Source of the DNA: Trueperella bonasi
Lineage (GTDB): Bacteria > Actinomycetota > Actinomycetes > Actinomycetales > Actinomycetaceae
Direction of reading: 5' to 3'
Assembly (NCBI RefSeq): GCF_030811535.1
Contig: NZ_JAUSQX010000001.1
Coordinates: forward strand, 62,001 to 126,000
Length of the DNA stretch: 64,000 bases
Shown: positions 1-64,000 of the stretch, piece after piece
Layout: each line of letters opens with the position of its first letter
Position numbering within the stretch: position 1 is the first letter of the stretch
Made by a program: the position numbers and the translations under genes
Notes under the pieces: model-generated
Database searches by the model: none
Told to the model about the DNA's origin: nothing
Seen by the model: only the letters and a program-made list of their open reading frames with translations

Positions 1-978
1 TCGATCAAGGTCATCACGGTTCTCGTTTTCCTTGTTCTCGGGCTCGCAATGATCCTCGGAATCATGGGCGGGGATTCGGTTGGCTTCCACAATTGGACGA
101 CGGGCGAGGCGCCTTTCGTCAACGGTGGCCTAGGCATCCTCTCCGTGTTTATGATCGCCGGCTTTTCTTTCCAAGGCACCGAAATGCTCGGTATTGCCGC
201 CGGCGAAACGGAAGATCCGGAAAAGAATATTCCGAAGGCTACACGTTCGGTCTTTTGGCGTATTCTCCTGTTCTACATCGGCGCGATCACCGTCATTGGT
301 TTTCTGATTCCGTACACGGATCCCTCTCTTTTGAACCCTAACGGCGATATCGCCCTCTCCCCCTTCACGCTCGTCTTCGAACGCGCAGGCATCGCTGCCG
401 CTGCCTCGGTGATGAACGCGGTCATTCTCACCGCAGTCCTTTCCGCCGGCAATTCGGGCCTCTACGTGTCCACAAGAATGCTTTATGCGCTCGCGGAAGG
501 AAAGAAGGCGCCACAGATTTTTGCGCGCGTTAATAAGTGGGGCGTTCCCATGGCCGCCCTGTTGGCGACGACGGCGGTCGGCGCCGTCGGATTCTTCCTT
601 TCACTTCTCGGTTCAGGCCAGGCCTACACATGGCTGGTCAACGCATCCGGCCTTGCCGGTTTCATTACGTGGGTCTGTATCGCATGGTGCCATGTGAAGT
701 TCCGCCGCGCATACGTTGCTCAGGGTGGGGATGCGAAGGATCTGCCGTTTCGAGCACCGCTTTTCCCATTCGGGCCGTTACTGGCTATGCTCATGTGCCT
801 CGTCGTCATCGCAGGGCAAAATTACGAAGCATTCCTCGGTGATGGCACCTTTACGTCCCTGCTTTCCAGCTATATAGGGCTCCCAATGTTCCTCGCTCTA
901 TGGGCTGGGCACAAGCTCATCACCAAATCGAAGCCAATTCAGCCAGATGAAGCAGACCTTAGCCGCGCCCATCATTGA
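1..978 (+). CDS. APC-superfamily amino acid permease, C-terminal part (5' end outside window)
   Basis: Secondary transporter for amino acids in the cytoplasmic membrane. The frame is open from base 1, so the gene starts upstream of the window; an internal ATG at 49 is probably not the start. About 325 residues are visible, with some eight hydrophobic segments. The stretch GFSFQGTEMLGIAAGETEDP, followed by a PxKNIPKA-like segment, matches the LysP/AAT group of basic or aromatic amino acid permeases, as does the later NSGLYVSTRMLYALAEGKKAP segment. The polar C-terminal tail ends with His-His. Substrate cannot be decided from this part; lysine is the best guess. Followed by a 182-base spacer with no clear terminator. 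Confidence 0.85.
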   Translation, partial: SIKVITVLVFLVLGLAMILGIMGGDSVGFHNWTTGEAPFVNGGLGILSVFMIAGFSFQGTEMLGIAAGETEDPEKNIPKATRSVFWRILLFYIGAITVIGFLIPYTDPSLLNPNGDIALSPFTLVFERAGIAAAASVMNAVILTAVLSAGNSGLYVSTRMLYALAEGKKAPQIFARVNKWGVPMAALLATTAVGAVGFFLSLLGSGQAYTWLVNASGLAGFITWVCIAWCHVKFRRAYVAQGGDAKDLPFRAPLFPFGPLLAMLMCLVVIAGQNYEAFLGDGTFTSLLSSYIGLPMFLALWAGHKLITKSKPIQPDEADLSRAHH

Positions 979-1160
979 CAAAGAGCACGCCGGAGATATC
1001 CATATCGGATCGTGTGTGGTCCACGACGTTATTTTCGCATGCCGGCGCAGCTAAAAGAAGCAAACCATGGGCCTTTCTCTGCACATTTGATAAGTTAGAC
1101 ACGTCGAACTTATTTATTCGTGCTAGCGAAGAATCGTCACTATCTATGTGAAAGGAAACC

Positions 1161-1727
1161 ATGACGAAGAAAGTAACCGTGCTCGTTGGAAGCCTACGCC
1201 GGGCATCCTACGCTCGAAAAATTGCAAACATCGCTCTGGGAATGTTCCCCGAGGGCTACGAGGCAAAAATCTACGAGATTCGCGATCTGCCACTATACGA
1301 CTTTGATTACGATGACCCAGCCGTAGAAGACAAACCTACGCCTCGCGAATACCGTGACTTCCGAGAGACGATCAAATCCTCAGACGGCGTTCTGTTCGTA
1401 ACACCGGAGAACAATCGCTCGGTCCCAGCATGTCTGAAAAATGCTGTCGATATTGGTTCCAAGCCAAACGAGGACGTCGCCTGGAAGAATCTCCCCGCCG
1501 GAATCATCAGCCACTCAGTGGGTAAGATGGGCGGATATTCGAGCCAGAAGAACCTGAAACTCGCGCTTTCCTATTTTGACATGCCAATTCCCGGCCAGCC
1601 CGAGGTTTTCCTCGGCCAATCCCCCACGCTTCTCAACGACGACGGCACCGAATTTGCGAGCGAATCTACGCGTGATTTCGTGCAAGATTACATTAATCGC
1701 TTCGTCGCGCTGATAGCCGATAAGTAG
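1161..1727 (+). CDS. NAD(P)H-dependent FMN reductase family protein
   Basis: Small flavodoxin-like oxidoreductase of 188 residues, expected to bind FMN and reduce quinones, chromate or azo compounds with NAD(P)H in the cytoplasm (family knowledge; substrate unknown). The N-terminal VGSLRRASYARKIA segment is the phosphate-binding loop. The PENNRSVPACLKNAVD segment near residues 80-95 corresponds to the conserved PEYNxSIPgxLKNAID flavin motif, with Asn in place of the usual Tyr. The start is supported by AAAGGA at 1151-1156, five bases before the ATG. Its stop lies one base from the convergent der stop. It appears to be a single-gene unit. Confidence 0.85.
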   Translation: MTKKVTVLVGSLRRASYARKIANIALGMFPEGYEAKIYEIRDLPLYDFDYDDPAVEDKPTPREYRDFRETIKSSDGVLFVTPENNRSVPACLKNAVDIGSKPNEDVAWKNLPAGIISHSVGKMGGYSSQKNLKLALSYFDMPIPGQPEVFLGQSPTLLNDDGTEFASESTRDFVQDYINRFVALIADK

Positions 1728-1728
1728 G

Positions 1729-3228
1729 CTAACCCCTACTTCTTCGCCGCTCGCGCTCGCGCACTCCAATCTCTATCGGCGATCCCGTGAAATTAAATGT
1801 TTCTCGGAATCGACGTTCGATGAAGCGGCGATAACCGTGATCTAAAAATCCTGTCGTGAACAGCACGAATCGTGGCGGTTGAACAGCTACCTGTGTTGCG
1901 AACAGGATACGGGACTGTTTACCGCCACGAACCGGATGCGGATTTGCCGCGACGAGTTCGCCCAGAGTTGCGTTGAGCTTACCGGTAGGGATGCGCTTAT
2001 CCCACGATTCCAGGGCACGGCGCATCGCACGTGTCAGGCGATTGGTGTGCCAACCCGTTTGTGCAGATATATTGACGCGTTCAACCCATGGCATCTGGAC
2101 CATTTCACGCTCCAGCTCACTGTCGAGCATCTTTCGCCGCTCATCATCAACAAGATCCCACTTATTAACGACTAACACCATGGCTCTTCCCGACTCGATA
2201 ACCTGTTGCATGATCCGAATATCTTGTTCGGTCAAATCCTGCGAACCATCGATTAACACGAGTGCTAATTCGGCGCCGGCAAGCGCACGCTGGGTGCGCA
2301 ATGACGCGTAATAGTCGGCTCCAGATTGTAGGTGCACACGACGCCGAATACCCGCGGTATCGACGAACGTCCACAACTCATCGTCCAACTCGATGATCTC
2401 ATCCACGGGATCACGTGTTGTACCCGCGGCATCGTCCACGACCACCCGGTTCTCCCCCGCCAACTTGTTAAGTAGCGATGACTTTCCAACATTTGGCTTA
2501 CCGACGAGCGCAATTCGGCGTGGGCCTTCACCTGGCCGCTCCCGCTGCACGGCGGATTCCTTGGGGAGCACACGCATTGCCTCATCGAGCAGATCACCTG
2601 AGCCTCGACCGTGCAGCGCTGAAACTGGAAACGGCTCGCCCACACCTAGCGCCCACAGGTACGCAACATCTGCTTCCAATTGTTCTGAATCAACTTTGTT
2701 AGCCGCCAAGACTGTCGGCTTACCCGAACGTCTGATCAGTTCAACGATCCGCTCATCGGCATCGGTCACCCCAACGGTCGCGTCGACCACCAGCATGACG
2801 GCATCAGCCTCGCGAATTGCGATCTCGGATTGGTTGGCTACGGAAAGATCGATGCCCTGCACGTCGATTTCCCAGCCGCCGGTATCAACAACCGTGAACT
2901 TACGGCCGTTCCATTCGGCATCGTAATAGACGCGATCGCGCGTAACGCCGGGCGTATCTTGAACCACCGCCACGCGCCTTCCAACAATCCGGTTCACGAG
3001 AGTTGATTTTCCGACGTTCGGCCGGCCAACAATGGCGAGAACTGGCGCTGTTGAAGAGCGGGCTGGCTGCGCAAGGTCAACCTTGGCCTCGATGAGGGCT
3101 AAGTCTTCCTCGTCAAGCTCATAATCATCGAGTGAGGACCGCATGAGCTCGTATCGTTGCTCATCGAGATCTGGGCTCTGATCGCCCTCAAACTCGGGAA
3201 AATTGTCGGCGCGTTCGTCAGTTGTCAC
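1729..3228 (-). CDS. der: Ribosome-associated GTPase Der (EngA)
   Basis: Essential GTPase with two tandem G domains that acts in late 50S ribosome assembly. The 499 residues show a first P-loop GRPNVGKS at 68-75 with DTPG and NKVD (177-180), a second P-loop GKPNVGKS at 243-250 with DTAG and NKWD, and a C-terminal KH-like domain. An acidic extension of about 60 residues precedes the first G domain, as is common in actinobacteria. The start is GTG at 3226-3228 with GGAGG six bases upstream, inside the tyrA-cmk coding end (11-base overlap). This implies translational coupling to the upstream fusion gene. It is the last gene of the xerD-parA-scpAB-rlu-tyrA/cmk-der unit. Confidence 0.97.
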
Positions 3229-5005
3229 GGTAGCCCTCCGGAATTAACGAGATCACGGCGTCAACAACCTGATCGATCGTCATGGTAGATGAGTCGATAT
3301 GGGTCACGCCGTCTTCGGCGGTCATAAAGTTTGAAACTGTCGAGTCTTCCTGATCTCGTCTAAGAACTTCATCGCGCGTATCGGCAATTGCCGCCTCATC
3401 GGCACTACCCCGGGTTTCTAACGCGCGGCGTGCAAGGCGCGCTTCTTCCGAAGCCGTCAGCAGAACGCGCACAGTCGCGTCGGGAGCAACGACGGTGGTG
3501 ATGTCGCGGCCCTCGGCCACGATCCCCCGGCCTTCCGAATGCCCTGACGGTGTGCATTCCTCTAAGATGATCGCCTGTTGCAAGCGCACCAGCTCCGCCC
3601 GCACATCCAAGTTCACAGCCACCTTTGACACGATCTTTGACAGGGCAGATGTGCGAATCTCGTCAGTGACGTCGTGCTCACCTACCGTGAACTGCGGATG
3701 ATTCGGGTCACGGTCAATTGACAGCGGCATTGTTTGAGTCGTTTGGCTTACTGCGGCCTGATCGTCCAAGTCGATATCGTTGTGCTGCGCCCACCACGTA
3801 GCCGCTCGATACATCGCACCGGTGTCGAGGTAGGCAAGACCGAGCTTGTTGGCCACCGCTTTGGCAACCGTAGATTTACCTGAGCCAGAAGGCCCATCGA
3901 TTGCGATCACGATCGGCTGTTTTGTTTCAGATGTCACGACTCTCCATCCCATCTGGTCAAGTCCGCGCTCAAGCGGCATTGCCTGTTGCGGCATCACTGA
4001 TACGATCACGCGCCCGACTTCCTGCTTGGCAGAATGCTCAATTTCGAGATCCTCAATGTTTATCCCCAGGTCGCCAATCTCGGCAAAAAGCCGACCAAGC
4101 ATGCCCGGTTCATCCGGGATGAGCACGATGACTTCGGCATAATTTGCCCGCGCACCGCCGTGCTTTCCGGGTATGCGCGCCACACCGGAATTGCCGTCCG
4201 CGATAACTGAAGAAATCCGGTCGAGCCCAACATCCTCGCGGTCTAAGGCGGAGATCACGGTGCCTAGGCGCGCGGAAATACCTCGTAGGACTCCGGCAAT
4301 TTGCCTGCGGTTTCCGTGGATAATGGACGTCCATAAAAGAGGGTCAGATTCGGCAATACGGGTCACATCCCGCAGCCCCTGACCCGCTAAATCCAGAGCT
4401 TCCGCGGGTGCGTCTTTGAGAGCTGCGGCCACAAGCGAGCTCATAAGCTGCGGCATGTGAGATATGAGCGCAACGGCATGGTCGTGCTCTGCCGCATCCA
4501 GCATGACGGGCGTTGCGCCCATGTCAACAGCCAAGGTCCGTATTGTTTGCATGGCCGCCGTTTGCGTTTCATCGTCGGCGCAAATGACCCACGGGCGTCC
4601 AACGAACAGATCGGCATCTGCGGCGATTGCGCCCGAACGTTCCTTGCCAGCCATCGGATGTGAACCAACCCAGCGATCAACGCCGGGATGGTCAAGTAGG
4701 TCTTGCCGAATGCGGTCCTTAACGGATGCGACGTCTGTGACGACGGCGCACGGGAACCTATCCAGCGCATCGCGTACAACCGGGGCTGTGACATCCGGTG
4801 ATATAGCGACGACGACGACCTTCGGCTCATCGACGGGCTCGATCGTGCCAGCACCGAGATCACGGGCAAGGGATGCTGCTACCGGCGAGGAATCTTCAAT
4901 GTGGACGTCCACCCCGGCACGCCTAAGGCGCAGGGCAATGGACGTTCCCAATAGCCCGGCCCCGATGATGAGCACCGGAGATGGGGTTAAAACGGAGTCA
5001 TTCAC
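3218..5005 (-). CDS. Fused prephenate dehydrogenase (TyrA) and cytidylate kinase (Cmk)
   Basis: One 595-residue frame joins two enzymes that are usually separate neighbours. Residues 1-285 are prephenate dehydrogenase (tyrosine biosynthesis, NAD-dependent oxidative decarboxylation): Rossmann motif GAGLLG at 15-20, then [13 protein letters not shown] near 113-125. Residues about 288-357 are an ACT domain, the usual site of tyrosine feedback control. Residues about 363-595 are (d)CMP kinase: P-loop GPSGSGKST at 371-379, then YLDTGAMYR and the VAEGRDITT segment. No stop, start or linker separates the halves; the junction runs from the end of the ACT domain straight into the first kinase strand. 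The start is GTG, overlapping the rlu stop by four bases (GTGA). Both halves keep their key motifs, so both activities are expected. Confidence 0.95.
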
Positions 5006-5754
5006 AGGTCCACCATACTCATGAGAGCGCCGAGCTCAGAGCCACCCACCGTGCGAACCTCGCCTGGGCGCAGCCGTCCGATTTGGATATTGGCAAACCT
5101 GGTGCGAACGAGGTCGATCACGGGAAAGCCAACTTCCTCCATCATTCGACGCACGATCCTGTTGCGCCCCGAGTGCAGATCGATTTCAACTATCGAGTGT
5201 TTTCGGCCAGCTTCCCGAAGAGTGAACCGATCCGCCTTGATTGGCCCATCTTCGAGTGTGATTCCCTTTTCTAAGACCTTCGTCAGGCCTCGGGTCACGG
5301 TTCCTTCGACTCGAGCAACGTAGGTCTTAGGCACCTCATAAGAGGGATGGGCGAGACGGTGGGCGAGTTCGCCGTCGTTGGTCAAAAGAATGATCCCCTC
5401 GGTGTCAACGTCGAGGCGGCCAACGTGATAGAGGCGTTCGGGAAGATCTTGAACGTAGTCAGCAAGCGTTGGTCTGCCTTGATCGTCGCTCATTGTTGAC
5501 ACCACGCCGCGCTGTTTATAAAGAGCTACTGTCAGCTTACTCTGATCGAGTTGGATGCGTTCGCCGTCCACGTGTAGAACTGCCGTATCCGGATTCACAC
5601 GGATACCGAGTTGGCGAACTACGACGCCGTCGACGCTCACTCGCCCCTGCGCGATCAGCTCTTCGCAGGTGCGTCGCGAGCCGACGCCGGCATGGGCCAG
5701 TACCTTTTGCAAACGTTCGCCGTTCGGATCGTGGAGGTCTTGCGCGCGGCTCAT
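5002..5754 (-). CDS. RNA pseudouridine synthase, RsuA/RluB/E/F family
   Basis: Isomerises a uridine in rRNA to pseudouridine; the position of this gene between scpB and tyrA/cmk is typical for the RluB-like enzyme that modifies 23S rRNA (family inference). It has 250 residues: an S4 RNA-binding domain at about 13-60 (RLQKVLAHAGVGSRRTCEEL), then the synthase domain with the catalytic motif GRLDVDTEG, Asp at 115, followed by LLTNDGELAHRL. Both junctions are four-base overlaps: the ATG overlaps the scpB stop and the TGA overlaps the GTG of tyrA-cmk. Translation is probably coupled through the whole block. Confidence 0.93.
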   Translation of the reverse strand: MSRAQDLHDPNGERLQKVLAHAGVGSRRTCEELIAQGRVSVDGVVVRQLGIRVNPDTAVLHVDGERIQLDQSKLTVALYKQRGVVSTMSDDQGRPTLADYVQDLPERLYHVGRLDVDTEGIILLTNDGELAHRLAHPSYEVPKTYVARVEGTVTRGLTKVLEKGITLEDGPIKADRFTLREAGRKHSIVEIDLHSGRNRIVRRMMEEVGFPVIDLVRTRFANIQIGRLRPGEVRTVGGSELGALMSMVDL

Positions 5755-6308
5755 ATCAGTTCCTTTTCGAGATCGTCGAGATCGGTATCATCTGGGAGAT
5801 AGGGGGCAAGAGGTGCGAGCTCATCGATTGAGTTCATTCCCATTTTCTCTAAAAACAGCTGGGTTGTCGCGTACAGGCTGGCGCCGGTCGCTGCGGTTTG
5901 CCCCACCTGCTCAATGAGGCCCCTTGTCACCAAAGTTCGAACTACGGAGTCTACCTCAACGCCTCGTATTGCGGCGATCTGTGCGCGTGTAACAGGTTGC
6001 CGATACGCGACAACTGCGAGCGTTTCCAGAGCCTGAACCGACAGTCTGGATGATTGCCCGTGTGTGACGAACTCTCCGACCACTTCGCTGTAGCGTGGAT
6101 GGGAGTAGACCCGCCATCCACCACCAACCTCACGCAGTTGGAATCCGCGGTGGGCCTGTTCGTATTCACGTGAAAGTTCTCGCAGGAGGCTATCGGCGTC
6201 CGCTTCGCTCATTTGGAGCGTTTCGGCAAGAATGGCGAGAGGTACCGGATCGGGCGCGACCATCAGTATTGCTTCGATGGCACCACGCTGGAACTGGTCA
6301 CTCATCAT
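5751..6308 (-). CDS. scpB: Segregation and condensation protein ScpB
   Basis: Winged-helix subunit of the SMC-ScpA-ScpB condensin, which compacts and segregates chromosomes. The 185 residues contain two winged-helix modules; typical segments are QRGAIEAILMVAPDPVPLAIL at the start and the SVQALETLAVVAYRQPVTRAQIA segment near 95-118. Two consecutive ATG codons are possible starts (6308 and 6305) behind GGAGAGGAG. The gene overlaps the scpA end by 11 bases and the pseudouridine synthase start by four. The next-door ScpA and the upstream ParA and XerD make a coherent chromosome-maintenance group. Confidence 0.95.
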   Translation of the reverse strand: MMSDQFQRGAIEAILMVAPDPVPLAILAETLQMSEADADSLLRELSREYEQAHRGFQLREVGGGWRVYSHPRYSEVVGEFVTHGQSSRLSVQALETLAVVAYRQPVTRAQIAAIRGVEVDSVVRTLVTRGLIEQVGQTAATGASLYATTQLFLEKMGMNSIDELAPLAPYLPDDTDLDDLEKELI

Positions 6309-7098
6309 CGCTCCTCTCCACTAGGATCGCCACGGATTTTTGCTCGTTTACACGCACAACATATAACGTTGCCAGCGGAGCGTCTTGTTCCACTGCAAGC
6401 TCCCCAGTTCGAAGCATGTCGAGCACCGCGAGGAAACGAGATACGACCATGGTCACCGAATGCGCATCCGCGCACAGGTTCGTGAATGAGACGCGATCAC
6501 CTATAACGAGTTTTTCGCGCAAATAGGCCACCTGGCTCTCAACCGGTACGAGCGGATCGTGCAAGTGATCGAAGGTGATCTCCTGCGGAGTTCGAGTGAA
6601 AACCCCCGCAGCCAGCATGGCAAGATCGTCCACGTTAATGCGCAGATCTACGTCCGGTAGAAGCTCACGCAAGTGCTCTTCCATGGGAACATCGCGCGGA
6701 ATAGATAGTGATTGCACCCCGGCTCTAGCCGCGAAGTCCACTGCGACGTCCTTATATGCCTTGTACTGAAGAAGCTTTGCAAACAGGACATCCCGTGCCC
6801 CAAGAATTTCGAGATCTTCTTCTTCGATCTCCTCACGTGGAAGTAACCGTGCTGCCTTCATGTCCAACAAGGTAGCTGCGACGACGAGAAATTCAGACAT
6901 CTGGGACAGGTTAACTTCATCCTGGCATCGTACGAACTCCAAAAAATCGTCAGTAACATCGGCTAGTGCAACCTCCGTCACATCGAGTTTCTTTCGAGAA
7001 ATCAAATTGAGGAGCACGTCAAATGGTCCGGAGAAGACGTCGAGCTCGACCGCGAACGCATCCGAGCTAAAGAGATCTTCGAAGGGCGCGGTGCTCAC
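6298..7098 (-). CDS. scpA: Segregation and condensation protein ScpA
   Basis: Kleisin subunit that bridges the SMC heads in bacterial condensin. The 266 residues begin with the ScpA signature FAVELDVFSGPFDVLLNLIS and continue with a SEFLVVAATLLDMKAARLLP helix segment typical of the SMC-contacting N-terminal domain; the C-terminal region is a winged helix. The start is GTG at 7096-7098. Its first base is also the last base of the parA TAG stop (TAGTG junction), so parA and scpA are probably translated in tandem. The 11-base overlap with scpB supports stoichiometric production of the two condensin subunits. Confidence 0.95.
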   Translation of the reverse strand: MSTAPFEDLFSSDAFAVELDVFSGPFDVLLNLISRKKLDVTEVALADVTDDFLEFVRCQDEVNLSQMSEFLVVAATLLDMKAARLLPREEIEEEDLEILGARDVLFAKLLQYKAYKDVAVDFAARAGVQSLSIPRDVPMEEHLRELLPDVDLRINVDDLAMLAAGVFTRTPQEITFDHLHDPLVPVESQVAYLREKLVIGDRVSFTNLCADAHSVTMVVSRFLAVLDMLRTGELAVEQDAPLATLYVVRVNEQKSVAILVERSDDE

Positions 7099-7955
7099 TA
7101 CGGTGAACCACCGCGCGCGATTAGTTCGCGAGCCAAGCGGCGATAAGATTCGGCACCCTTAGACTTCGGATCGTAGCTAGTGATTGGTTCGGCAGCGATT
7201 GTGGCATCTGGGAAGCGCACGGTTCGCGGAATTTCGGTGTCGAACACCCGTTCCCCGAACTGCTCGCGAATCGTGGTAATTACTTCGCGCGCGTGCAACG
7301 TGCGCTTGTCGACCATCGTTAGCAGAACGCCGTCGATACGAAGTTGCGGATTCAGCCGGTCTTGTACCCGCTCGATCTGATCAACGAGCAATGCCACTCC
7401 ACGCATTGCAAAAAACTCGGCTTCAAGTGGGATCATGACACCGTGGGCAGCTGTTAGAGCATTGACTGTTAACAATCCCAGGGAGGGCTGGCAGTCAATG
7501 ATGATCACGTCGTACGTTTCGACAACCGGGCGCAGCACGCGCATCAATGACTGTTCACGCGCCACTTCATTAATCAGCTGGATCTCAGCAGCTGACAATT
7601 CAATATTTGCGGGAACCACGTCTAAATTCGGCGTAGATGTCGACTGAATTATTCTCGTGACATCGGGCTTAGTCGCCAACATTTCGTCGTAAAGTGTACG
7701 TTCCAGTGACATGGCGTTGATGCCCAGCCCGGCCGAAGCTGCACCTTGCGGATCGAAATCAACGATGAGTACCTTCCGCCCGTATTCAGCTAACGCCGCC
7801 GCTAAGTTGATCGAGGTCGTCGTCTTTCCAACCCCACCCTTTTGGTTACACATAGCAATAATTCGCGCGGGGCCATGTGATTCAAGATCGGGGGGCAGTG
7901 GGAAGTCGCCCTCCGGATCTAGTTCGTCGAGAAGATCAGTTTGTACGGGAGTCAC
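7098..7955 (-). CDS. ParA-family ATPase (Soj-like)
   Basis: Deviant Walker-type ATPase involved in chromosome or cargo positioning. The 285 residues carry the deviant Walker A motif KGGVGKTTT at 39-47, a Walker B-like DFDPQG segment, and a DCQPSLGLLTVNAL segment. No ParB gene lies beside it. In many actinobacteria this xerD-scpA-linked ParA is a second ParA distinct from the origin-linked one (inference). The only usable start is GTG at 7953-7955, but AGGAGG (7956-7961) directly abuts it, closer than the usual 5-9 bases. An in-frame TAG lies just upstream (7965-7967) and no later start is plausible, so initiation here is odd. Confidence 0.93.
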   Translation of the reverse strand: MTPVQTDLLDELDPEGDFPLPPDLESHGPARIIAMCNQKGGVGKTTTSINLAAALAEYGRKVLIVDFDPQGAASAGLGINAMSLERTLYDEMLATKPDVTRIIQSTSTPNLDVVPANIELSAAEIQLINEVAREQSLMRVLRPVVETYDVIIIDCQPSLGLLTVNALTAAHGVMIPLEAEFFAMRGVALLVDQIERVQDRLNPQLRIDGVLLTMVDKRTLHAREVITTIREQFGERVFDTEIPRTVRFPDATIAAEPITSYDPKSKGAESYRRLARELIARGGSP

Positions 7956-7985
7956 CCTCCTAATCTACCCGATCCCGCCTAGGTT

Positions 7986-8936
7986 TCACCGATGAACCGC
8001 CCGCGGGTGTGAAGTTGCATAAATCTCTTTCAGCGTCTCGGACGTGACTTTTGTGTAAATTTGCGTGGTGGTGACAGAGGAATGCCCAAGCATTTCTTGA
8101 ACGATGCGCACATCAGCTCCACCTTGAAGAAGGTGTGTTGCAAATGAATGACGAAAAGTATGCGGAGATATGCCTTCCATTTTCGCACGGCGCGCCACCT
8201 CCTGAATGGCAGTCCACGCAGATTGACGAGACATCGGGTTGCCACGCTTATTGAGAAACAGGTACGGATTGCCCTTGCCTTTGGCGGCCAATTCTGGCCG
8301 GCCGCGCACCACATATTGTTCCAGAGCCTGGATTGCGTATCTGCCAAGCGGCAAAATTCGCTCTTTTCTCCCCTTTCCAAAAAGCCGTATGTTCGCAGAG
8401 CTGATGTCGACGTCATCCGGCGTTAATCGAACTGCCTCAGAGATTCTGGCTCCCGTGCCGTACAGCACCTCTACCAGGGCACGATCGCGTAGCGGCACCG
8501 GGCCCTCGCCAATCGACGATGCTTCAATTAGACGATCCATTTCCTCGATCGTTATTGCCTTTGGCAAGCGCTCGGCCTGTTTGGGCGGGCGCACATTCGT
8601 CGTCGGATCGAAGGCGGTACGCCCCTCAAGAAACAAAAACTCGTGCAGACGGCGAATTGACGTCATCATTCTGGCTATCGAAGAAGACGCCATCTTTGTG
8701 CCACTTTCTCCGCCATGTAAGTAGTCAACAAAAGAAGCGGCATCTTCGGGTGTTACCTCACCGAAGTTTTTCACGCCGCGCCTTTCCAAATGCTTGACAT
8801 AGTGGGTGATATCGCGGCGGTAGGCAGCCACCGTATTGGCAGATAGCGAACGCTCAATGCTCACATGAGCAAGGTATTGCTGAATATCTCGCGAAAATGT
8901 GCCCGCGGTAGAATGGGAATGCGGTGTGTTGGTCAT
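7986..8936 (-). CDS. xerD: Tyrosine recombinase XerD
   Basis: Site-specific recombinase that with XerC resolves chromosome dimers at dif. With the ATG at 8936 the protein has 316 residues, normal for XerD: a SAM-like N-terminal domain with SLSANTVAAYRRDI, and a catalytic domain with Arg164 (GTGARISEA), Lys188, the HTFRH segment (His259, Arg262), His285 (MLGHSS) and the nucleophile Tyr294 (TTQIYTKV). The frame is open ten codons further upstream, but those codons are unlike XerD, and a GGGA element nine bases ahead of the inner ATG supports the shorter form. It heads the minus-strand chromosome-maintenance unit and diverges from tkt. Confidence 0.94.
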   Translation of the reverse strand: MTNTPHSHSTAGTFSRDIQQYLAHVSIERSLSANTVAAYRRDITHYVKHLERRGVKNFGEVTPEDAASFVDYLHGGESGTKMASSSIARMMTSIRRLHEFLFLEGRTAFDPTTNVRPPKQAERLPKAITIEEMDRLIEASSIGEGPVPLRDRALVEVLYGTGARISEAVRLTPDDVDISSANIRLFGKGRKERILPLGRYAIQALEQYVVRGRPELAAKGKGNPYLFLNKRGNPMSRQSAWTAIQEVARRAKMEGISPHTFRHSFATHLLQGGADVRIVQEMLGHSSVTTTQIYTKVTSETLKEIYATSHPRAVHR

Positions 8937-9031
8937 GGTGGTCCATCCCTGTGAAGAAATTACCAAGTAAGCTAGATCATATCGGCACGCTCATCAGGAA
9001 TAGCTGCCCTTGTAACTATAAGGAGAAGTAC

Positions 9032-11128
9032 ATGACGACTTTCGAATGGAGCGAGTTGGATCAAAGGGCCGTCGATACGGCGCGCGTACTCGCCGCAGAC
9101 GCAGTCCAGAAAGTTGGTAACGGTCACCCGGGAACGGCAATGTCGCTGGCACCCGCCGCATACCTGCTTTATCAGAAGGTCGTGCGTCATGACCCTGCAG
9201 ACGACATGTGGCTGGGTCGCGATCGTTTCGTGTTGTCCGCAGGCCACTCATCACTCACCCAATACGTCCAGCTCTTCCTCGCAGGTTACGGGCTGGACAT
9301 GGACGACCTGGCCGCCCTTCGCACGGAAGGTTCAGCAACTCCCGGCCACCCGGAATACCGCCACACTAAGGGCGTCGAAATTACTACTGGACCTCTTGGC
9401 CAAGGCCTGGCCTCCGCCGTCGGGATGGCGATGGCTTCACGTCGCTCCCACGGCTTATTCGACCCAAATGCCAACGACGGCGAAAGCCCATTCGATCACT
9501 TCGTTTACGTCATCGCCGGTGATGGTTGCATGCAGGAAGGTGTTACCTCCGAGGCCTCTTCTCTCGCCGGTACTCAGGAACTGGGCAACCTGATTGTCAT
9601 TTGGGACGACAACCAGATCTCAATCGAGGACGACACGTCAATCGCCTTCTCCGAGGACGTGACCAAACGCTACGAAGCCTACGGCTGGCACACACAGCAC
9701 GTGGATTGGGTCAATGGCGGCGACTACAAGGAAGATATCGAAGCGCTGTACAACGCGATTGACGAAGCCAAGAAAGTTACCGACAAACCCTCTTTCATTC
9801 GCCTTTCGACGATCATTGCCTGGCCTGCACCAAACGCTCAGGACACCGGAGCCGCACACGGAGCTGCGCTTGGCGACGACGAAATCCGGGCCACCAAGGA
9901 AATTCTCGGGCTCGATCCGGACAAGACCTTCCACATTGACGAGGAAGTCCTGGAACACACACGCAAGCAGGCGGCTGACAACGCCGCGCGCTATCGCGAG
10001 GAATGGGAGAAGAAATTCGAGGATTGGGCGCAGGCCAACCCCGAACAGAAGAAGCTTTTGGACCGCGTGGTTGACCACAAACTTCCCGAAGGCTGGGAAG
10101 ATTCACTGCCCGTGTTCGAGGCCGGTTCATCACTTGCGACCCGTGCAGCCTCTGGCAAAGTTCTCAACGCAATCGCAGAAGTTTTACCCGAATTGTGGGG
10201 CGGATCGGCAGATCTTGCAGGTTCGAACAACACATACATGAATGACCACCCGTCGTTCTTCCCTAAAAAGCGCTCTTCGGAAATGTTCCCGGGTAATAAG
10301 TTCGGCCGCAATCTCCACTTCGGTGTGCGTGAACATGGCATGGGATCGATCGTTAACGGCATTACCCTGCACGGGCTTACGCGCGCCTATGGTGCAACGT
10401 TCTTCGTTTTCGCAGACTACATGCGCCCTGCCGTTCGTCTTGCCGGCCTCATGAAGGCACCTTCAATCTTCGTGTGGACGCACGATTCTGTTGGTGTTGG
10501 CGAGGATGGGCCCACCCATCAGCCGGTCGAACATCTGTGGGCTTACCGCGCTATCCCGGGTGTCGACATCGTCCGCCCGGCAGACGCTAACGAGACCGCA
10601 CAGGCTTGGCGCGGTATTCTCGAGCGAACCGACCGTGCTGCCGGTATCGTGCTATCGCGGCAGAACCTGCCGATTGTTGAACGCGGAGATGGGGAGGCCA
10701 ATGGCGATACCCTTGCCAGTGCGGAAGGTGTCCTCAAGGGTGGCTACGTTCTCGCAGATGCCGAGCAGATCGACGTCGTTTTGATTGCAACCGGATCCGA
10801 AGTTGCCGTCGCACTGGAAGCTCGCGAGCAGCTGGCCAAGGAAGGTCTCGGCGCACGCGTGGTGTCGATGCCGTGCTTGGAATGGTTCAAAGAGCAAGAC
10901 GATGCCTACCGCGAATCCGTGATTCCTTCCGACGTGAAGGCTCGCGTCTCAATCGAGGCGGGCGCAACATTTGGGTGGAAGGGCATCGTTGGTGATGCCG
11001 GGCGCACCGTTGGTATTGATCACTACGGTGAATCGGCAGCCGGCCCCCTGCTTCTCGACAAGTACGGCATTCATAGCGCCAACGTCGTCGAGAATGCGAA
11101 AGAGTCCATCGAAGCGGCAAAGAATTAA
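9032..11128 (+). CDS. tkt: Transketolase
   Basis: Thiamine-diphosphate enzyme of the non-oxidative pentose phosphate pathway that transfers two-carbon ketol units. The protein has 698 residues from the ATG at 9032, which follows AAGGAG (9020-9025) by six bases; the frame is open further upstream but without homology. Visible features: GNGHPGTAMSLAPAAYLLYQ at the start, GDGCMQEG followed by WDDNQISI for ThDP and metal binding, and the DSVGVGEDGPTHQPVEH loop in the pyrimidine-binding domain. It is followed by tal after nine bases, so tkt-tal form a unit ending at the terminator at 12264. Confidence 0.97.
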   Translation: MTTFEWSELDQRAVDTARVLAADAVQKVGNGHPGTAMSLAPAAYLLYQKVVRHDPADDMWLGRDRFVLSAGHSSLTQYVQLFLAGYGLDMDDLAALRTEGSATPGHPEYRHTKGVEITTGPLGQGLASAVGMAMASRRSHGLFDPNANDGESPFDHFVYVIAGDGCMQEGVTSEASSLAGTQELGNLIVIWDDNQISIEDDTSIAFSEDVTKRYEAYGWHTQHVDWVNGGDYKEDIEALYNAIDEAKKVTDKPSFIRLSTIIAWPAPNAQDTGAAHGAALGDDEIRATKEILGLDPDKTFHIDEEVLEHTRKQAADNAARYREEWEKKFEDWAQANPEQKKLLDRVVDHKLPEGWEDSLPVFEAGSSLATRAASGKVLNAIAEVLPELWGGSADLAGSNNTYMNDHPSFFPKKRSSEMFPGNKFGRNLHFGVREHGMGSIVNGITLHGLTRAYGATFFVFADYMRPAVRLAGLMKAPSIFVWTHDSVGVGEDGPTHQPVEHLWAYRAIPGVDIVRPADANETAQAWRGILERTDRAAGIVLSRQNLPIVERGDGEANGDTLASAEGVLKGGYVLADAEQIDVVLIATGSEVAVALEAREQLAKEGLGARVVSMPCLEWFKEQDDAYRESVIPSDVKARVSIEAGATFGWKGIVGDAGRTVGIDHYGESAAGPLLLDKYGIHSANVVENAKESIEAAKN

Positions 11129-11137
11129 GGATACGCA

Positions 11138-12241
11138 ATGAGTAAACTTCACGAACTTTCCGATCTTGGAGTGTCAATCTGGTTGGACGATCTCTCGCGA
11201 GGCCGCCTAAATTCTGGCAATCTTGAAGATCTCGTCCACAATCATGCCGTTGTTGGCGTGACGACTAATCCCTCGATCTTCCAGGCCGCTATTTCTGGCT
11301 CGGATGACTACCGCGAAGACGTCAAACGCTTGGCGGATGAGGGCAAGAGCGCAGAGGAAATCATTACCGAGCTAACAACCGATGACGTGCGACGGGCGTG
11401 CGATCTCTTTACGGATATCTATTCAGCGACAAACGGTTTCGACGGCCGCGTGTCAATTGAGGTCGATCCCAGGCTCGCGCACAATACCGTTCCCACCTAC
11501 GAACAGGCTAAGCAGCTCTGGGCCAAAGTGGACCGACCGAATGCGATGATTAAAATTCCTGCCACAAAGGCGGGGTTACCAGCCATTCGCGATGCAATTG
11601 CTGATGGTATTTCGGTCAATGTCACGCTGATCTTTTCGGTTGAACGCTACGAAGAGGTTGTTGACGCCTATCTGAGCGGCCTCGAACAAGCGCAGAAGAA
11701 AGGGCTCGATCTGAGCCAAATTCATTCCGTGGCCTCATTTTTCGTGTCCCGCGTTGACACGGAAGTGGACGCTCGACTCGATAAGATCGGCGGGCAAAGT
11801 GCACTCAACATGCGGGGTAAGGCCGGCGTGGCAAATGCTCGAAACGCTTACGCGGCATACATCAAGCATTTCGAACAGTCCGTGCGCTTCCGCGATCTAG
11901 CTGATGAAGGGGCGAATGTTCAGCGGCCGCTCTGGGCGTCGACGGGAGTGAAGAATCCCGACTACTCCCCCACCATGTACGTTGACCAATTGGTTTCTTC
12001 TCACGTGGTCAACACGATGCCGGAAAACACTTTGTGGGCGACCAAGGATCATTCTGATCTCAGCGGTGGAGATACGATCCGACCGAACCTTGACTCCGCG
12101 AAGAACACACTGGAACACATCGTGTTGCTAGGGATCGATTTCGACGACGTGACGCGCCAGCTCGAAGACGAAGGCGTCGAGAAATTTGAGGTCTCGTGGG
12201 AAGATCTCATTCACACGGTTCAGGACGCAATGAACTCCTAA
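11138..12241 (+). CDS. tal: Transaldolase
   Basis: Transfers a dihydroxyacetone unit in the non-oxidative pentose phosphate pathway through a Schiff base. The 367 residues match the long actinobacterial and cyanobacterial transaldolase class: VTTNPSIFQAAI near 41-52, and MIKIPATKAGLPAI with the catalytic Lys at 139. The later VASFFVSRVDTEVD segment is also conserved. The ATG is preceded by AAGGA. Coupled to tkt by a nine-base gap and closed by a strong intrinsic terminator. The next genes, zwf-opcA, feed the oxidative branch of the same pathway. Confidence 0.96.
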   Translation: MSKLHELSDLGVSIWLDDLSRGRLNSGNLEDLVHNHAVVGVTTNPSIFQAAISGSDDYREDVKRLADEGKSAEEIITELTTDDVRRACDLFTDIYSATNGFDGRVSIEVDPRLAHNTVPTYEQAKQLWAKVDRPNAMIKIPATKAGLPAIRDAIADGISVNVTLIFSVERYEEVVDAYLSGLEQAQKKGLDLSQIHSVASFFVSRVDTEVDARLDKIGGQSALNMRGKAGVANARNAYAAYIKHFEQSVRFRDLADEGANVQRPLWASTGVKNPDYSPTMYVDQLVSSHVVNTMPENTLWATKDHSDLSGGDTIRPNLDSAKNTLEHIVLLGIDFDDVTRQLEDEGVEKFEVSWEDLIHTVQDAMNS

Positions 12242-12263
12242 AACGGTGTACACTGCGCATACG

Positions 12264-12294
12264 GCAGGGTGGCCCGAAGGCCACCCTGCTTTTT
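12264..12294 (+). terminator. Intrinsic terminator after tal
   Basis: Perfect 11-bp stem (12264-12274 with 12279-12289), a CGAA tetraloop and a run of five T at 12290-12294. It separates tkt-tal from zwf-opcA. No separate zwf promoter is obvious in the 22 bases that follow, so some read-through, or a promoter overlapping the hairpin, is likely. Confidence 0.9.
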
Positions 12295-12316
12295 GCTCCG
12301 ACCACTGAGGAATATT

Positions 12317-13843
12317 ATGGAAACCACCGAAAATCCGCTGATTTCGGATCATGATACCCGGATGCAACGGGTCGCCGGGCCGAATGGACTCGTGCTGTTT
12401 GGTATCACGGGTGATTTATCGAGAACTAAAATCCTTCCGGCGCTCTATGATTTGGCACATCGTGGGCTTTTACCGGCTTCGTTCACCCTCATCGGCGTGG
12501 CTCGGCCAAAGAAAGGTATCGAGGATCTGGGCGCATGGGTTGAAGACGCCATTCGGGAAGGTGCGAAGACGGGAATTGATGAGACGACCTTGCGCCAGCT
12601 GATGGCGGGCTTCCGAAAGGTCGAAGGGGATTACGGCTCACACGAAACTTTTGAAAAGCTCAATCAGGAGCTCGCCCGAGCCGAATCGGAGCGCGGAACG
12701 GGTGGCAACTATGCGTTCTATTTGGCGATTCCCCCTGCGCTGTTCCCACAGGTTTTAACGGAACTCAAAAATGCTGGTCTAGATCGCCAGGATTCGGGCT
12801 GGCGCCGGGTTGTTATTGAAAAACCATTTGGCCACGACCTTCAATCTGCACGCGAACTAGATGACGTCGTAGCCAATGTTTTCGAACCCGAGTCGATTTT
12901 CAGAATTGATCACTATCTTGGCAAGGAAACGGTCCAAAATATTTTGGCCCTTCGGTTTGCCAACGAATTATTCGAACCCATTTGGAACAATGCTCACGTT
13001 GACCACGTGCAAATTACGATGGCTGAAGATATCGGAATCGGATCGCGTGCCGGTTATTATGATGGAGTTGGTGCCGCGCGGGACGTCATCCAAAATCACC
13101 TTCTGCAACTCTTGGCGTTAACGGCGATGGAAGAACCAACATCCTTCGATTCAGATGCCCTGCGGCGCGAAAAAGAGAAAGTCTTGAAGGCTACTCACCT
13201 GTATGGAGATCCGGCTGATTCATCGGTATTCGCTCAGTACACCGAAGGCTGGCAAGGCGGGCAGTTCGTTAAGGGTTATATGGACGAAGATGGGGTTGCC
13301 CCCGATTCTCGTACCGATACCTATGCTGCACTCCGCCTTGGCATAGATACGCGCCGATGGGCAGGTGTGCCGTTTTACTTGAGGGCCGGTAAACGCCTTG
13401 GCCGGCGGGTCACGGAGGTTGCGCTCGAATTTCGCCGACCACCATTCCTGCCATTCACGGCCGAACAAACAGCCGCAATGGGCGCGAATACGCTCGTGAT
13501 AAGGATCCAACCGGACGAGGGAATAACCTTCCGCTTTGGGTCAAAGGTGCCCGGAGCGCAGATGCTCCTGCGCGATGTCACGATGGATTTTGGCTACGGG
13601 CATGCCTTTACCGAATATGCACCAGAAGCCTACGAACGTCTCATCCTTGACGTTCTCTTGGGCGATCCCCCGCTGTTCCCGCAACAAAAAGAACTTGAAC
13701 TATCTTGGGAAATTATCGACCAGGTAACAGACTATTGGGAGAACACATCACGCCCGATCGAAACCTATGATCCGGGGTCGTGGGGCCCCCACGCTTCTGA
13801 TCAGATGCTTGCCCAGGACGGCCGCGCCTGGCGCCGGCCTTAG
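12317..13843 (+). CDS. zwf: Glucose-6-phosphate 1-dehydrogenase
   Basis: Oxidises glucose 6-phosphate with NADP and opens the oxidative pentose phosphate pathway. The protein has 508 residues from the ATG at 12317, with TGAGGA at 12306-12311. The Rossmann segment GITGDLSRTKILPALYDLA lies near the N-terminus, EKPFGHDL in the middle, and the substrate motif RIDHYLGKE at about 196-204. A longer open frame starts inside the terminator hairpin and is not credible. The stop codon is next to the opcA ribosome-binding site, so zwf and opcA are co-translated. Confidence 0.96.
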   Translation: METTENPLISDHDTRMQRVAGPNGLVLFGITGDLSRTKILPALYDLAHRGLLPASFTLIGVARPKKGIEDLGAWVEDAIREGAKTGIDETTLRQLMAGFRKVEGDYGSHETFEKLNQELARAESERGTGGNYAFYLAIPPALFPQVLTELKNAGLDRQDSGWRRVVIEKPFGHDLQSARELDDVVANVFEPESIFRIDHYLGKETVQNILALRFANELFEPIWNNAHVDHVQITMAEDIGIGSRAGYYDGVGAARDVIQNHLLQLLALTAMEEPTSFDSDALRREKEKVLKATHLYGDPADSSVFAQYTEGWQGGQFVKGYMDEDGVAPDSRTDTYAALRLGIDTRRWAGVPFYLRAGKRLGRRVTEVALEFRRPPFLPFTAEQTAAMGANTLVIRIQPDEGITFRFGSKVPGAQMLLRDVTMDFGYGHAFTEYAPEAYERLILDVLLGDPPLFPQQKELELSWEIIDQVTDYWENTSRPIETYDPGSWGPHASDQMLAQDGRAWRRP

Positions 13844-13851
13844 GAGAACTC

Positions 13852-14772
13852 ATGACTTTCTTGACCGATACAACTTCCGCTCATACGGCACGCGAACTCG
13901 AACGGATGCGTGCTGATGCTGGTTCTGGTGCACTTGGTAAGGTGTTGAACCTTATCGCCGTCGTTAAGGATGAAGAGGGCGTACGCGCAGTGTCCGAATC
14001 TGCGCTCGATGTCGCGCAAGCACACCCGTTGCGCATCATCATCCTGTTACCCGACGCTGATTCTGACGATGCCACACCTCGGCTCGATGCCGAAATCAAA
14101 CGGGGAGATAGCGTCGGGGTCGCAGAAGTGGTCATTTTGCGTCCCTACAACGGTGCCGGTGAAAATCAAGTCTCCCTGGTACTTCCGCTGTTAATCCCGG
14201 ACGCACCGGTCTTTACTTGGTGGGTTCAAGAGGCTCCCAAAAATCCGTCGGCAACAGGTTTGGGTAAGGTTTCCACACGCCGGATTACCAATGCCAATGC
14301 GACCCGCAATCCAGTTGCGAGCTTAACGGCACTGGCACAAAACCGTCAGCCGGGCGATACCGATCTGACGTGGGCTGGAATTACGATTTGGCGGTCACAA
14401 CTGGCAGCCTTGCTAAACGAGGCTCCGCATGAGGCCGTTACATCAGCCGAGGTCTACGGAAACACAAATCGCGCAGGAGCTAACCTCCTTGCGGGCTGGC
14501 TGGCACTGAGACTCGGTGTGTCAGTGCACCTCGAGCACTGCGATAGTGCAGGAATCGAATCGGTATATATGCACCGCGAATCGGGTGCGCTCTCAATTTC
14601 TCGGCCGCACGACGGCGATATTGCAACGCTTTCTCGGCCGGGCCGCGCTGATCTTCAAATAGCTATGCCGATGCGGTCGCTGCAAGCACAGCTGATCGAG
14701 GAGCTACGAACCGTGAATGATGATCTCGAATTCTCGGAGGTTATCCAAGAAGGACTACCGCTCGTGAACTAG
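13852..14772 (+). CDS. opcA: Glucose-6-phosphate dehydrogenase assembly protein OpcA
   Basis: OpcA is needed for assembly or allosteric activation of Zwf in cyanobacteria and actinobacteria (family knowledge). The 306 residues match this family, with NLIAVVKDEEG near 27-37 and VFTWWVQEAP near 123-132. AGGAGA at 13843-13848 overlaps the zwf stop. The 3' end overlaps the convergent secG end by four bases. No enzyme motif is expected or seen. Confidence 0.92.
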   Translation: MTFLTDTTSAHTARELERMRADAGSGALGKVLNLIAVVKDEEGVRAVSESALDVAQAHPLRIIILLPDADSDDATPRLDAEIKRGDSVGVAEVVILRPYNGAGENQVSLVLPLLIPDAPVFTWWVQEAPKNPSATGLGKVSTRRITNANATRNPVASLTALAQNRQPGDTDLTWAGITIWRSQLAALLNEAPHEAVTSAEVYGNTNRAGANLLAGWLALRLGVSVHLEHCDSAGIESVYMHRESGALSISRPHDGDIATLSRPGRADLQIAMPMRSLQAQLIEELRTVNDDLEFSEVIQEGLPLVN

Positions 14773-15014
14773 GATGCGACCTTCGTCATGAGACCGATGA
14801 ACACGACGGACAGAGCCCACACTAACGCCACTCCTATAGTGATTCGGTTCAAGTTGCGCTCAGCAACACCGGAGGAGCGCATCGACGTCGAAATTCCGCC
14901 GCCGAACACGTCTGAAATACCGCCGCCCCGGCCCTTGTGCAAAAGGATCGATCCAATGAGCAAAAGGCTCGAGAGCACCAGCAAAACGACGCTGATGATC
15001 ATGAGTGCAGTCAC
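14769..15014 (-). CDS. secG: Preprotein translocase subunit SecG
   Basis: Small membrane subunit of the SecYEG export channel. The 81 residues have two hydrophobic helices (about 4-26 and 54-75) around a Gly-rich cytosolic loop, KGRGGGISDVFGGG, that is the SecG hallmark. The ATG lies 95 bases after the tpiA stop, and a perfect hairpin sits in that spacer. The position behind gap-pgk-tpiA is conserved in actinobacteria. The 3' end overlaps opcA, which is on the other strand, by four bases. Confidence 0.94.
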   Translation of the reverse strand: MTALMIISVVLLVLSSLLLIGSILLHKGRGGGISDVFGGGISTSMRSSGVAERNLNRITIGVALVWALSVVFIGLMTKVAS

Positions 15015-15066
15015 GTGAAATCACTATCCATTCGGTCGAAAACTTTACCTGTCAAGTGTATAGCAA

Positions 15067-15095
15067 GTGAGGGGAACGCCATGCGTTCCCCTCAC
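15067..15095 (-). other. Perfect stem-loop between tpiA and secG
   Basis: A 13-bp perfect inverted repeat (15067-15079 and 15083-15095) with a three-base loop. No T-run follows on the minus strand, so it is not a standard intrinsic terminator. It could be an mRNA processing or stabilising element, or a partial terminator that lowers secG relative to tpiA (inference). Confidence 0.7.
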
Positions 15096-15109
15096 CAATG
15101 TGAGACCAA

Positions 15110-15886
15110 TTACGAACGATAGGTCACAATCTTCGCGAATTCTTCCGCGTCCAGCGAAGCACCGCCGACGAGTGCGCCGTCAACATCAGGCTGCGCCATG
15201 ATGTCTTTGACGTTCGAGGACTTCACTGACCCGCCATACTGAATCCGTACGGACTCGGCAGTCGCTTCAGTGTAAAGCTCCGCAATCTTGGCGCGGATAG
15301 CGCCGCACACTTCTTGCGCATCCTCAGGGGTGGCGACTTCGCCGGTACCAATTGCCCAAATCGGTTCGTATGCGATCACGGACTTGGCAACTTCTTCAGC
15401 CGTCAATCCGCTGAGCATTTCGTCGATCTGGCCAAGAACGAATTCGACCTGCTTACCGTCCTTACGGACTTCGAGTGCCTCGCCGCAGCACATGATCGGC
15501 GTCATTCCGGCATCAAGGACCTTCTTGGCCTTTTTACCGACAAGCTCATTCGATTCGCCATGGTATTCACGGCGCTCGGAGTGTCCAACGACGACGTAGG
15601 AGCAGCCAAGCTTGGAAAGCATATCCGTCGAAATTTCACCCGTGTACGCGCCGGAATCGTGGACTGAGACGTCCTGCGCGCCGTATCCGATTTCGTACTC
15701 TTCGGAATCGACGAGGGTTTGGACGGAGCGGATATCCGTAAACGGTACGATCACCGCCGTCTCGGTATTAGTGAAATCGTGTTTGAGATCGTTGAGAGTT
15801 ACTGCCAGCTTCTGCACGAGGGAGATCGCCTCGAGGTGATCGAGGTTCATCTTCCAATTGCCGGCCATGAGTGGTGTGCGCGACAT
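15110..15886 (-). CDS. tpiA: Triosephosphate isomerase
   Basis: Interconverts dihydroxyacetone phosphate and glyceraldehyde 3-phosphate in glycolysis. A 258-residue TIM barrel with AGNWKMN at 8-14 (catalytic Lys), VVVGHSERR with His102, and the [11 protein letters not shown] signature with Glu174. The closing phosphate loop YGGSVKSSN lies near the C-terminus. The ATG shares its first base with the pgk TAA stop (TAATG), behind a GGAGG. Third gene of gap-pgk-tpiA-secG. Confidence 0.97.
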
Positions 15887-17079
15887 TAGTCCTCCAAAAC
15901 TTCAATACCGGGGAGTTTCTTACCCTCGAGGAACTCAAGGGAAGCACCGCCACCGGTGGAAATATGGTCAAATTTATCTTCATCAAAACCGAGCGTTCGC
16001 ACCGCTGCCGCCGAATCGCCACCACCCACGATGGTGTAGCCTTCAGCGTTCTGCATCGCTTCCGCAATCGCTGCCGTTCCCTTAGCGAAGGCTGGGAATT
16101 CAAAGACGCCCATCGGGCCGTTCCACACGACGGTCTTAGACTCTGCGATTGCCTGAGCGTAACGCTCACGCGTGTCTGGTCCGATGTCCAGTCCCATCTC
16201 CTCTTCGGGCATGGTACCCGTGTCGTAGATCGAAGCAGGTGCAGATTCCTCAAAGCGCGGCGCTGTGACGTTGTCCGAAGGCAGCAAAATTTCTACGCCC
16301 GATTCCTTCGCCTTCTTCAGGTATTCCCCGGCCTTTTCAATAAAATCTTCTTCAAGGAGTGATGTTCCGACTTCATTTCCTCGAGCCTTCATAAAGGTGT
16401 AGGCCATGCCACCACCGATGAGAAGACGATCTGCCTTGTCGAGCAGATTTTCAATAACGCCGAGTTTATCTGAAACCTTCGAACCGCCGAGAATGACCGT
16501 GTACGGACGAGCCGGATCGTCTGTAGCCCTTGACAGCGAATCAATTTCCTTGAAAACTAGCTCGCCAGCTGCCGATGGTAGCTCCTTAGCGATGTCGTAA
16601 ACCGAGGCTTGCTTACGATGCACAACGCCGAAACCATCGGAGACGAATGCATCTGCGAGAGCGGCATACTCCTTGGCTAGTGCTTCGCGTTCGGAATCAT
16701 CCTTGGAATCCTCACGCGGATCGAAGCGAACATTTTCAAGAAGTACGACGTCCCCGTTTTCCATGTTGCTCGTGAGCTCTTTGGCTGAATCACCCACGGT
16801 ATCTTCTGCGAGCTTGACTTCTTTGTTAAGAAGCTCGCCGAGCCGTTTCGCAACGGGCGCCAGTGAGAATTCCGGTTTAACTTCGCCCTTGGGGCGGCCA
16901 AGATGGGCGGACACGATCACCTTGGCGCCTGAGTCCATGAGGCGTGTCAGTGTGGGAAGGGCAGCCCGGATCCGCCCGTCGTCAGTAATATTCTTTTCAT
17001 CGTCGAGCGGCACATTGAAGTCCGAACGGACAAAGACCTTCTTGCCGGCGATGTCGCCGAGCGAATCAATCGTCCTCAT
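15886..17079 (-). CDS. pgk: Phosphoglycerate kinase
   Basis: Makes ATP from 1,3-bisphosphoglycerate. The protein has 397 residues from the ATG at 17079, eight bases after AGGAG (17088-17092). Motifs: [11 protein letters not shown] near 14-24, [17 protein letters not shown] near 61-77, and [13 protein letters not shown] near the C-terminus for the nucleotide site. The frame is open to 17133, but those extra codons lie in the gap-pgk hairpin and are not coding. The stop overlaps the tpiA start by one base. Confidence 0.97.
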
Positions 17080-17120
17080 AAAATCTTCTCCTAGTTCTTT
17101 GGCAACAGACTCTCTGTCAA

Positions 17121-17151
17121 AGTGCCCGCACATGATTCATGTGCGGGCACT
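17121..17151 (-). other. Perfect 15-bp hairpin between gap and pgk
   Basis: Bases 17121-17135 and 17137-17151 are exact reverse complements around one base, in the 88-base gap-pgk spacer. The minus-strand sequence after the stem continues CTTTGACAG, too short a T-run for a strong terminator. Likely an attenuator or an mRNA 3'-end stabiliser that lets gap be expressed above pgk (inference). Confidence 0.75.
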
Positions 17152-17167
17152 GAGCTCACATTGTTGC

Positions 17168-18306
<1,139 letters not shown>

Positions 18307-18367
18307 TAGGGACCAAAGTGGAGACCAAGCGACCTTTCACGCATGGCTGACAAGATCTATCGGCGAG

Positions 18368-19351
18368 TCACAGCGAATTGCGCTGCGCCTTCGCAACTGC
18401 GTCCATTGTGTCGGGAATAGCCTGTTCTTGGGCGCGCTTATCCGCCATCGTGTTAAGCCTGCGTAATCGCCCTGCTACCGCATCTTTCGTGGCTGGAGGG
18501 TCGAGGCGGTCTCCTAGCATATTCAAAGAATCCTCGGGAAACTTAATCCGGTACTCCCCTACTTCGCGCAGGTTGGCAGGTATATCCTCACCAAGAATCT
18601 CGAACGCGCGTTTTACTCGAATAACGGCGACGACGGCAGCGTCGGCAGACCTGCGCATATTAGCGTCGTCGAAATTTGCTAGCCGGTTAGCCTGCCCGTG
18701 AACCTCACGTTCGGTGCGCAGCTCTTCCCACCTTATAACCGTGTCATGACAGCCCATCCGAGTCAGCATGTCAGATATTGCGTCGCCTTCACGGATGTCG
18801 ACTCGGAAAGCACCGCGTGCTTCGCGCGCTCGATACGGGATGTCCATGCGTCGAGCAAGCCCGCCGATGCCGTAGGCGGCCTCGAGAGAGGGGCAGGTAA
18901 CTTCAAGTGCGGTGTTTCGGCCTGGCTCACTCAGCGATCCACGAGCCAAAAAAGCACCCCGCCACGCAGCGGCGGCAGCTGACTTCGAGCCTCCCACAAT
19001 TTGTGGTGGTAAGCCACGAACCGGGCGGCCGTGCGGGTCGAGAAGCCCGAGCCGACGCGCGATCCTTTCACCGTTGCGGGTGATACGAACGACGTAGGTG
19101 TTACCAGAACGCCCTGGGTTCTTCACGACAAGCAAATCGGCATCCATGCTGAAGAGCATTTTAATGAGTTCACATAGGTGCCGAGCCGCTCCGGGGTGTT
19201 CAAATTCAGCTTGGAGCGTGACGATGCCGCCATTGATGTGCAAGCCCCCGGCAAACCTGAACATGACAGAGATTTCGGCAGTCATCGAGGAGACAACGCT
19301 TGGGTACACCGCCGATAGTTCATCCTTCGCCGATGTCGTCAAGGCAGTCAT
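18368..19351 (-). CDS. whiA: Sporulation/cell-division regulator homologue WhiA
   Basis: WhiA is a DNA-binding protein with an N-terminal LAGLIDADG homing-endonuclease-like fold and a C-terminal helix-turn-helix. In streptomycetes it controls cell division with WhiB, and it is conserved in non-sporulating Gram-positives (family knowledge). The 327 residues show FRFAGGLHINGG near 29-40 in the first domain. A C-terminal region with FPEDSLNMLGDRLDPPATKD resembles the WhiA HTH segment. A GGAG element precedes the ATG. It follows yvcK by 66 bases in the conserved rapZ-yvcK-whiA cluster. Confidence 0.95.
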   Translation of the reverse strand: MTALTTSAKDELSAVYPSVVSSMTAEISVMFRFAGGLHINGGIVTLQAEFEHPGAARHLCELIKMLFSMDADLLVVKNPGRSGNTYVVRITRNGERIARRLGLLDPHGRPVRGLPPQIVGGSKSAAAAAWRGAFLARGSLSEPGRNTALEVTCPSLEAAYGIGGLARRMDIPYRAREARGAFRVDIREGDAISDMLTRMGCHDTVIRWEELRTEREVHGQANRLANFDDANMRRSADAAVVAVIRVKRAFEILGEDIPANLREVGEYRIKFPEDSLNMLGDRLDPPATKDAVAGRLRRLNTMADKRAQEQAIPDTMDAVAKAQRNSL

Positions 19352-19417
19352 ATTTGCTCCAAATCTCTAGGCACGCGAATTATTCTACGCCATGCGGAAG
19401 AAACCGAAACTGCTTCT

Positions 19418-20365
19418 CTAATCTTTTTCAAAAAGCTCACGGAGAGCCGATGCTAAGAACAAAGGATCATGCTTAGCTTGATCCGACCTGTCGGCAAGTG
19501 GGCACGCATATACGTCCGCACCGATAGCCGCGCAGGCCGCATGAAAGTTTGCCCAGATAATTTGAGCGTCCTTATCAATGAGCACGGTGTCCAGGATCAA
19601 CTCGGGCGCGTGCTCTTGAAACGACCTAATGTGATCGGAAGCCGATAGAGTCCGGGTTTCGTCGTCGGGCACCAGATTAATGATGAGCGCACGGCGAGCA
19701 CGCGTAGAAGTAAGAGCCGTGGACAGTTCGGGAACAAGGAGATGTGGGATCACTGACGTGAACCATGATCCGGGGCCAAAAATTATCCAGTCCGCATCCT
19801 GGATGGCCTCGATAGCTTCTTTGACCGCGGGAGGATTTTCCGGAACGATGCGAACATGTTTTATTTCGGCCCGGCAGCTCGCCACGGCAACCTGACCACG
19901 AATCGTACGTTCGCCCTGGTCGTCAACAATATCGGCTTCGATCTGCAAGGGCTTCGCCGCCATCGGCAGAACAGTACCCGTGATGTCCAATAGCCTGCCC
20001 ACAAACTCCAAGCCTTGAACTGGATCATCGAAAAGATCCCACACACCGGTGATAAGAAGATTGCCTAGCGAGTGTCCATTGAGCGGGCCATTGGAGTTAA
20101 ACCGGTATTGCAAAACGTCTCGCCAGGTTAGGCTCCATTCGCCATCGTCACACAATGCCGACAATGCCATCCGTAGATCGCCCGGAGGCAAAATATTGAA
20201 CTCCTCGCGTAGGCGGCCTGAACTGCCCCCGTCGTCGGCAACTGTGACGATCGCTGTGATATTTGGTGTCAAAAGCCTCAGCGCAGCCAGTGTCGCAGAT
20301 AGGCCGTGCCCGCCACCGAGGGCAACAACCTTAGTATGCCTGACCGTTGATCCCGCTGTCATCAT
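19418..20365 (-). CDS. yvcK: YvcK/CofD-like protein (gluconeogenesis factor family)
   Basis: Family member of YvcK/YbhK, which binds UDP-sugars and links carbon metabolism to envelope growth; it is related in fold to CofD (family knowledge). The 315 residues start with VVALGGGHGLSATLAALR and continue with VTVADDGGSSGRLREE and PPGDLRMAL, all family signatures. IFGPGSWFTSVIPHLLVP is seen near residues 195-212. The start overlaps the rapZ stop by four bases (ATGA), showing coupling. The neighbouring RapZ and WhiA are its usual partners. Confidence 0.94.
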   Translation of the reverse strand: MMTAGSTVRHTKVVALGGGHGLSATLAALRLLTPNITAIVTVADDGGSSGRLREEFNILPPGDLRMALSALCDDGEWSLTWRDVLQYRFNSNGPLNGHSLGNLLITGVWDLFDDPVQGLEFVGRLLDITGTVLPMAAKPLQIEADIVDDQGERTIRGQVAVASCRAEIKHVRIVPENPPAVKEAIEAIQDADWIIFGPGSWFTSVIPHLLVPELSTALTSTRARRALIINLVPDDETRTLSASDHIRSFQEHAPELILDTVLIDKDAQIIWANFHAACAAIGADVYACPLADRSDQAKHDPLFLASALRELFEKD

Positions 20366-21318
20366 TCACGCCCAAGGTCACGATGAATATTTCTCACGTT
20401 GTGCCCACGTGAACGCATGATCGCGCCAAGTTTCTCGCTCATGGCAACCGAACGGTGCTTTCCACCCGTGCAACCAATCGCAATCGTCACATATGGTTTA
20501 AGTTCATGCTGGTAGCCGGCAAATATCGGTTCGAGTAAATCCGCATACCCCTGTATAAACTCCTCGGCACCGTCGACGTTTAACACGAAGTCCGACACGG
20601 GCTTGTCACGACCGGTCAAGTGCCGTAGTTCGGAGACCCAATAGGGATTGGGAAGGAAGCGAACGTCTGCAACGTGATCCGCATCAAGCGGGAGCCCGTA
20701 TTTGAAGCCAAAGGACATCACGGTCACGTGAGTATTGTCCGTTCCTGCTTCCTGAAGCCCTGAGCGCACCTTTCGTGATAGGTCATGAACAGTAAGATCA
20801 GAAGTATCGATATAAATATCGGCCCGAGTGCGCAATTCGGTTAAGACTTGGCGTTCGTGCTCGATCCCATCGAGCAAGCGCCCATCTTCTTGCAGTGGGT
20901 GTGGCCGCCTCACCGATTCGAAACGGCGCACCAAGACGTCAGTGCGCGCGTCAAGGAACATGATCCGATAATCGAATTTGCGTTCGTCGAGCTCATCTAA
21001 AACGGCAAGTAGTTCTTTGAAGTATCCTCGTGAACGCACGTCGACGACGGCCGCAAGCCGCCGCGTCGCGTGATCTGCCCCCGGCGTCATCAAACCGGCC
21101 AACGCACTGAGCAAACGAGGTGGCAAATTATCGACGACGTACCAGCCGAGATCTTCCAACGTTGCACCCGCACGTGACCTGCCTGCTCCAGACATGCCTG
21201 TAATAATAAGAATTTCAGGGATGTCAGCCGCTGGCAACGCCGTTTGGCGGTCCAATTCTGGAACGATCGGCGGAATCTTGCCCGTGTCATTTATCTCGCT
21301 ATGCGGAATCTTCTCCAT
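20362..21318 (-). CDS. rapZ: RapZ-family nucleotide-binding protein
   Basis: P-loop protein; in Escherichia coli RapZ is an RNase adaptor controlling glmS sRNAs, whereas its role in actinobacteria is unresolved. With the ATG at 21318 it has 318 residues; an ATG at 21366 inside the uvrC end would add 16. Neither has a clear ribosome-binding site. The P-loop reads GMSGAGRS, with Arg where the Walker A Lys normally sits, as seen in actinobacterial homologues. VVDNLPPRLL and the C-terminal GCTGGKHRSVAMSEKL segment are family signatures. It lies just after uvrC and overlaps yvcK by four bases. Confidence 0.92.
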   Translation of the reverse strand: MEKIPHSEINDTGKIPPIVPELDRQTALPAADIPEILIITGMSGAGRSRAGATLEDLGWYVVDNLPPRLLSALAGLMTPGADHATRRLAAVVDVRSRGYFKELLAVLDELDERKFDYRIMFLDARTDVLVRRFESVRRPHPLQEDGRLLDGIEHERQVLTELRTRADIYIDTSDLTVHDLSRKVRSGLQEAGTDNTHVTVMSFGFKYGLPLDADHVADVRFLPNPYWVSELRHLTGRDKPVSDFVLNVDGAEEFIQGYADLLEPIFAGYQHELKPYVTIAIGCTGGKHRSVAMSEKLGAIMRSRGHNVRNIHRDLGRE

Positions 21319-21337
21319 GCAACCATCGTGCCAGTTT

Positions 21338-23311
21338 TTATTGAGATTTTCCTGCAAAGTGGTCATGGATGGTCTGTGCTAGTGCCGGACCTATGCCGGG
21401 CACTTCCTGTAACTGTGCGATATCGGCTCGTTGGATCCGTGCAACCGATTTAAAATGCTTGAGTAAAGCGGTTTGTTTTGCCGGGCCGAGTCCGGCAATC
21501 TCATCGAGAGCCGATCGCGTCATCGCCTTCGAGCGCTTCTTACGATGGAAGCTAATCGCGAACCGGTGCGATTCATCGCGCAAATGTTGCAACAAACGTA
21601 GAGCGGGTGACGAGCGCGAAAGAATAATTGGAAAGCTTTCACCCGGTAGCCATATCTCTTCAAGTCGTTTGGCAAGCCCGATTACCATAACGTCCGCTTC
21701 AAGTTCGTCGATCGCACGTTTGGCGGCGTTAACTTGCGGCAGGCCGCCGTCGACGACGATCAGATCCGGTCGATATGCGAAGCGCCGCCGTGCGCCTGGT
21801 TCAACCGAGCCAGACTGCTGATCATCGGAGGCATCTGCAGCGTCTTCAGTTTCGCGCAGTCTCATCAGTCTGCGGCGTAGCACCTCGTTCATCGCCGCCG
21901 TGTCATCACGGGCACCCTCACCGTCCGGCCCTCGCACAATAAAATGCCGATAGTCAGCTTTCTTGGCGAGCCCGTCTTCGAAGACCACCATCGAACCGAC
22001 CTGATTGGTTCCCTGAGTGTGCGAAATATCGTAGCCTTCGATGCGCAATGGGGCGCGCTTGAGTCCAAGCCCCACTCGCAGCTCCTCAAGGGCCTGAGAT
22101 CGTTCCGTAATGTCACCCGCGCGAGCAAGTTTGTGACGTTGCAGGGCTTGTTGGGCATTCACGTGGACGGTGTCCATGAGCGAGGCTTTTGGGCCGCGCC
22201 GAGGTTGGCGAATCGTTACCTTCCCTCCGCGCAATTGGGAAAGCCATCGGCTAAGAGTATCGACGTCTGCAGGCATTTGCGGAACCCATATCTCCTTGGG
22301 CAGTGCGGTGGCAGCCGTGTGGTCGACGTCGTCCACAGATTTCGCTCGTTGCCTTTTCCGCCCGGCGGGTGCTTGTGAATAATGGCCGTAAACCTGAAGC
22401 AAAAGCTGGTTGATAAGCCCGGGCGCGTCTTCATCCTCAATCGTGGTTACCCACCCTCGCTGGCCACGTATTCGCCCGGCGCGAATGTAGAACACCTGGA
22501 CCGACGCTTCCAGTTCATCGAATTCTAAACCGAAGACGTCGGCATCTACATCCGAGTCAAACACGACCGTATTGCGCTCGGCCACCGTTTCTAAAGCGAT
22601 CGCATCATCGCGCAGCTTGGCAGCCCGCTCGTAATCTTGTTCCGCGGCGGCTTGAGCCATCTCTCGCTTCTTTTGGCGAATTAGCTCCTCACCGGTGCCG
22701 TCAAGGAAGCGAACCATTCGTTTGGCGATCTCACGATGTTCTTCTTCTGACACTCTCCCGACGCACGGCGCAGAGCACTTATCAATATACCCAAATAAGC
22801 ATGGCCGCCCCGATCGTTCAGCATTTTTAAACACGCCGGCAGTGCACGAACGCATCGGAAAAACTCGCAACAGCTGATCCAGTGATTCACGCACTGCCCA
22901 CACTTTGGTGTACGGCCCGTAATAGCGATTACCGCGGCGGTGCGCATTGCGGGTGACCATCACCCGCGGGTATTTTTCGCTCATCATAATCGCCAGGTAT
23001 GGATACGATTTATCATCCCGGTACATGACGTTGAATCGGGGCGTGAACTCTTTAATCCACGAGTATTCGAGGGTGAGCGCCTCAATTTCAGAGCCAACGA
23101 CGACCCATTCAACACGCACGGCGGTAAAAACCATTTGCCGAGTGCGAGCGTGCAAGAGGAGAGGATCTTGGAAATAGTTCAGCAGTCGGTTACGCAGGGA
23201 TTTGGCCTTACCCACGTAGATGACCCGGTCGTCTTCATCGATGAATCGATAGACGCCGGGATCGGTTGGAATATCGCCCGTGTGTGGGCGATAGCTTTCC
23301 GGATCGGCCAT
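21338..23311 (-). CDS. uvrC: Excinuclease ABC subunit C
   Basis: Endonuclease that makes both incisions in nucleotide excision repair after UvrAB damage recognition. The 657 residues contain an N-terminal GIY-YIG nuclease (PGVYRFIDEDDRVIYVGKAK), a UVR motif near 200-240, and an RNase H-like second nuclease with YDISHTQGTNQVGSMVVFEDG. Two C-terminal helix-hairpin-helix units follow (AGLGPAKQTALL, VPGIGPALAQ). The ATG follows the uvrA TAG directly with no spacer. The coding end contains one of the possible rapZ starts. Confidence 0.97.
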   Translation of the reverse strand: MADPESYRPHTGDIPTDPGVYRFIDEDDRVIYVGKAKSLRNRLLNYFQDPLLLHARTRQMVFTAVRVEWVVVGSEIEALTLEYSWIKEFTPRFNVMYRDDKSYPYLAIMMSEKYPRVMVTRNAHRRGNRYYGPYTKVWAVRESLDQLLRVFPMRSCTAGVFKNAERSGRPCLFGYIDKCSAPCVGRVSEEEHREIAKRMVRFLDGTGEELIRQKKREMAQAAAEQDYERAAKLRDDAIALETVAERNTVVFDSDVDADVFGLEFDELEASVQVFYIRAGRIRGQRGWVTTIEDEDAPGLINQLLLQVYGHYSQAPAGRKRQRAKSVDDVDHTAATALPKEIWVPQMPADVDTLSRWLSQLRGGKVTIRQPRRGPKASLMDTVHVNAQQALQRHKLARAGDITERSQALEELRVGLGLKRAPLRIEGYDISHTQGTNQVGSMVVFEDGLAKKADYRHFIVRGPDGEGARDDTAAMNEVLRRRLMRLRETEDAADASDDQQSGSVEPGARRRFAYRPDLIVVDGGLPQVNAAKRAIDELEADVMVIGLAKRLEEIWLPGESFPIILSRSSPALRLLQHLRDESHRFAISFHRKKRSKAMTRSALDEIAGLGPAKQTALLKHFKSVARIQRADIAQLQEVPGIGPALAQTIHDHFAGKSQ

Positions 23312-26239
23312 CTATGTGAGGGTACCCGCCTTTGCCAAAATTGGTTTCAAATACTGCCCCGTGTACGATTCCTCCACGCCCACGATGTCTTCCGGAGTGC
23401 CTTCGGCAACTACCCTACCGCCGGATTTTCCGCCTTCGGGCCCAAGATCGATCACCCAATCGGCACATTTAATGACGTCGAGGTTGTGTTCGATCACGAT
23501 CACAGTATTTCCCTTATCCGTCAGTTCCTGCAGCACTCCCAAGAGTTTACGAACATCCTCGAAGTGGAGTCCTGTCGTCGGTTCGTCGAGCATGTAAACG
23601 GTTTTTCCGGTGGACCGTTTGTGCAATTCTGAGGCAAGTTTGACGCGCTGAGCCTCTCCTCCCGAAAGGGTAGTTGCGGGTTGGCCGAGGCGGATATAAC
23701 CCAAACCTACCGATTCAAGAACTTCAAGATACTTGGTAATCCGGTTTACCGAGGCGAAGAATTCCTTGGCCTGGGAGATCGTCATGTCGAGAACCTCAGC
23801 CACGTTCTTACCTTTGTAACGAACCTGAAGTGTTTCGCGGTTGTACCGAGTGCCGTTACAGACTTCGCATGGCACGTACACGTCTGGCAGAAAATTCATT
23901 TCGATCTTGATCGTGCCGTCGCCCGAGCAGGATTCACAGCGGCCTCCCTTGACGTTAAAGGAGAACCTTCCTGGGCCATAGCCTCGGATCTTTGCCTCTT
24001 CTGTCTCGGCAAAGAGTTTTCGAATTGGATCCCACATGCCGGTGTAGGTGGCGGGGTTAGATCGCGGTGTTCGCCCGATTGGCGATTGGTCCACGTGCAC
24101 CACCTTGTCGAGTTGGTCCAGGCCCTTAACTTTGTTGTGTTTCCCGGCGAGTGCCTGTGATCGGTTCAACTTATTGGACAGCACCTTGTAAAGGATTTCG
24201 TTGACGAGCGAAGATTTACCCGAACCTGACACGCCAGTAACTGCTGTAAAAACGCCGACCGGGAATTTAACGTCGATATCTCGCAGGTTATTTTCGCGCG
24301 CTCCTGTTACCTCTATCTGTTTCGTTTTGTAAACACGACGCCGTTTAGCCGGCACCTCAATTTCCCTGCGGCCGGAAAGGTATGCGCCGGTTAACGATTC
24401 TTCGGACTCGAGCAAACCTTGCGGCGGTCCCGAATAAACAATGTGTCCACCAAACTCTCCGGCCCGGGGGCCGATATCGACGACCCAATCTGCCTTGCGG
24501 ATAGTTTCTTCGTCATGCTCGACCACAATCAGGGTGTTGCCAAGATCGCGCAGGTGAAGCAAGGCGCTAAGGAGACGATCGTTGTCACGCTGGTGTAGCC
24601 CGATCGAGGGTTCGTCGAGAACGTAAAGAACGCCGACGAGTCCCGCACCAATCTGTGTTGCCAGGCGTATCCGCTGAGCTTCACCACCCGATAGCGAGCC
24701 GGCCGACCGCGAAAGAGTGAGGTAGTTCAGTCCGACAGTCACCAAGAAGTTAAGCCGCTCAAGAATTTCCTTTAATACAGCATCCGCGATCTGCTTTTCG
24801 CGAATGCCGAGCTCCAGACCTTGCAAGTATTCGAGAGCGTCCCCGATCGAAAGTTCTGTAAGTTCATGGATGTTCAGCTCTCCGATTCGCACCGCAAGCA
24901 CTTCCGGCTTGAGCCGCGCTCCCCCACAGGTTTGGCAGGCGACATCGCACATGAAGCCCTGATAGCGTTCGCGAGACCACTCTGAGGAAGTTTCATCATG
25001 CTTCCTCTTCACAAAGTGGAGAACACCCTCAAAACCTGTTGAATAAACTTTTTCGCGCCCCCATCGGTTCCGGTAGCGCATTTTGATCTTGAAGTCCTTG
25101 CCGTTCAAGATCGCGTCTTTCACGTCATCGGAAAGATTTTTCCACTTCGTTTTTGTGCTGAAGCCGAGCTCGTCCCCCAATCCCTGAAGTTGGCGCATGT
25201 GGTAATCTCTGGCCGGCCCCGAAGCGGTGACCGACCACGGTACGATGGCCCCCTCATCAATCGTTAGATCTTCATCAGGGACGACCAGTTCAGGCGCAAC
25301 TTGAACTTTGTATCCGATGCCGTCACAGTCCGGGCACGATCCATAGGGTGCATTAAATGAAAAAGTGCGTGGTTCAATCTCCTCGATGTCCAGCATGTGG
25401 CCATTTGGGCAAGATCTGAACTCTGAAAATTTACGCTCGCGAGCGGGATCGCCGGCGTCGATATCCACAAATTCTACGATCAATCGGCCATCGGCCAACC
25501 GCAGTGCAGTCTCTACTGAATCGTTGAGCCGTGATCGTACGCCCTCACGGATCGCAAGCCGGTCAACGACGACGTCGATGTCGTGCTTCTTCGTTTTTGC
25601 TAGCTTTGGCGGGCTATCCAAGCGGACTAATTCACCATCGACTCGAGCGCGCGAATAGCCATCGGCTCCGAGGGTCCGGAAAATTTCTTCATGTTGGCCC
25701 TTACGCCCGCGAATAACGGGCGCGAGAACCTGAAACCGTGTGCCGTCGTCGTACTCGAGGAGTACGTTAACAATCTGTTCGGCACTCTGTGCCTGAATCT
25801 TCTCATCACAAAGCGGGCAGAACTGCGTTCCCGCGCGTGCATAGAGCAAACGTAGATAATCATAAACCTCGGTGATCGTTCCGACCGTCGAACGCGGATT
25901 ACGATTGGTGGACTTTTGATCAATCGAAACAGCGGGTGATAAGCCCTCGATAAAATCCACGTCTGGCTTATCCATCTGGCCAAGAAACTGGCGCGCGTAA
26001 GCAGATAGCGATTCAACGTAGCGGCGCTGGCCCTCAGCGAAAATCGTGTCAAAAGCAAGTGAAGATTTTCCGGAACCGGATAGACCGGTGAACACGACCA
26101 TCTTGTCGCGGGGGATATCAAGCGTGACGTTTTGTAGATTGTGTTCGCGGGCGCCTTGAATATGAATATGTTCGTGCACGAGTTCAAGTCTAGGCTTTTC
26201 ACCCGGCACTATCGAACGCATGTTTGATGATTTTGCCAC
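23312..26239 (-). CDS. uvrA: Excinuclease ABC subunit A
   Basis: Damage-sensing ATPase of nucleotide excision repair. The 975 residues hold two ABC ATPase modules with P-loops GLSGSGKSS at 52-60 and GVSGSGKSS in the second half. Two ABC signatures of the type LSGGEAQR, and zinc-binding Cys pairs (CPLC, CPDC, CESC, CEVC), are also present. The start is assigned to GTG at 26237-26239, though there is no good ribosome-binding site; an ATG at 26221 is the alternative. It heads the minus-strand run uvrA-uvrC-rapZ-yvcK and diverges from the SBF-like transporter. No clear SOS box was seen upstream. Confidence 0.97.
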
Positions 26240-26281
26240 AGGCGATGATGAGCCCGATGCGCCGTCAGTGCTTGCGTGATC

Positions 26282-26287
26282 TAGGAT
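26282..26287 (+). promoter_or_regulatory. TAGGAT -10-like box, leaderless geometry
   Basis: TAGGAT sits six bases before the ATG at 26294. The same bases contain AGGA, so a weak ribosome-binding role cannot be excluded. No good -35 was recognised. Confidence 0.4.
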
Positions 26288-26293
26288 GGGCGC

Positions 26294-27268
26294 ATGGCGC
26301 TCAATGCAAAGGAACTGCTCAAGCGGATCAGACCTGATTTCCTACTCACAGGTATCATCACCGCACTCATTCTAGGGCTGTTCGTACCCGTCCCCGAAAA
26401 CGTCGCCGAGGGTTTTTCCACCGCGGCAGATGTTGGCGTGGGCCTTGTTTTCCTCGTCTACGGCATGCGGCTTCGGACCAGCGAAGTCATTGCAGGCCTT
26501 CGAAACATCAAACTCCAAACCGCAGTTTTAGCCACCACATACGTGTTCTTCCCACTGCTTGGCTTCGCGTTCTACTGGCTTACCGGCTCCATTATTGGGG
26601 CGGCGTTTGCCACGGGCTTGCTTTACCTCAGCCTGCTCCCCTCAACGGTGCAATCCTCGGTGACGTTTGTATCGATCGCTCGGGGCGATGTTGCAAGTGC
26701 TGTATGTTCAGCAACCATTTCGAACATCCTCGGAATGTTTCTCACACCGGTACTCGTGTTGGTGTTCATGGACATGGATCATGCGTCCACGGGTGGCATC
26801 CAGTCCGTTCTTGTAAAGCTGCTTCTGCCATTTATCATTGGCCAGATGCTGCAGCCTTTCGTCGGGAACTGGGTGCGGGCGCACCGCAACATTACGAAGT
26901 TCACGGACAATTCTGCGATTATCCTCGTCGTGTTTTCGGCGGTTGTTAAAGCGACTAACGACGGCGCCTGGTCATCGGTCACTGCAGGTGGCTTCTTTGT
27001 TCTTTTATTAGTTCTGTCTGTTTTACTTGGAATCGTTTTACTAGTCACGTGGTATGGCGGCAAACTTCTTGGCTTCCCACGCGGGGAGAAAATCGTGCTA
27101 CTGATGTGCGGTTCGAAGAAGTCCCTTGCAACCGGTCTCCCCATGGCCAAGGCGCTTTTCGATCCCGCGATCGTCGGCGCTGTGGCCGTACCTGTGATTA
27201 TCTTCCATCAGCTGCAGCTCATCGTTGCGGCAGTGATCGCGCGCCGGCTTGGCGCTCAAGAACAGTAG
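26294..27268 (+). CDS. Bile acid:sodium symporter-like transporter (SBF-like family)
   Basis: Ten-helix membrane transporter of the BASS superfamily, the branch containing E. coli YfeH and animal SLC10A7. Substrate is unknown; an organic anion with sodium is a family-level guess. The 324 residues include the family segments [20 protein letters not shown] near 115-134 and a Lys-Lys-Ser-containing [14 protein letters not shown] near 273-286, both around the predicted ion site. Start ATG at 26294 behind TAGGAT. It stands alone between divergent uvrA and convergent terC, whose stop lies one base away. Confidence 0.88.
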
Positions 27269-27269
27269 C

Positions 27270-28427
27270 TTATTTCCACGCGTTACCCGGCCCGTCTTTC
27301 AAGGGATCCGAGCTATTCGCCTCCGGATCCAAGGACGGTTTGGGTTTTTCGTGCGGGCCAATTTCGGCGGCAGCATCCGCTGGCGAATTCAGGGTTGGCC
27401 ATTTCTTGGAGCCCCAAATAGAAACAATCACGGTCATGCCGATCGCACTGAGAATCACCGCGGTCGATTGCAGCGGCGATGGTTCGGGAATAAACAGAAG
27501 CATGTCGTAACCGTGGAAGGCGTGAATAATGAGTTTCAAAGCGATGAAGCCGAGAATGAACGCCAAGCCAAAGTGCAGATAAATCAGGCGGTCCAACAGT
27601 CCATCAACGAGGAAATAGAGCTGACGCAAACCAAGGAGTGAGAACGCGTTGGCGGCAAAGACGATAAACGGTTCTTGGGTCAGGCCGTAAATCGCGGGAA
27701 TCGAATCGAGCGCGAACATGATGTCGATTGAGCCGATCGAGATGACGCAGAGCATGAGCGGCGTGATCCAGGTCTTGCCACCACGCCGAACCACGAGGCG
27801 TTGCCCGACATAACCGTCGGTCACCCTGAAGATACGCGAGACGAAGCGAGTAAGCGCATTCGGTTCATATTCGCTTGAGGGATCTAGAGCATGAGGGTTG
27901 CGCCGGTCCTTTTCTTGCTCGATACCATCCTTGATCTGGTCGATTGCGGTATACAGCATCCAAGCGCCGAAGATAAAGAATACCCAAGCGAACTGTTCGA
28001 TAATCGCTGCGGCTAGCATGATGAATGCAAAACGTAGCACGAGGGCGATGACGATACCCCACATGACAACCTTCTGCTGATAGATTCTGGGAACCCTGAA
28101 GGCGGCGATAATAATGATGAAAACGAATATATTGTCAAGAGACAGTGACTTTTCAGTCAGATAGCCAGCAAAATATTCCGTTGCAAACTCCGGGCTATGC
28201 CGGAAATACATCAGGACGCCAAATAGTAGGGCAATCACGATGTAGAAAGTGGACCAAATGGCAGCTTCTTTAAGGGTCGGCTCGTGTGGCTTGCGCACGT
28301 GCCCAAGGAGATCCCAAGCAATTAATACGATGATGATGGCGAATAGCGCGAACCATTCCCAGGTGTGCACTTCCATCGCTTCCGCAGAGTTGCGAGCGGT
28401 GAGCAACGCGGTTTGAAACGTGGACAT
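27270..28427 (-). CDS. TerC-family membrane protein, probable manganese exporter
   Basis: TerC proteins are integral membrane proteins that protect from metal stress, and several export Mn(II) during protein secretion (family knowledge). The 385 residues show seven or more hydrophobic helices, the EKSLSLDNIFVF segment and a SIDIMFALDSIPAIYG segment, whose acidic residues are conserved in TerC. A polar tail of about 50 residues follows. ATG at 28427 is preceded by AAGGA (28434-28438) with a six-base spacer. The gene lies directly under a yybP-ykoY-type manganese riboswitch, which strongly supports a manganese role. Confidence 0.93.
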   Translation of the reverse strand: MSTFQTALLTARNSAEAMEVHTWEWFALFAIIIVLIAWDLLGHVRKPHEPTLKEAAIWSTFYIVIALLFGVLMYFRHSPEFATEYFAGYLTEKSLSLDNIFVFIIIIAAFRVPRIYQQKVVMWGIVIALVLRFAFIMLAAAIIEQFAWVFFIFGAWMLYTAIDQIKDGIEQEKDRRNPHALDPSSEYEPNALTRFVSRIFRVTDGYVGQRLVVRRGGKTWITPLMLCVISIGSIDIMFALDSIPAIYGLTQEPFIVFAANAFSLLGLRQLYFLVDGLLDRLIYLHFGLAFILGFIALKLIIHAFHGYDMLLFIPEPSPLQSTAVILSAIGMTVIVSIWGSKKWPTLNSPADAAAEIGPHEKPKPSLDPEANSSDPLKDGPGNAWK

Positions 28428-28438
28428 GGAGTATCCTT

Positions 28439-28463
28439 CCGGTACGTCAAGTTGTAGTACCGG
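28439..28463 (-). promoter_or_regulatory. Hairpin next to terC ribosome-binding site (candidate expression platform)
   Basis: A perfect 7-bp stem, CCGGTAC with GTACCGG, and an 11-base loop abut the AAGGA ribosome-binding site. Its upstream arm shares bases 28462-28463 with the closing helix of the riboswitch, so the two may compete. Confidence 0.6.
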
Positions 28464-28553
28464 AGGTCTCTTCCCGCCTTGTTTTACTCAAGGCCTCGAC
28501 CCGGGCAAACGCCGTATTGACGAGTCGATGTTGGGTGGGAATACTCCCCTCCG
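28461..28553 (-). ncRNA. yybP-ykoY-type Mn2+ riboswitch upstream of terC
   Basis: On the minus strand the leader shows the conserved GGGGAGTA box at 28542-28549, the CGTCAATACGGC segment, the GCCCGGGTC segment, a local stem-loop CCTTG/CAAGG, and the closing GAAGAGACC box. Helix P1 forms between GGAGG (28548-28552) and CCTCC (28462-28466). These elements and their order match the yybP-ykoY family, which senses Mn(II) and often precedes terC, mntP or similar exporters. The class is recognised by eye, not by covariance search. Confidence 0.85.
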
Positions 28554-28562
28554 TCTGATTCG

Positions 28563-28590
28563 ATGATAGCCCACGGCGCCGCGTTCGTAA
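28563..28590 (-). promoter_or_regulatory. Candidate terC promoter
   Basis: TATCAT (28563-28568) with TTACGA (28585-28590) 16 bases upstream. Transcription would begin near 28556, only a few bases before the riboswitch closing helix, which is a good fit for a dedicated terC promoter downstream of uvrB. Confidence 0.5.
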
Positions 28591-28616
28591 CCGGTAGGGC
28601 CGTGTGATTCAGAACA

Positions 28617-30665
28617 TCACACGCTATCGATCTGGCGCAGTTCTTTCTTGACATCCTCAATTTCGTCTCGAAGGCGCGCGGCGAGCTCAAACTGAAGCTG
28701 TTCGGCAGCCGCGTGCATCTGTTCGGTAAGGTCTTCGAGAAGTTGGCGGATTTCTCGGCCGTCTTGCGGCAGACGCTCGCTCATCGACGTTTCTTTTCGA
28801 TAGCCGCCATCGAGCAACTGTTGGGTGTCAACATCCTCGCGCGCGAGCATGTCAGTGACGTCGGAGATTTTCTTGCGCAGCGGCGTCGGGTCAATTCCGT
28901 GCTTGCGATTATAGGCAAGCTGTTTATCACGACGGCGGTTGGTTTCGTCGATCGCTTCCTTCATGTTGGCCGTGATTTCATCGGCATACATGTGTACCTG
29001 GCCCGAAACGTTACGCGCCGCACGGCCAATCGTCTGAATGAGGGATGTTGTTGATCGAAGGAAACCTTGCTTATCCGCGTCGAGAATGGAAACTAACGAC
29101 ACTTCGGGAAGGTCGAGACCCTCGCGCAAAAGGTTAATTCCAACGAGGACGTCAAACTTGCCGAGGCGTAATTCGCGTAGAAGTTCCACGCGGCGCAGGG
29201 TGTCGACGTCAGAATGTAGATATTCCACTCTGACCCCTCGTTCGATCATGTAATCGGTCAGATCTTCCGCCATTTTCTTCGTCAATGTGGTGACGAGTAC
29301 ACGCTCGTCACGGTCAGCTCGAATCCGAATTTCCTCCAGCAGGTCATCAATCTGCCCTTTCGTTGGCTTGACGATGATCTCCGGATCAACCAACCCCGTG
29401 GGGCGAATGATCTGCTCGACAACCCCATCAGATTTCTCGAGCTCATATTTGCCCGGTGTTGCCGAAAGATAAACCGTTTGCCCAATTCGTTCGAGGAATT
29501 CTTCCCATTTCAAAGGCCGATTATCCATAGCCGACGGCAAGCGAAAACCGTATTCGACCAACGTGCGTTTTCGAGACATATCGCCCTCATACATAGCACC
29601 GATCTGCGGGACCGTCACATGCGATTCGTCGATGACCAGCACGAAATCTTCCGGAAAATAATCAAGAAGCGTATGGGGTGGCGTTCCCGGCCCTCGACCA
29701 TCAATGTGGCGCGAGTAGTTCTCGATCCCCGAACATGTGCCAAGATTACGCATCATTTCTACATCGAAAGTAGTCCGCATTTCTAGGCGCTGGGCTTCAA
29801 GCAGCTTGCCTTGCTCTCGAAATTCCTCAAGGCGAATCTCGAGTTCCTGCTTGATGGATCCCATCGCGCGCTCCATGCGCTCCGGGCCTGCTACGTAATG
29901 CGATGCTGGAAAAATATGGGCGTGATCCGATTCACGAATCACGTTTCCCGTGAGCGGATGCAGTAGAGATATCGCGTCAATCTCGTCACCAAAAAACTCG
30001 ATCCTTACCGCCAATTCTTCGTATACCGGAATAATTTCGACGGTATCGCCACGCACGCGGAATGTCCCCCGAGTGAAGGCCATGTCATTACGCGTGTACT
30101 GCATTGAAACAAATTGCTTCAAAAGCGCGTCTCGATCGAGTTCTTGCCCAACCTCTAGCTGTACCATTCGGTCGACGTATTCTTGCGGAGTTCCAAGGCC
30201 GTAAATGCACGAAACTGAGGCGACCACGACGACGTCGCGCCTGGTTAACAAAGAGTTCGTGGCGGAATGGCGAAGGCGTTCAACCTCGTCGTTAATTGAG
30301 GAATCCTTTTCGATATACGTATCCGATTGCGGAACATAAGCTTCGGGCTGGTAGTAGTCGTAATAGGAAACGAAGTACTCAACCGCATTATTCGGCAACA
30401 GTTCCCGAAATTCGGCGGCCAGCTGCGCGGCGAGCGTCTTATTCGGAGCCATCACCAAGGTTGGCCGCTGAATCTGCTCGATGAGCCACGCCGTCGTCGC
30501 CGATTTGCCCGTACCGGTAGCTCCGAGCAAAACGACGTCGCTTTCACCGTTGTTAATTCGCTCGGCGAGCTCCTTAATCGCTTGAGGCTGATCACCGGAA
30601 GGCGTGTATTCGGAAATAACCTCAAAGGGCGCTTCGGCGCGGACAATATCGCTGACTGGTCGCAT
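28617..30665 (-). CDS. uvrB: Excinuclease ABC subunit B
   Basis: Helicase-like subunit that verifies damage and loads UvrC. The 682 residues carry the P-loop GATGTGKS at 48-55, the beta-hairpin region with [20 protein letters not shown] as motif II, and helicase motifs including [11 protein letters not shown]-terminal UVR motif (about 640-675) contacts UvrC. The ATG at 30665 has no clear ribosome-binding site but a TAGCCT hexamer six bases upstream. It follows coaE by 37 bases in the usual actinobacterial coaE-uvrB order, although it may also have its own promoter. Confidence 0.97.
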
Positions 30666-30671
30666 GGCTTA

Positions 30672-30677
30672 AGGCTA
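30672..30677 (-). promoter_or_regulatory. TAGCCT -10-like box before uvrB, leaderless geometry
   Basis: Minus-strand TAGCCT ends six bases before the uvrB ATG. It lies in the 37-base coaE-uvrB spacer, so it would be an internal promoter. No convincing -35 was found. Confidence 0.4.
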
Positions 30678-30702
30678 GTACCTGACTCCGACAATCGCGC
30701 AT

Positions 30703-31578
30703 TCAGTTTGCCGGAAGGGAAACCCTTGCCTGCAGATCCAATGCGGGATTCGCGTGGCGCCAGATATTGCCCTGCTGAATCCAGCCGGCTCGGTCAAGGT
30801 TTTCGGTGCGTCCAGATAGCACAAGCGTTCCAGCTTCGTCGGCCGTATTGATCCTCAATGTATCCACCCCCAAAGCACTGAGCCGCCGGACCTGAAGCTC
30901 GCTCTCTGTCTGATAAAACACGCGGGCATTTTCTTGGAGCGCGTGATCCACAAAGGTACCGGTGGCCAGCTGATCGCGGAAGGGTACAATCCACGTCTGC
31001 CAGATCTGGATGGCGGTCTTTCTCAACTCTTCGGCACTTGCCTCGTTCACGATGACGACATCCGCGATGCTTGCACGGTCCTCGTCAGTTGCCTGGGAGT
31101 TGATCCGCGCTTGGGCTTCTTCTTCTGACATTCCCCGGGTGTTCATAAGCCGTTCGATTCGGATCTTTTCGCACGCACTCACCGCTACGTTTGCGGTCAT
31201 CGCAAACTGATTGGGCTGCCCTACAAGGAGTGGCACGTCATAAACGACGACGCCGCTCGGCTCGCTTTTTCTCAGCGCGCCAAGGCGGTCACGTACTTTG
31301 CGTGCAACAGCTTGGTGTGTCATCGCATTCAACGCTTTTCGCTCGGCCTCATTCGAAAAAACAATCTGTGCCATGGTAGCTCGATCAAGGCGACCGTCGT
31401 CGCCGATGACGGCGCTCCCCCAACGTTCCGTAATCTTCTCTAGGGCAGGGGTACCTGGTTCGACTATTTCGCGTGCCACCTGGTCGGCGTCGACAACATG
31501 AGCGCCGAGCTCCTGCCATATCGAAGCAACGAACGATTTTCCCGAGCCTATTCCGCCCGTCAAGGCCAGTGTCAGCAT
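30703..31578 (-). CDS. coaE: Dephospho-CoA kinase with C-terminal extension
   Basis: Final step of coenzyme A synthesis: phosphorylates the ribose 3'-hydroxyl of dephospho-CoA. The P-loop GGIGSGKS is at 8-15, VDADQVAREIVEPGTP near 34-49, and VVYDVPLLVG near 111-120. Typical CoaE has about 200 residues; this protein has 291. The last 85 or so residues are an extension that I do not recognise. It is not the GrpB-like domain fused to CoaE in some actinobacteria. The start overlaps the pcp stop by seven bases. Confidence 0.94.
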   Translation of the reverse strand: MLTLALTGGIGSGKSFVASIWQELGAHVVDADQVAREIVEPGTPALEKITERWGSAVIGDDGRLDRATMAQIVFSNEAERKALNAMTHQAVARKVRDRLGALRKSEPSGVVVYDVPLLVGQPNQFAMTANVAVSACEKIRIERLMNTRGMSEEEAQARINSQATDEDRASIADVVIVNEASAEELRKTAIQIWQTWIVPFRDQLATGTFVDHALQENARVFYQTESELQVRRLSALGVDTLRINTADEAGTLVLSGRTENLDRAGWIQQGNIWRHANPALDLQARVSLPAN

Positions 31579-32129
31579 GGTTCCTCCAACGTCGCAACAA
31601 GGAGTAGCTCAACAAGTTTCGCACCTTCCTCCACGGAAAAAGCTTCTGCTGGTGGGAGGTGAAGAAAGCCGGCGCGCTTTGACGTCTGTATCCCGCAGAA
31701 CAACACAGTGTTGCATACATACAGCCCTGCTGTACGCGATTCTTTCAGTTGATATCCAGTTGCGTTTGCACTCTCGATGAGGCGCCGGAACGGCAAGGTA
31801 GTCTCGAATGCAAGCGGCGCCGATTCATCAATACTGTTTCCTAACGCCACGTGACCGGCATTATCAGGTGTCGGCGCATCCTGCCGATTCATCGCGAAGC
31901 GCTCCAGCGTCGGCACGTCCCGGTCAGCGGCAAGTCCAAGCCCAAGATGCACATCGAATGGTCCGAGGCCAATAACCCGTTGGCGAGCCGCCTCGTATTC
32001 GACTGGCAGAATCTCAACCACGAATTGCTCTGGCCTATTCCACCGTTGCCCCACGAGTCGGGCGACGTGTTCTGTCGGGTTGTATGTATGAGAGCCGAAA
32101 GGCCCGAACGCCGTCAATAAAATGCGCAT
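31572..32129 (-). CDS. pcp: Pyroglutamyl-peptidase I (C15 family)
   Basis: Cysteine peptidase that removes N-terminal pyroglutamate from peptides in the cytoplasm. The 185 residues are slightly short for the family (about 200-215) but keep all parts: TAFGPFG with a following NPTE, TLERFAMN with Glu76, AGLYVCN with the nucleophile Cys139, and GFLHLP with His157. So the Glu-Cys-His triad is intact. It lies between the siderophore-interacting protein and coaE, overlapping coaE by seven bases. It is an insertion in the rpsA-coaE-uvrB order common in actinobacteria. Confidence 0.88.
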   Translation of the reverse strand: MRILLTAFGPFGSHTYNPTEHVARLVGQRWNRPEQFVVEILPVEYEAARQRVIGLGPFDVHLGLGLAADRDVPTLERFAMNRQDAPTPDNAGHVALGNSIDESAPLAFETTLPFRRLIESANATGYQLKESRTAGLYVCNTVLFCGIQTSKRAGFLHLPPAEAFSVEEGAKLVELLLVATLEEPC

Positions 32130-32135
32130 ACGCCA

Positions 32136-32141
32136 AGTTTA
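32136..32141 (-). promoter_or_regulatory. TAAACT -10-like box before pcp, leaderless geometry
   Basis: Minus-strand TAAACT ends six bases before the pcp ATG, in the 38-base spacer after the siderophore-interacting protein gene. There is no Shine-Dalgarno sequence at that start. Confidence 0.4.
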
Positions 32142-32167
32142 CCGAAGGCGATCCGGATAGAGCTTGT

Positions 32168-32974
32168 CTACGCTGTAGCTACTTCTTCGCGTGGGTCGAT
32201 CGGCGCATGATGGTCATGGCCCTGTACTCCACGCTTCCAGTAACCCGTCATGTCAATATTTTTCTTGTCGATTCGTGACTCGTTACGCAACCAGCGGCGC
32301 GGTTCAATGAGCCAGGTGGCTTCGCCTCCAAACCATGCGTAAGTATCGCAGGTTGGATTAATCGTCTTAAGTAGCTCAACTGTCCTGCCCGGATCGGTTG
32401 ACACGTCATGAACCTGCACATTCTCACCGTGGATAAGATCTGCTAGGTACTCTAGCGCATCAACATCCGGGCAGTTAATGACAATGTCAATATGTTCGGC
32501 CGACGCTGTCTCGAGCCATCGTGCCAACGCCGGCAACGCACTCGAGTCTGAACCGAGAAGCAACCTAGGCGAATTGGGAATCAACTTGGAACCGCGCGGG
32601 CCGATCGTCGTAATTTTAGTTCCGCAGCGAGCTGCGCGAACCCAGTCCATCAACGGGCCTTCCGGGTGTTCGACGATATCGAAAACGAGCCGTGAGCCAT
32701 CCAGCCACCGTGGTGTCAGATCACGTTTGACGCACCCGGCGGGCACATCCAAGCCACCATCCGGTTTTTGCCGCACATCTGCAGCACCACAGCTTTCATC
32801 CATAACAATCTTGAAATGGTCAGTTGGAGAAAGCGAGGCCATTGTTTCGAAGTCATCCCCTTCGACGACGAACCGGTGGAAGCCGGCAACGGCATCCACC
32901 TCAGTAACACGGCCAGACCTCGGGGTCAGTCCGTGCATGACCCGCTCTCGTTCAAAAATCTTCACATCATGCAT
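32168..32974 (-). CDS. Siderophore-interacting protein (SIP/ViuB-type FAD ferric reductase)
   Basis: Flavoprotein family that releases iron from imported ferric siderophores by reduction in the cytoplasm. The 268 residues have an N-terminal ferredoxin-reductase-like FAD domain with KRDLTPRWLD, corresponding to the RxYTxR flavin motif, and a C-terminal SIP domain with WFGGEATWLIEPRRWL and MTGYWKRG near the end. A His-rich HDHHAP tail follows. The ATG at 32974 lacks a ribosome-binding site but sits seven bases after a TAGGCT box inside a DtxR-like palindrome. Iron-dependent repression is therefore likely (inference). Confidence 0.9.
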   Translation of the reverse strand: MHDVKIFERERVMHGLTPRSGRVTEVDAVAGFHRFVVEGDDFETMASLSPTDHFKIVMDESCGAADVRQKPDGGLDVPAGCVKRDLTPRWLDGSRLVFDIVEHPEGPLMDWVRAARCGTKITTIGPRGSKLIPNSPRLLLGSDSSALPALARWLETASAEHIDIVINCPDVDALEYLADLIHGENVQVHDVSTDPGRTVELLKTINPTCDTYAWFGGEATWLIEPRRWLRNESRIDKKNIDMTGYWKRGVQGHDHHAPIDPREEVATA

Positions 32975-33010
32975 AAACGAAAGCCTATCCTTGCGTAATT
33001 GAAAAGTGAA
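32975..33010 (-). promoter_or_regulatory. Leaderless promoter with possible DtxR/IdeR operator for the SIP gene
   Basis: TTCACT (33005-33010), a 17-base spacer and TAGGCT (32982-32987), then seven bases to the A of the ATG. The 19 bases 32975-32993 match the TTAGGTTAGSCTAACCTAA iron-box consensus at 11 positions, best in the centre around TAGGCT. Confidence 0.45.
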
Positions 33011-33025
33011 GGATTCACGTCACAG

Positions 33026-33055
33026 AAATGGGGGCACCGCACGGTGCCCCCATTT
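33026..33055 (-). terminator. Hairpin terminator after rpsA
   Basis: Perfect 14-bp stem with a two-base centre (33026-33039 with 33042-33055), preceded by an A-rich arm and followed on the minus strand by TTTCTG. It lies 12 bases after the rpsA stop and before the SIP promoter. The short T-tract makes it moderate in strength. Confidence 0.75.
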
Positions 33056-33067
33056 GAAGTATGAGCT

Positions 33068-34531
33068 CTAGTTGCCGGTTAGCTTCTCGCGAAGTGCCGC
33101 TAGTGCCTCATCGGATGCGAGTGTGCCAGGTGCCTCGGCATCTGCCGTGTAAGAGGCCTGAACATCCTCAGCTGTTCCGACGTGATGGTCGGAGTCGGCT
33201 GCCTCAGCGTCAGCTTCCTGATGCTGCGCTACCTGCTCCTTGTGGGCAATCCAGCGAGCTTCCGCCTCGGCGTACTCGGCCTCCCACGCAGCCTGGTTCT
33301 CCTCGTAGCCTTCAAGCCACTCGTTGGCTTCGGGGTCGAAGCCTTCTGGATACTTGTAGTTGCCGTCCTCGTCGTACTCGGCGGTCATGCCGTACAGCGA
33401 CGGATCGAAGTCGTCCGAATTCGGATCCACGCCCTCGTTGGCCTGCTTCAGCGAAAGCGAGATACGCCGGCGTTCGAGATCGATATCGATCACCTTGACG
33501 AAAACGGTGTCATTAACCTTGGCAACCTGCTCAGGCAGATCGATATGCCGCTGTGCCAGCTCGGAAATGTGAACGAGGCCTTCGATACCATCTTCGACTC
33601 GCACGAATGCGCCGAACGGAACCAGCTTTGTGACCTTGCCCGGCACAATCTGACCAATGCGGTGGGTACGAGCGAATGTCTGCCACGGATCTTCCTGCGT
33701 GGCCTTAAGCGACAGCGACACGCGCTCGCGATCCATATCGACGTCGAGAACCTCGACAGTGACAGGCTGGCCGACTTCGACAACCTCGGAGGGGTGGTCA
33801 ATGTGCTTCCAGGACAGCTCGGAAACGTGAACGAGACCGTCAACTCCACCGAGATCAACGAATGCACCGAAGTTGACGATCGAGGAGATAACACCTTCGC
33901 GGACCTGACCCTTTTGCAGGGAATCCAGGAAGTGTGCGCGAATCTCCGATTGCGACTGCTCGAGCCAGGCACGGCGGGAAAGAACAACGTTGTTACGGTT
34001 CTTATCCAGCTCGATGATCTTCGCCTGAAGTTCGCGGCCGATATAGGGTTGCAGATCACGAACGCGGCGCATCTCAACGAGCGAAGCCGGCAAGAAGCCG
34101 CGCAGACCGATGTCGAGAATCAAGCCGCCCTTAACGACCTCAATCACCGTTCCGGTGACGACGCCGTCGGCTTCCTTGACCTCTTCGATCTTGTCCCATG
34201 CGCGTTCGTACTGCGCACGCTTCTTCGACAGGAGAAGACGGCCCTCCTTGTCCTCCTTCTGGAGAACGAGGGCTTCGATCTGGTCACCAACTTCAACAAC
34301 ATCATCTGGGTCGATGTCGTGCTTGATGGAAAGTTCTTTGGAAGGGATAACACCCTCAGTCTTGTAGCCGATATCGAGAAGGACTTCGTCCCGGTCGACC
34401 TTGACTACTGTGCCTTCGACGATGTCGCCATCGTTAAAGTATTTGATTGTTTCATCGACAGCGGCGATGAGTTCTTCTTCTGTGCCGATGTCGTTGATGG
34501 CGACCTCTTGGGCCTGATTGTTCGTGGTCAT
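33068..34531 (-). CDS. rpsA: 30S ribosomal protein S1
   Basis: RNA-binding ribosomal protein that assists mRNA binding. With the ATG at 34531 it has 487 residues and four S1/OB-fold repeats (about 33-105, 120-190, 205-275 and 290-362), the actinobacterial arrangement, followed by an acidic C-terminal tail. Repeats are visible from GDIVEGTVVKV, GVVTGTVIEV, GQVREGVISSI and GQIVPGKVTKL. CGGAG lies about 11 bases before the ATG. The frame extends to 34639, but those codons have no homology. It ends at the hairpin at 33026-33055. Confidence 0.96.
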   Translation of the reverse strand: MTTNNQAQEVAINDIGTEEELIAAVDETIKYFNDGDIVEGTVVKVDRDEVLLDIGYKTEGVIPSKELSIKHDIDPDDVVEVGDQIEALVLQKEDKEGRLLLSKKRAQYERAWDKIEEVKEADGVVTGTVIEVVKGGLILDIGLRGFLPASLVEMRRVRDLQPYIGRELQAKIIELDKNRNNVVLSRRAWLEQSQSEIRAHFLDSLQKGQVREGVISSIVNFGAFVDLGGVDGLVHVSELSWKHIDHPSEVVEVGQPVTVEVLDVDMDRERVSLSLKATQEDPWQTFARTHRIGQIVPGKVTKLVPFGAFVRVEDGIEGLVHISELAQRHIDLPEQVAKVNDTVFVKVIDIDLERRRISLSLKQANEGVDPNSDDFDPSLYGMTAEYDEDGNYKYPEGFDPEANEWLEGYEENQAAWEAEYAEAEARWIAHKEQVAQHQEADAEAADSDHHVGTAEDVQASYTADAEAPGTLASDEALAALREKLTGN

Positions 34532-34694
34532 AGAGTTGGTGACTCCGGATAATTTACTAGTATGGACAATTGGACACGGTGCCCCAGCCAGTGCAGGCCA
34601 GTGGCACCAATCGACAAGTTTACGGGTAGATGGAACCATTGTTCAAGCGCGATACTGCCCCTAACTGCCGATTTGCCCACACTTGGAGGTTTCA

Positions 34695-35486
34695 TTGAGC
34701 GCAGGTTTCACTCCCGTTTACCCATACGATCATTTCGGGCAAGCAAACAGTAGATGGTGGTCCGATAATGCCGATGACTATCTCGGCGAATTCGGCTCAA
34801 TTCTCGGTGAGACAGACTTCATTTGGGGCCCGGAAGGTCTACGCGAACAGAATGTCGAATTGCTCGGAACACCGGAATCTTTAACAAACTCCTCGATACT
34901 GGAAATCGGAGCTGGTGCGGCGCAGTGTTCGCGCTATCTTGCGCTCAAGGGTTTAGACGTAACTGCCAGTGATATTGCGCCGGGCATGGTTGACGCAGCA
35001 CTGAGTCTGAACGCCAAACATGAAGTCAGTTTTCCCGTGGATATGGCGGACGCACGTAACCTGCCCTATGACGACGGGCGGTTCGATGTTGTTTTTACAA
35101 GTTTCGGTGCGATCGATTTTATTTCTGAGCTGAGGGAACTCCACTGCGAAATACGCAGGGTCCTTAAACCATTGGGCCGATGGATTTTTTCCTGCTCACA
35201 CCCGGTGAAGTGGATTTTTGCGGACAATCCAAACTCTTTCGAGGTCTTCCATTCGTATTTTGATCGCACGCCATATCTTGAGCGCCGCTCGGATGGGGAA
35301 CTTGAATACGCGCACTTCCACCACACTCTGGCTGACCACGTGAACGCCTTGACCGATGCAGGCTTTCATATCGAGGAGTGCATCGAACCCGAATGGCCCG
35401 CAGATCGCAAAGTCGTGTGGGGCGCCTGGGGGCCAATCCGCTCCGCAAAAGTTCCCGGCACGATTATTTTCGGCTGTAGAAGCTAA
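34695..35486 (+). CDS. Class I SAM-dependent methyltransferase
   Basis: Methyltransferase of 263 residues with a Rossmann-like SAM fold: motif I ILEIGAGAAQCSRYLA near 68-83, DIAPGMVDAA as the acidic loop after strand 2, and RFDVVFTSFGAIDF as motif IV-like. Substrate is unknown. The start is TTG at 34695-34697, because GGAGG (34685-34689) lies five bases upstream; an earlier in-frame TTG at 34683 would overlap that site. It is divergent from rpsA and convergent with polA (one base between stops). Confidence 0.88.
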   Translation: MSAGFTPVYPYDHFGQANSRWWSDNADDYLGEFGSILGETDFIWGPEGLREQNVELLGTPESLTNSSILEIGAGAAQCSRYLALKGLDVTASDIAPGMVDAALSLNAKHEVSFPVDMADARNLPYDDGRFDVVFTSFGAIDFISELRELHCEIRRVLKPLGRWIFSCSHPVKWIFADNPNSFEVFHSYFDRTPYLERRSDGELEYAHFHHTLADHVNALTDAGFHIEECIEPEWPADRKVVWGAWGPIRSAKVPGTIIFGCRS

Positions 35487-35487
35487 A

Positions 35488-38196
35488 TCAGTGTGCTGCG
35501 TCGCGCCAGTTACGGCCGATGCCTATACCTACCGATAGCGGCACGCTCAACTGAGCTGCTTGCCCCATGTGTTCGCGCACGATTTCTTCAAGCGCTTCGG
35601 CCTCCTCCGCTTTAATCTCAAACACCAGTTCGTCGTGAATTTGCAAGAGCATGCGTGATTCGAGACCTGCTTTGGTAATTGCATCATCGACGAGCACCAT
35701 GGCGTACTTGATAATGTCGGCCGCTGATCCTTGAATAGGTGCGTTAAGAGCCATGCGTTCGGCGGATTCTCGCACCTGCCGATTCTGGCTGGTGAGGCCG
35801 GGAAGATAACGCCGGCGGCCCATAATCGTCGAGGTGTAGCCATCCTTTCGAGCCTGAACTACCACCTCGTCCAGATAGTCACGTACGGCACCAAAGCGTT
35901 CGAAGTAATCATTCATCAGCCGGTCAGCCTCACCCACGGAGATCCGTAACTGTTGGGACAGGCCATATGCAGACAAACCGTAGGCAAGCCCGTAGCTCAT
36001 CGCCTTGATCTTTGAACGCTGCTCCCCTGTCACAGCATCTTCGTCAACGCCGAAGACTCGCCCGGCCACGTAATTGTGCAAATCCGCCCCCTCGTTGAAA
36101 GCGTTAATCAGCGAGGTGTCATGAGACAGATGAGCCATCAAGCGCATCTCGATTTGCGAATAGTCGGCTGTCATCAGGTAGTCGAAGCCCTCGCCAGGCA
36201 CGAAGATTTCGCGAATTTGGCGGCCTTCTTCGGTGCGGGTATGAATATTTTGCAGATTCGGATCGGTCGACGACAGGCGGCCCGTTGCGGCAACCGTCTG
36301 CTGGAAGGTGGTGTGGATCCGCTGGTCGTCAAGGATTGAACGTTGCAATCCTTCGACAGACTGGCGAAGCTTGATCGCTTCACGGTGTTCCATAAGCCCG
36401 GCCAGAAATTCTTGGCCGGCTCGCGCGGCGTCATCTTCGCGTGGTGCAATCTTCGCAAATAGATCTGCAAGGGCATCCGCGTTAGTGGTATATCCCGACT
36501 TCGTTTTCTTCGTCTTCGGCAGATCCAATTTGTCAAAGAGAACCTCTTGGAGTTGCTTCGGGCTTGAGAGATTGACCGAGTCATCTCCGATGGCCGCGTA
36601 TGCGCGGTCTTGGGCGTCCTCCACCCTCGTGTTGAAATCGTGGTAGAGCGAGGAGAGCCTGTCCTGATCGACCGCTATTCCTGCGGTTTCCATCTCGTAC
36701 AGAAGCTGAGATACTGCCAGTTCGAGTTCGATCAGCATCCCGTCAGGATCCACGTTGTCAAGTTCCGCGTCGAAGGCGGCGCGCAAGTCGTGCAAAATTC
36801 CAGCTCGTGGCGCGATCGGGCTATCGATTATCGTGCCATCCTCACCGATTCCAAGGGTGTCACCGGAGCCAGTCAGCGTAGCCAAATCGTAATTCAGGTA
36901 GCGTTGGGCCAGATCTTCGACGTCGTATTTGCGTTGATCGGGGTGTAACAGATAAGCATCAATTTCGGTGTCGGCAACAATTCCGCGCAAGGTGATTCCA
37001 ACACCCGCCCAGGCGTGTGCTATCCCTTTCATTCCGTGGCCAATCTTCGCCTGATTCGCATCTTCCAAAAAAGCGACGAGAGCTTTCTCATCGCCGTCGT
37101 CGAGGCTCAATCTATCGCCGTAGAACACTGAACGGTCGGGGGCTGCAATCGCAAAATGCTCTACGTCGCCCCGAAGCGGATCCCTGTTTCCCACGACGTC
37201 AAGGGCCCACGGCCCTTCGTGTTCGGTTAGGAATTGTTGAAGCGGTATAGATCCCGCAGCAATCGAAGTAACTTCTAGCAGCTCCGGGCTATCTCCTTCT
37301 CCGTGAGATTCGCCGTCGCGCATCGGAAGTTCTTTCAACACCCGCTCGCGCATGGTGGTGAAATTTAGCGTGTCGAACAGCTGGTGCATTGCCTCTCTGT
37401 CAACGCCACGCGGTTCAAGCTCGTCAAGATCCTCAACAATCGGTAGTTCGCGCACCAAATCGTTGAGCTTGCGATTACGCCGCACTGCATCGATGTTATC
37501 GCGTAAGTTCTGGCCGGTTTTTCCGCCAATTTCATCGGCATTCTCGAGCAGCGCTTCGAGCGAACCGTAATGATTGAGCCACTTAGCGGCAGTTTTTGGT
37601 CCCCAAAGTGGAACACCAGGGATATTATCGGCATCTTCACCCACGAGTGCGGCAAGGTCGGAATACATTTGAGGAGTGACACCCGTTTTTTGCTCAACTA
37701 CTTCCGGTGTGTATACCGCCATTTGCGACCGTGGCATGGGATACATCAGCGTGATCGAATCATCAACAAGCTGATAGGTATCTTTATCACCCGACGCAAT
37801 GTAAACCTCCATACCTGCAGCTTCGCCCCGAGTGGCCAGCGTGGCCACGATGTCGTCCGCCTCGTAGTCCTCATAGGTCAGCCACGACACACCGATCACG
37901 TCGAGTGCTTCTTGGATGACAGATATTTGCCCTTTAAACTCTTCGGGCGTCGCAGCTCGGCCGCCCTTGTATTCGGCATATTCGCGAGTTCTGAAAGTGC
38001 CCCCTGGCAAGTCAAAAGCTACCGCGATGTGAGTGGGCGATAAATCTGCAACCAGCTTCAAAAGCGTGGAGAGGAAACCATGCACGGCGTTCGTGTACTG
38101 CCCCTGGTCGGTCACGAAACTGTCTGCGGGCAATGCGAAAAATGATCGGAATGCCAGCGAATGCCCATCGAGTACAAGAAGAGTTTTGTTATTCAC
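35488..38196 (-). CDS. polA: DNA polymerase I
   Basis: Repair and Okazaki-fragment polymerase. The 902 residues, from GTG 38196, contain a 5'-3' exonuclease domain (LVLDGHSLAFRSFFAL at the start, DYEADDIVATLA, GDKDTYQLV) and a degenerate 3'-5' exonuclease-like region. The polymerase domain has motif A TADYSQIEMR, the O-helix SYGLAYGLSAYGL region and motif C QIHDELVFE. Upstream in-frame TTG and GTG codons exist. GTG 38196 is favoured because TAGGGT lies seven bases before it and AGGG is at a usable distance. Divergent from the thioesterase gene. Confidence 0.96.
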   Translation of the reverse strand: MNNKTLLVLDGHSLAFRSFFALPADSFVTDQGQYTNAVHGFLSTLLKLVADLSPTHIAVAFDLPGGTFRTREYAEYKGGRAATPEEFKGQISVIQEALDVIGVSWLTYEDYEADDIVATLATRGEAAGMEVYIASGDKDTYQLVDDSITLMYPMPRSQMAVYTPEVVEQKTGVTPQMYSDLAALVGEDADNIPGVPLWGPKTAAKWLNHYGSLEALLENADEIGGKTGQNLRDNIDAVRRNRKLNDLVRELPIVEDLDELEPRGVDREAMHQLFDTLNFTTMRERVLKELPMRDGESHGEGDSPELLEVTSIAAGSIPLQQFLTEHEGPWALDVVGNRDPLRGDVEHFAIAAPDRSVFYGDRLSLDDGDEKALVAFLEDANQAKIGHGMKGIAHAWAGVGITLRGIVADTEIDAYLLHPDQRKYDVEDLAQRYLNYDLATLTGSGDTLGIGEDGTIIDSPIAPRAGILHDLRAAFDAELDNVDPDGMLIELELAVSQLLYEMETAGIAVDQDRLSSLYHDFNTRVEDAQDRAYAAIGDDSVNLSSPKQLQEVLFDKLDLPKTKKTKSGYTTNADALADLFAKIAPREDDAARAGQEFLAGLMEHREAIKLRQSVEGLQRSILDDQRIHTTFQQTVAATGRLSSTDPNLQNIHTRTEEGRQIREIFVPGEGFDYLMTADYSQIEMRLMAHLSHDTSLINAFNEGADLHNYVAGRVFGVDEDAVTGEQRSKIKAMSYGLAYGLSAYGLSQQLRISVGEADRLMNDYFERFGAVRDYLDEVVVQARKDGYTSTIMGRRRYLPGLTSQNRQVRESAERMALNAPIQGSAADIIKYAMVLVDDAITKAGLESRMLLQIHDELVFEIKAEEAEALEEIVREHMGQAAQLSVPLSVGIGIGRNWRDAAH

Positions 38197-38203
38197 GTTC
38201 ACT

Positions 38204-38209
38204 ACCCTA
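38204..38209 (-). promoter_or_regulatory. TAGGGT -10-like box before polA
   Basis: Minus-strand TAGGGT lies seven bases before the GTG at 38196. It contains AGGG, so it could act in translation instead. It faces away from the box of the divergent thioesterase gene. Confidence 0.4.
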
Positions 38210-38227
38210 TCGCGCGTTTCCGACAAC

Positions 38228-38233
38228 TACACT
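38228..38233 (+). promoter_or_regulatory. TACACT -10-like box before the thioesterase gene
   Basis: TACACT lies six bases before the ATG at 38240. No ribosome-binding site is present at that start, so a leaderless transcript is the simplest reading. Confidence 0.45.
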
Positions 38234-38239
38234 TGCACC

Positions 38240-38617
38240 ATGAGCCAAAACTGGACAGAACTTTCCAAAACTCTCGGCATCGAGGTCATTACTAACAATC
38301 CAGACGAGTGCGAAATTGAGTTATCCACCGCCGGTCTGCGCCAACCCCACGGTTTACTCCACGGCGGAATGAACGGCGTCGTCGTCGAACACGCTGGCTC
38401 ACTTCTTGCTCAGGCAAACGCACCAATCGGCAAGGTCGCCGTCGGCCTCGAACTGTCCGTCTCTCACCTGAAAGCCAATGCGTCTGGAATCATGCGCGCT
38501 CGGGCGAGCGTAGTTAAGTGCGGACAGACCATCTTCGTCTCAAACGTTGACGTAACTGACGCGGAAGGTAAACTCACCGCATCCGGCCGGCTCACCTGCG
38601 TTTACATGACACCCTGA
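38240..38617 (+). CDS. Hotdog-fold thioesterase (PaaI/MenI-like)
   Basis: Acyl-CoA thioesterase of 125 residues. LLHGGMNGVVVEHAGSLLA near 39-57 is the HGG/Glu active-site pattern of PaaI, EntH and the menaquinone enzyme MenI; the C-terminal strand TASGRLTCVYM is also typical. Substrate cannot be fixed from sequence. The ATG has no ribosome-binding site but a TACACT box six bases upstream. The frame is open far upstream inside polA, which is antisense shadow. It converges with the ANTAR regulator gene. Confidence 0.88.
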   Translation: MSQNWTELSKTLGIEVITNNPDECEIELSTAGLRQPHGLLHGGMNGVVVEHAGSLLAQANAPIGKVAVGLELSVSHLKANASGIMRARASVVKCGQTIFVSNVDVTDAEGKLTASGRLTCVYMTP

Positions 38618-38625
38618 GGCTCCTT

Positions 38626-39258
38626 CTACTTATCCCCGACCTGCTCGATGACGGCGTCCGCTACTTCGCGCATGGTTAACCGGCGGTCCATCGAAGTTTT
38701 TTGAATCCAGCGGAACGCTTCGGGTTCAGTCAGCCCCATCTGTTCCTGCAAAAGCCCCTTCGCCTGATCGACCCGCTTGCGCGTTTCGAATTTCTCCGAA
38801 AGCGAGGCCACTTCATTTTCAAGCGACGCGATTTCTCGCGAACGGGAAAGAGCAATTTCAACTGCCGGAATAAGATCTTCCGGCGTGAACGGCTTGACGA
38901 CATAGGCCATAGCGCCAGCATCGCGGGCACGTTCAACAAGCTCCTTTTGTGAGAACGCCGTGAGCATCACGATTGCAGTTTGCTGTTCGGACAAAATCTT
39001 CTTGGCAGCGGTGATCCCGTCCATTCCGGGCATCTTCACGTCCATCACGATGAGGTCCGGATCGTGCTCTTCAACGAGCGTGATGGCCTGATCACCGGAA
39101 GCAGCTTCGCCTACAACTGTGTAGCCGGCATCTTGTAAGGTTTCTACGATATCAAGCCGAATCAGGGTCTCATCTTCGACGACCAGGGCGCGCACGGTTG
39201 CGGGGTCAGTATCATCTTTGATTCTTTCCACCTTGGCGCCCGCTACTGAATCTTTCAC
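38626..39258 (-). CDS. pdtaR: ANTAR-domain response regulator (PdtaR-like)
   Basis: Two-domain regulator of 210 residues that works on RNA rather than DNA: a phospho-receiver (about 20-135) with VVEDETLIR, the phosphorylation site MDVKMPG (Asp73), a LTAFS Thr and a VVKPFTP Lys, then a coiled linker. The C-terminal ANTAR domain contains RVDQAKGLLQEQMGLTEPEA. The family antiterminates or blocks translation by binding dual hexaloop hairpins, with the sensor kinase PdtaS encoded elsewhere. The start is GTG at 39258, because GGAGG lies five bases upstream; an earlier TTG at 39276 would precede that site. Confidence 0.93.
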   Translation of the reverse strand: MKDSVAGAKVERIKDDTDPATVRALVVEDETLIRLDIVETLQDAGYTVVGEAASGDQAITLVEEHDPDLIVMDVKMPGMDGITAAKKILSEQQTAIVMLTAFSQKELVERARDAGAMAYVVKPFTPEDLIPAVEIALSRSREIASLENEVASLSEKFETRKRVDQAKGLLQEQMGLTEPEAFRWIQKTSMDRRLTMREVADAVIEQVGDK

Positions 39259-39372
39259 GCCTTCCTCCAATCTCAATGAAGCTAACGACCTGCGAAAACA
39301 GGTACCTTTCCAATCAATAGTATAAATCCGCGCTCTGAAGAAAGCTCGTTAATTAAGACGTGCACATCTGAG

Positions 39373-39454
39373 TGCTCCGGGCGGGACTCGAACCCGCATG
39401 CCTTTCAGCGCTGCATTTTGAGTGCAGTGTGTCTGCCAATTCCACCACCGGAGC
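39373..39454 (-). tRNA. tRNA-Leu (anticodon CAA)
   Basis: The 82-base minus-strand gene folds with acceptor arms GCTCCGG and CCGGAGC, a D-arm TGGTGGAATTGGCAGACAC region, anticodon stem CTGCA/TGCAG with loop CTCAAAA, a long class II variable arm, and T-loop GGTTCGAGTCC. The anticodon CAA and long variable arm give leucine. The 3' CCA is not fully encoded. It stands alone between pyk and the ANTAR regulator gene. Confidence 0.95.
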
Positions 39455-39531
39455 AATGGACGCTAATGATCCTACTGCTATCCGAGCAAGAAACAGCTCT
39501 CCTATATGTGGAGATTCCTCACACGTCCAAT

Positions 39532-40959
39532 CTAAAGGTCGCTCCGGAAGGTCTCACCCATCTTGTGGATACGAATCGTATTCGTTGATCCGACCTTCCC
39601 GGGCGGCATTCCCGAGACGATCACGACGCGATCGCCGTCTTCTGCCAGTCCGCGTTCGCGCAAGCTGACGTCCACCTGTTCAACCATCTCATCCGTATTA
39701 GCCACCTCTGGCGTGATGATAGTCTGCACGCCCCACGTCAGCTCAAGGCGTTGGCGTACATCGTCCGACGGCGTGAACACAAGCAGCGGAATCCGAGCGC
39801 GTAGCCTAGCCATTCGGCGTGCCGTTTGCCCGGAGGAGGTGAACACCGCAAGGAATTTGACGCCCAGCGCTTCACCGATATCCACCGCGGAACGAGTGAT
39901 CACACCGTTGCGCGTACGATGTAGGTTGCCAATCTTCGGAATGGATTCCAAACCGTGTTCTTCGGTGAACTCAATAATAGAGGCCATGGTCTGAACACAA
40001 ATGATCGGGTATTTACCGATCGAAGTTTCACCTGAAAGCATCACCGCGTCAGCGCCGTCAAGGATCGCATTCGCACAATCGGAAGTTTCCGCGCGGGTCG
40101 GTGTTGGAGAGGTAATCATCGACTCGAGCACCTGAGTAGCGACAATAACCGGCTTAGCATTTCGGCGCGCAATATTAATCGCACGCTTTTGCACGATCGG
40201 CACCTGCTGCAGCGGAAGCTCCACACCCAAGTCTCCGCGGGCCACCATAATGCCGTCAAAGACTCGCACGATTTCATCGAGAACAGTCACGGCCTGCGGC
40301 TTTTCAATTTTCGCAATAACGGGGATTCGCCGTCCGACCATGTCCATGATCTCGTGAACGTCCTTGACGTCCTCCGCCGAGCGAACGAATGACAGCGCGC
40401 AAATATCCGCGCCATAATTGAGTGCCCACTCCAGATCGATCTTGTCTTTCTCCGAAAGCGCGGGAACTGAGACCGCCACACCCGGAAGATTCACACCCTT
40501 GTTGTTCGAAACGGTTCCGCCAATAAGAACCTCTGTGACCACTTCCGGACCGTTAACTGCTTTAACGCGCACCTGCACCTTGCCGTCGTCGATCAAAATA
40601 AGATCGCCGGGATTGCAGTCGCCGGGAAGGCCCTTAAAGGTGGTCGACACTAGCTCCTTATCCCCTGGCACATCTTCCGTGGTAATGGTAAAAATGTCAC
40701 CCTTTTCCAGCAGCACGGGGCCGGATTCGAAGGTGCCCAACCGGATCTTCGGCCCTTGCAAATCAACGAGCACGGCAACGGCTTTACCTGTTTCTTCCGC
40801 CGCTTCGCGCACCCAATCAATGCGCTTTTCGTGCTCGTCATGAGTTCCGTGAGAAGCATTAATGCGGGCTACGTTCATTCCCGCTTTCACAAGCTCCACA
40901 ATTCGCTCTTTGGTGTCTGTGGCTGGACCGAGGGTACAAACAATCTTGGCTCTACGCAT
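39532..40959 (-). CDS. pyk: Pyruvate kinase
   Basis: Last ATP-producing step of glycolysis. The 475 residues start with MRRAKIVCTLGPAT, contain the metal and phosphate site region around VARGDLGVELPLQ and the CQ-like segment VIVATQVLESM, and end with a regulatory C-terminal domain. The ATG at 40959 follows GGTGGA closely and also a TAAGGT box six bases upstream. It lies 49 bases after lgt on the same strand and may be an independent unit. Confidence 0.96.
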   Translation of the reverse strand: MRRAKIVCTLGPATDTKERIVELVKAGMNVARINASHGTHDEHEKRIDWVREAAEETGKAVAVLVDLQGPKIRLGTFESGPVLLEKGDIFTITTEDVPGDKELVSTTFKGLPGDCNPGDLILIDDGKVQVRVKAVNGPEVVTEVLIGGTVSNNKGVNLPGVAVSVPALSEKDKIDLEWALNYGADICALSFVRSAEDVKDVHEIMDMVGRRIPVIAKIEKPQAVTVLDEIVRVFDGIMVARGDLGVELPLQQVPIVQKRAINIARRNAKPVIVATQVLESMITSPTPTRAETSDCANAILDGADAVMLSGETSIGKYPIICVQTMASIIEFTEEHGLESIPKIGNLHRTRNGVITRSAVDIGEALGVKFLAVFTSSGQTARRMARLRARIPLLVFTPSDDVRQRLELTWGVQTIITPEVANTDEMVEQVDVSLRERGLAEDGDRVVIVSGMPPGKVGSTNTIRIHKMGETFRSDL

Positions 40960-40965
40960 GATTCC

Positions 40966-40971
40966 ACCTTA
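40966..40971 (-). promoter_or_regulatory. TAAGGT -10-like box before pyk
   Basis: Minus-strand TAAGGT ends six bases before the pyk ATG. A GGTGGA overlaps it, so a normal ribosome-binding site is the competing explanation. Confidence 0.35.
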
Positions 40972-41008
40972 CCTGATCAAACACGTACACGAGAGAGCTC
41001 GAGCACGG

Positions 41009-41947
41009 TTATTTGTCCTGTTTACCTTCTGTTTCCTTTTGGCTAGTCTCCGGCTCGACGTCGGCCGCCCCGGTCTCGTCTTGCGTCTCGGTTTCCTCTG
41101 CTGCCTGTGTCAGGTCACGCCCATCGAGGTAAATATCTCCGAGTTCCGGATGTTTCTTGAGGTACATCGTCAGAAGAACAAAGCACAACACAGCAAGAAC
41201 AAACACGACGATCGATGTCCACACATTGAGTCGAAGACCGGCAAAAATCTGTGCCTCATCAATACGTAGATTCTCGATCCACACTCTTCCCACGGTGTAC
41301 AAGATGACGTACATAATGGCTGTTTGGCCGCCTCGGAGCCTGAATCGTTTTTCCAACCATACGAGCAGCGCCGCCATGGCAAGCACCCACAGCGCCTCGT
41401 AAAGGAATGTCGGATGAAAGGTAGTTCCAGGTGGATATCCGGCAGGAATATTCGACTCGTCAATCTTCAAAGCCCATGGCAGGTCCGTTGGTTTTCCGAA
41501 CAATTCCTGATTGAAATAGTTACCTAGTCGGCCGATTGCCTGCGCGATTAATACACCGGGAGCTAGAGCGTCAGCAAATGGCGCAAACCTCAGCCCCCTG
41601 CGGTGCAATGCAATATACCCACCTACTGCGCCAAGTGCGATACCTCCCCAGATTCCGAGTCCGCCCTCCCAAATCCGGAAAGCTTTCGTGAAATCTCCGC
41701 CGGGCCCAAAGTACGGATCGGGAGTGGTAATTACGTGATAAATTCGCGCGCCGATAATGCCGAAGAGCACCATCCAAACTGAGACATCAACAGAGACCTC
41801 TTCCGGCCCGCCCCACCTGGTGTAGCGCCGATCACCGACCCACCAGGCGACGACGATTCCCACCACGATCGCCAGTGCGTAGAACCTGATATCGAGCGGA
41901 CCGATAGAAATAGCAGAAATCGATGGTGACGGTATGGCTGTCTGCAT
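41009..41947 (-). CDS. lgt: Prolipoprotein diacylglyceryl transferase
   Basis: Membrane enzyme that transfers diacylglyceryl from phosphatidylglycerol to the lipobox Cys of prelipoproteins. The 312 residues have about seven hydrophobic helices and the Lgt signature GRLGNYFNQELFGKPTD near 141-157. GPLDIRFYALAIV is seen at the N-terminus. A charged tail of about 45 residues rich in Glu and Gln follows the last helix. The ATG lies three bases after the trpA stop. The trpA-lgt order is common in actinobacteria. Confidence 0.95.
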   Translation of the reverse strand: MQTAIPSPSISAISIGPLDIRFYALAIVVGIVVAWWVGDRRYTRWGGPEEVSVDVSVWMVLFGIIGARIYHVITTPDPYFGPGGDFTKAFRIWEGGLGIWGGIALGAVGGYIALHRRGLRFAPFADALAPGVLIAQAIGRLGNYFNQELFGKPTDLPWALKIDESNIPAGYPPGTTFHPTFLYEALWVLAMAALLVWLEKRFRLRGGQTAIMYVILYTVGRVWIENLRIDEAQIFAGLRLNVWTSIVVFVLAVLCFVLLTMYLKKHPELGDIYLDGRDLTQAAEETETQDETGAADVEPETSQKETEGKQDK

Positions 41948-41950
41948 CAG

Positions 41951-42763
41951 TTAACTCTCTCGGATTGCGTGAGCACCAGCCGCGATATCTTCGGCTGCCT
42001 TGCGAAGCTCACGCAAACCAGCTTCCTTATCGCCGTCGTTGTCAACGAGAGTCTTCACCAGCGCCGATCCGACGATCACCCCGTCGGCATAGCGGCTAAC
42101 TTCGAGTGCCTGTTCCCGGTTCGACACACCGATCCCGACGCACACGTTCTTCGCCCCAGCTTTACGCGTGCGCCTTACAAGAGCCTCAGCAGAGGATTCG
42201 ACCGAAGTCTGCACTCCGGTCACGCCCATTCGCGATGCCGCGTAGACGAAACCGCGCGTCGCGTCGACTGTTTTCTTGATCCGCTCGTCGGTCGACGTGG
42301 GTGCTACCAAAAAGATACGTTCAAGATCATACTTGTCGGAAGCTTCGATCCAATCGCCGGCTTCCTCGGGAATCAGGTCGGGCGTAATGAGCCCAGCTCC
42401 CCCAGCATTGGCCAAATCGCGGGCAAAGTTGTCAACGCCGTACACAAAGATTGGATTGTAGTACGTCATGATGACGACGGCGGCGCCAGTTTGTGCAACC
42501 TCTTCGACGATGTGGAACATGTCACCGCGCTTAAGACCACGCTCGAGCGCCTTTTGGCCCGATTCCTGAATGATCACGCCATCCATAGTCGGATCAGAAT
42601 AAGGGAAGCCAATTTCCACAATATCCGCGCCGGCGTCGATCACCGTCTTTGCCGCGTCTATCGAACCTTGAACATCCGGGAATCCACCGGAGAGGTAAGC
42701 GATGAAAGCCGCGTGGTTATTCGCCCGCGCGCGCTCGATTTGGTCTACCACGTATACGGTCAC
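41951..42763 (-). CDS. trpA: Tryptophan synthase alpha chain
   Basis: Cleaves indole-3-glycerol phosphate and passes indole to TrpB. The 270 residues have [18 protein letters not shown] with the catalytic Glu and Asp, and [11 protein letters not shown] and [10 protein letters not shown] for phosphate binding. The GTG start at 42761-42763 overlaps the trpB stop (GTGA) and is preceded by AGGAGG with a seven-base spacer, so the two subunits are coupled in translation. Confidence 0.97.
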
Positions 42764-43986
42764 TTGTTATCCTCCTGCGTACCCTTGCCCAGGTCAAAGT
42801 ACTCCATGGCCGTTTCCATGTCTTTATCACCGCGGCCGGACAGCGAAACGGCGATCGTCAGTTTCTCACCGTTCTTCGCCGCTTCCTCGCCAATCTTGAT
42901 CGCCACTGCGAGCGCGTGAGCGGACTCGATCGCGGGAATAATTCCCTCGGAGCGTGAGAGCTTCGCGAAGGCATCCATCGCCTCGGCGTCCGAAATTGGC
43001 CAGTATTCTGCCCGGCCAGATTTGGCAAGCGAGGCATGCTGCGGGCCAACGCCCGGATAGTCCAAGCCGGCTGAAATTGACACCGATTCGACAGTCTGGC
43101 CATCGTCGTCTTGAAGAACATAAGTTTTCGCGCCGTGCAAGACACCCACATCACCTTGGGTGATTGAAGCAGCATGCCGTCCAGTGTCAAAACCATCGCC
43201 TGCGGCTTCCGCGCCCACGATGCGTACTGTGGGATCATCTAGGAACGCGGTGAACATTCCAATCGCGTTAGAACCACCACCCACACATGCCGTGACGACG
43301 TCTGGAAGTTCCCCCGTTAGATCGAGGATCTGTGCACGCGCTTCATCGCCGATGATCCGCTGCAAATCGCGAACCAGACTCGGGAACGGATGCGGGCCCG
43401 CAGCCGTGCCAAAAATATAATTCGTGCTTTCAACGTTGGTTACCCAGTCACGGAAGGCTTCGTTAATCGCATCCTTGAGTGTTTGCGATCCCGTTTCCAC
43501 AGAAATAACCTTGGCGCCTAGCAGCTCCATCCGCGCCACGTTCAACGCCTGGCGCTTGACGTCTTTGGCGCCCATGTAGACCACGCACTCAAGTCCAAGC
43601 AGCGCGGCCGCCGTCGCTGTTGCCACTCCGTGCTGACCCGCGCCCGTCTCGGCGATCACGCGGTTCTTTCCGATCGAGCGCGTGAGGAGAGCCTGGCCGA
43701 GCACGTTGTTGATCTTGTGTGATCCGGTGTGATTGAGATCTTCCCGCTTGAGGATAATGCGCGATCCACCGCAATAGCGCTCACCAAAATGCGGCGCTTC
43801 GGTGATAATCGATGGTCGGCCCGAATACGTGCGGTGAAGATGGTCGAGCTCGGAGGCGAACTCGGGGTCATCCTTGAGCTTGAGCCACCCCTCTTCGAGG
43901 TCGTTCAGTGCCTTCATAAGGGCCTCTGGGATGAAACGCCCGCCAAATTCGCCGAAATACGGCCCAGTTTCTTCCGAAATTCGCAT
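42760..43986 (-). CDS. trpB: Tryptophan synthase beta chain
   Basis: PLP enzyme that condenses indole with serine. The 408 residues start at ATG 43986, which is preceded by AGGA; codons further upstream are inside the trpC-trpB spacer and not conserved. Seen: [17 protein letters not shown] at the N-terminus, the PLP-lysine motif [10 protein letters not shown] near residue 93, [13 protein letters not shown] and the glycine-rich [10 protein letters not shown] phosphate loop. Overlaps trpA by four bases. Confidence 0.97.
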
Positions 43987-43999
43987 AGTTCCTACTCTT

Positions 44000-44797
44000 T
44001 CAGTTCGGCTGCTTCCCAGCTGCAACCATGTCACGCACAGCCTGAAGTGGATTTCCATCCGTCACGAGCACTTCACCCATCAACACGGCATCTGCGCCCG
44101 AACGCGCGTAGTTCAGCATATCCGTTGGTGAGGCAACGCCCGATTCGGCCACGCACACCACGGTGTCGGGAACCACGTCAACCACGTGGTCGAAGGTTGC
44201 CATGTCCACATCAAGCGTCTTTAAGTTTCGCGCATTGATTCCTAGGACGCGCGCCCCAGCGTCCAGGCCTCGGATCGCTTCCTCGCGATTGTGTGCTTCG
44301 ACGAGTGCCGTCATTCCGAGCTCGTGCACCTGCGCGATAAAAGAGTTCAGATCGTCGTCGTTAAGTGCAGCCACGATAATCAACACGATGTCTGCCCCGT
44401 GCGCGCGGGCTTCCCAAATCTGGTAGGGCGTGACCACGAAATCCTTGCGCAGCACCGGGATATCTACACGCTCACGCACGGCGTCGAGGTCGGCAAGGCT
44501 ACCGCCAAAGCGGCGTTCCTCGGTCAATACGGAAATAGCTGCAGCCCCGCCCTGTTCATAAATTCCGGCAAGATCGGCCGGATCCGGGATGTCGGCAAGA
44601 GCTCCCTTCGATGGGCTCTTACGCTTAACTTCGGCAATGACCTGCACTGCACCATCGGCAGGTTTGAGGCGTGCCACCACATCGAGCGGGCTACTCACGT
44701 TCGTGACCTGCTCCTTGAGTTGGTCGAGGCTGACTGCCGCTTCACGCTTGGCCAGATCTTCCCGTACGCCCGCAATAATGTCATCTAAAACCGTCAT
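44000..44797 (-). CDS. trpC: Indole-3-glycerol phosphate synthase
   Basis: Closes the indole ring from carboxyphenylamino-deoxyribulose phosphate. The 265 residues start at ATG 44797, seven codons inside the longest frame, supported by [20 protein letters not shown] is the signature with the active-site Lys. [25 protein letters not shown] and GINARNLKT are further conserved blocks. It lies between trpE and trpB. No TrpF-like domain is fused; in many actinobacteria HisA (PriA) supplies TrpF activity. Confidence 0.96.
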
Positions 44798-44847
44798 AAA
44801 TTTCCTTCCCGCGCCCAACTTTACCGGCGCTCACGTATTCGACTCCG

Positions 44848-46374
44848 TTATTTCGCTAGTTGGGATGCGATTTGAATTGCTTTAATTGAGGCACCCGCCT
44901 TGTTGCGCGTTTCGTGGTATTCGTATTCCGGGTCCGATTCCGCGACGACGCCCGCGCCGGCTTGCACTGACGCCCGGCCGTCCTTGATAACCGCAGTTCG
45001 AATCGTGATCGCCAAATCCGAGTTGCCTGAAAAATCAAAGTAGCCGGTCACGCCACCGAATACTCCGCGACGCGTGGGCTCAAGTTCGTCGATAATCTCA
45101 ACTGCTCGTTGCTTAGGGCTTCCCGAGAGCGTACCGGCAGGAAACGTGGCCGCTAGGCAGTCCGCGCTCGTTACTCCATTGCGGAGCTCACCGATCACAG
45201 TGGAGGTGATGTGGATGACGTGTGAGAACTTCTTGATGTTCATCTTGTCTACAACCTCAATGGTGCCTAGCTCGCACACCTTTGCCAGGTCTTCTTTTGA
45301 CAGGTCCACGAGCATCATGTGTTCGTGGACCTCTTTCGGATCGGCCTTGAGCTCCTCGATGACGCGGGCATCATCGAGCGGGTCGGCGGGCCGCGGGCAA
45401 GTGCCACCGATTGGGAACGTCATGACCTGCCCCTCTGCCACCCGTACGAGTGTTTCTGGCGACGATCCCACGAGCGTAAATCCTGTTTGCGTGCCGTCGG
45501 GTAGTCGCAGGTAGAGCATGTACGGGCTCGGGTTGATCGATCTGAGCTCCTTGTACACTTCAAGCGGATCGGCTGGCGATTCGATATCTGCACGCTGAGA
45601 GATGACAATCTGGCTGGCCTGCCCTTCGGCAATGTAATCTTGGGTGGCGCGGATCTTCTGTTCAAATTCTTCCTGACTCATATTCCACTGCGGCTCGGGC
45701 ACGTCAGACTGGGTGACGGTTGCCGGATGAGCCGATCGTGGACGGTTCAGGCGTTCTTTGATGGCATTGACCCGTTCGACGGCGTCATGCCAAGCCCGTT
45801 CAATACCCTCCGGCGTATTGTTCCGGTTGATTGCGTTGGCGATGATCCACACGCAGTTTTCGCGATGATCAACCGCAACGACGTCGTCGGCTAGGCAAAG
45901 CGCCGCATCCGGAGTCACGTGGTCGGAGGGCGTTTCGCGGCGCAGGCTTGGCCACCAGTCGTAGAGCGTGTCCCACCCGAGCGTACCAACGAGGCCGCCG
46001 GTGAGTGGTGGAAGGCCGTCGATCGGCTCACTGGTGAGCTCGGCAAGGGCACTATTGAGCACGTCGAGGGTGGTGCCATCCTTGCGGATACCTTCTGGAA
46101 CATCACCGTGCCAGGCGGCCTTTCCCTCAAACGTGGTCATCCATGCGCGTGAGGACACGCCGATCAAGGACCACCGCGACCAGGAGCCATCCGATTCGGC
46201 GCTTTCAAGCAAGAACGTCCCAACCTTGGAATCGGCAAGCGCGCGATATAGCGCAACTGGCGCCGCGTCGTCGAGGAAAACTTTGGTCACGACCGGGATG
46301 ACACGCCTACTTTTGCCAAGCTGCTCAAATTCGTCGAGCCGTGGCCGGATCTGCCCCCAGGTAAAATTCCTCAT
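44848..46374 (-). CDS. trpE: Anthranilate synthase component I
   Basis: Chorismate-utilising enzyme that makes anthranilate with an amidotransferase partner. The 508 residues have an N-terminal region with FLLESAESDGSWSRWSLIG, containing the LLES-type tryptophan-binding segment, and a C-terminal catalytic domain with FSHVIHITSTVIGELR, FPAGTLSGSPKQRA and GGVTGYFDFSGN. The ATG follows GAGAGGA. No trpG or trpD is next to it; the glutaminase must be encoded elsewhere. No leader peptide with Trp codons was seen in the 39-base hisI-trpE spacer. Confidence 0.96.
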   Translation of the reverse strand: MRNFTWGQIRPRLDEFEQLGKSRRVIPVVTKVFLDDAAPVALYRALADSKVGTFLLESAESDGSWSRWSLIGVSSRAWMTTFEGKAAWHGDVPEGIRKDGTTLDVLNSALAELTSEPIDGLPPLTGGLVGTLGWDTLYDWWPSLRRETPSDHVTPDAALCLADDVVAVDHRENCVWIIANAINRNNTPEGIERAWHDAVERVNAIKERLNRPRSAHPATVTQSDVPEPQWNMSQEEFEQKIRATQDYIAEGQASQIVISQRADIESPADPLEVYKELRSINPSPYMLYLRLPDGTQTGFTLVGSSPETLVRVAEGQVMTFPIGGTCPRPADPLDDARVIEELKADPKEVHEHMMLVDLSKEDLAKVCELGTIEVVDKMNIKKFSHVIHITSTVIGELRNGVTSADCLAATFPAGTLSGSPKQRAVEIIDELEPTRRGVFGGVTGYFDFSGNSDLAITIRTAVIKDGRASVQAGAGVVAESDPEYEYHETRNKAGASIKAIQIASQLAK

Positions 46375-46413
46375 TCGATCCTCTCTTATAACTCCTCGTT
46401 GTCAACGCGCTTT

Positions 46414-46794
46414 TTATTCACGATGTTCGGAGTCAAGCTCATCGGCATCGACGGCTGGCAAGGCACCACCTTCATCAAAGCAGCGCCACTTGCCCGTGTG
46501 GCAGGCGGCTATCCTTTGGGTCACCTGCACGAGGATGGCATCGCCATCGCAGTCCACCTCCACGGAGTGTATGAGTTGGATAGCGCCGGACGTATCGCCC
46601 TTACGCCAATAGGAGTGCCGTGAGCGCGACCAGAACCAGACCCGCCCCGTCGTGAGCGTACGGTGCAAGGCAACGTCGTTCATATAGCCGAGCATGAGAA
46701 CATCACGGCTGTCACGATCCTGAATAATCGCGGGAACCAGGCCTTGCGTATCGAATCTCACGCGTTCGGCAATTTCTGCAGGGAGCTCGGTCAC
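46414..46794 (-). CDS. hisI: Phosphoribosyl-AMP cyclohydrolase
   Basis: Third step of histidine synthesis, opening the adenine ring of PR-AMP. The 126 residues have [38 protein letters not shown] and the Cys/Asp-rich metal region [11 protein letters not shown]. There is no fused HisE domain. The GTG start overlaps the hisF stop (GTGA). It connects the his and trp parts of the unit. Confidence 0.95.
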
Positions 46795-47546
46795 AGGCGG
46801 ACCTCAAAGCCGGCATCGGCAAGCGTCTGCTTGACTTCCCGCACGGTCAGCATGCCGAAATGGAAGACGGAAGCGGCCAGTACGGCGTCGGCTCCCGCCT
46901 TCGCTGCTTCAACGAAGTGCTCAGCGGTTCCAGCCCCACCGGAAGCGATGATAGGAACCGTAAGTACTGAGCGAGCTTTTTCGATCACCTCAATATCGAA
47001 ACCGTTCGTAGTGCCGTCAGCGTCCATAGAATTGAGGAGAATTTGCGCAGCGCCCAGTTCTGTTGCTCGAACGGCCCATTCGATCGCATCCATCCCGGCG
47101 GACTTCGTTCCGCCATGAGTAGTCACGCCGAAACCGGACGGCATGCCTTCTTCTCGACGAGCATCCACGGACAGGGTAGTAACTTGTCCAAATTCCTCCG
47201 CGACTTCCGCAAGAAGTTCGGGACGCGAGAGGGCAGCCGTGTTGATCCCCACCCTGTCAGCACCTGCTTCGAGAAGTGATCGCACGTCGTCGACACTGCG
47301 AACCCCACCACCAACGGTCAGCGGAACCCTCACATATTCGGCAGTTTTACGGACAACATCGAGCAGCGCGCCACGGTTCTCCACCGATGCCGACACGTCA
47401 AGGAAAGTCATCTCATCGGCGCCCATCTGGCCATATTTTTCCGCAAGCTCAACGGGATCGCCCGCGTCCTTAAGATTTTCAAAGTTCACGCCTTTGACCA
47501 CGCGGCCGTGCGAAACGTCCAAACACGGGATAACTCGAATAGCCAC
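46791..47546 (-). CDS. hisF: Imidazole glycerol phosphate synthase subunit HisF
   Basis: Cyclase subunit that forms imidazole glycerol phosphate and AICAR with HisH. A 251-residue TIM barrel: [19 protein letters not shown] at the start with the catalytic Asp, [19 protein letters not shown] with the second Asp, and [12 protein letters not shown]. The start is GTG at 47544-47546, supported by AGGAG six bases upstream; the longer frame is not homologous. First visible gene of the his-trp unit; hisH and hisA are not in the window. Confidence 0.96.
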
Positions 47547-47587
47547 TCCTGCTCCTTCACTGATTACCGGATAATCGTACCGCCAAT

Positions 47588-47593
47588 TATCGT
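47588..47593 (+). promoter_or_regulatory. TATCGT -10-like box before the P-loop kinase gene
   Basis: TATCGT ends seven bases before the ATG at 47601. A TTACCG element 18 bases upstream is a poor -35. The start lacks a ribosome-binding site. Confidence 0.4.
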
Positions 47594-47600
47594 GTTCCCT

Positions 47601-48224
47601 ATGACAAACGCTCACGGTGCGTACGTAGCGCGCACATATCAAGACGCATTCGCCCGAGTCTCAGAACTTATGACCGATGCAAGCATGCCAGTACTCATCG
47701 GGATTGATGGTCGTTCGGGATCTGGGAAGACCACGTTTGCGCAACAGCTTGCTACCGAGCTTGCACCGCTCGCAGTTGACTGCGTTGAAGTGGAGGACTT
47801 TATTGGTGGCTGGCATGGGCTGAGCAGGGATATCGGAGGGATTGCTCACATCGCAAGCGGGCTTCGAGCGAACGGGGAGGCGATAGCCACACCGTGGGAT
47901 TGGTACGCCGGTGAGTGGGCTGAGCCAATTCAGCTGCCACATTCCACGCAGATTGATGCTGCCCTGATTGTAGGGTGCGGATCGACATCCAAGCTTGTAC
48001 GCCCGCATCTGGATGCAACCGTTTGGATCGAGGTTGATGAGAACATACGCCGGAAGCGGGTTGAAGAGCGCGACCCTTACGACTGGAGCGATTATTGGCA
48101 GGTGTGGGCTCGGCAAGAAGAGGAGTTATTGGCAGAATTTCCTTCCGACCGTGAGGCTGACATTATTGTCCAACAGCGCCCGGAAACTAGCTCTCTGCGC
48201 GAAGTTTGCCCAGCACGTCAATAA
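47601..48224 (+). CDS. P-loop nucleoside-kinase-like protein of unknown substrate
   Basis: A 207-residue P-loop NTPase with [18 protein letters not shown] near 31-48, close to uridine kinase and related sugar or nucleoside kinases. [14 protein letters not shown] lies where such kinases bind substrate. The C-terminal [20 protein letters not shown] segment resembles the lid region. No family with known substrate can be named. ATG at 47601 has no ribosome-binding site but a TATCGT box seven bases upstream. The frame is open further upstream, antisense to hisF. The 3' end overlaps the convergent fkbp gene by 38 bases. Confidence 0.75.
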
Positions 48225-49062
48225 CGAGGGCAACATCGTCCTGGCCTTGAGCAAGTGCCGCTGGTACTGCTACAACCATGCGTGTACCGACGCGGGAATC
48301 GACGAGGGCCGTGTGCAAACCAGGGAAAACCTCGTCCACGTTAAGCACCGTCGGTTGAGGATGATTCCACGTACTTTCAATGACAGAGCCGTTAGGCCTA
48401 ACGATCATATAGTTGATGATCACGGAATCACTGGGCTCAATTTGTTGTCCGTAGCCAGAAATAATGACGTTATCTGCGAACGTAGCTATTTGCCCACCAC
48501 CAGATTCAACAACCGGAATACCATCCTCGCCAGATGATAGTGAAGGCAAGCCATCGCGGGCGTCAACTATCCCGTGCTCACCCTGGAGAACAGTCGGCAA
48601 TACATCAATGACGCGAATGAGGCCGGTGCGTGCCGTTTCAGGCAGGACAACCACGATTCTGCTGCCTTCGGCCTCGCCGATAATATAGGGCTCGTTCTCA
48701 CCCAAAGTTTCGCTTGTTGCAGAGCCGAGAATCTCTGTTTCATCAATCGAGGTCGCCCTACCTTCCGCATCGACATGAAAAGTAGTGACACGGGCGAAAA
48801 TTTGCTGCCCCGGCTCAATGACCCGCCCGTTACCCTCCTCTTCAACCGTCATCGTCGCAGCAACAAGGTCCTCGCCGTCGCGAAAATTAACATGGCCCTC
48901 CACATTCGCAGTTACGGTTGAACCAAAATCACCTTCTATGCCGGCCACGAGCGGGGCTTCCACCACGTCGATACGGTATTGAATAGCTGAGATCGCAAAG
49001 CCCATCAAGCAGCCAAGAATGAAACCGGCGATGATCAGCAGGGCACGTTTTGCCTTACGCAC
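48187..49062 (-). CDS. Membrane-anchored FKBP-type peptidyl-prolyl isomerase-like protein
   Basis: The 291 residues begin with a positively charged N-terminus and a hydrophobic segment (about 6-27), a signal anchor without a lipobox Cys. The C-terminal part has FKBP traits: DSVIINYMIVRPNGSVIEST followed by FPGLHTALVDSRVGTRMVVAVPA. The middle part looks like a second, degenerate FKBP repeat (SRIVVVLPETARTGLIRVIDV). Foldase activity outside the membrane is inferred. The start overlaps pafA by eight bases, a frequent partner position in actinobacteria. Key FKBP aromatic residues are poorly conserved, so activity is uncertain. Confidence 0.8.
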   Translation of the reverse strand: MRKAKRALLIIAGFILGCLMGFAISAIQYRIDVVEAPLVAGIEGDFGSTVTANVEGHVNFRDGEDLVAATMTVEEEGNGRVIEPGQQIFARVTTFHVDAEGRATSIDETEILGSATSETLGENEPYIIGEAEGSRIVVVLPETARTGLIRVIDVLPTVLQGEHGIVDARDGLPSLSSGEDGIPVVESGGGQIATFADNVIISGYGQQIEPSDSVIINYMIVRPNGSVIESTWNHPQPTVLNVDEVFPGLHTALVDSRVGTRMVVAVPAALAQGQDDVALVIDVLGKLRAES

Positions 49063-50437
49063 TGTCCATGATCTCCATCAAACCCTCAACCCGCTCATCA
49101 ACCGCAGAGAATGGATCTTTCAGAAGTATCTGGTGCGCGCCGGACTCATCGACCAAGCGCACATTCATCCAATCAACCATGTAATCACGGCGGCTATCCA
49201 TGGCAAGAGCGACGAAGTCACCACGTAGCTTGGCGCGCGTAGTTTGCGGTGGAATCGACATCGCTTCCTCAATGCGCTCCGCACTGAGCAACGTTGTCAA
49301 CCCACCGCTTTTTTCTAGTGGGCCTCGCAGACCCGCCGACGTGATGTCGTGCCAAGCCAAGTCGAGGCGTTGAATTCGCGGATCACCGAGATCGGCGCCA
49401 AGACGCTCAGCGTAGCGTTCTAAGAGCAAGAGTTTGGCAATCCACTCAATTTCCGTCGAGACCTTTTCAGGCTCATCACGTTCTAATGCCAGTAGTGTTC
49501 TTCCCCAAAGGTCGAACACATATGCCCGGATAGGGTCCAACTTATCGAGCCAACCATGGGCCGCAAAATGATCGCGGACGAGCTCAAACACCTCACGCTG
49601 AATTTCCACGGCCGTCATCGTGGAACCATCTTTCAGCTCTAGCAAGGCGCGCCCGGTCGCGTCGGCAGAAACCTGCCTAATGGCCAAGACCGGATCTGCT
49701 AGCTCCCGAGTCGGCAGCCTCTTACCCGCTTCAATCACGTGTAAAAGTGCCTCGGTTGCACCAAACTTGAGCGCCGTCGTCGTATCCGACATGTTTGAAT
49801 CGCCAACAATCACATGCATACGCCGGTACAGTTCCGCATCTCCATGCGGCTCGTCCCGTGTGTTAATCATGGGCCTAGAGCGCGTTGTTGCGGCGGAAAC
49901 GGCGTCGTTCATAATGTCTGCACGCTGGGAAATCTTATACCTCGCGCCGTCGTCACTGACCTGCAAATAACCGGCACCCACCAGGATCTGCCGGGTTACA
50001 AAAAAGGGAATCAAAGAATCAATACGCGCCCGAAAGTCCCGGCGCCTACGCACCAAATAGTTTTCGTGGCAACCATAAGAATTGCCATAAGAATCTATAT
50101 TGTTCTTGAACAGGTGGAGCTGCCCGCCCAACTCCGCATACTTTTCTTCAGCCTTACGCGCCATCCGAACATAAAGCTCGTCACCGGCGCGATCATTAGC
50201 CAGTAGGTCCCCAAGATCATCACATTCGGCGCTCGCGTACTCCGGGTGAGCACCCACATCGAGATAGAGCCGCGCACCGTTGGGAAGGAATGCGTTCGTC
50301 GAGCGCGTTCTTTTCAGCAGTGGGGCGAAGAGCTCATGAGCGGCCTCCTCGGCATCAACGACCGGATAGCCAGCAGTTTTAGAAGCACAGAGAAGGCCAT
50401 ATTCCGTCTCAAGCCCCATGATCCGGCGTGGAATCAC
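49055..50437 (-). CDS. pafA: Pup--protein ligase PafA
   Basis: Ligates the C-terminal Glu of deamidated Pup to lysines of target proteins with ATP, a glutamine-synthetase-like fold. The 460 residues have MGLETEYGLL with the catalytic ATP/Mg Glu, NNIDSYGNSYGCHENYL and GDSNMSDTTTALKFG. The GTG start overlaps the pup stop (GTGA), so the ligase is translated right after its substrate tag. An inner ATG at the MGLETEYG segment would be six codons shorter. Followed by the FKBP-like gene with an eight-base overlap. Confidence 0.96.
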   Translation of the reverse strand: MIPRRIMGLETEYGLLCASKTAGYPVVDAEEAAHELFAPLLKRTRSTNAFLPNGARLYLDVGAHPEYASAECDDLGDLLANDRAGDELYVRMARKAEEKYAELGGQLHLFKNNIDSYGNSYGCHENYLVRRRRDFRARIDSLIPFFVTRQILVGAGYLQVSDDGARYKISQRADIMNDAVSAATTRSRPMINTRDEPHGDAELYRRMHVIVGDSNMSDTTTALKFGATEALLHVIEAGKRLPTRELADPVLAIRQVSADATGRALLELKDGSTMTAVEIQREVFELVRDHFAAHGWLDKLDPIRAYVFDLWGRTLLALERDEPEKVSTEIEWIAKLLLLERYAERLGADLGDPRIQRLDLAWHDITSAGLRGPLEKSGGLTTLLSAERIEEAMSIPPQTTRAKLRGDFVALAMDSRRDYMVDWMNVRLVDESGAHQILLKDPFSAVDERVEGLMEIMDSA

Positions 50438-50616
50438 TGGCCGCCCTTTTGCACAAAGCCCTGAACAAAGGATGTGGCATTTTCTTCGAGGATCGAATCG
50501 ATGTCATCAAGCAGGTCATCAACGTTAAAATCCTGATCATTCGTCGCCGCTTGAGGCAGTTCCTGACTCTGCTCTTCGGTACGCCTGCGTGGCTGGAGAA
50601 ATTCCTGTTCGGACAT
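50434..50616 (-). CDS. pup: Prokaryotic ubiquitin-like protein Pup
   Basis: A 60-residue, acidic, largely disordered tag with the NVDDLLDDIDSILEENA helix region that binds ARC/Mpa and the C-terminus KGGQ. The final Gln must be deamidated to Glu by Dop before PafA can use it. The N-terminus is basic and Gln-rich. AAGGA precedes the ATG. It lies between dop and pafA with no prcB or prcA gene; in mycobacteria those sit next to pup. Confidence 0.97.
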   Translation of the reverse strand: MSEQEFLQPRRRTEEQSQELPQAATNDQDFNVDDLLDDIDSILEENATSFVQGFVQKGGQ

Positions 50617-50699
50617 GATTTCCTTTCGTCTGTGCCCATAGTAGTCCCGCGTTCAAATGCGCGATATTAGGCAGGGCACGTTTGCCGGTGAAATTCACC

Positions 50700-52289
50700 T
50701 CAAGCACTCGTCAGGCGGATGAGGAAGTCCTCCACCGAATCCGCCTGCTCTAGCATGTCGCCAACAAGTTCTCGGGTTGCACGCTCTGGATGCATCAGCG
50801 GAATACGCACGAGGCTCTCATAACCGGGCACATCGAGCGTAATCCCATCCCATCCTGCGGACGTCACTTCCCCGGCGAACCGTCGAATCAGTCCGCCTCG
50901 CAAATAGGCACGAGTGGATTCGGGTGCGTGGCGCGTCGCCCACATCACCTGTTCAGGGTGGAATAGGCGTTCCACCCTGCCGGCCTGGTCGAGCCGGTTC
51001 ACGATCGAACGCTCGGGGCGCAGGTCATGCCACTGCAGATCGAATGCCCGCAATTTATCGTTATCCCACGAACCGCCCGTTCGCTGCCGAAGCGAATCAA
51101 GCATCTGATATTTTGCTATCCACTCCACTTTTCTGGAGGCCGAGAAAAGATCGCTGCGCAACAGGTTCAAAGTTTCTTGCCAAGTTTCCACAACTTCGCG
51201 CGTATCGAAGTCCAGCTCGTCATCACCTAGCGCCTCAAGCACAGAATCAAGGTACATCTGCTGGATATCAATGGCCGTACGCTGCGAGCCATCTTGCATG
51301 TCGATCTTGCGGGTCAACGTAGGGTCGTGCGAAATCTCCCACGTGGCACGCACCGGTTCGAACAGCATCACCGAATCGAGACTGAGCGGCAGCCGCCCGA
51401 ACTCCAGCAGCCACAGGACCAAAGATGTCGTGCCAACCTTCAATAAATTCGACACGTCAAATTGGTTCGCGTCTCCCCCGATCACGTGAAGGCGGCGGTA
51501 AAGCTCAGCATTCGAATGCGGCTCGTCACGCGTATTGATAATCGGCCGGTTGAAGGTCGTCTCGAGCCCGACGTCGTTTTCCACGTAGTCGGCGCGCTGC
51601 GAAATCTGAAAACCGGGTTGCTGCGACTGCTGGCCAAGCCCAAGCCGGCCAGTGCCACACAGAATCTGCCGCGTCACAAGGAACGGAGTTAGGTAGCGGA
51701 TAATATCGGAGAATTCGACGCTGCGATCCACCAAGTAATTCTCATGCGAACCGTAAGCCGCGCCCTTGCCGTCAACATTGTTCTTATAGATGACGACGTT
51801 CCTGCCCGATTCTTTTAGCAAGTCCATCGCTTCGACAGCAATCATGTCCCCAGCTCGATCCCACAAGATGGCCTCGCGCGGGTTGGCAACCTCCGGAGAA
51901 GAATATTCGGGATGCGCATGATCCACATACAGCCGCGCTCCGTTCGTGAGCACCGCGTTGGCAGCTCTCGGTAGCGCGAGTTCGGCATCCGATGGGCGCT
52001 GGATTGATTGAAGTTCGGTTGCATCGCCCGGCGGGGCAAGCTGATCTGGATCATCGGTTAGTTGCGAGGGGTGGGCCGATGCCCGATCGATGCGGTACCC
52101 GCGGGCATCGTTGAGCGGATCCTCGCCGTGATAGTCCCAGCGAATTGCCCCGGCGCCACCGGCAGCACTCCCCCGCCCTCCATAGGTATCGACCACTTCC
52201 GTCGACAGCACGATTGGGTTTGCCGCCGGATCATCGGCGTCAATAATTCCAAATTCGGTCTCTAAGCCGATGACGCGCCGTGCACTCAT
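50700..52289 (-). CDS. dop: Pup deamidase/depupylase Dop
   Basis: PafA homologue that deamidates Pup and removes it from substrates. The 529 residues start at ATG 52289, which overlaps the arc stop (ATGA); codons upstream belong to arc. VIGLETEFGI is the catalytic region. The insert around residues 40-80, which is absent from PafA, contains the DTYGGRGSAAGGAGAIRWDY part of the Dop loop, and NNVDGKGAAYGSHENYL matches the ligase fold. Next gene is pup after 83 bases. Confidence 0.96.
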   Translation of the reverse strand: MSARRVIGLETEFGIIDADDPAANPIVLSTEVVDTYGGRGSAAGGAGAIRWDYHGEDPLNDARGYRIDRASAHPSQLTDDPDQLAPPGDATELQSIQRPSDAELALPRAANAVLTNGARLYVDHAHPEYSSPEVANPREAILWDRAGDMIAVEAMDLLKESGRNVVIYKNNVDGKGAAYGSHENYLVDRSVEFSDIIRYLTPFLVTRQILCGTGRLGLGQQSQQPGFQISQRADYVENDVGLETTFNRPIINTRDEPHSNAELYRRLHVIGGDANQFDVSNLLKVGTTSLVLWLLEFGRLPLSLDSVMLFEPVRATWEISHDPTLTRKIDMQDGSQRTAIDIQQMYLDSVLEALGDDELDFDTREVVETWQETLNLLRSDLFSASRKVEWIAKYQMLDSLRQRTGGSWDNDKLRAFDLQWHDLRPERSIVNRLDQAGRVERLFHPEQVMWATRHAPESTRAYLRGGLIRRFAGEVTSAGWDGITLDVPGYESLVRIPLMHPERATRELVGDMLEQADSVEDFLIRLTSA

Positions 52290-54049
52290 ATCAATCCCTT
52301 TCGTACGACGTTGTCCCATTGTTCAACCGGACGTTCTTTCGTTTCGGTTGGCACCACCATGTTCCGCCAGTCCGGCACGCCTGTTGTATCCGTCGGTTCG
52401 CTCAGATCGGGTGCCGACGTCGCATGCACCGGCTCATCCGGAACTTGCTCGCTTGCCGGTTCAACGACGTCGTCGTCCATCTTGCGTTCAACCAGCGGCT
52501 TGACATACGTGACTCGCTTACCCGAGCCGCGTCCGTGCACGCGCGACCACTCATCGGGGTTAGTCATCTGCGTCAAATCCTCGTTTTCACGCGCCTCTTC
52601 AGCGAGCGCATCCAACAGGTGCTGCTGCCTGATGCCCCGCTCGCCGCTGGAAAGCAGGTCTTTAATGGCACGTTTCTTTGCCCGGTCCACAATCGCTGCG
52701 AGCATGGCGCCGGAAACAAAATCACACATGTAAAGGATGTCCTTTGAGCCGTCCGCATAGGTCACTTCGATGAATTCGTTGCGTGCGCTTCGTTCGAATA
52801 GCTCGTCGACGCACGCTTGTGCCATCGCTCTGACTGCCGCCTGCGCGCTACCGTGCCTCGCAATCTCGTCGGAGTGTATCGGCAGGTTCGGCGTGAGATA
52901 TTTGAGCAGAATATCGGCCGCTCCCGCGCGGTTTGGCCGTTCGATCCGGATCTTGACGTCTAGGCGGCCGGGGCGCAAAATCGCCGGATCGATCATGTCT
53001 TCGCGGTTTGATGCGCCGATCACAATGACATTGTCTAACTGTTCCACGCCGTCAATCTCAGCGAGCAACTGGGGTACAACTGTTGTTTCCACATCCGAAG
53101 ACACACCGGAGCCCCTGGTGCGGAACAGTGCCTCCATTTCGTCAAAGAAAATCACAACCGGAATGCCCGAGGCCGCCCGGTCGCGAGCGCGGGAAAAGAT
53201 TTCTCGGATCTGCCGTTCTGTTTCACCGACGTACTTGTCGAGCAGCTGCGGGCCCTTGATATTCAAGAAATACGAACGTGATCGATCTTGGCCGTCACGC
53301 TTGGAGATCTTTTCGGCAAGTGAGGTAGCCACCGCGCGGGCAATCAGGGTTTTACCCGTTCCCGGAGGCCCGTAAAGTAACACCCCCTTGGGCGGCTTCA
53401 AGCCGTGTTCGCGATACAGTTCGGGCTGTTCGAATGGTAGCTCGACGGTGTCCTTGATCTGCTCGATCTGTTCATCTAGTCCACCGATATCTTCGTAAGA
53501 AACGTCCGGGATCTCCTCAAGCAAAAGGTGTTCGACGTCGGGTCGCTCAACATGTTCCAGAATGAAGCCAGCCTTCGTGTCGGCAAGCACCGTATCGCCC
53601 ACCCTCACCTGCTGGTCTTGGAGTCGGCCAGAAATTCGCATCACCCGTTCATCGTCGGCATGCACTTGAACCAGTGCTCGCTCGGAATCGATCACGAGTT
53701 TGACCGTCACGATTTCGCCCGTACGCTCGTAAGATTCAACGCCGACGACGACGAGCGCCTCGTTTAGCAGCAACTCCTGACCGGGGCGAATCTTTCCGAG
53801 TTCTACGAGGGTGGAGGCCGATAGAACCATCTTTCGTCCGTTGACCACGGCATAAACCTCGTGCCGTTCGTGGTCGGCACTCACAAAAGTGGCCGTGGAT
53901 CCGGGCGGTTCGGAGAGTTTTTCCACCTGTTGGGAAAGGTCTTGGATGCGGCGCCGTGACTTTTGTAACGCTTCGGCTAGCCGATCGTTTTTCTCCTCAA
54001 GCGAGGCCAGCGCCTCTTGAAGGCCAAAGATTTCGCCCTGTTCGTTCAC
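52286..54049 (-). CDS. arc: Proteasome-associated-type AAA ATPase ARC (Mpa-like)
   Basis: Hexameric unfoldase that recognises Pup by its coiled coil. The 587 residues have an N-terminal coiled coil (about 10-47), two OB-like domains (about 50-165) and one AAA module with Walker A GPPGTGKT at 227-234 and FFDEMEALFRTRG as Walker B. The C-terminus reads WDNVVRKGLI. It lacks the penultimate Tyr of the QYL-type tail by which mycobacterial Mpa docks on the 20S core. With no prcBA nearby, this suggests a proteasome-independent role. Overlaps trmI and dop by four bases each. Confidence 0.95.
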   Translation of the reverse strand: MNEQGEIFGLQEALASLEEKNDRLAEALQKSRRRIQDLSQQVEKLSEPPGSTATFVSADHERHEVYAVVNGRKMVLSASTLVELGKIRPGQELLLNEALVVVGVESYERTGEIVTVKLVIDSERALVQVHADDERVMRISGRLQDQQVRVGDTVLADTKAGFILEHVERPDVEHLLLEEIPDVSYEDIGGLDEQIEQIKDTVELPFEQPELYREHGLKPPKGVLLYGPPGTGKTLIARAVATSLAEKISKRDGQDRSRSYFLNIKGPQLLDKYVGETERQIREIFSRARDRAASGIPVVIFFDEMEALFRTRGSGVSSDVETTVVPQLLAEIDGVEQLDNVIVIGASNREDMIDPAILRPGRLDVKIRIERPNRAGAADILLKYLTPNLPIHSDEIARHGSAQAAVRAMAQACVDELFERSARNEFIEVTYADGSKDILYMCDFVSGAMLAAIVDRAKKRAIKDLLSSGERGIRQQHLLDALAEEARENEDLTQMTNPDEWSRVHGRGSGKRVTYVKPLVERKMDDDVVEPASEQVPDEPVHATSAPDLSEPTDTTGVPDWRNMVVPTETKERPVEQWDNVVRKGLI

Positions 54050-55158
54050 AATTCTCCCTCGTCGCGCTCTATTCGCCGCTGTGCGTAGCGGCGCTCGTTT
54101 TGTTGCCGCGTTTCGTTATCCAGCTTTTTCCGTATCCGCTCACTATTATCCCCAGGAAGTGAGCGCCCCGAAAGTTCGACGTCGGCACGGTGGGCCACAT
54201 CGCGGCGCACCTTCCGCAGTTTCTTCTCCGAAATCTCATGCTGTGGCAGATCGTCTTCAGTCCAATCCCAATCAGGTTCCTCCGAATGCGCGGCTGGCGC
54301 CGGGCGTCGTTTAGGAATCAGCGGGCTTGAATTACGTGCAATCCTCCGGGCGAGAACGAGGAATCCGGTGTGTCCAACCATCGAATGATTCGGGCGAACA
54401 GCCAGGCCATCGAGGTGCCAGGTTCGTACGACGGATTCGAATGCTACTGGTTCTGAATAGCTCTCGGATTCTCGCAACTGTTCCACAAACCGGGACAGCT
54501 GGGTCGTCGTCGTCACGTAGCCGACAATAACGCCTCCGGACCGTAGCGCCCGCGAGGCAGGGAGAATCAGCTCCCAAGGTGCGAGCATATCGAGCAAAAC
54601 GTGGTCTAAGCTTTCGCGGTCTATCTCGTCCAAAGCCTGAGCAGCCTCGCCAACGAACAGTTCCCACGGCGGTACTTGCGGGCCGTACCACGATTCGACG
54701 TTCGCTTGCGCAATCTCGGCAAATTCCTCGCGCCGCTCCACCGATGTCAGATGGCCTTCAGGTCCGATGGCGGCAAGCAATGAAATCGTTAAACCTCCAG
54801 AACCTACGCCCGCCTCGAACACGCGCGCGCCCGGAAAGACGTCCGCCTGCTGAATAATCTGGGCAGAATCTTTTGGATAAATGGGAGTTGCACCGCGGGG
54901 CATTGACAGCACGTAGTCAGCCACGAGCGGGCGAAACGCCTGAAGTGTGTGCCCGGTTTCGGCTTCAAACACTGTTCCCTCATCGGCGCCAATTAAAGCA
55001 CTGTGGCGGAAGTTGCCGCGGGCCGATTGAAAATAGCCATCGGTGGTGAGCATGGTGGTGTACTTGCGGCCCTTGGTGTCGGTGAGTTGTACGCGTTCAC
55101 CGGCACGAAACGGACCTCGGCGTCGATCAGGGCCCAAAGGATGTGGATAAGCATTCAT
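54046..55158 (-). CDS. trmI: tRNA (adenine-N1)-methyltransferase TrmI
   Basis: Methylates A58 of the tRNA T-loop with SAM. The 370 residues (ATG 55158) have RRGPFRAGERVQLTD at the N-terminus, a SAM-binding GARVFEAGVGSGGLTISLL segment and DHVLLDMLAPWELILP, all TrmI signatures. A charged C-terminal tail of about 95 residues, rich in Arg and Glu, extends beyond the usual 280-residue enzyme. An ATG three codons upstream (55167) is possible, but a TAAGAT box ends seven bases before 55158. The gene is first in the arc-dop-pup-pafA unit, a position conserved in actinobacteria. Confidence 0.93.
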   Translation of the reverse strand: MNAYPHPLGPDRRRGPFRAGERVQLTDTKGRKYTTMLTTDGYFQSARGNFRHSALIGADEGTVFEAETGHTLQAFRPLVADYVLSMPRGATPIYPKDSAQIIQQADVFPGARVFEAGVGSGGLTISLLAAIGPEGHLTSVERREEFAEIAQANVESWYGPQVPPWELFVGEAAQALDEIDRESLDHVLLDMLAPWELILPASRALRSGGVIVGYVTTTTQLSRFVEQLRESESYSEPVAFESVVRTWHLDGLAVRPNHSMVGHTGFLVLARRIARNSSPLIPKRRPAPAAHSEEPDWDWTEDDLPQHEISEKKLRKVRRDVAHRADVELSGRSLPGDNSERIRKKLDNETRQQNERRYAQRRIERDEGEL

Positions 55159-55165
55159 CTGTGAC

Positions 55166-55171
55166 ATCTTA
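55166..55171 (-). promoter_or_regulatory. TAAGAT -10-like box before trmI
   Basis: Minus-strand TAAGAT ends seven bases before the ATG at 55158 and overlaps the alternative ATG at 55167. No ribosome-binding site is present for either start. Confidence 0.4.
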
Positions 55172-55195
55172 CGGAAAATTGTCGGCGCAAGTCGC

Positions 55196-55201
55196 TACGG
55201 T
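55196..55201 (+). promoter_or_regulatory. TACGGT -10-like box before the RecB-like gene
   Basis: TACGGT ends seven bases before the ATG at 55209. It shares the 50-base divergent spacer with the trmI box. A GGTGGA overlaps it, so a ribosome-binding function is possible. Confidence 0.35.
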
Positions 55202-55208
55202 GGAATCT

Positions 55209-56042
55209 ATGAAACGACATGCCGCTCTTTCGCCATCTCGGGCCAGTGATTTCAAGAACTGTCCGCTCAAATTTCGTTTTCGAGTAATCGATAAGCTTCC
55301 CGAGCCACCGTCTATTGAGGCACTTCGCGGAACTCTCGTGCACTCAGTTCTTGAACACCTTTATGATGTTCCCGCGTTGGAGCGCACACCCGAACATGCG
55401 CAAGAATTGCTCGATCCGGCGTGGGCGGCACACCTCGAGAAAGATCCAGAAGCCCAAGAGTTGTTTGAGTCCCAGCGGGAGATCGACGAGTGGCTCGGAT
55501 CTGCCCGGCCACTCATAGCTAATTACTTCACACTGGAAAATCCCAGCTTTTTGGAGCCGGATGCTCGCGAGAGTTTTGTTAACGCGGTTTTGCCCTCCGG
55601 ATTAGCCATTCGCGGAATTATCGACCGCATTGACCGCGCGCCAAACGGTCAAATTCGGCTCGTTGACTACAAAACTGGCAAGTCGCCATCGCCCCGTTTT
55701 CAAAGTGAAGCGATTTTCCAAATGCGGTTTTATGCCACCGCCCTCTATTACTCCGAGGGCACTCTTCCAGCGCGTACTCAGCTGATCTACCTCAAGGACG
55801 GCCGGGTTCTCACCTACGATCCTCATCCGGACGACGTCGATGCGCTCTCCCGCGAAGTAGAATCACTGTGGTCAGGAATTCGTGGGCGCATCGATTCCCA
55901 AGATTTTGAGCCAAAGAAAGGGCCTCTGTGTAATTGGTGCCACTTTCAAGATCGGTGCCCGGCTTTTGGCAATAGGGCACCTCAGATGAATGACATAGGT
56001 GTACGTCAGCTTCTCACTGCCGAAGTAGGACATCGGAATTAG
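55209..56042 (+). CDS. RecB-family PD-(D/E)XK exonuclease
   Basis: Stand-alone nuclease domain of 277 residues related to the C-terminal nuclease of RecB/AddB and to Cas4. Catalytic pattern: His45 in TLVHSVLEHLYD, Asp139 in IIDRID, and Asp153 with Lys155 in LVDYKTGK. Cys18 near the N-terminus and three C-terminal Cys in CNWCHFQDRC form the cysteine set that holds an Fe-S cluster in AddB/Cas4-type nucleases. It is probably a DNA-repair nuclease; no helicase or CRISPR genes are near. The 3' end overlaps the HAD gene by four bases in convergent orientation. Confidence 0.88.
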   Translation: MKRHAALSPSRASDFKNCPLKFRFRVIDKLPEPPSIEALRGTLVHSVLEHLYDVPALERTPEHAQELLDPAWAAHLEKDPEAQELFESQREIDEWLGSARPLIANYFTLENPSFLEPDARESFVNAVLPSGLAIRGIIDRIDRAPNGQIRLVDYKTGKSPSPRFQSEAIFQMRFYATALYYSEGTLPARTQLIYLKDGRVLTYDPHPDDVDALSREVESLWSGIRGRIDSQDFEPKKGPLCNWCHFQDRCPAFGNRAPQMNDIGVRQLLTAEVGHRN

Positions 56043-56689
56043 CGCATCAGCGCGCGCAAAAAGTCTTCATCAACCTGCTCGAGAGAATCGATCAAGATAA
56101 CGCCTGGAACGTCACTGATGTCCACATTGAGTGGCACGCCGACGGCGATTGCGCCGGCTCTGCGGGCCGAATTTAGCCCGTGCACCGAATCCTCGAATGC
56201 CACGCAATCACGCGGCTCTACGCCAATCAAGCTTGCCGCTCGTTGGTAGGCCTCCGGATCGGGTTTGCCTCGCACCACGTCCTCCCCCGTCACCGCAAAT
56301 TCCAACGAGCCGACAGGTGCCTGACCCAGCGTGAGTTGGGCAAATCGGCGCATCGAAGCCGTGACCAGAACCGATGGAATATCGAGGTTCCGTAAAAGAT
56401 CCAAAAGTTCGTATGCGCCCGGGCGCCATGGCATTCCATGGCGTCTTCCTAGCTCCGTTACCCGGTCCGTTAAGATACGGCCGAAATCCTCCGGCGAAAT
56501 ATCTAGTTTGAGTCGGTTCACCAAAAGCGCCGAAGCATCGTGGAGATTCAGACCAATCAGCTCACGTTCATCGCCCGGTTGCCAGTCACCACCAAGCTCA
56601 GCAATCAACTCTGTTTCGGCCTGAAACCAGAGCTTTTCCGTATCGGTAAGCGTGCCGTCCATGTCAAAAAGGACGCCAAGCGGAAGCAT
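56039..56689 (-). CDS. HAD-superfamily (subfamily IA) phosphatase
   Basis: A phosphatase or phosphomutase-like enzyme of 216 residues: motif I FDMDGTLTD with the nucleophile Asp9 and general acid Asp11, a helical cap, motif II VLVTASM and motif III/IV GKPDPEAY with VAFEDSVHG. This is the beta-phosphoglucomutase-like group, which acts on small sugar phosphates. The ATG at 56689 is six bases from AGGAG; a TTG just before it is too close. It starts nine bases after mshC, so they are cotranscribed, suggesting a link to mycothiol synthesis (inference). Confidence 0.9.
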   Translation of the reverse strand: MLPLGVLFDMDGTLTDTEKLWFQAETELIAELGGDWQPGDERELIGLNLHDASALLVNRLKLDISPEDFGRILTDRVTELGRRHGMPWRPGAYELLDLLRNLDIPSVLVTASMRRFAQLTLGQAPVGSLEFAVTGEDVVRGKPDPEAYQRAASLIGVEPRDCVAFEDSVHGLNSARRAGAIAVGVPLNVDISDVPGVILIDSLEQVDEDFLRALMR

Positions 56690-56698
56690 CAACAGCTC

Positions 56699-57943
56699 CT
56701 AAACTTTGATTCCAAGAAGGGCGTCGAGCGCGTTTCGCGCTTGCGTCTTTTCATTTTCAGACGCCCACGCTTCTCGCCCGTTCAAATAAGCATCAACGAG
56801 TTCGAGCGCATCTGGCGTGTTGAGATCATTGGCGAGCACCTCGCGCAAGCGCGCCAAAAATTCTTCCGCATGATCATCCGAATTCTCGCTTACAGGGGCA
56901 TTCAACCCGTCACGCCAAGCATCCAAACGATCCGAGGCAACGCGCAGGACGTCGTCGTGATATTCCCAATCCACTCGATAGTGATGGGCAAGGATAGCAA
57001 GCCGAATAACATTCGGATCAATTCCCTCATGACGCAAAGAAGAAACAAATACGAGGTTTCCAAGCGACTTGCTCATCTTCTCGCCCTGATAAGACACCAT
57101 CGCGGCGTGCGCGTGGATACGTACCTCTGCATCACCTTTGGTCATCTCGCGCATGTGGTGTTCAGACATTTCGTGATGCGGAAAGATTAAATCCTTGCCT
57201 CCCGCGTGCACATCGACCACCCCAAGGTTATGTAGAGCCATCAGCGCGCACTGAATGTGCCAACCCGGGCGCCAATCCCCCGGTTCCCCGGCATTTGGCC
57301 GATAATTGCCGCCGACAACACCTTTCCACAGCTGCGGATCGAGCCTGTTACGCTTTCCAGGCCGTGTTGAGTCACCGCCGCGCTCGTCAAAAGTGGCCAC
57401 CAGATCCATCTGCTCGAAGATTGGAGCTTGCGCCAACTTAGGATCCTTGGAAATGTCTGCGTAAATGAATTCAGTTCCATCTTCGGCAGGAACGCGGTAG
57501 GCCGTGTCGTCCTTTTCCATCTTCCGAATCAGCTCTTCGAGAGGATCCAAGATTTCCGTAATCGAGGTCCACGTATCCGGTGGTAGCACTCGCAATGCTT
57601 CCATGTCTTCGCGGAAAAGCTGGGTTTGACTCTGCGCAAGCTCGTACCAGTTCTGCCCGGTCTCCTCGGCACGTTCAAATAGCGGGTCATCAATATCCGT
57701 GACGTTTGACGCCGTCGCTAACTCTCGCCCACCATCGAGCCACACGCGAGATAACGTATCGAAAGCGACGTAGGTGTTAGCGTGCCCGAAATGAGTAGAA
57801 TCATAGGGCGTAATACCGCAGATCCACATCCGTAGATCTGATCGATCGTGTTGCACAAGCTCACCCGTAGACGAATCATGCAAACGAAGCGGCGGCGGCG
57901 TACCTGGAAGCTCCGGTAGTTCGGGTGCGGTCCATGTCCTCAT
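56699..57943 (-). CDS. mshC: Mycothiol ligase MshC (cysteine:GlcN-Ins ligase)
   Basis: ATP-dependent ligation of cysteine to glucosaminyl-inositol, the penultimate mycothiol step. The 414 residues are a short cysteinyl-tRNA synthetase paralogue: MWICGITPYDSTHFGHANTY with the Cys that coordinates zinc, NVTDIDDPLFERA, a GWHIQCALMA zinc-binding segment and the nucleotide loop GEKMSKSLG. The C-terminal anticodon-binding part of CysS is absent, as in MshC. GAGGAG lies seven bases before the ATG at 57943. Followed by the HAD phosphatase gene and preceded by uppP, 12 bases away. Confidence 0.95.
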   Translation of the reverse strand: MRTWTAPELPELPGTPPPLRLHDSSTGELVQHDRSDLRMWICGITPYDSTHFGHANTYVAFDTLSRVWLDGGRELATASNVTDIDDPLFERAEETGQNWYELAQSQTQLFREDMEALRVLPPDTWTSITEILDPLEELIRKMEKDDTAYRVPAEDGTEFIYADISKDPKLAQAPIFEQMDLVATFDERGGDSTRPGKRNRLDPQLWKGVVGGNYRPNAGEPGDWRPGWHIQCALMALHNLGVVDVHAGGKDLIFPHHEMSEHHMREMTKGDAEVRIHAHAAMVSYQGEKMSKSLGNLVFVSSLRHEGIDPNVIRLAILAHHYRVDWEYHDDVLRVASDRLDAWRDGLNAPVSENSDDHAEEFLARLREVLANDLNTPDALELVDAYLNGREAWASENEKTQARNALDALLGIKV

Positions 57944-57955
57944 AGCCAATCTCCT

Positions 57956-58798
57956 CTAGTCTGGGCTTAAAATGCCTTGGCCAAGCATGAATACGACGGC
58001 TGCAGCCAGAATAAGACGGTAAACCACGAACGGAATGTAGGAGCGCGTCTCAACCAGCCTCAAGAAACCAACGATAACAGCGAATCCCACAATAAACGCT
58101 GTGATTGTGGCTACGATCGTAGGCGCCGCTCCTGCTTGCGGTCCAGTTCCATCATCGGAAAGCAACCGATAGAATCCCGAACCCATGACGGCTGGAATAG
58201 CCAAGAAAAACGAAATTCGGGCGGCGGCAGGGCGCGTGTAGCCTAAAGCGAGGCCGACCGTGATCGTTCCGCCTGAGCGTGACACGCCGGGTACGAGTGC
58301 CATCGCCTGGGCGAAACCGAGCACTACACCGTCGCGAATCGGCATGTCGGCGAGCTCTTTCCTGCGCGTACCGAACCGATCTGCCAGGCCAAGGAAAATC
58401 GCGAACACCGCGAGCGTGAGCGCGGTGAGATATAGGTTGCGAAATACCGTATCTATCCAGTCCTCCAACAAAAGACCGAGGAAAACGATCGGGAGAGTTC
58501 CGAAAATAACAATCCATCCCATCCGGGCATCAGGGTTATCCCGCGGCACCTGATTCTTCCACGGCCCTATCGGCAAAGATTTGAACCAAGCGGACACTAT
58601 ACGAACAATGTCCTTCCAAAAATAAATGATGACAGCCGTTTCAGTACCGATTTGCGTGACCGCCGTGAAGGTCACTCCCGGATCACCGAGCGAAGGGAAA
58701 AGTTCGCCGACGATTCGTAAATGTGCCGAGGATGAGATGGGAAGAAACTCGGTTAGTCCCTGGACAATACCCAGCACGATCGCTTCTAAAATACCCAC
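57956..58798 (-). CDS. uppP: Undecaprenyl-diphosphatase UppP (BacA)
   Basis: Recycles the lipid carrier of peptidoglycan synthesis by dephosphorylating undecaprenyl diphosphate at the membrane. The 280 residues have about eight helices, with GLTEFLPISSSAHLRI near 14-29 and PGVSRSGGTI as the two catalytic segments. The start is GTG at 58796-58798, without a ribosome-binding site but with TAGGCT six bases upstream. It is probably the first gene of uppP-mshC-HAD and diverges from the aldo/keto reductase gene. Confidence 0.95.
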   Translation of the reverse strand: MGILEAIVLGIVQGLTEFLPISSSAHLRIVGELFPSLGDPGVTFTAVTQIGTETAVIIYFWKDIVRIVSAWFKSLPIGPWKNQVPRDNPDARMGWIVIFGTLPIVFLGLLLEDWIDTVFRNLYLTALTLAVFAIFLGLADRFGTRRKELADMPIRDGVVLGFAQAMALVPGVSRSGGTITVGLALGYTRPAAARISFFLAIPAVMGSGFYRLLSDDGTGPQAGAAPTIVATITAFIVGFAVIVGFLRLVETRSYIPFVVYRLILAAAVVFMLGQGILSPD

Positions 58799-58804
58799 GA
58801 GCCA

Positions 58805-58810
58805 AGCCTA
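58805..58810 (-). promoter_or_regulatory. TAGGCT -10-like box before uppP, leaderless geometry
   Basis: Minus-strand TAGGCT ends six bases before the uppP GTG. The same hexamer occurs on the plus strand 27 bases away for the divergent gene, back to back in a 51-base spacer. Confidence 0.5.
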
Positions 58811-58836
58811 TCGCCCGTTCACCGGCCCACGTAGAC

Positions 58837-58842
58837 TAGGCT
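58837..58842 (+). promoter_or_regulatory. TAGGCT -10-like box before the aldo/keto reductase gene
   Basis: TAGGCT ends seven bases before the ATG at 58850. No Shine-Dalgarno sequence of normal strength is present. Confidence 0.5.
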
Positions 58843-58849
58843 CTGGGAT

Positions 58850-59791
58850 ATGAAACACACGTTCCTCGGCTCCACAGGCTTGCGCATGGGAAACCTCGGG
58901 CTCGGCACCCTCACGTGGGGGCGCGACACCGAGGCTAGCGACGCCGCACAGATGGTCAGCACTCTCCTCGATCACGGCGGAAGTACCGTCGATATTTCAC
59001 CAGTTTATGGCGAGGGCTTGGCTGCGCAGGTCTTAGGCAGCGTTTTGGACGGCGGGGTTGACCGCTCGGAACTCACCATCGTTGCTCACGTCGGCGAGTT
59101 TTATCACGACGACGGCGCCGTGCGGTTTAACGGCGGGCGCGGTGCGATTATGGATTCGCTGCACGGACTACTCGAAACACTTGGCACCACCTATGTGGAT
59201 GTTCTCCACGTAGGCTCCGCCGACCCTCGTATCGAGATGGAAGAACAGGTGGACACCATTGCGCTTGCCGTGAGCTCTGGCGCAACCAGATACATCGGAC
59301 TAGCAAACCATCCCGCATGGAAGGTCGCCCGAATCGCTCAATATTTGCGAGATATGCGCCTTCCCGCCCTTGGCTCGATCGGCGTTGAATATTCGGTTCT
59401 TCAGCGCGAACCGGCAGGTGAACTCACGGATGTCGCAAAAGAGTTTGGCTTGGGAATCTTAGCTCAAGCTCCTCTTGCCGGGGGCGTACTCACTGGCAAG
59501 TATCGGCATACAATTCCCGCTACGTCCCGTGCGGCGACGGAACATTTGAGTGCGACAGTCAATCCATACCTGACCGATAAGCCACGTCGAACCGTGGAAG
59601 CAATTGTCAAAGCTGCCGACGGTTTAGCTCGCACACCCGCCGATGTCTCTTTGGCTTGGCTCCTAGCCCAACCGCAAGTGACGTGCGCTCTTATCGGAGC
59701 ACGTACGCACGCCCAGTTGGAGCAGGTACTTTCGCTAGATATTGTGGATTTGCCCGAGCCTGTTAGACGCGTGATTACCGAGATCGCCTAG
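58850..59791 (+). CDS. Aldo/keto reductase family protein with altered catalytic tetrad
   Basis: A 313-residue TIM barrel of the aldo/keto reductase family, with LGLGTLTWGRDT near 16-27 and a C-terminal NADPH-binding part ending LIGARTHAQLEQ. The tetrad Asp-Tyr-Lys-His is only half kept: Asp48 and Tyr53 are present (VDISPVYGEG). The Lys position in TIVAHVG is His80, and the His position in DVLHVGSADP is Gly122 by alignment to the usual patterns. It may therefore be a binding protein or an enzyme with changed chemistry. Single gene, convergent with the acidic protein gene. Confidence 0.82.
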   Translation: MKHTFLGSTGLRMGNLGLGTLTWGRDTEASDAAQMVSTLLDHGGSTVDISPVYGEGLAAQVLGSVLDGGVDRSELTIVAHVGEFYHDDGAVRFNGGRGAIMDSLHGLLETLGTTYVDVLHVGSADPRIEMEEQVDTIALAVSSGATRYIGLANHPAWKVARIAQYLRDMRLPALGSIGVEYSVLQREPAGELTDVAKEFGLGILAQAPLAGGVLTGKYRHTIPATSRAATEHLSATVNPYLTDKPRRTVEAIVKAADGLARTPADVSLAWLLAQPQVTCALIGARTHAQLEQVLSLDIVDLPEPVRRVITEIA

Positions 59792-59818
59792 CAAGGCACC
59801 CACAAGACTCAGCGACGG

Positions 59819-60157
59819 TTAGTCGTCGAAGTCGTCCTCATCGTCATCGTCGTCATCGAAATCATCGTCGTATTCATCATCGGCGAAGTCGTCCTCATCG
59901 TCATCGTCGTCATCGAAATCATCGTCGAGGTCATCATCGTCGTGATCGTCGTCAAAGTCGTCGTAGGTGTCGAGAGGAGTATCGACCCCGTACTGTGTGT
60001 AAATGGCATCATCGTAGAGCGTGTAGGCATCGGCAAGTGCATCGGCAGCCGAGATCACGGACGGATCTTCCGGATCGTGTGCCGAAATAGCTACAGCATT
60101 GAATTCTTGGAGCGCGAAAATTAGCCGCTCAAACGCTACGTGTGTTTCATTAGCCAT
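59819..60157 (-). CDS. Acidic actinobacterial protein with Asp-rich tandem repeat tail
   Basis: A 112-residue protein. Residues 1-65 form a small, probably helical domain (MANETHVAFERLIFALQEF and a DALADAYTLYDDAIY stretch) resembling a widespread actinobacterial family of unknown function, sometimes labelled primosomal protein or primase without proof. From about 66 on, the tail is almost only Asp with Glu and Phe, including two copies of a 14-residue DDDFDDDDDDEDDF unit. The extreme charge suggests a DNA-mimic or cation-binding tail (inference). The ATG lies six bases after TAGGCT. Confidence 0.8.
   Translation of the reverse strand: MANETHVAFERLIFALQEFNAVAISAHDPEDPSVISAADALADAYTLYDDAIYTQYGVDTPLDTYDDFDDDHDDDDLDDDFDDDDDDEDDFADDEYDDDFDDDDDDEDDFDD
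59827..59927 (-). repeat. Exact 44-base direct repeat with 57-base period
   Basis: Bases 59827-59870 and 59884-59927 are identical. The 57-base period equals 19 codons, so gain or loss of a unit keeps the frame. It encodes the repeated acidic unit of the preceding protein. Confidence 0.95.
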
Positions 60158-60163
60158 ACATGA

Positions 60164-60169
60164 AGCCTA
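60164..60169 (-). promoter_or_regulatory. TAGGCT -10-like box before the acidic protein gene
   Basis: Minus-strand TAGGCT ends six bases before the ATG at 60157. There is no ribosome-binding site between them. Confidence 0.5.
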
Positions 60170-60195
60170 GCTCACATTTGGCGAATTCTAAACTG

Positions 60196-61521
60196 CTATA
60201 AACGATCAATGAAGTCGCGCAATACGCGCGTTCCAAACGGTAACGAAGCAACCGGCACACGCTCATCTATGCCATGGAACATTGCCGGAAAATCAAAGCC
60301 TTCGGGTAATTGAACTGGTGAGAATCCGTAACCGAGAATGCCGAGTTTGCCAAGCGATTTATTGTCAGTCCCTGCCGATAACAGATACGGCAAGGCTATC
60401 GCCTCTGGATCGTTCACTTCGAGCGCATCCTTCATAGCCGAAACGAAAGAACCCGTCGTCGGCGATTCAAACCCGGAATCATCGTGTAACTTTTCGATCT
60501 CGACTCCCTCGGCAAGTTCTTCAATCCGAGCCGCTACCTGTGCCTCCGTTCCGGGAATGGCACGAACATCCACTGTGCCCGTGACAGTTTGTGGAATGAC
60601 GTTAGCCATGTATCCACCGTTCATGCTCGTCAAATTCGCACCCGTTCTCAAGGTCGCACCAACGTATGCCTTGGCCGGGCCGAGTGCGTCAACTAGCGCA
60701 TTGAGCGAGTCTTCATCGTTCGGATCGAAGGGCAAACCGGCAATCTTTGCAGTGCCCGCCAGAAGCGTTCGCACAGTTTCGGTCAAGACCAGTGGCCACG
60801 GCTCGGAGCCGATCGCGTTCATGACTCGCGCCATTTTTACCACAGCGTTGTCGTTATTGATCTGGGATCCGTGACCAGCCCTACCTTCAGCAGTGAACCT
60901 GTACCAGGTGAGGGCCTTTTCGCCGGTTTGAATCAGATAGACGCGTTTGCCATTCACATAGGTGTTATATCCCCCAACCTCCGAAATAGCATGGGTGGCA
61001 CCATCAAACAGGTGGGCATGATTCTTCACCAGATACTGGCAGCCTTGTTTGCCACCAGCTTCCTCGTCGGCGAACATGGCGATGATGAGATCGCGTGGCG
61101 GAACGTAACCGGTGCGGGCGATGTCCCGCACGGCGGTGAGAATCATGGCGCACATGTTTTTCATGTCAACGGCGCCGCGCCCCCACAGCATTCCATCTTT
61201 AATGACGCCGCCAAAGGGATCCACTGACCAGTCCTCGGCAACTGCGGGTACGACGTCGAGGTGCCCGTGAATAACGACGCCGCCGCGCCGCTCCCCCGTC
61301 GTTTCATCGACGTCGATCCCTCGGTTTTTGCCAGGAATTCGCACGACGACGGATGGCCGGCCCGCAGTGGGTCCGTATATCTCAGGTTGTAATCCAACCT
61401 CTTTGAGCAGTTCCATGACGTACTCGGCCGCGGGTTGTTCAATCACCTCACGTCCGTCGTTACTGGTATCGAACCGGATCAGCTGTTGCGCGATGTCAAC
61501 GCTTTCCGCGTATTCGCTCAT
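60196..61521 (-). CDS. M20-family metallopeptidase
   Basis: Zinc amidohydrolase of 441 residues in the M20 dipeptidase/ArgE/DapE group. Visible ligands and catalytic residues: GHLDVVPA with His and catalytic Asp, WGRGAVDMKN with the bridging Asp, FADEEAGGKQG with the general base Glu, and a terminal MFHGIDERVP with the last His ligand. A dimerisation domain with GRAGHGSQINNDN is inserted. Substrate unknown: an acylated amino acid or dipeptide. The start overlaps the carboxylate-amine ligase stop by four bases (ATGA). Confidence 0.92.
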   Translation of the reverse strand: MSEYAESVDIAQQLIRFDTSNDGREVIEQPAAEYVMELLKEVGLQPEIYGPTAGRPSVVVRIPGKNRGIDVDETTGERRGGVVIHGHLDVVPAVAEDWSVDPFGGVIKDGMLWGRGAVDMKNMCAMILTAVRDIARTGYVPPRDLIIAMFADEEAGGKQGCQYLVKNHAHLFDGATHAISEVGGYNTYVNGKRVYLIQTGEKALTWYRFTAEGRAGHGSQINNDNAVVKMARVMNAIGSEPWPLVLTETVRTLLAGTAKIAGLPFDPNDEDSLNALVDALGPAKAYVGATLRTGANLTSMNGGYMANVIPQTVTGTVDVRAIPGTEAQVAARIEELAEGVEIEKLHDDSGFESPTTGSFVSAMKDALEVNDPEAIALPYLLSAGTDNKSLGKLGILGYGFSPVQLPEGFDFPAMFHGIDERVPVASLPFGTRVLRDFIDRL

Positions 61522-62744
61522 GGTTGTTCTTTCTCGGGAACAACGCCATCCGGATCGTAGGCCGAGGCGGTATTTTCGTCAACGGCCGCTATCCCCTGTT
61601 TTCCGCTGTTATCCGGATCGAGCGGCCGGCCGGCTTCCATCTCGGCGATCATAAAATCAACGATTGCTTCACGCGACTTGTTGTAATAGGCACCCGCACG
61701 AAGAAGTCTGCGATAGGGCGCCTCCATCTCGAGCACCGTGTGGACGACGTTCAATTCGTCAACGCATCCAAGATCTTCAGCAATCGGCGTGAGCTCATCA
61801 ACCATGCGCACGAGCGTGTCCGCCACCGGCTCTTCGTTACCTTCGGCGTCCAAAATCAAAATCGCATCCATGCCATATCGTGCAGCACGCCACTTATTCT
61901 CATCCACGAACCACGGCTGCAGAGTTGGCAGCGTCTCGCCGTCGTCGAGCTTACGGGAGAAATATTCCACCAGGCACTGCGAGAGGGCTGCAACCATCCC
62001 GACCTCTGCGATGTTCGTGGCCGCATCACAAACTCGGAATTCGATCGTGCCGAATTTTGGCGAGGGGCGCACATCCCAACGAACTTCATCAAAATTGGAA
62101 ATGACTCCGGTCTTCACCATGTCTTCGTAATAGGACTGCAAATCTTCCCATTTATCGAACTGACGAGGTGCCCCCGCTGTTGGTAACTGTTGAAAAACCA
62201 TCGCCCGGTTATCGGCATATCCCGTATTTTTTCCGTTCCAAAATGGAGAAGACGCCGTCAAGGCTTGGAGATGGGCAAATCGAGTAAGTACTGCGCGTAA
62301 AATCGGAAGAACTTTCGCACGGTCGTCAATACCCACATGCACATGGGTACCAAACACGAGCATCTGACGCCCCCAATACCGGGTACGATTTACCAGCTCG
62401 GCATAACGTTCCGAATCAGTGACCCGTTGGTAAACCGGGTTCGCAAACGGGTGCGTACCCGAGGATGCTAACGCGATGCGCATGGGCTCGACGATTGGCT
62501 GGAGAGCATCAATACCCCATTTGAGATCATCTGTGCAGCCAGCAATATTCTCGTGCGGGTGAGTAACGAGCTCAATGGTGTTGAGCATCATCTCGCCATG
62601 AATAATCGTGGATTCCTTTTCGCGCTGGCGAGCAACTTCAAGAATGTGATCTGCCGCTTGTCGAAGATCATTCGAATCCTTGTCAATGAGCTGGAGCTCC
62701 CACTCGATACCGACTGTGGAACGTGGTGATTTTGCAAAGTTCAT
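61518..62744 (-). CDS. Glutamate-cysteine ligase family 2 (YbdK-like carboxylate-amine ligase)
   Basis: ATP-grasp-like carboxylate-amine ligase of 408 residues. TVGIEWELQLIDKDS at 11-25 and NTIELVTHPHENIAG near 50-64 are family signatures, with HVHVGIDDRAK and SPSKFGTIEFRVCDA-like segments further on. The family joins glutamate, or another carboxylate, to an amine. Since the mycothiol gene mshC is present, glutathione synthesis is not the obvious purpose. The gene lies two bases after the amidotransferase gene and overlaps the M20 peptidase by four, so all three form one operon. Confidence 0.88.
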   Translation of the reverse strand: MNFAKSPRSTVGIEWELQLIDKDSNDLRQAADHILEVARQREKESTIIHGEMMLNTIELVTHPHENIAGCTDDLKWGIDALQPIVEPMRIALASSGTHPFANPVYQRVTDSERYAELVNRTRYWGRQMLVFGTHVHVGIDDRAKVLPILRAVLTRFAHLQALTASSPFWNGKNTGYADNRAMVFQQLPTAGAPRQFDKWEDLQSYYEDMVKTGVISNFDEVRWDVRPSPKFGTIEFRVCDAATNIAEVGMVAALSQCLVEYFSRKLDDGETLPTLQPWFVDENKWRAARYGMDAILILDAEGNEEPVADTLVRMVDELTPIAEDLGCVDELNVVHTVLEMEAPYRRLLRAGAYYNKSREAIVDFMIAEMEAGRPLDPDNSGKQGIAAVDENTASAYDPDGVVPEKEQP

Positions 62745-62746
62745 GG

Positions 62747-63490
62747 TTAGCCTTCGGATTGGTTTCGGTATCTGTCTACAAATCCGCTAATGATCATCGC
62801 GGCATGTGAATAATCGAAGCCTGATGTGCGCGCTCGCACTGCGTCTAGCTCTCCCGGTTCAAAATATTTGCTTCCGTTGTAATAATCGAGCCGGATTTCT
62901 AAGGATTCAGAGTCAATTTCAGGATGAAATTGTACGCCATACACATTGTTTCGATGCCGAATCGCCTGGACCGGGCAGTCTGGAGAGGTGGCTAAAACGA
63001 CCGTGTCCCTTGGTAGCTTTCCGATGGATTCAGCATGCCCCAAGATTGCGGGGAATGGATTGGCGAGCTGCCCGAAAATAGGGTCCTTTTTACCTTCGTC
63101 GGTCACCTCAATATTGACTGTCGTCAATTTTTCAAAGTATTGGCCGGTGAGTTCTTCATCGAGGCTCACCGCAAGGGATTGGTGACCGTAGCACAGCCCC
63201 AGGTACGGAATATCGTGCTCAACAACCACGTCGTTAACAGCAAACAAACTTTCTTCTGTAGCGATTTGTTCCGGGGTTTTTGATTCGGGGTCATCAAAGA
63301 AGCCGTACTGCGAGCCGGAGACGAAGATTCCGGCGTACTGCGTTGGATCGATTTCCGGCCGATCTTCGAGCGAAAAATAAACAATTTCGTCGTCGTTCAA
63401 GCGGCCAATTCGTTTGACTTCGGCGAATTCGTTAGCGCGGATATCTGCCGCTGTTGACGGGCGGGCTGCAAGAAAGGCGAAACGTTTCAT
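62747..63490 (-). CDS. Class I glutamine amidotransferase-like protein
   Basis: Flavodoxin-like glutaminase domain of 247 residues related to the GMP synthase amidotransferase domain. GLCYGHQSLAV carries the nucleophile Cys, GVQFHPEID the catalytic His and Glu, and IFVSGSQYGFFDD is the oxyanion-side loop. No synthase domain is fused, so the acceptor is unknown. The start is ATG 63490 (GTG 63496 is the alternative). There is no ribosome-binding site, but a CTGACA-18-TATTCT promoter ends six bases before the ATG. First gene of the amidotransferase/ligase/peptidase operon. Confidence 0.88.
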   Translation of the reverse strand: MKRFAFLAARPSTAADIRANEFAEVKRIGRLNDDEIVYFSLEDRPEIDPTQYAGIFVSGSQYGFFDDPESKTPEQIATEESLFAVNDVVVEHDIPYLGLCYGHQSLAVSLDEELTGQYFEKLTTVNIEVTDEGKKDPIFGQLANPFPAILGHAESIGKLPRDTVVLATSPDCPVQAIRHRNNVYGVQFHPEIDSESLEIRLDYYNGSKYFEPGELDAVRARTSGFDYSHAAMIISGFVDRYRNQSEG

Positions 63491-63496
63491 TGCCAC

Positions 63497-63526
63497 AGAA
63501 TACCCAAAGCGGGCTTGCGCTGTCAG
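63497..63526 (-). promoter_or_regulatory. Leaderless promoter of the amidotransferase operon
   Basis: CTGACA (63521-63526), an 18-base spacer and TATTCT (63497-63502), followed by GTGGCA and the ATG. It is the best -35/-10 pair in the window. The -35 overlaps the aroE stop codon. Confidence 0.6.
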
Positions 63527-64000
63527 GTTACGTCCACGCCTGCCATGACGGCCGCCTCAGCCACCTCGAAGGGCATATCAATGCCGAGCCAGATCTTCTC
63601 GCAAATTGCCGCCTGGCCCAGCAACATACGAAGGCCCTCAACAGTTTTCGCGCCAGCTGCCTGCGCATCCGAAATCAGCTTGGTAATGCGGGGATGGTAG
63701 ACGGCGTCAGCAACCGTATGGTGTTTGCCTAGCCATTGTGGGGCGATCAGTGATTGGCCTGCCAGCTCCCCCATGCCCACGTTCGTAGCGTTGATGATGA
63801 TTGACGCTTCCTGTGTGGCGTCCTTGAGTTCTGATTCGTCTGCGAGGTCGTGCAAAGTTAGCAAGGCGCCCGTTTTCGCGGAAAGCTTGTCCAAAGTATT
63901 TCGAATCTGAGCAAACTCCGGCTTCATTCGATTGAACACACGAATTTCTTCCGCACCATCCAGCGCAGCCTGCGTCCACACTGCCGACGCCGCTCCGCCC
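63523..64000 (-). CDS. aroE: Shikimate dehydrogenase, C-terminal part (5' end outside window)
   Basis: NADPH-dependent reduction of 3-dehydroshikimate in the aromatic amino acid pathway. The frame runs to the window edge, where GGAASAVWTQAAL corresponds to the GxGGAxxA nucleotide loop; the first half of the gene lies outside. Also seen: VFNRMKPEFA after strand 2, IINATNVGMGEL matching the NATPxGM motif, and a C-terminal KTVEGLRMLLGQAAICEKIW segment, typical of AroE. An inner GTG at 63981 is not the real start. About 158 residues are visible. Confidence 0.93.
   Translation of the reverse strand, partial: GGAASAVWTQAALDGAEEIRVFNRMKPEFAQIRNTLDKLSAKTGALLTLHDLADESELKDATQEASIIINATNVGMGELAGQSLIAPQWLGKHHTVADAVYHPRITKLISDAQAAGAKTVEGLRMLLGQAAICEKIWLGIDMPFEVAEAAVMAGVDVT

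Follow-up and report, generated by a model that had tools for sequence, protein, structure and literature searches.

The terC gene of Trueperella bonasi lies on the minus strand of the 64,000-nucleotide stretch analysed here (the window), behind a gap of 189 bases that begins where an upstream ORF, which we take to be uvrB, stops on the same strand at 28617. The question raised by this locus is whether the leader in that gap (28553-28428, minus strand) is a manganese riboswitch of the yybP-ykoY class and, if so, how it might act on the gene. The answer reached by comparison with related leaders is that the 5' end of the terC mRNA very probably carries a P2-less Mn2+ riboswitch that controls translation by strand exchange between helix P1 and the Shine-Dalgarno site. 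The elements of this arrangement are collected in Table 1.

Table 1. Elements of the terC locus in order of transcription; positions are those of the window.
Feature	Position	Strand	Evidence
-10 box candidate TATCAT, 9 nt upstream of P1	28563-28568	-	sequence
P1 (P1.1) 5' strand CGGAGG	28548-28553	-	97.0% of cells paired in 28 leaders; covariation 0.311 vs 0.143 shuffled
L1 5' side GGAGUA	28542-28547	-	GGGAGTA in 124/124 leaders
P1.2 5' strand UUCCC	28537-28541	-	comparative alignment, 28 leaders
Short junction ACCCAACA, at the P2 place of canonical members	28529-28536	-	RNAalifold consensus without hairpin
P3.1 5' strand	28521-28528	-	4/8 pairs changed on both sides
L3 UCAAUAC	28514-28520	-	xCA in 124/124 leaders
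P3.2 hairpin	28504-28513	-	3/4 pairs changed on both sides
P3.1 3' strand	28496-28503	-	comparative alignment, 28 leaders
P4 hairpin	28476-28494	-	3/5 pairs changed on both sides
P1.2 3' strand GGGAA	28471-28475	-	comparative alignment, 28 leaders
L1 3' side GAGA	28467-28470	-	conserved block preceding P1 3' strand
P1 3' strand CCUCCG, doubling as anti-Shine-Dalgarno strand	28461-28466	-	partners 28548-28553 or Shine-Dalgarno arm
Switch hairpin CCGGUAC / GUACCGG, loop 28456-28446	28439-28463	-	in MFE structure of leader
Shine-Dalgarno AAGGA	28434-28438	-	constrained folds: 28437-28435 pair with 28464-28466 when closed
terC ORF, 385 aa, ATG start	27270-28427	-	Pfam PF03741, 168.8 bits (cut-off 27.8)

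The original prediction had looked to the Rfam model RF00080 to recognise the leader, and taken literally this did not happen. With Rfam release 15, RF00080 gave no match at gathering in the window and none at E 10 over 401 bases, and in a search of the genome its best place (9.4 bits) was not the terC leader but elsewhere. The sole Rfam match at gathering within the window was a tRNA at 39373-39454 (-), with 57.5 bits. The missing match does not refute a riboswitch, nor does the RF00080 threshold define the class, because the E. coli mntP riboswitch (L172 962-1058) scores 41.6 bits and so also falls under the gathering score of 45. The model is drawn with a P2 hairpin and its printed consensus is without P1 pairs, and the latter probably accounts for its failure to find the short form of Actinobacteria.

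Membership of the class is instead indicated by homology. A covariance model (R1), built from the alignment of 28 terC leaders of the family described below, was run unfiltered over 20,294 bases for the E. coli loci, where the leader of alx came top of its locus (21.5 bits, E 0.0013, the match ending 81 bases before alx), as did that of mntP (16.7 bits, E 0.023). E. coli alx, annotated as the Mn2+ exporter Alx, is a TerC-family gene too. Both E. coli leaders, which have the same loops as the terC leader, are reported to be Mn2+ riboswitches (PMC9603457). The yybP-ykoY boxes were found in the predicted order in the terC leader, and GGGAGTA and xCA recur in all 124 leaders of a wider sample. Both metal-site loops are intact, with the L1 blocks GGGAGUA ... 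GAGACC at 28548-28542 and 28470-28465, and A28518 in UCAAUAC of L3 aligns with the adenosine reported to contact Mn2+ in crystal structures, A41 in L. lactis (UCAAUUC) and A48 in X. oryzae (PMC6754395). The leader therefore has in common with the class its L1 blocks, the L3 adenosine, helices P1.1, P1.2, P3.1, P3.2 and P4, R1 homology to proven members and a downstream Mn2+-homeostasis gene (TerC), and lacks, of RF00080 as drawn, the gathering score and the P2 hairpin with its four-way junction. As a three-way form has been accepted elsewhere, the leader is filed as a variant of the riboswitch class and not as an RF00080 match; judged by sequence and predicted fold, it is a compact, P2-less Mn2+ (yybP-ykoY) riboswitch, with Mn2+ assigned as ligand from homology.

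The fold was derived from relatives gathered without reference to RNA, by a TerC search of 200 genomes of the family (Actinomycetaceae in all counts, the class being Actinomycetes), 194 of which had a match. All 30 of the TerC-chosen leaders that were read out (L002-L031) carry GGGGAGTA. Leaving out L023, which is near-identical, and L030, which has long inserts, the remaining 28 were aligned, and the L3 and GAGAC boxes proved near-invariant across them. In the fold comprising P1.1, P1.2, P3.1, P3.2 and P4, 93.0% of cells are paired, 13 pairs are double-changed (8.8 in shuffled alignments), and covariation scores 0.330, compared with 0.157 shuffled, with slid partners reaching at most 0.132; a measure of further pair types was weak, being reached by 53 of 500 shuffles. 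The 5' strand of P1.2 shows little covariation because it is nearly invariant. RNAalifold, to which the structure was not supplied, returned the same fold minus two end pairs. A P1 helix predicted at 28548-28552 with 28462-28466 was thus placed correctly to within one base pair, but it has six pairs (28553-28548 with 28466-28461) and not five. The wider sample of 124 leaders (75 family and 49 class loci) is non-random, since 60 of them were hand-picked from match lists for spread, and counts over 102 leaders exclude the 22 without a following TerC match below 1e-20.

In the terC leader the stretch from P1.2 to P3 consists of eight bases without a hairpin, and the RNAalifold consensus of the 28 leaders has no hairpin at the P2 place. 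The distance from GGGAGTA to the sensing adenosine is 20-24 nt in 124/124 leaders. Both R1 and a DNA-pattern scan described below favour P2-less forms, and since R1 was built from P2-less leaders, the absence of P2 is an unbiased result for the 30 TerC-chosen leaders only. One leader, L101, seems to have a longer junction. A P2-less three-way form is uncommon, though not without precedent: the S. pneumoniae mgtA riboswitch, likened here by its description only, is reported to have a three-way junction as well (PMC9495176), although it controls a Mn2+/Ca2+ ATPase, which the terC leader does not. In E. coli mntP, in contrast, the RF00080 alignment shows a hairpin where P2 belongs, and L. lactis yoaB and X. 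oryzae yebN, whose metal-site loops are the same as those of the terC leader, differ from it in being described as transcriptional switches with a four-way junction (PMC6754395).

How such an aptamer might reach the ribosome-binding site is suggested by the hairpin that follows it. A perfect hairpin had been predicted at 28439-28463, and exactly this was found, with 7 bp (28463-28457 with 28445-28439). It was said to share two bases with P1, but counting the six-pair P1 there are three. Beyond a bulged A, the hairpin can be extended by three pairs (28466-28464 with 28437-28435), and the extended form then occupies all of the P1 3' strand as well as the AGG within AAGGA. The idea that a hairpin at the ribosome site competes with P1 thus holds, but was understated, as the competition involves all six P1 3' bases and the Shine-Dalgarno site itself is covered. 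Since the Shine-Dalgarno region is a possible partner for the entire CCUCCG strand, P1 cannot form while the ribosome site is closed, and vice versa. In the window, the P1 3' strand and the next four bases pair with the Shine-Dalgarno region at -16.0 kcal/mol (p 0.005, 200 shuffles), CCGGUAC with GUACCGG and then, past the bulged A, CCU with AGG. The Shine-Dalgarno arm (CGGAAGG) mimics the P1 5' strand (CGGAGG), so that both would compete for one strand. Another possible pairing, of GGAGUAU (28547-28541) with AUACUCC (28434-28428), spans 7 bp and is taken as chance because it is not kept in the nearest leaders, L003 and L004.

The competing pairing is widespread. It was scored where at least three P1 bases were paired, the arm carried AGG, GGA or GAG, and a start codon followed soon after, and by this rule it is present in 87 of 102 TerC leaders, whereas 200 letter shuffles give 31.8 on average and 45 at most. 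Tested singly by shuffling, 66 of the 102 reach p 0.05 and 41 reach p 0.01, while 36 miss p 0.05; repetition with other random seeds gave 68 instead of 66 at p <=0.05. Among 54 sequence-thinned leaders, 43 pass the rule and 30 reach p 0.05. The pairing also occurs in 59 of the 80 leaders of the independent pattern set (shuffled 30.29, largest 41) and in 55 of the 72 that are TerC-led, among the matches listed. The purine-rich Shine-Dalgarno site is by default a partner for strands rich in C and U; ranked against non-cognate P1 strands, the leaders have a median rank of 0.029, with 0.256 for CCUUCG leaders and worse values for several rarer types. The prediction of a translational ON switch that works by competition between P1 and the hairpin is therefore backed by comparative evidence.

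It may be asked whether the aptamer is real while the hairpin is merely a stable stem of the 5' UTR, overlapping P1 incidentally, with regulation achieved in some other way. The 15 of 102 TerC leaders that fail the pairing rule would be in keeping with this, as would the modest covariation of the hairpin when the 28 leaders are aligned by MAFFT: 78.4% paired against 73.5% shuffled, a score of 0.218 against 0.169 (11/500; slid versions at most 0.062), and 2 double-changed pairs against 3.0. That column test penalises the hairpin, because its Shine-Dalgarno arms occur in two registers, CCGGAGG and CCGGAAGG. Such an incidental stem is improbable, given that in two sets of leaders the competing pairing greatly exceeds its shuffled controls and that the Shine-Dalgarno arm covaries with P1. 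At P1 position 4, the P1 3' base and both of its partners change together (G-C-G 68, A-U-A 14 and A-U-G 12 of 102), and at position 5 the trios are G-C-G in 74 and C-G-C in 8 of 102, while at position 6 ten of 102 no longer have the P1 pair (A or G facing G) yet retain that with the Shine-Dalgarno arm; the arms for these counts were picked as the best duplex, which biases them towards pairing, and shuffles were picked likewise. A switch acting by transcription attenuation, after the manner of the L. lactis and X. oryzae relatives, can be given very little weight: transcriptional platforms are indeed known in the class (PMC6754395), but the window scan found terminator-like sites on the plus strand only and none on the minus strand of the leader, where the hairpin is followed by AAGGA and a start codon with no U-tract. 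The same strand exchange could also answer mainly to another divalent ion or to pH, as the related alx responds to alkaline pH (PMC3874183) and a streptococcal relative is said to bind Ca2+ too (PMC9495176). This is unlikely when the Mn2+-contacting adenosine is present in 124/124 leaders and the downstream genes are TerC and GDT1, and by analogy with the proven members Mn2+ would be the ligand.

Exchange of the P1 strand under the control of Mn2+ would then proceed as follows. Without Mn2+, CCUCCG and the adjoining GUAC would pair with GUACCGG-A-AGG and close the Shine-Dalgarno site. Docking of L1 and L3 by Mn2+, together with Mg2+, would stabilise P1 and hold the CCUCCG strand, whereupon the hairpin would lose its foot and terC could be translated. 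The aptamer, its loops, P1, the competing pairing and the gene context are all evident at the level of sequence and predicted structure. The direction of switching, with Mn2+ turning translation ON, is suggested by homology and by calculated energies: for RNA 28555-28425 the MFE structure has the hairpin closed, at -49.9 kcal/mol, compared with -43.6 kcal/mol when P1 and P1.2 are enforced. The closed state is thus favoured without ligand, and Mn2+ should open the Shine-Dalgarno site. As the closed state is ahead by about 6 kcal/mol when tertiary contacts are left out, metal binding or the order of folding must favour P1, and since P1 is completed before the 3' arm of the hairpin is made, co-transcriptional capture of P1 by Mn2+ is plausible.

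A promoter had been proposed just upstream of the aptamer. The sequence TATCAT fits, and TANNNT occurs 3-13 nt upstream of P1 in 97 of 123 leaders, far more often than in shuffled sequences (mean 13.75, largest 26) or at a shifted distance (8), although a stricter simple sigma-70 scan of the window listed no minus-strand promoter for the terC leader. The placement of TANNNT across leaders implies that the terC transcript probably starts within a few bases of P1.

Comparison with the systems already studied shows which parts of this arrangement are familiar. The E. coli alx and mntP riboswitches are translational ON switches, as is proposed for the terC leader. The published model for alx differs in describing a larger rearrangement steered by polymerase pausing, and the available text of that report does not describe a single exchange between a P1 strand and the Shine-Dalgarno site (PMC3874183). 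In L. lactis yoaB and X. oryzae yebN, P1.1 is reported as the switching helix, and its stabilisation by Mn2+ is reported to have been shown for the X. oryzae relative (PMC6754395). Among Actinobacteria, yybP-ykoY leaders have been predicted in Corynebacterium, including that of C. glutamicum terC (cg2157), which rests on an older Rfam prediction of 49.13 bits and a 5' UTR from RNA-seq; the accessible part of that source describes neither mechanism nor junction (PMC3890552). The literature searched on the yybP-ykoY class in Actinobacteria, as far as its available text extends, describes no actinobacterial strand-exchange platform. Mn2+ riboswitches before terC in Actinobacteria are thus already in print, and what is new is the strand-exchange platform, in which the P1 strand is used twice, together with a P2-less form that escapes the Rfam model, and the breadth of that form. 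That the terC leader in the window is an instance of a known mechanism is well supported, and the mechanism given in the original prediction is essentially right.

At E 0.01, R1 has matches in 177 of the 200 genomes from the family and in 155 of the 296 from the class. RF00080 exceeds its cut-off nowhere in either set (0/200 and 0/296), and below cut-off it finds 13 of the 200 family genomes at E 1 and 11 of the 296 class genomes at E 0.01. A scan of named genomes with a DNA pattern, blind to proteins, gave 80 readable loci from 119 stretches among the matches listed; all 80 are actinobacterial, judged by their titles, and 72 directly precede TerC, again among the matches listed. TerC is downstream in 102 of the 124 leaders, and many of the other 22 precede proteins with an ELGDK motif, one of which was identified as GDT1/UPF0016 (147.5 bits). 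TerC and UPF0016 proteins have both been linked to manganese (PMC13274385). In L157, L161 and L085, copies of the aptamer stand before non-TerC ORFs with uncertain start calls; two of these ORFs have no match in Pfam, and the third has a C-terminal GreA/GreB domain.

On balance, these data incline towards the view that Actinomycetes have a distinct P2-less subtype, largely missed by Rfam 15, with a usual strand-exchange decoy in which the Shine-Dalgarno arm would be a copy of the P1 5' strand, a mirror version in some Micrococcales using CCCCUUGG, and a longer, two-step form before GDT1. If this is true, a manganese sensor before terC and GDT1 could be read across a bacterial class, streptomycetes included, where current RNA annotation is blank. 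One strand with two partners would also be an unusually simple switch, allowing P1 strength, metal affinity and translation to be varied independently of one another.

Several leaders depart from the usual platform. In the Micrococcales leaders L177, L186, L191 and L202, the P1 5' strand has a partner in CCCCUUGG, beside the Shine-Dalgarno site (p <=0.03), and L217, L222 and L226 have similar strands, CCCUUUGG. Pairing of this mirror type reaches p 0.05 in 0 of the 102 leaders and in 6 of the 80 leaders of the pattern set, among the matches listed. The GDT1-type leaders (L073, L074, L079-L081, L084, L087-L089, L091, L097) have a different platform, in which a strand resembling GGGUCGAAGUCUCGC is able to open the 3' side of both L1 and P1, with a second hairpin, CUUUCCGAUC / GAUCGGAAGGG, lying over the Shine-Dalgarno site; from its sequence this looks like a two-step switch. 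In L083 and L156, from small actinobacterial genomes, the P1 5' strand, UUAAGGGG, has its complement in a CCCCUUUAACG strand ahead of terC.
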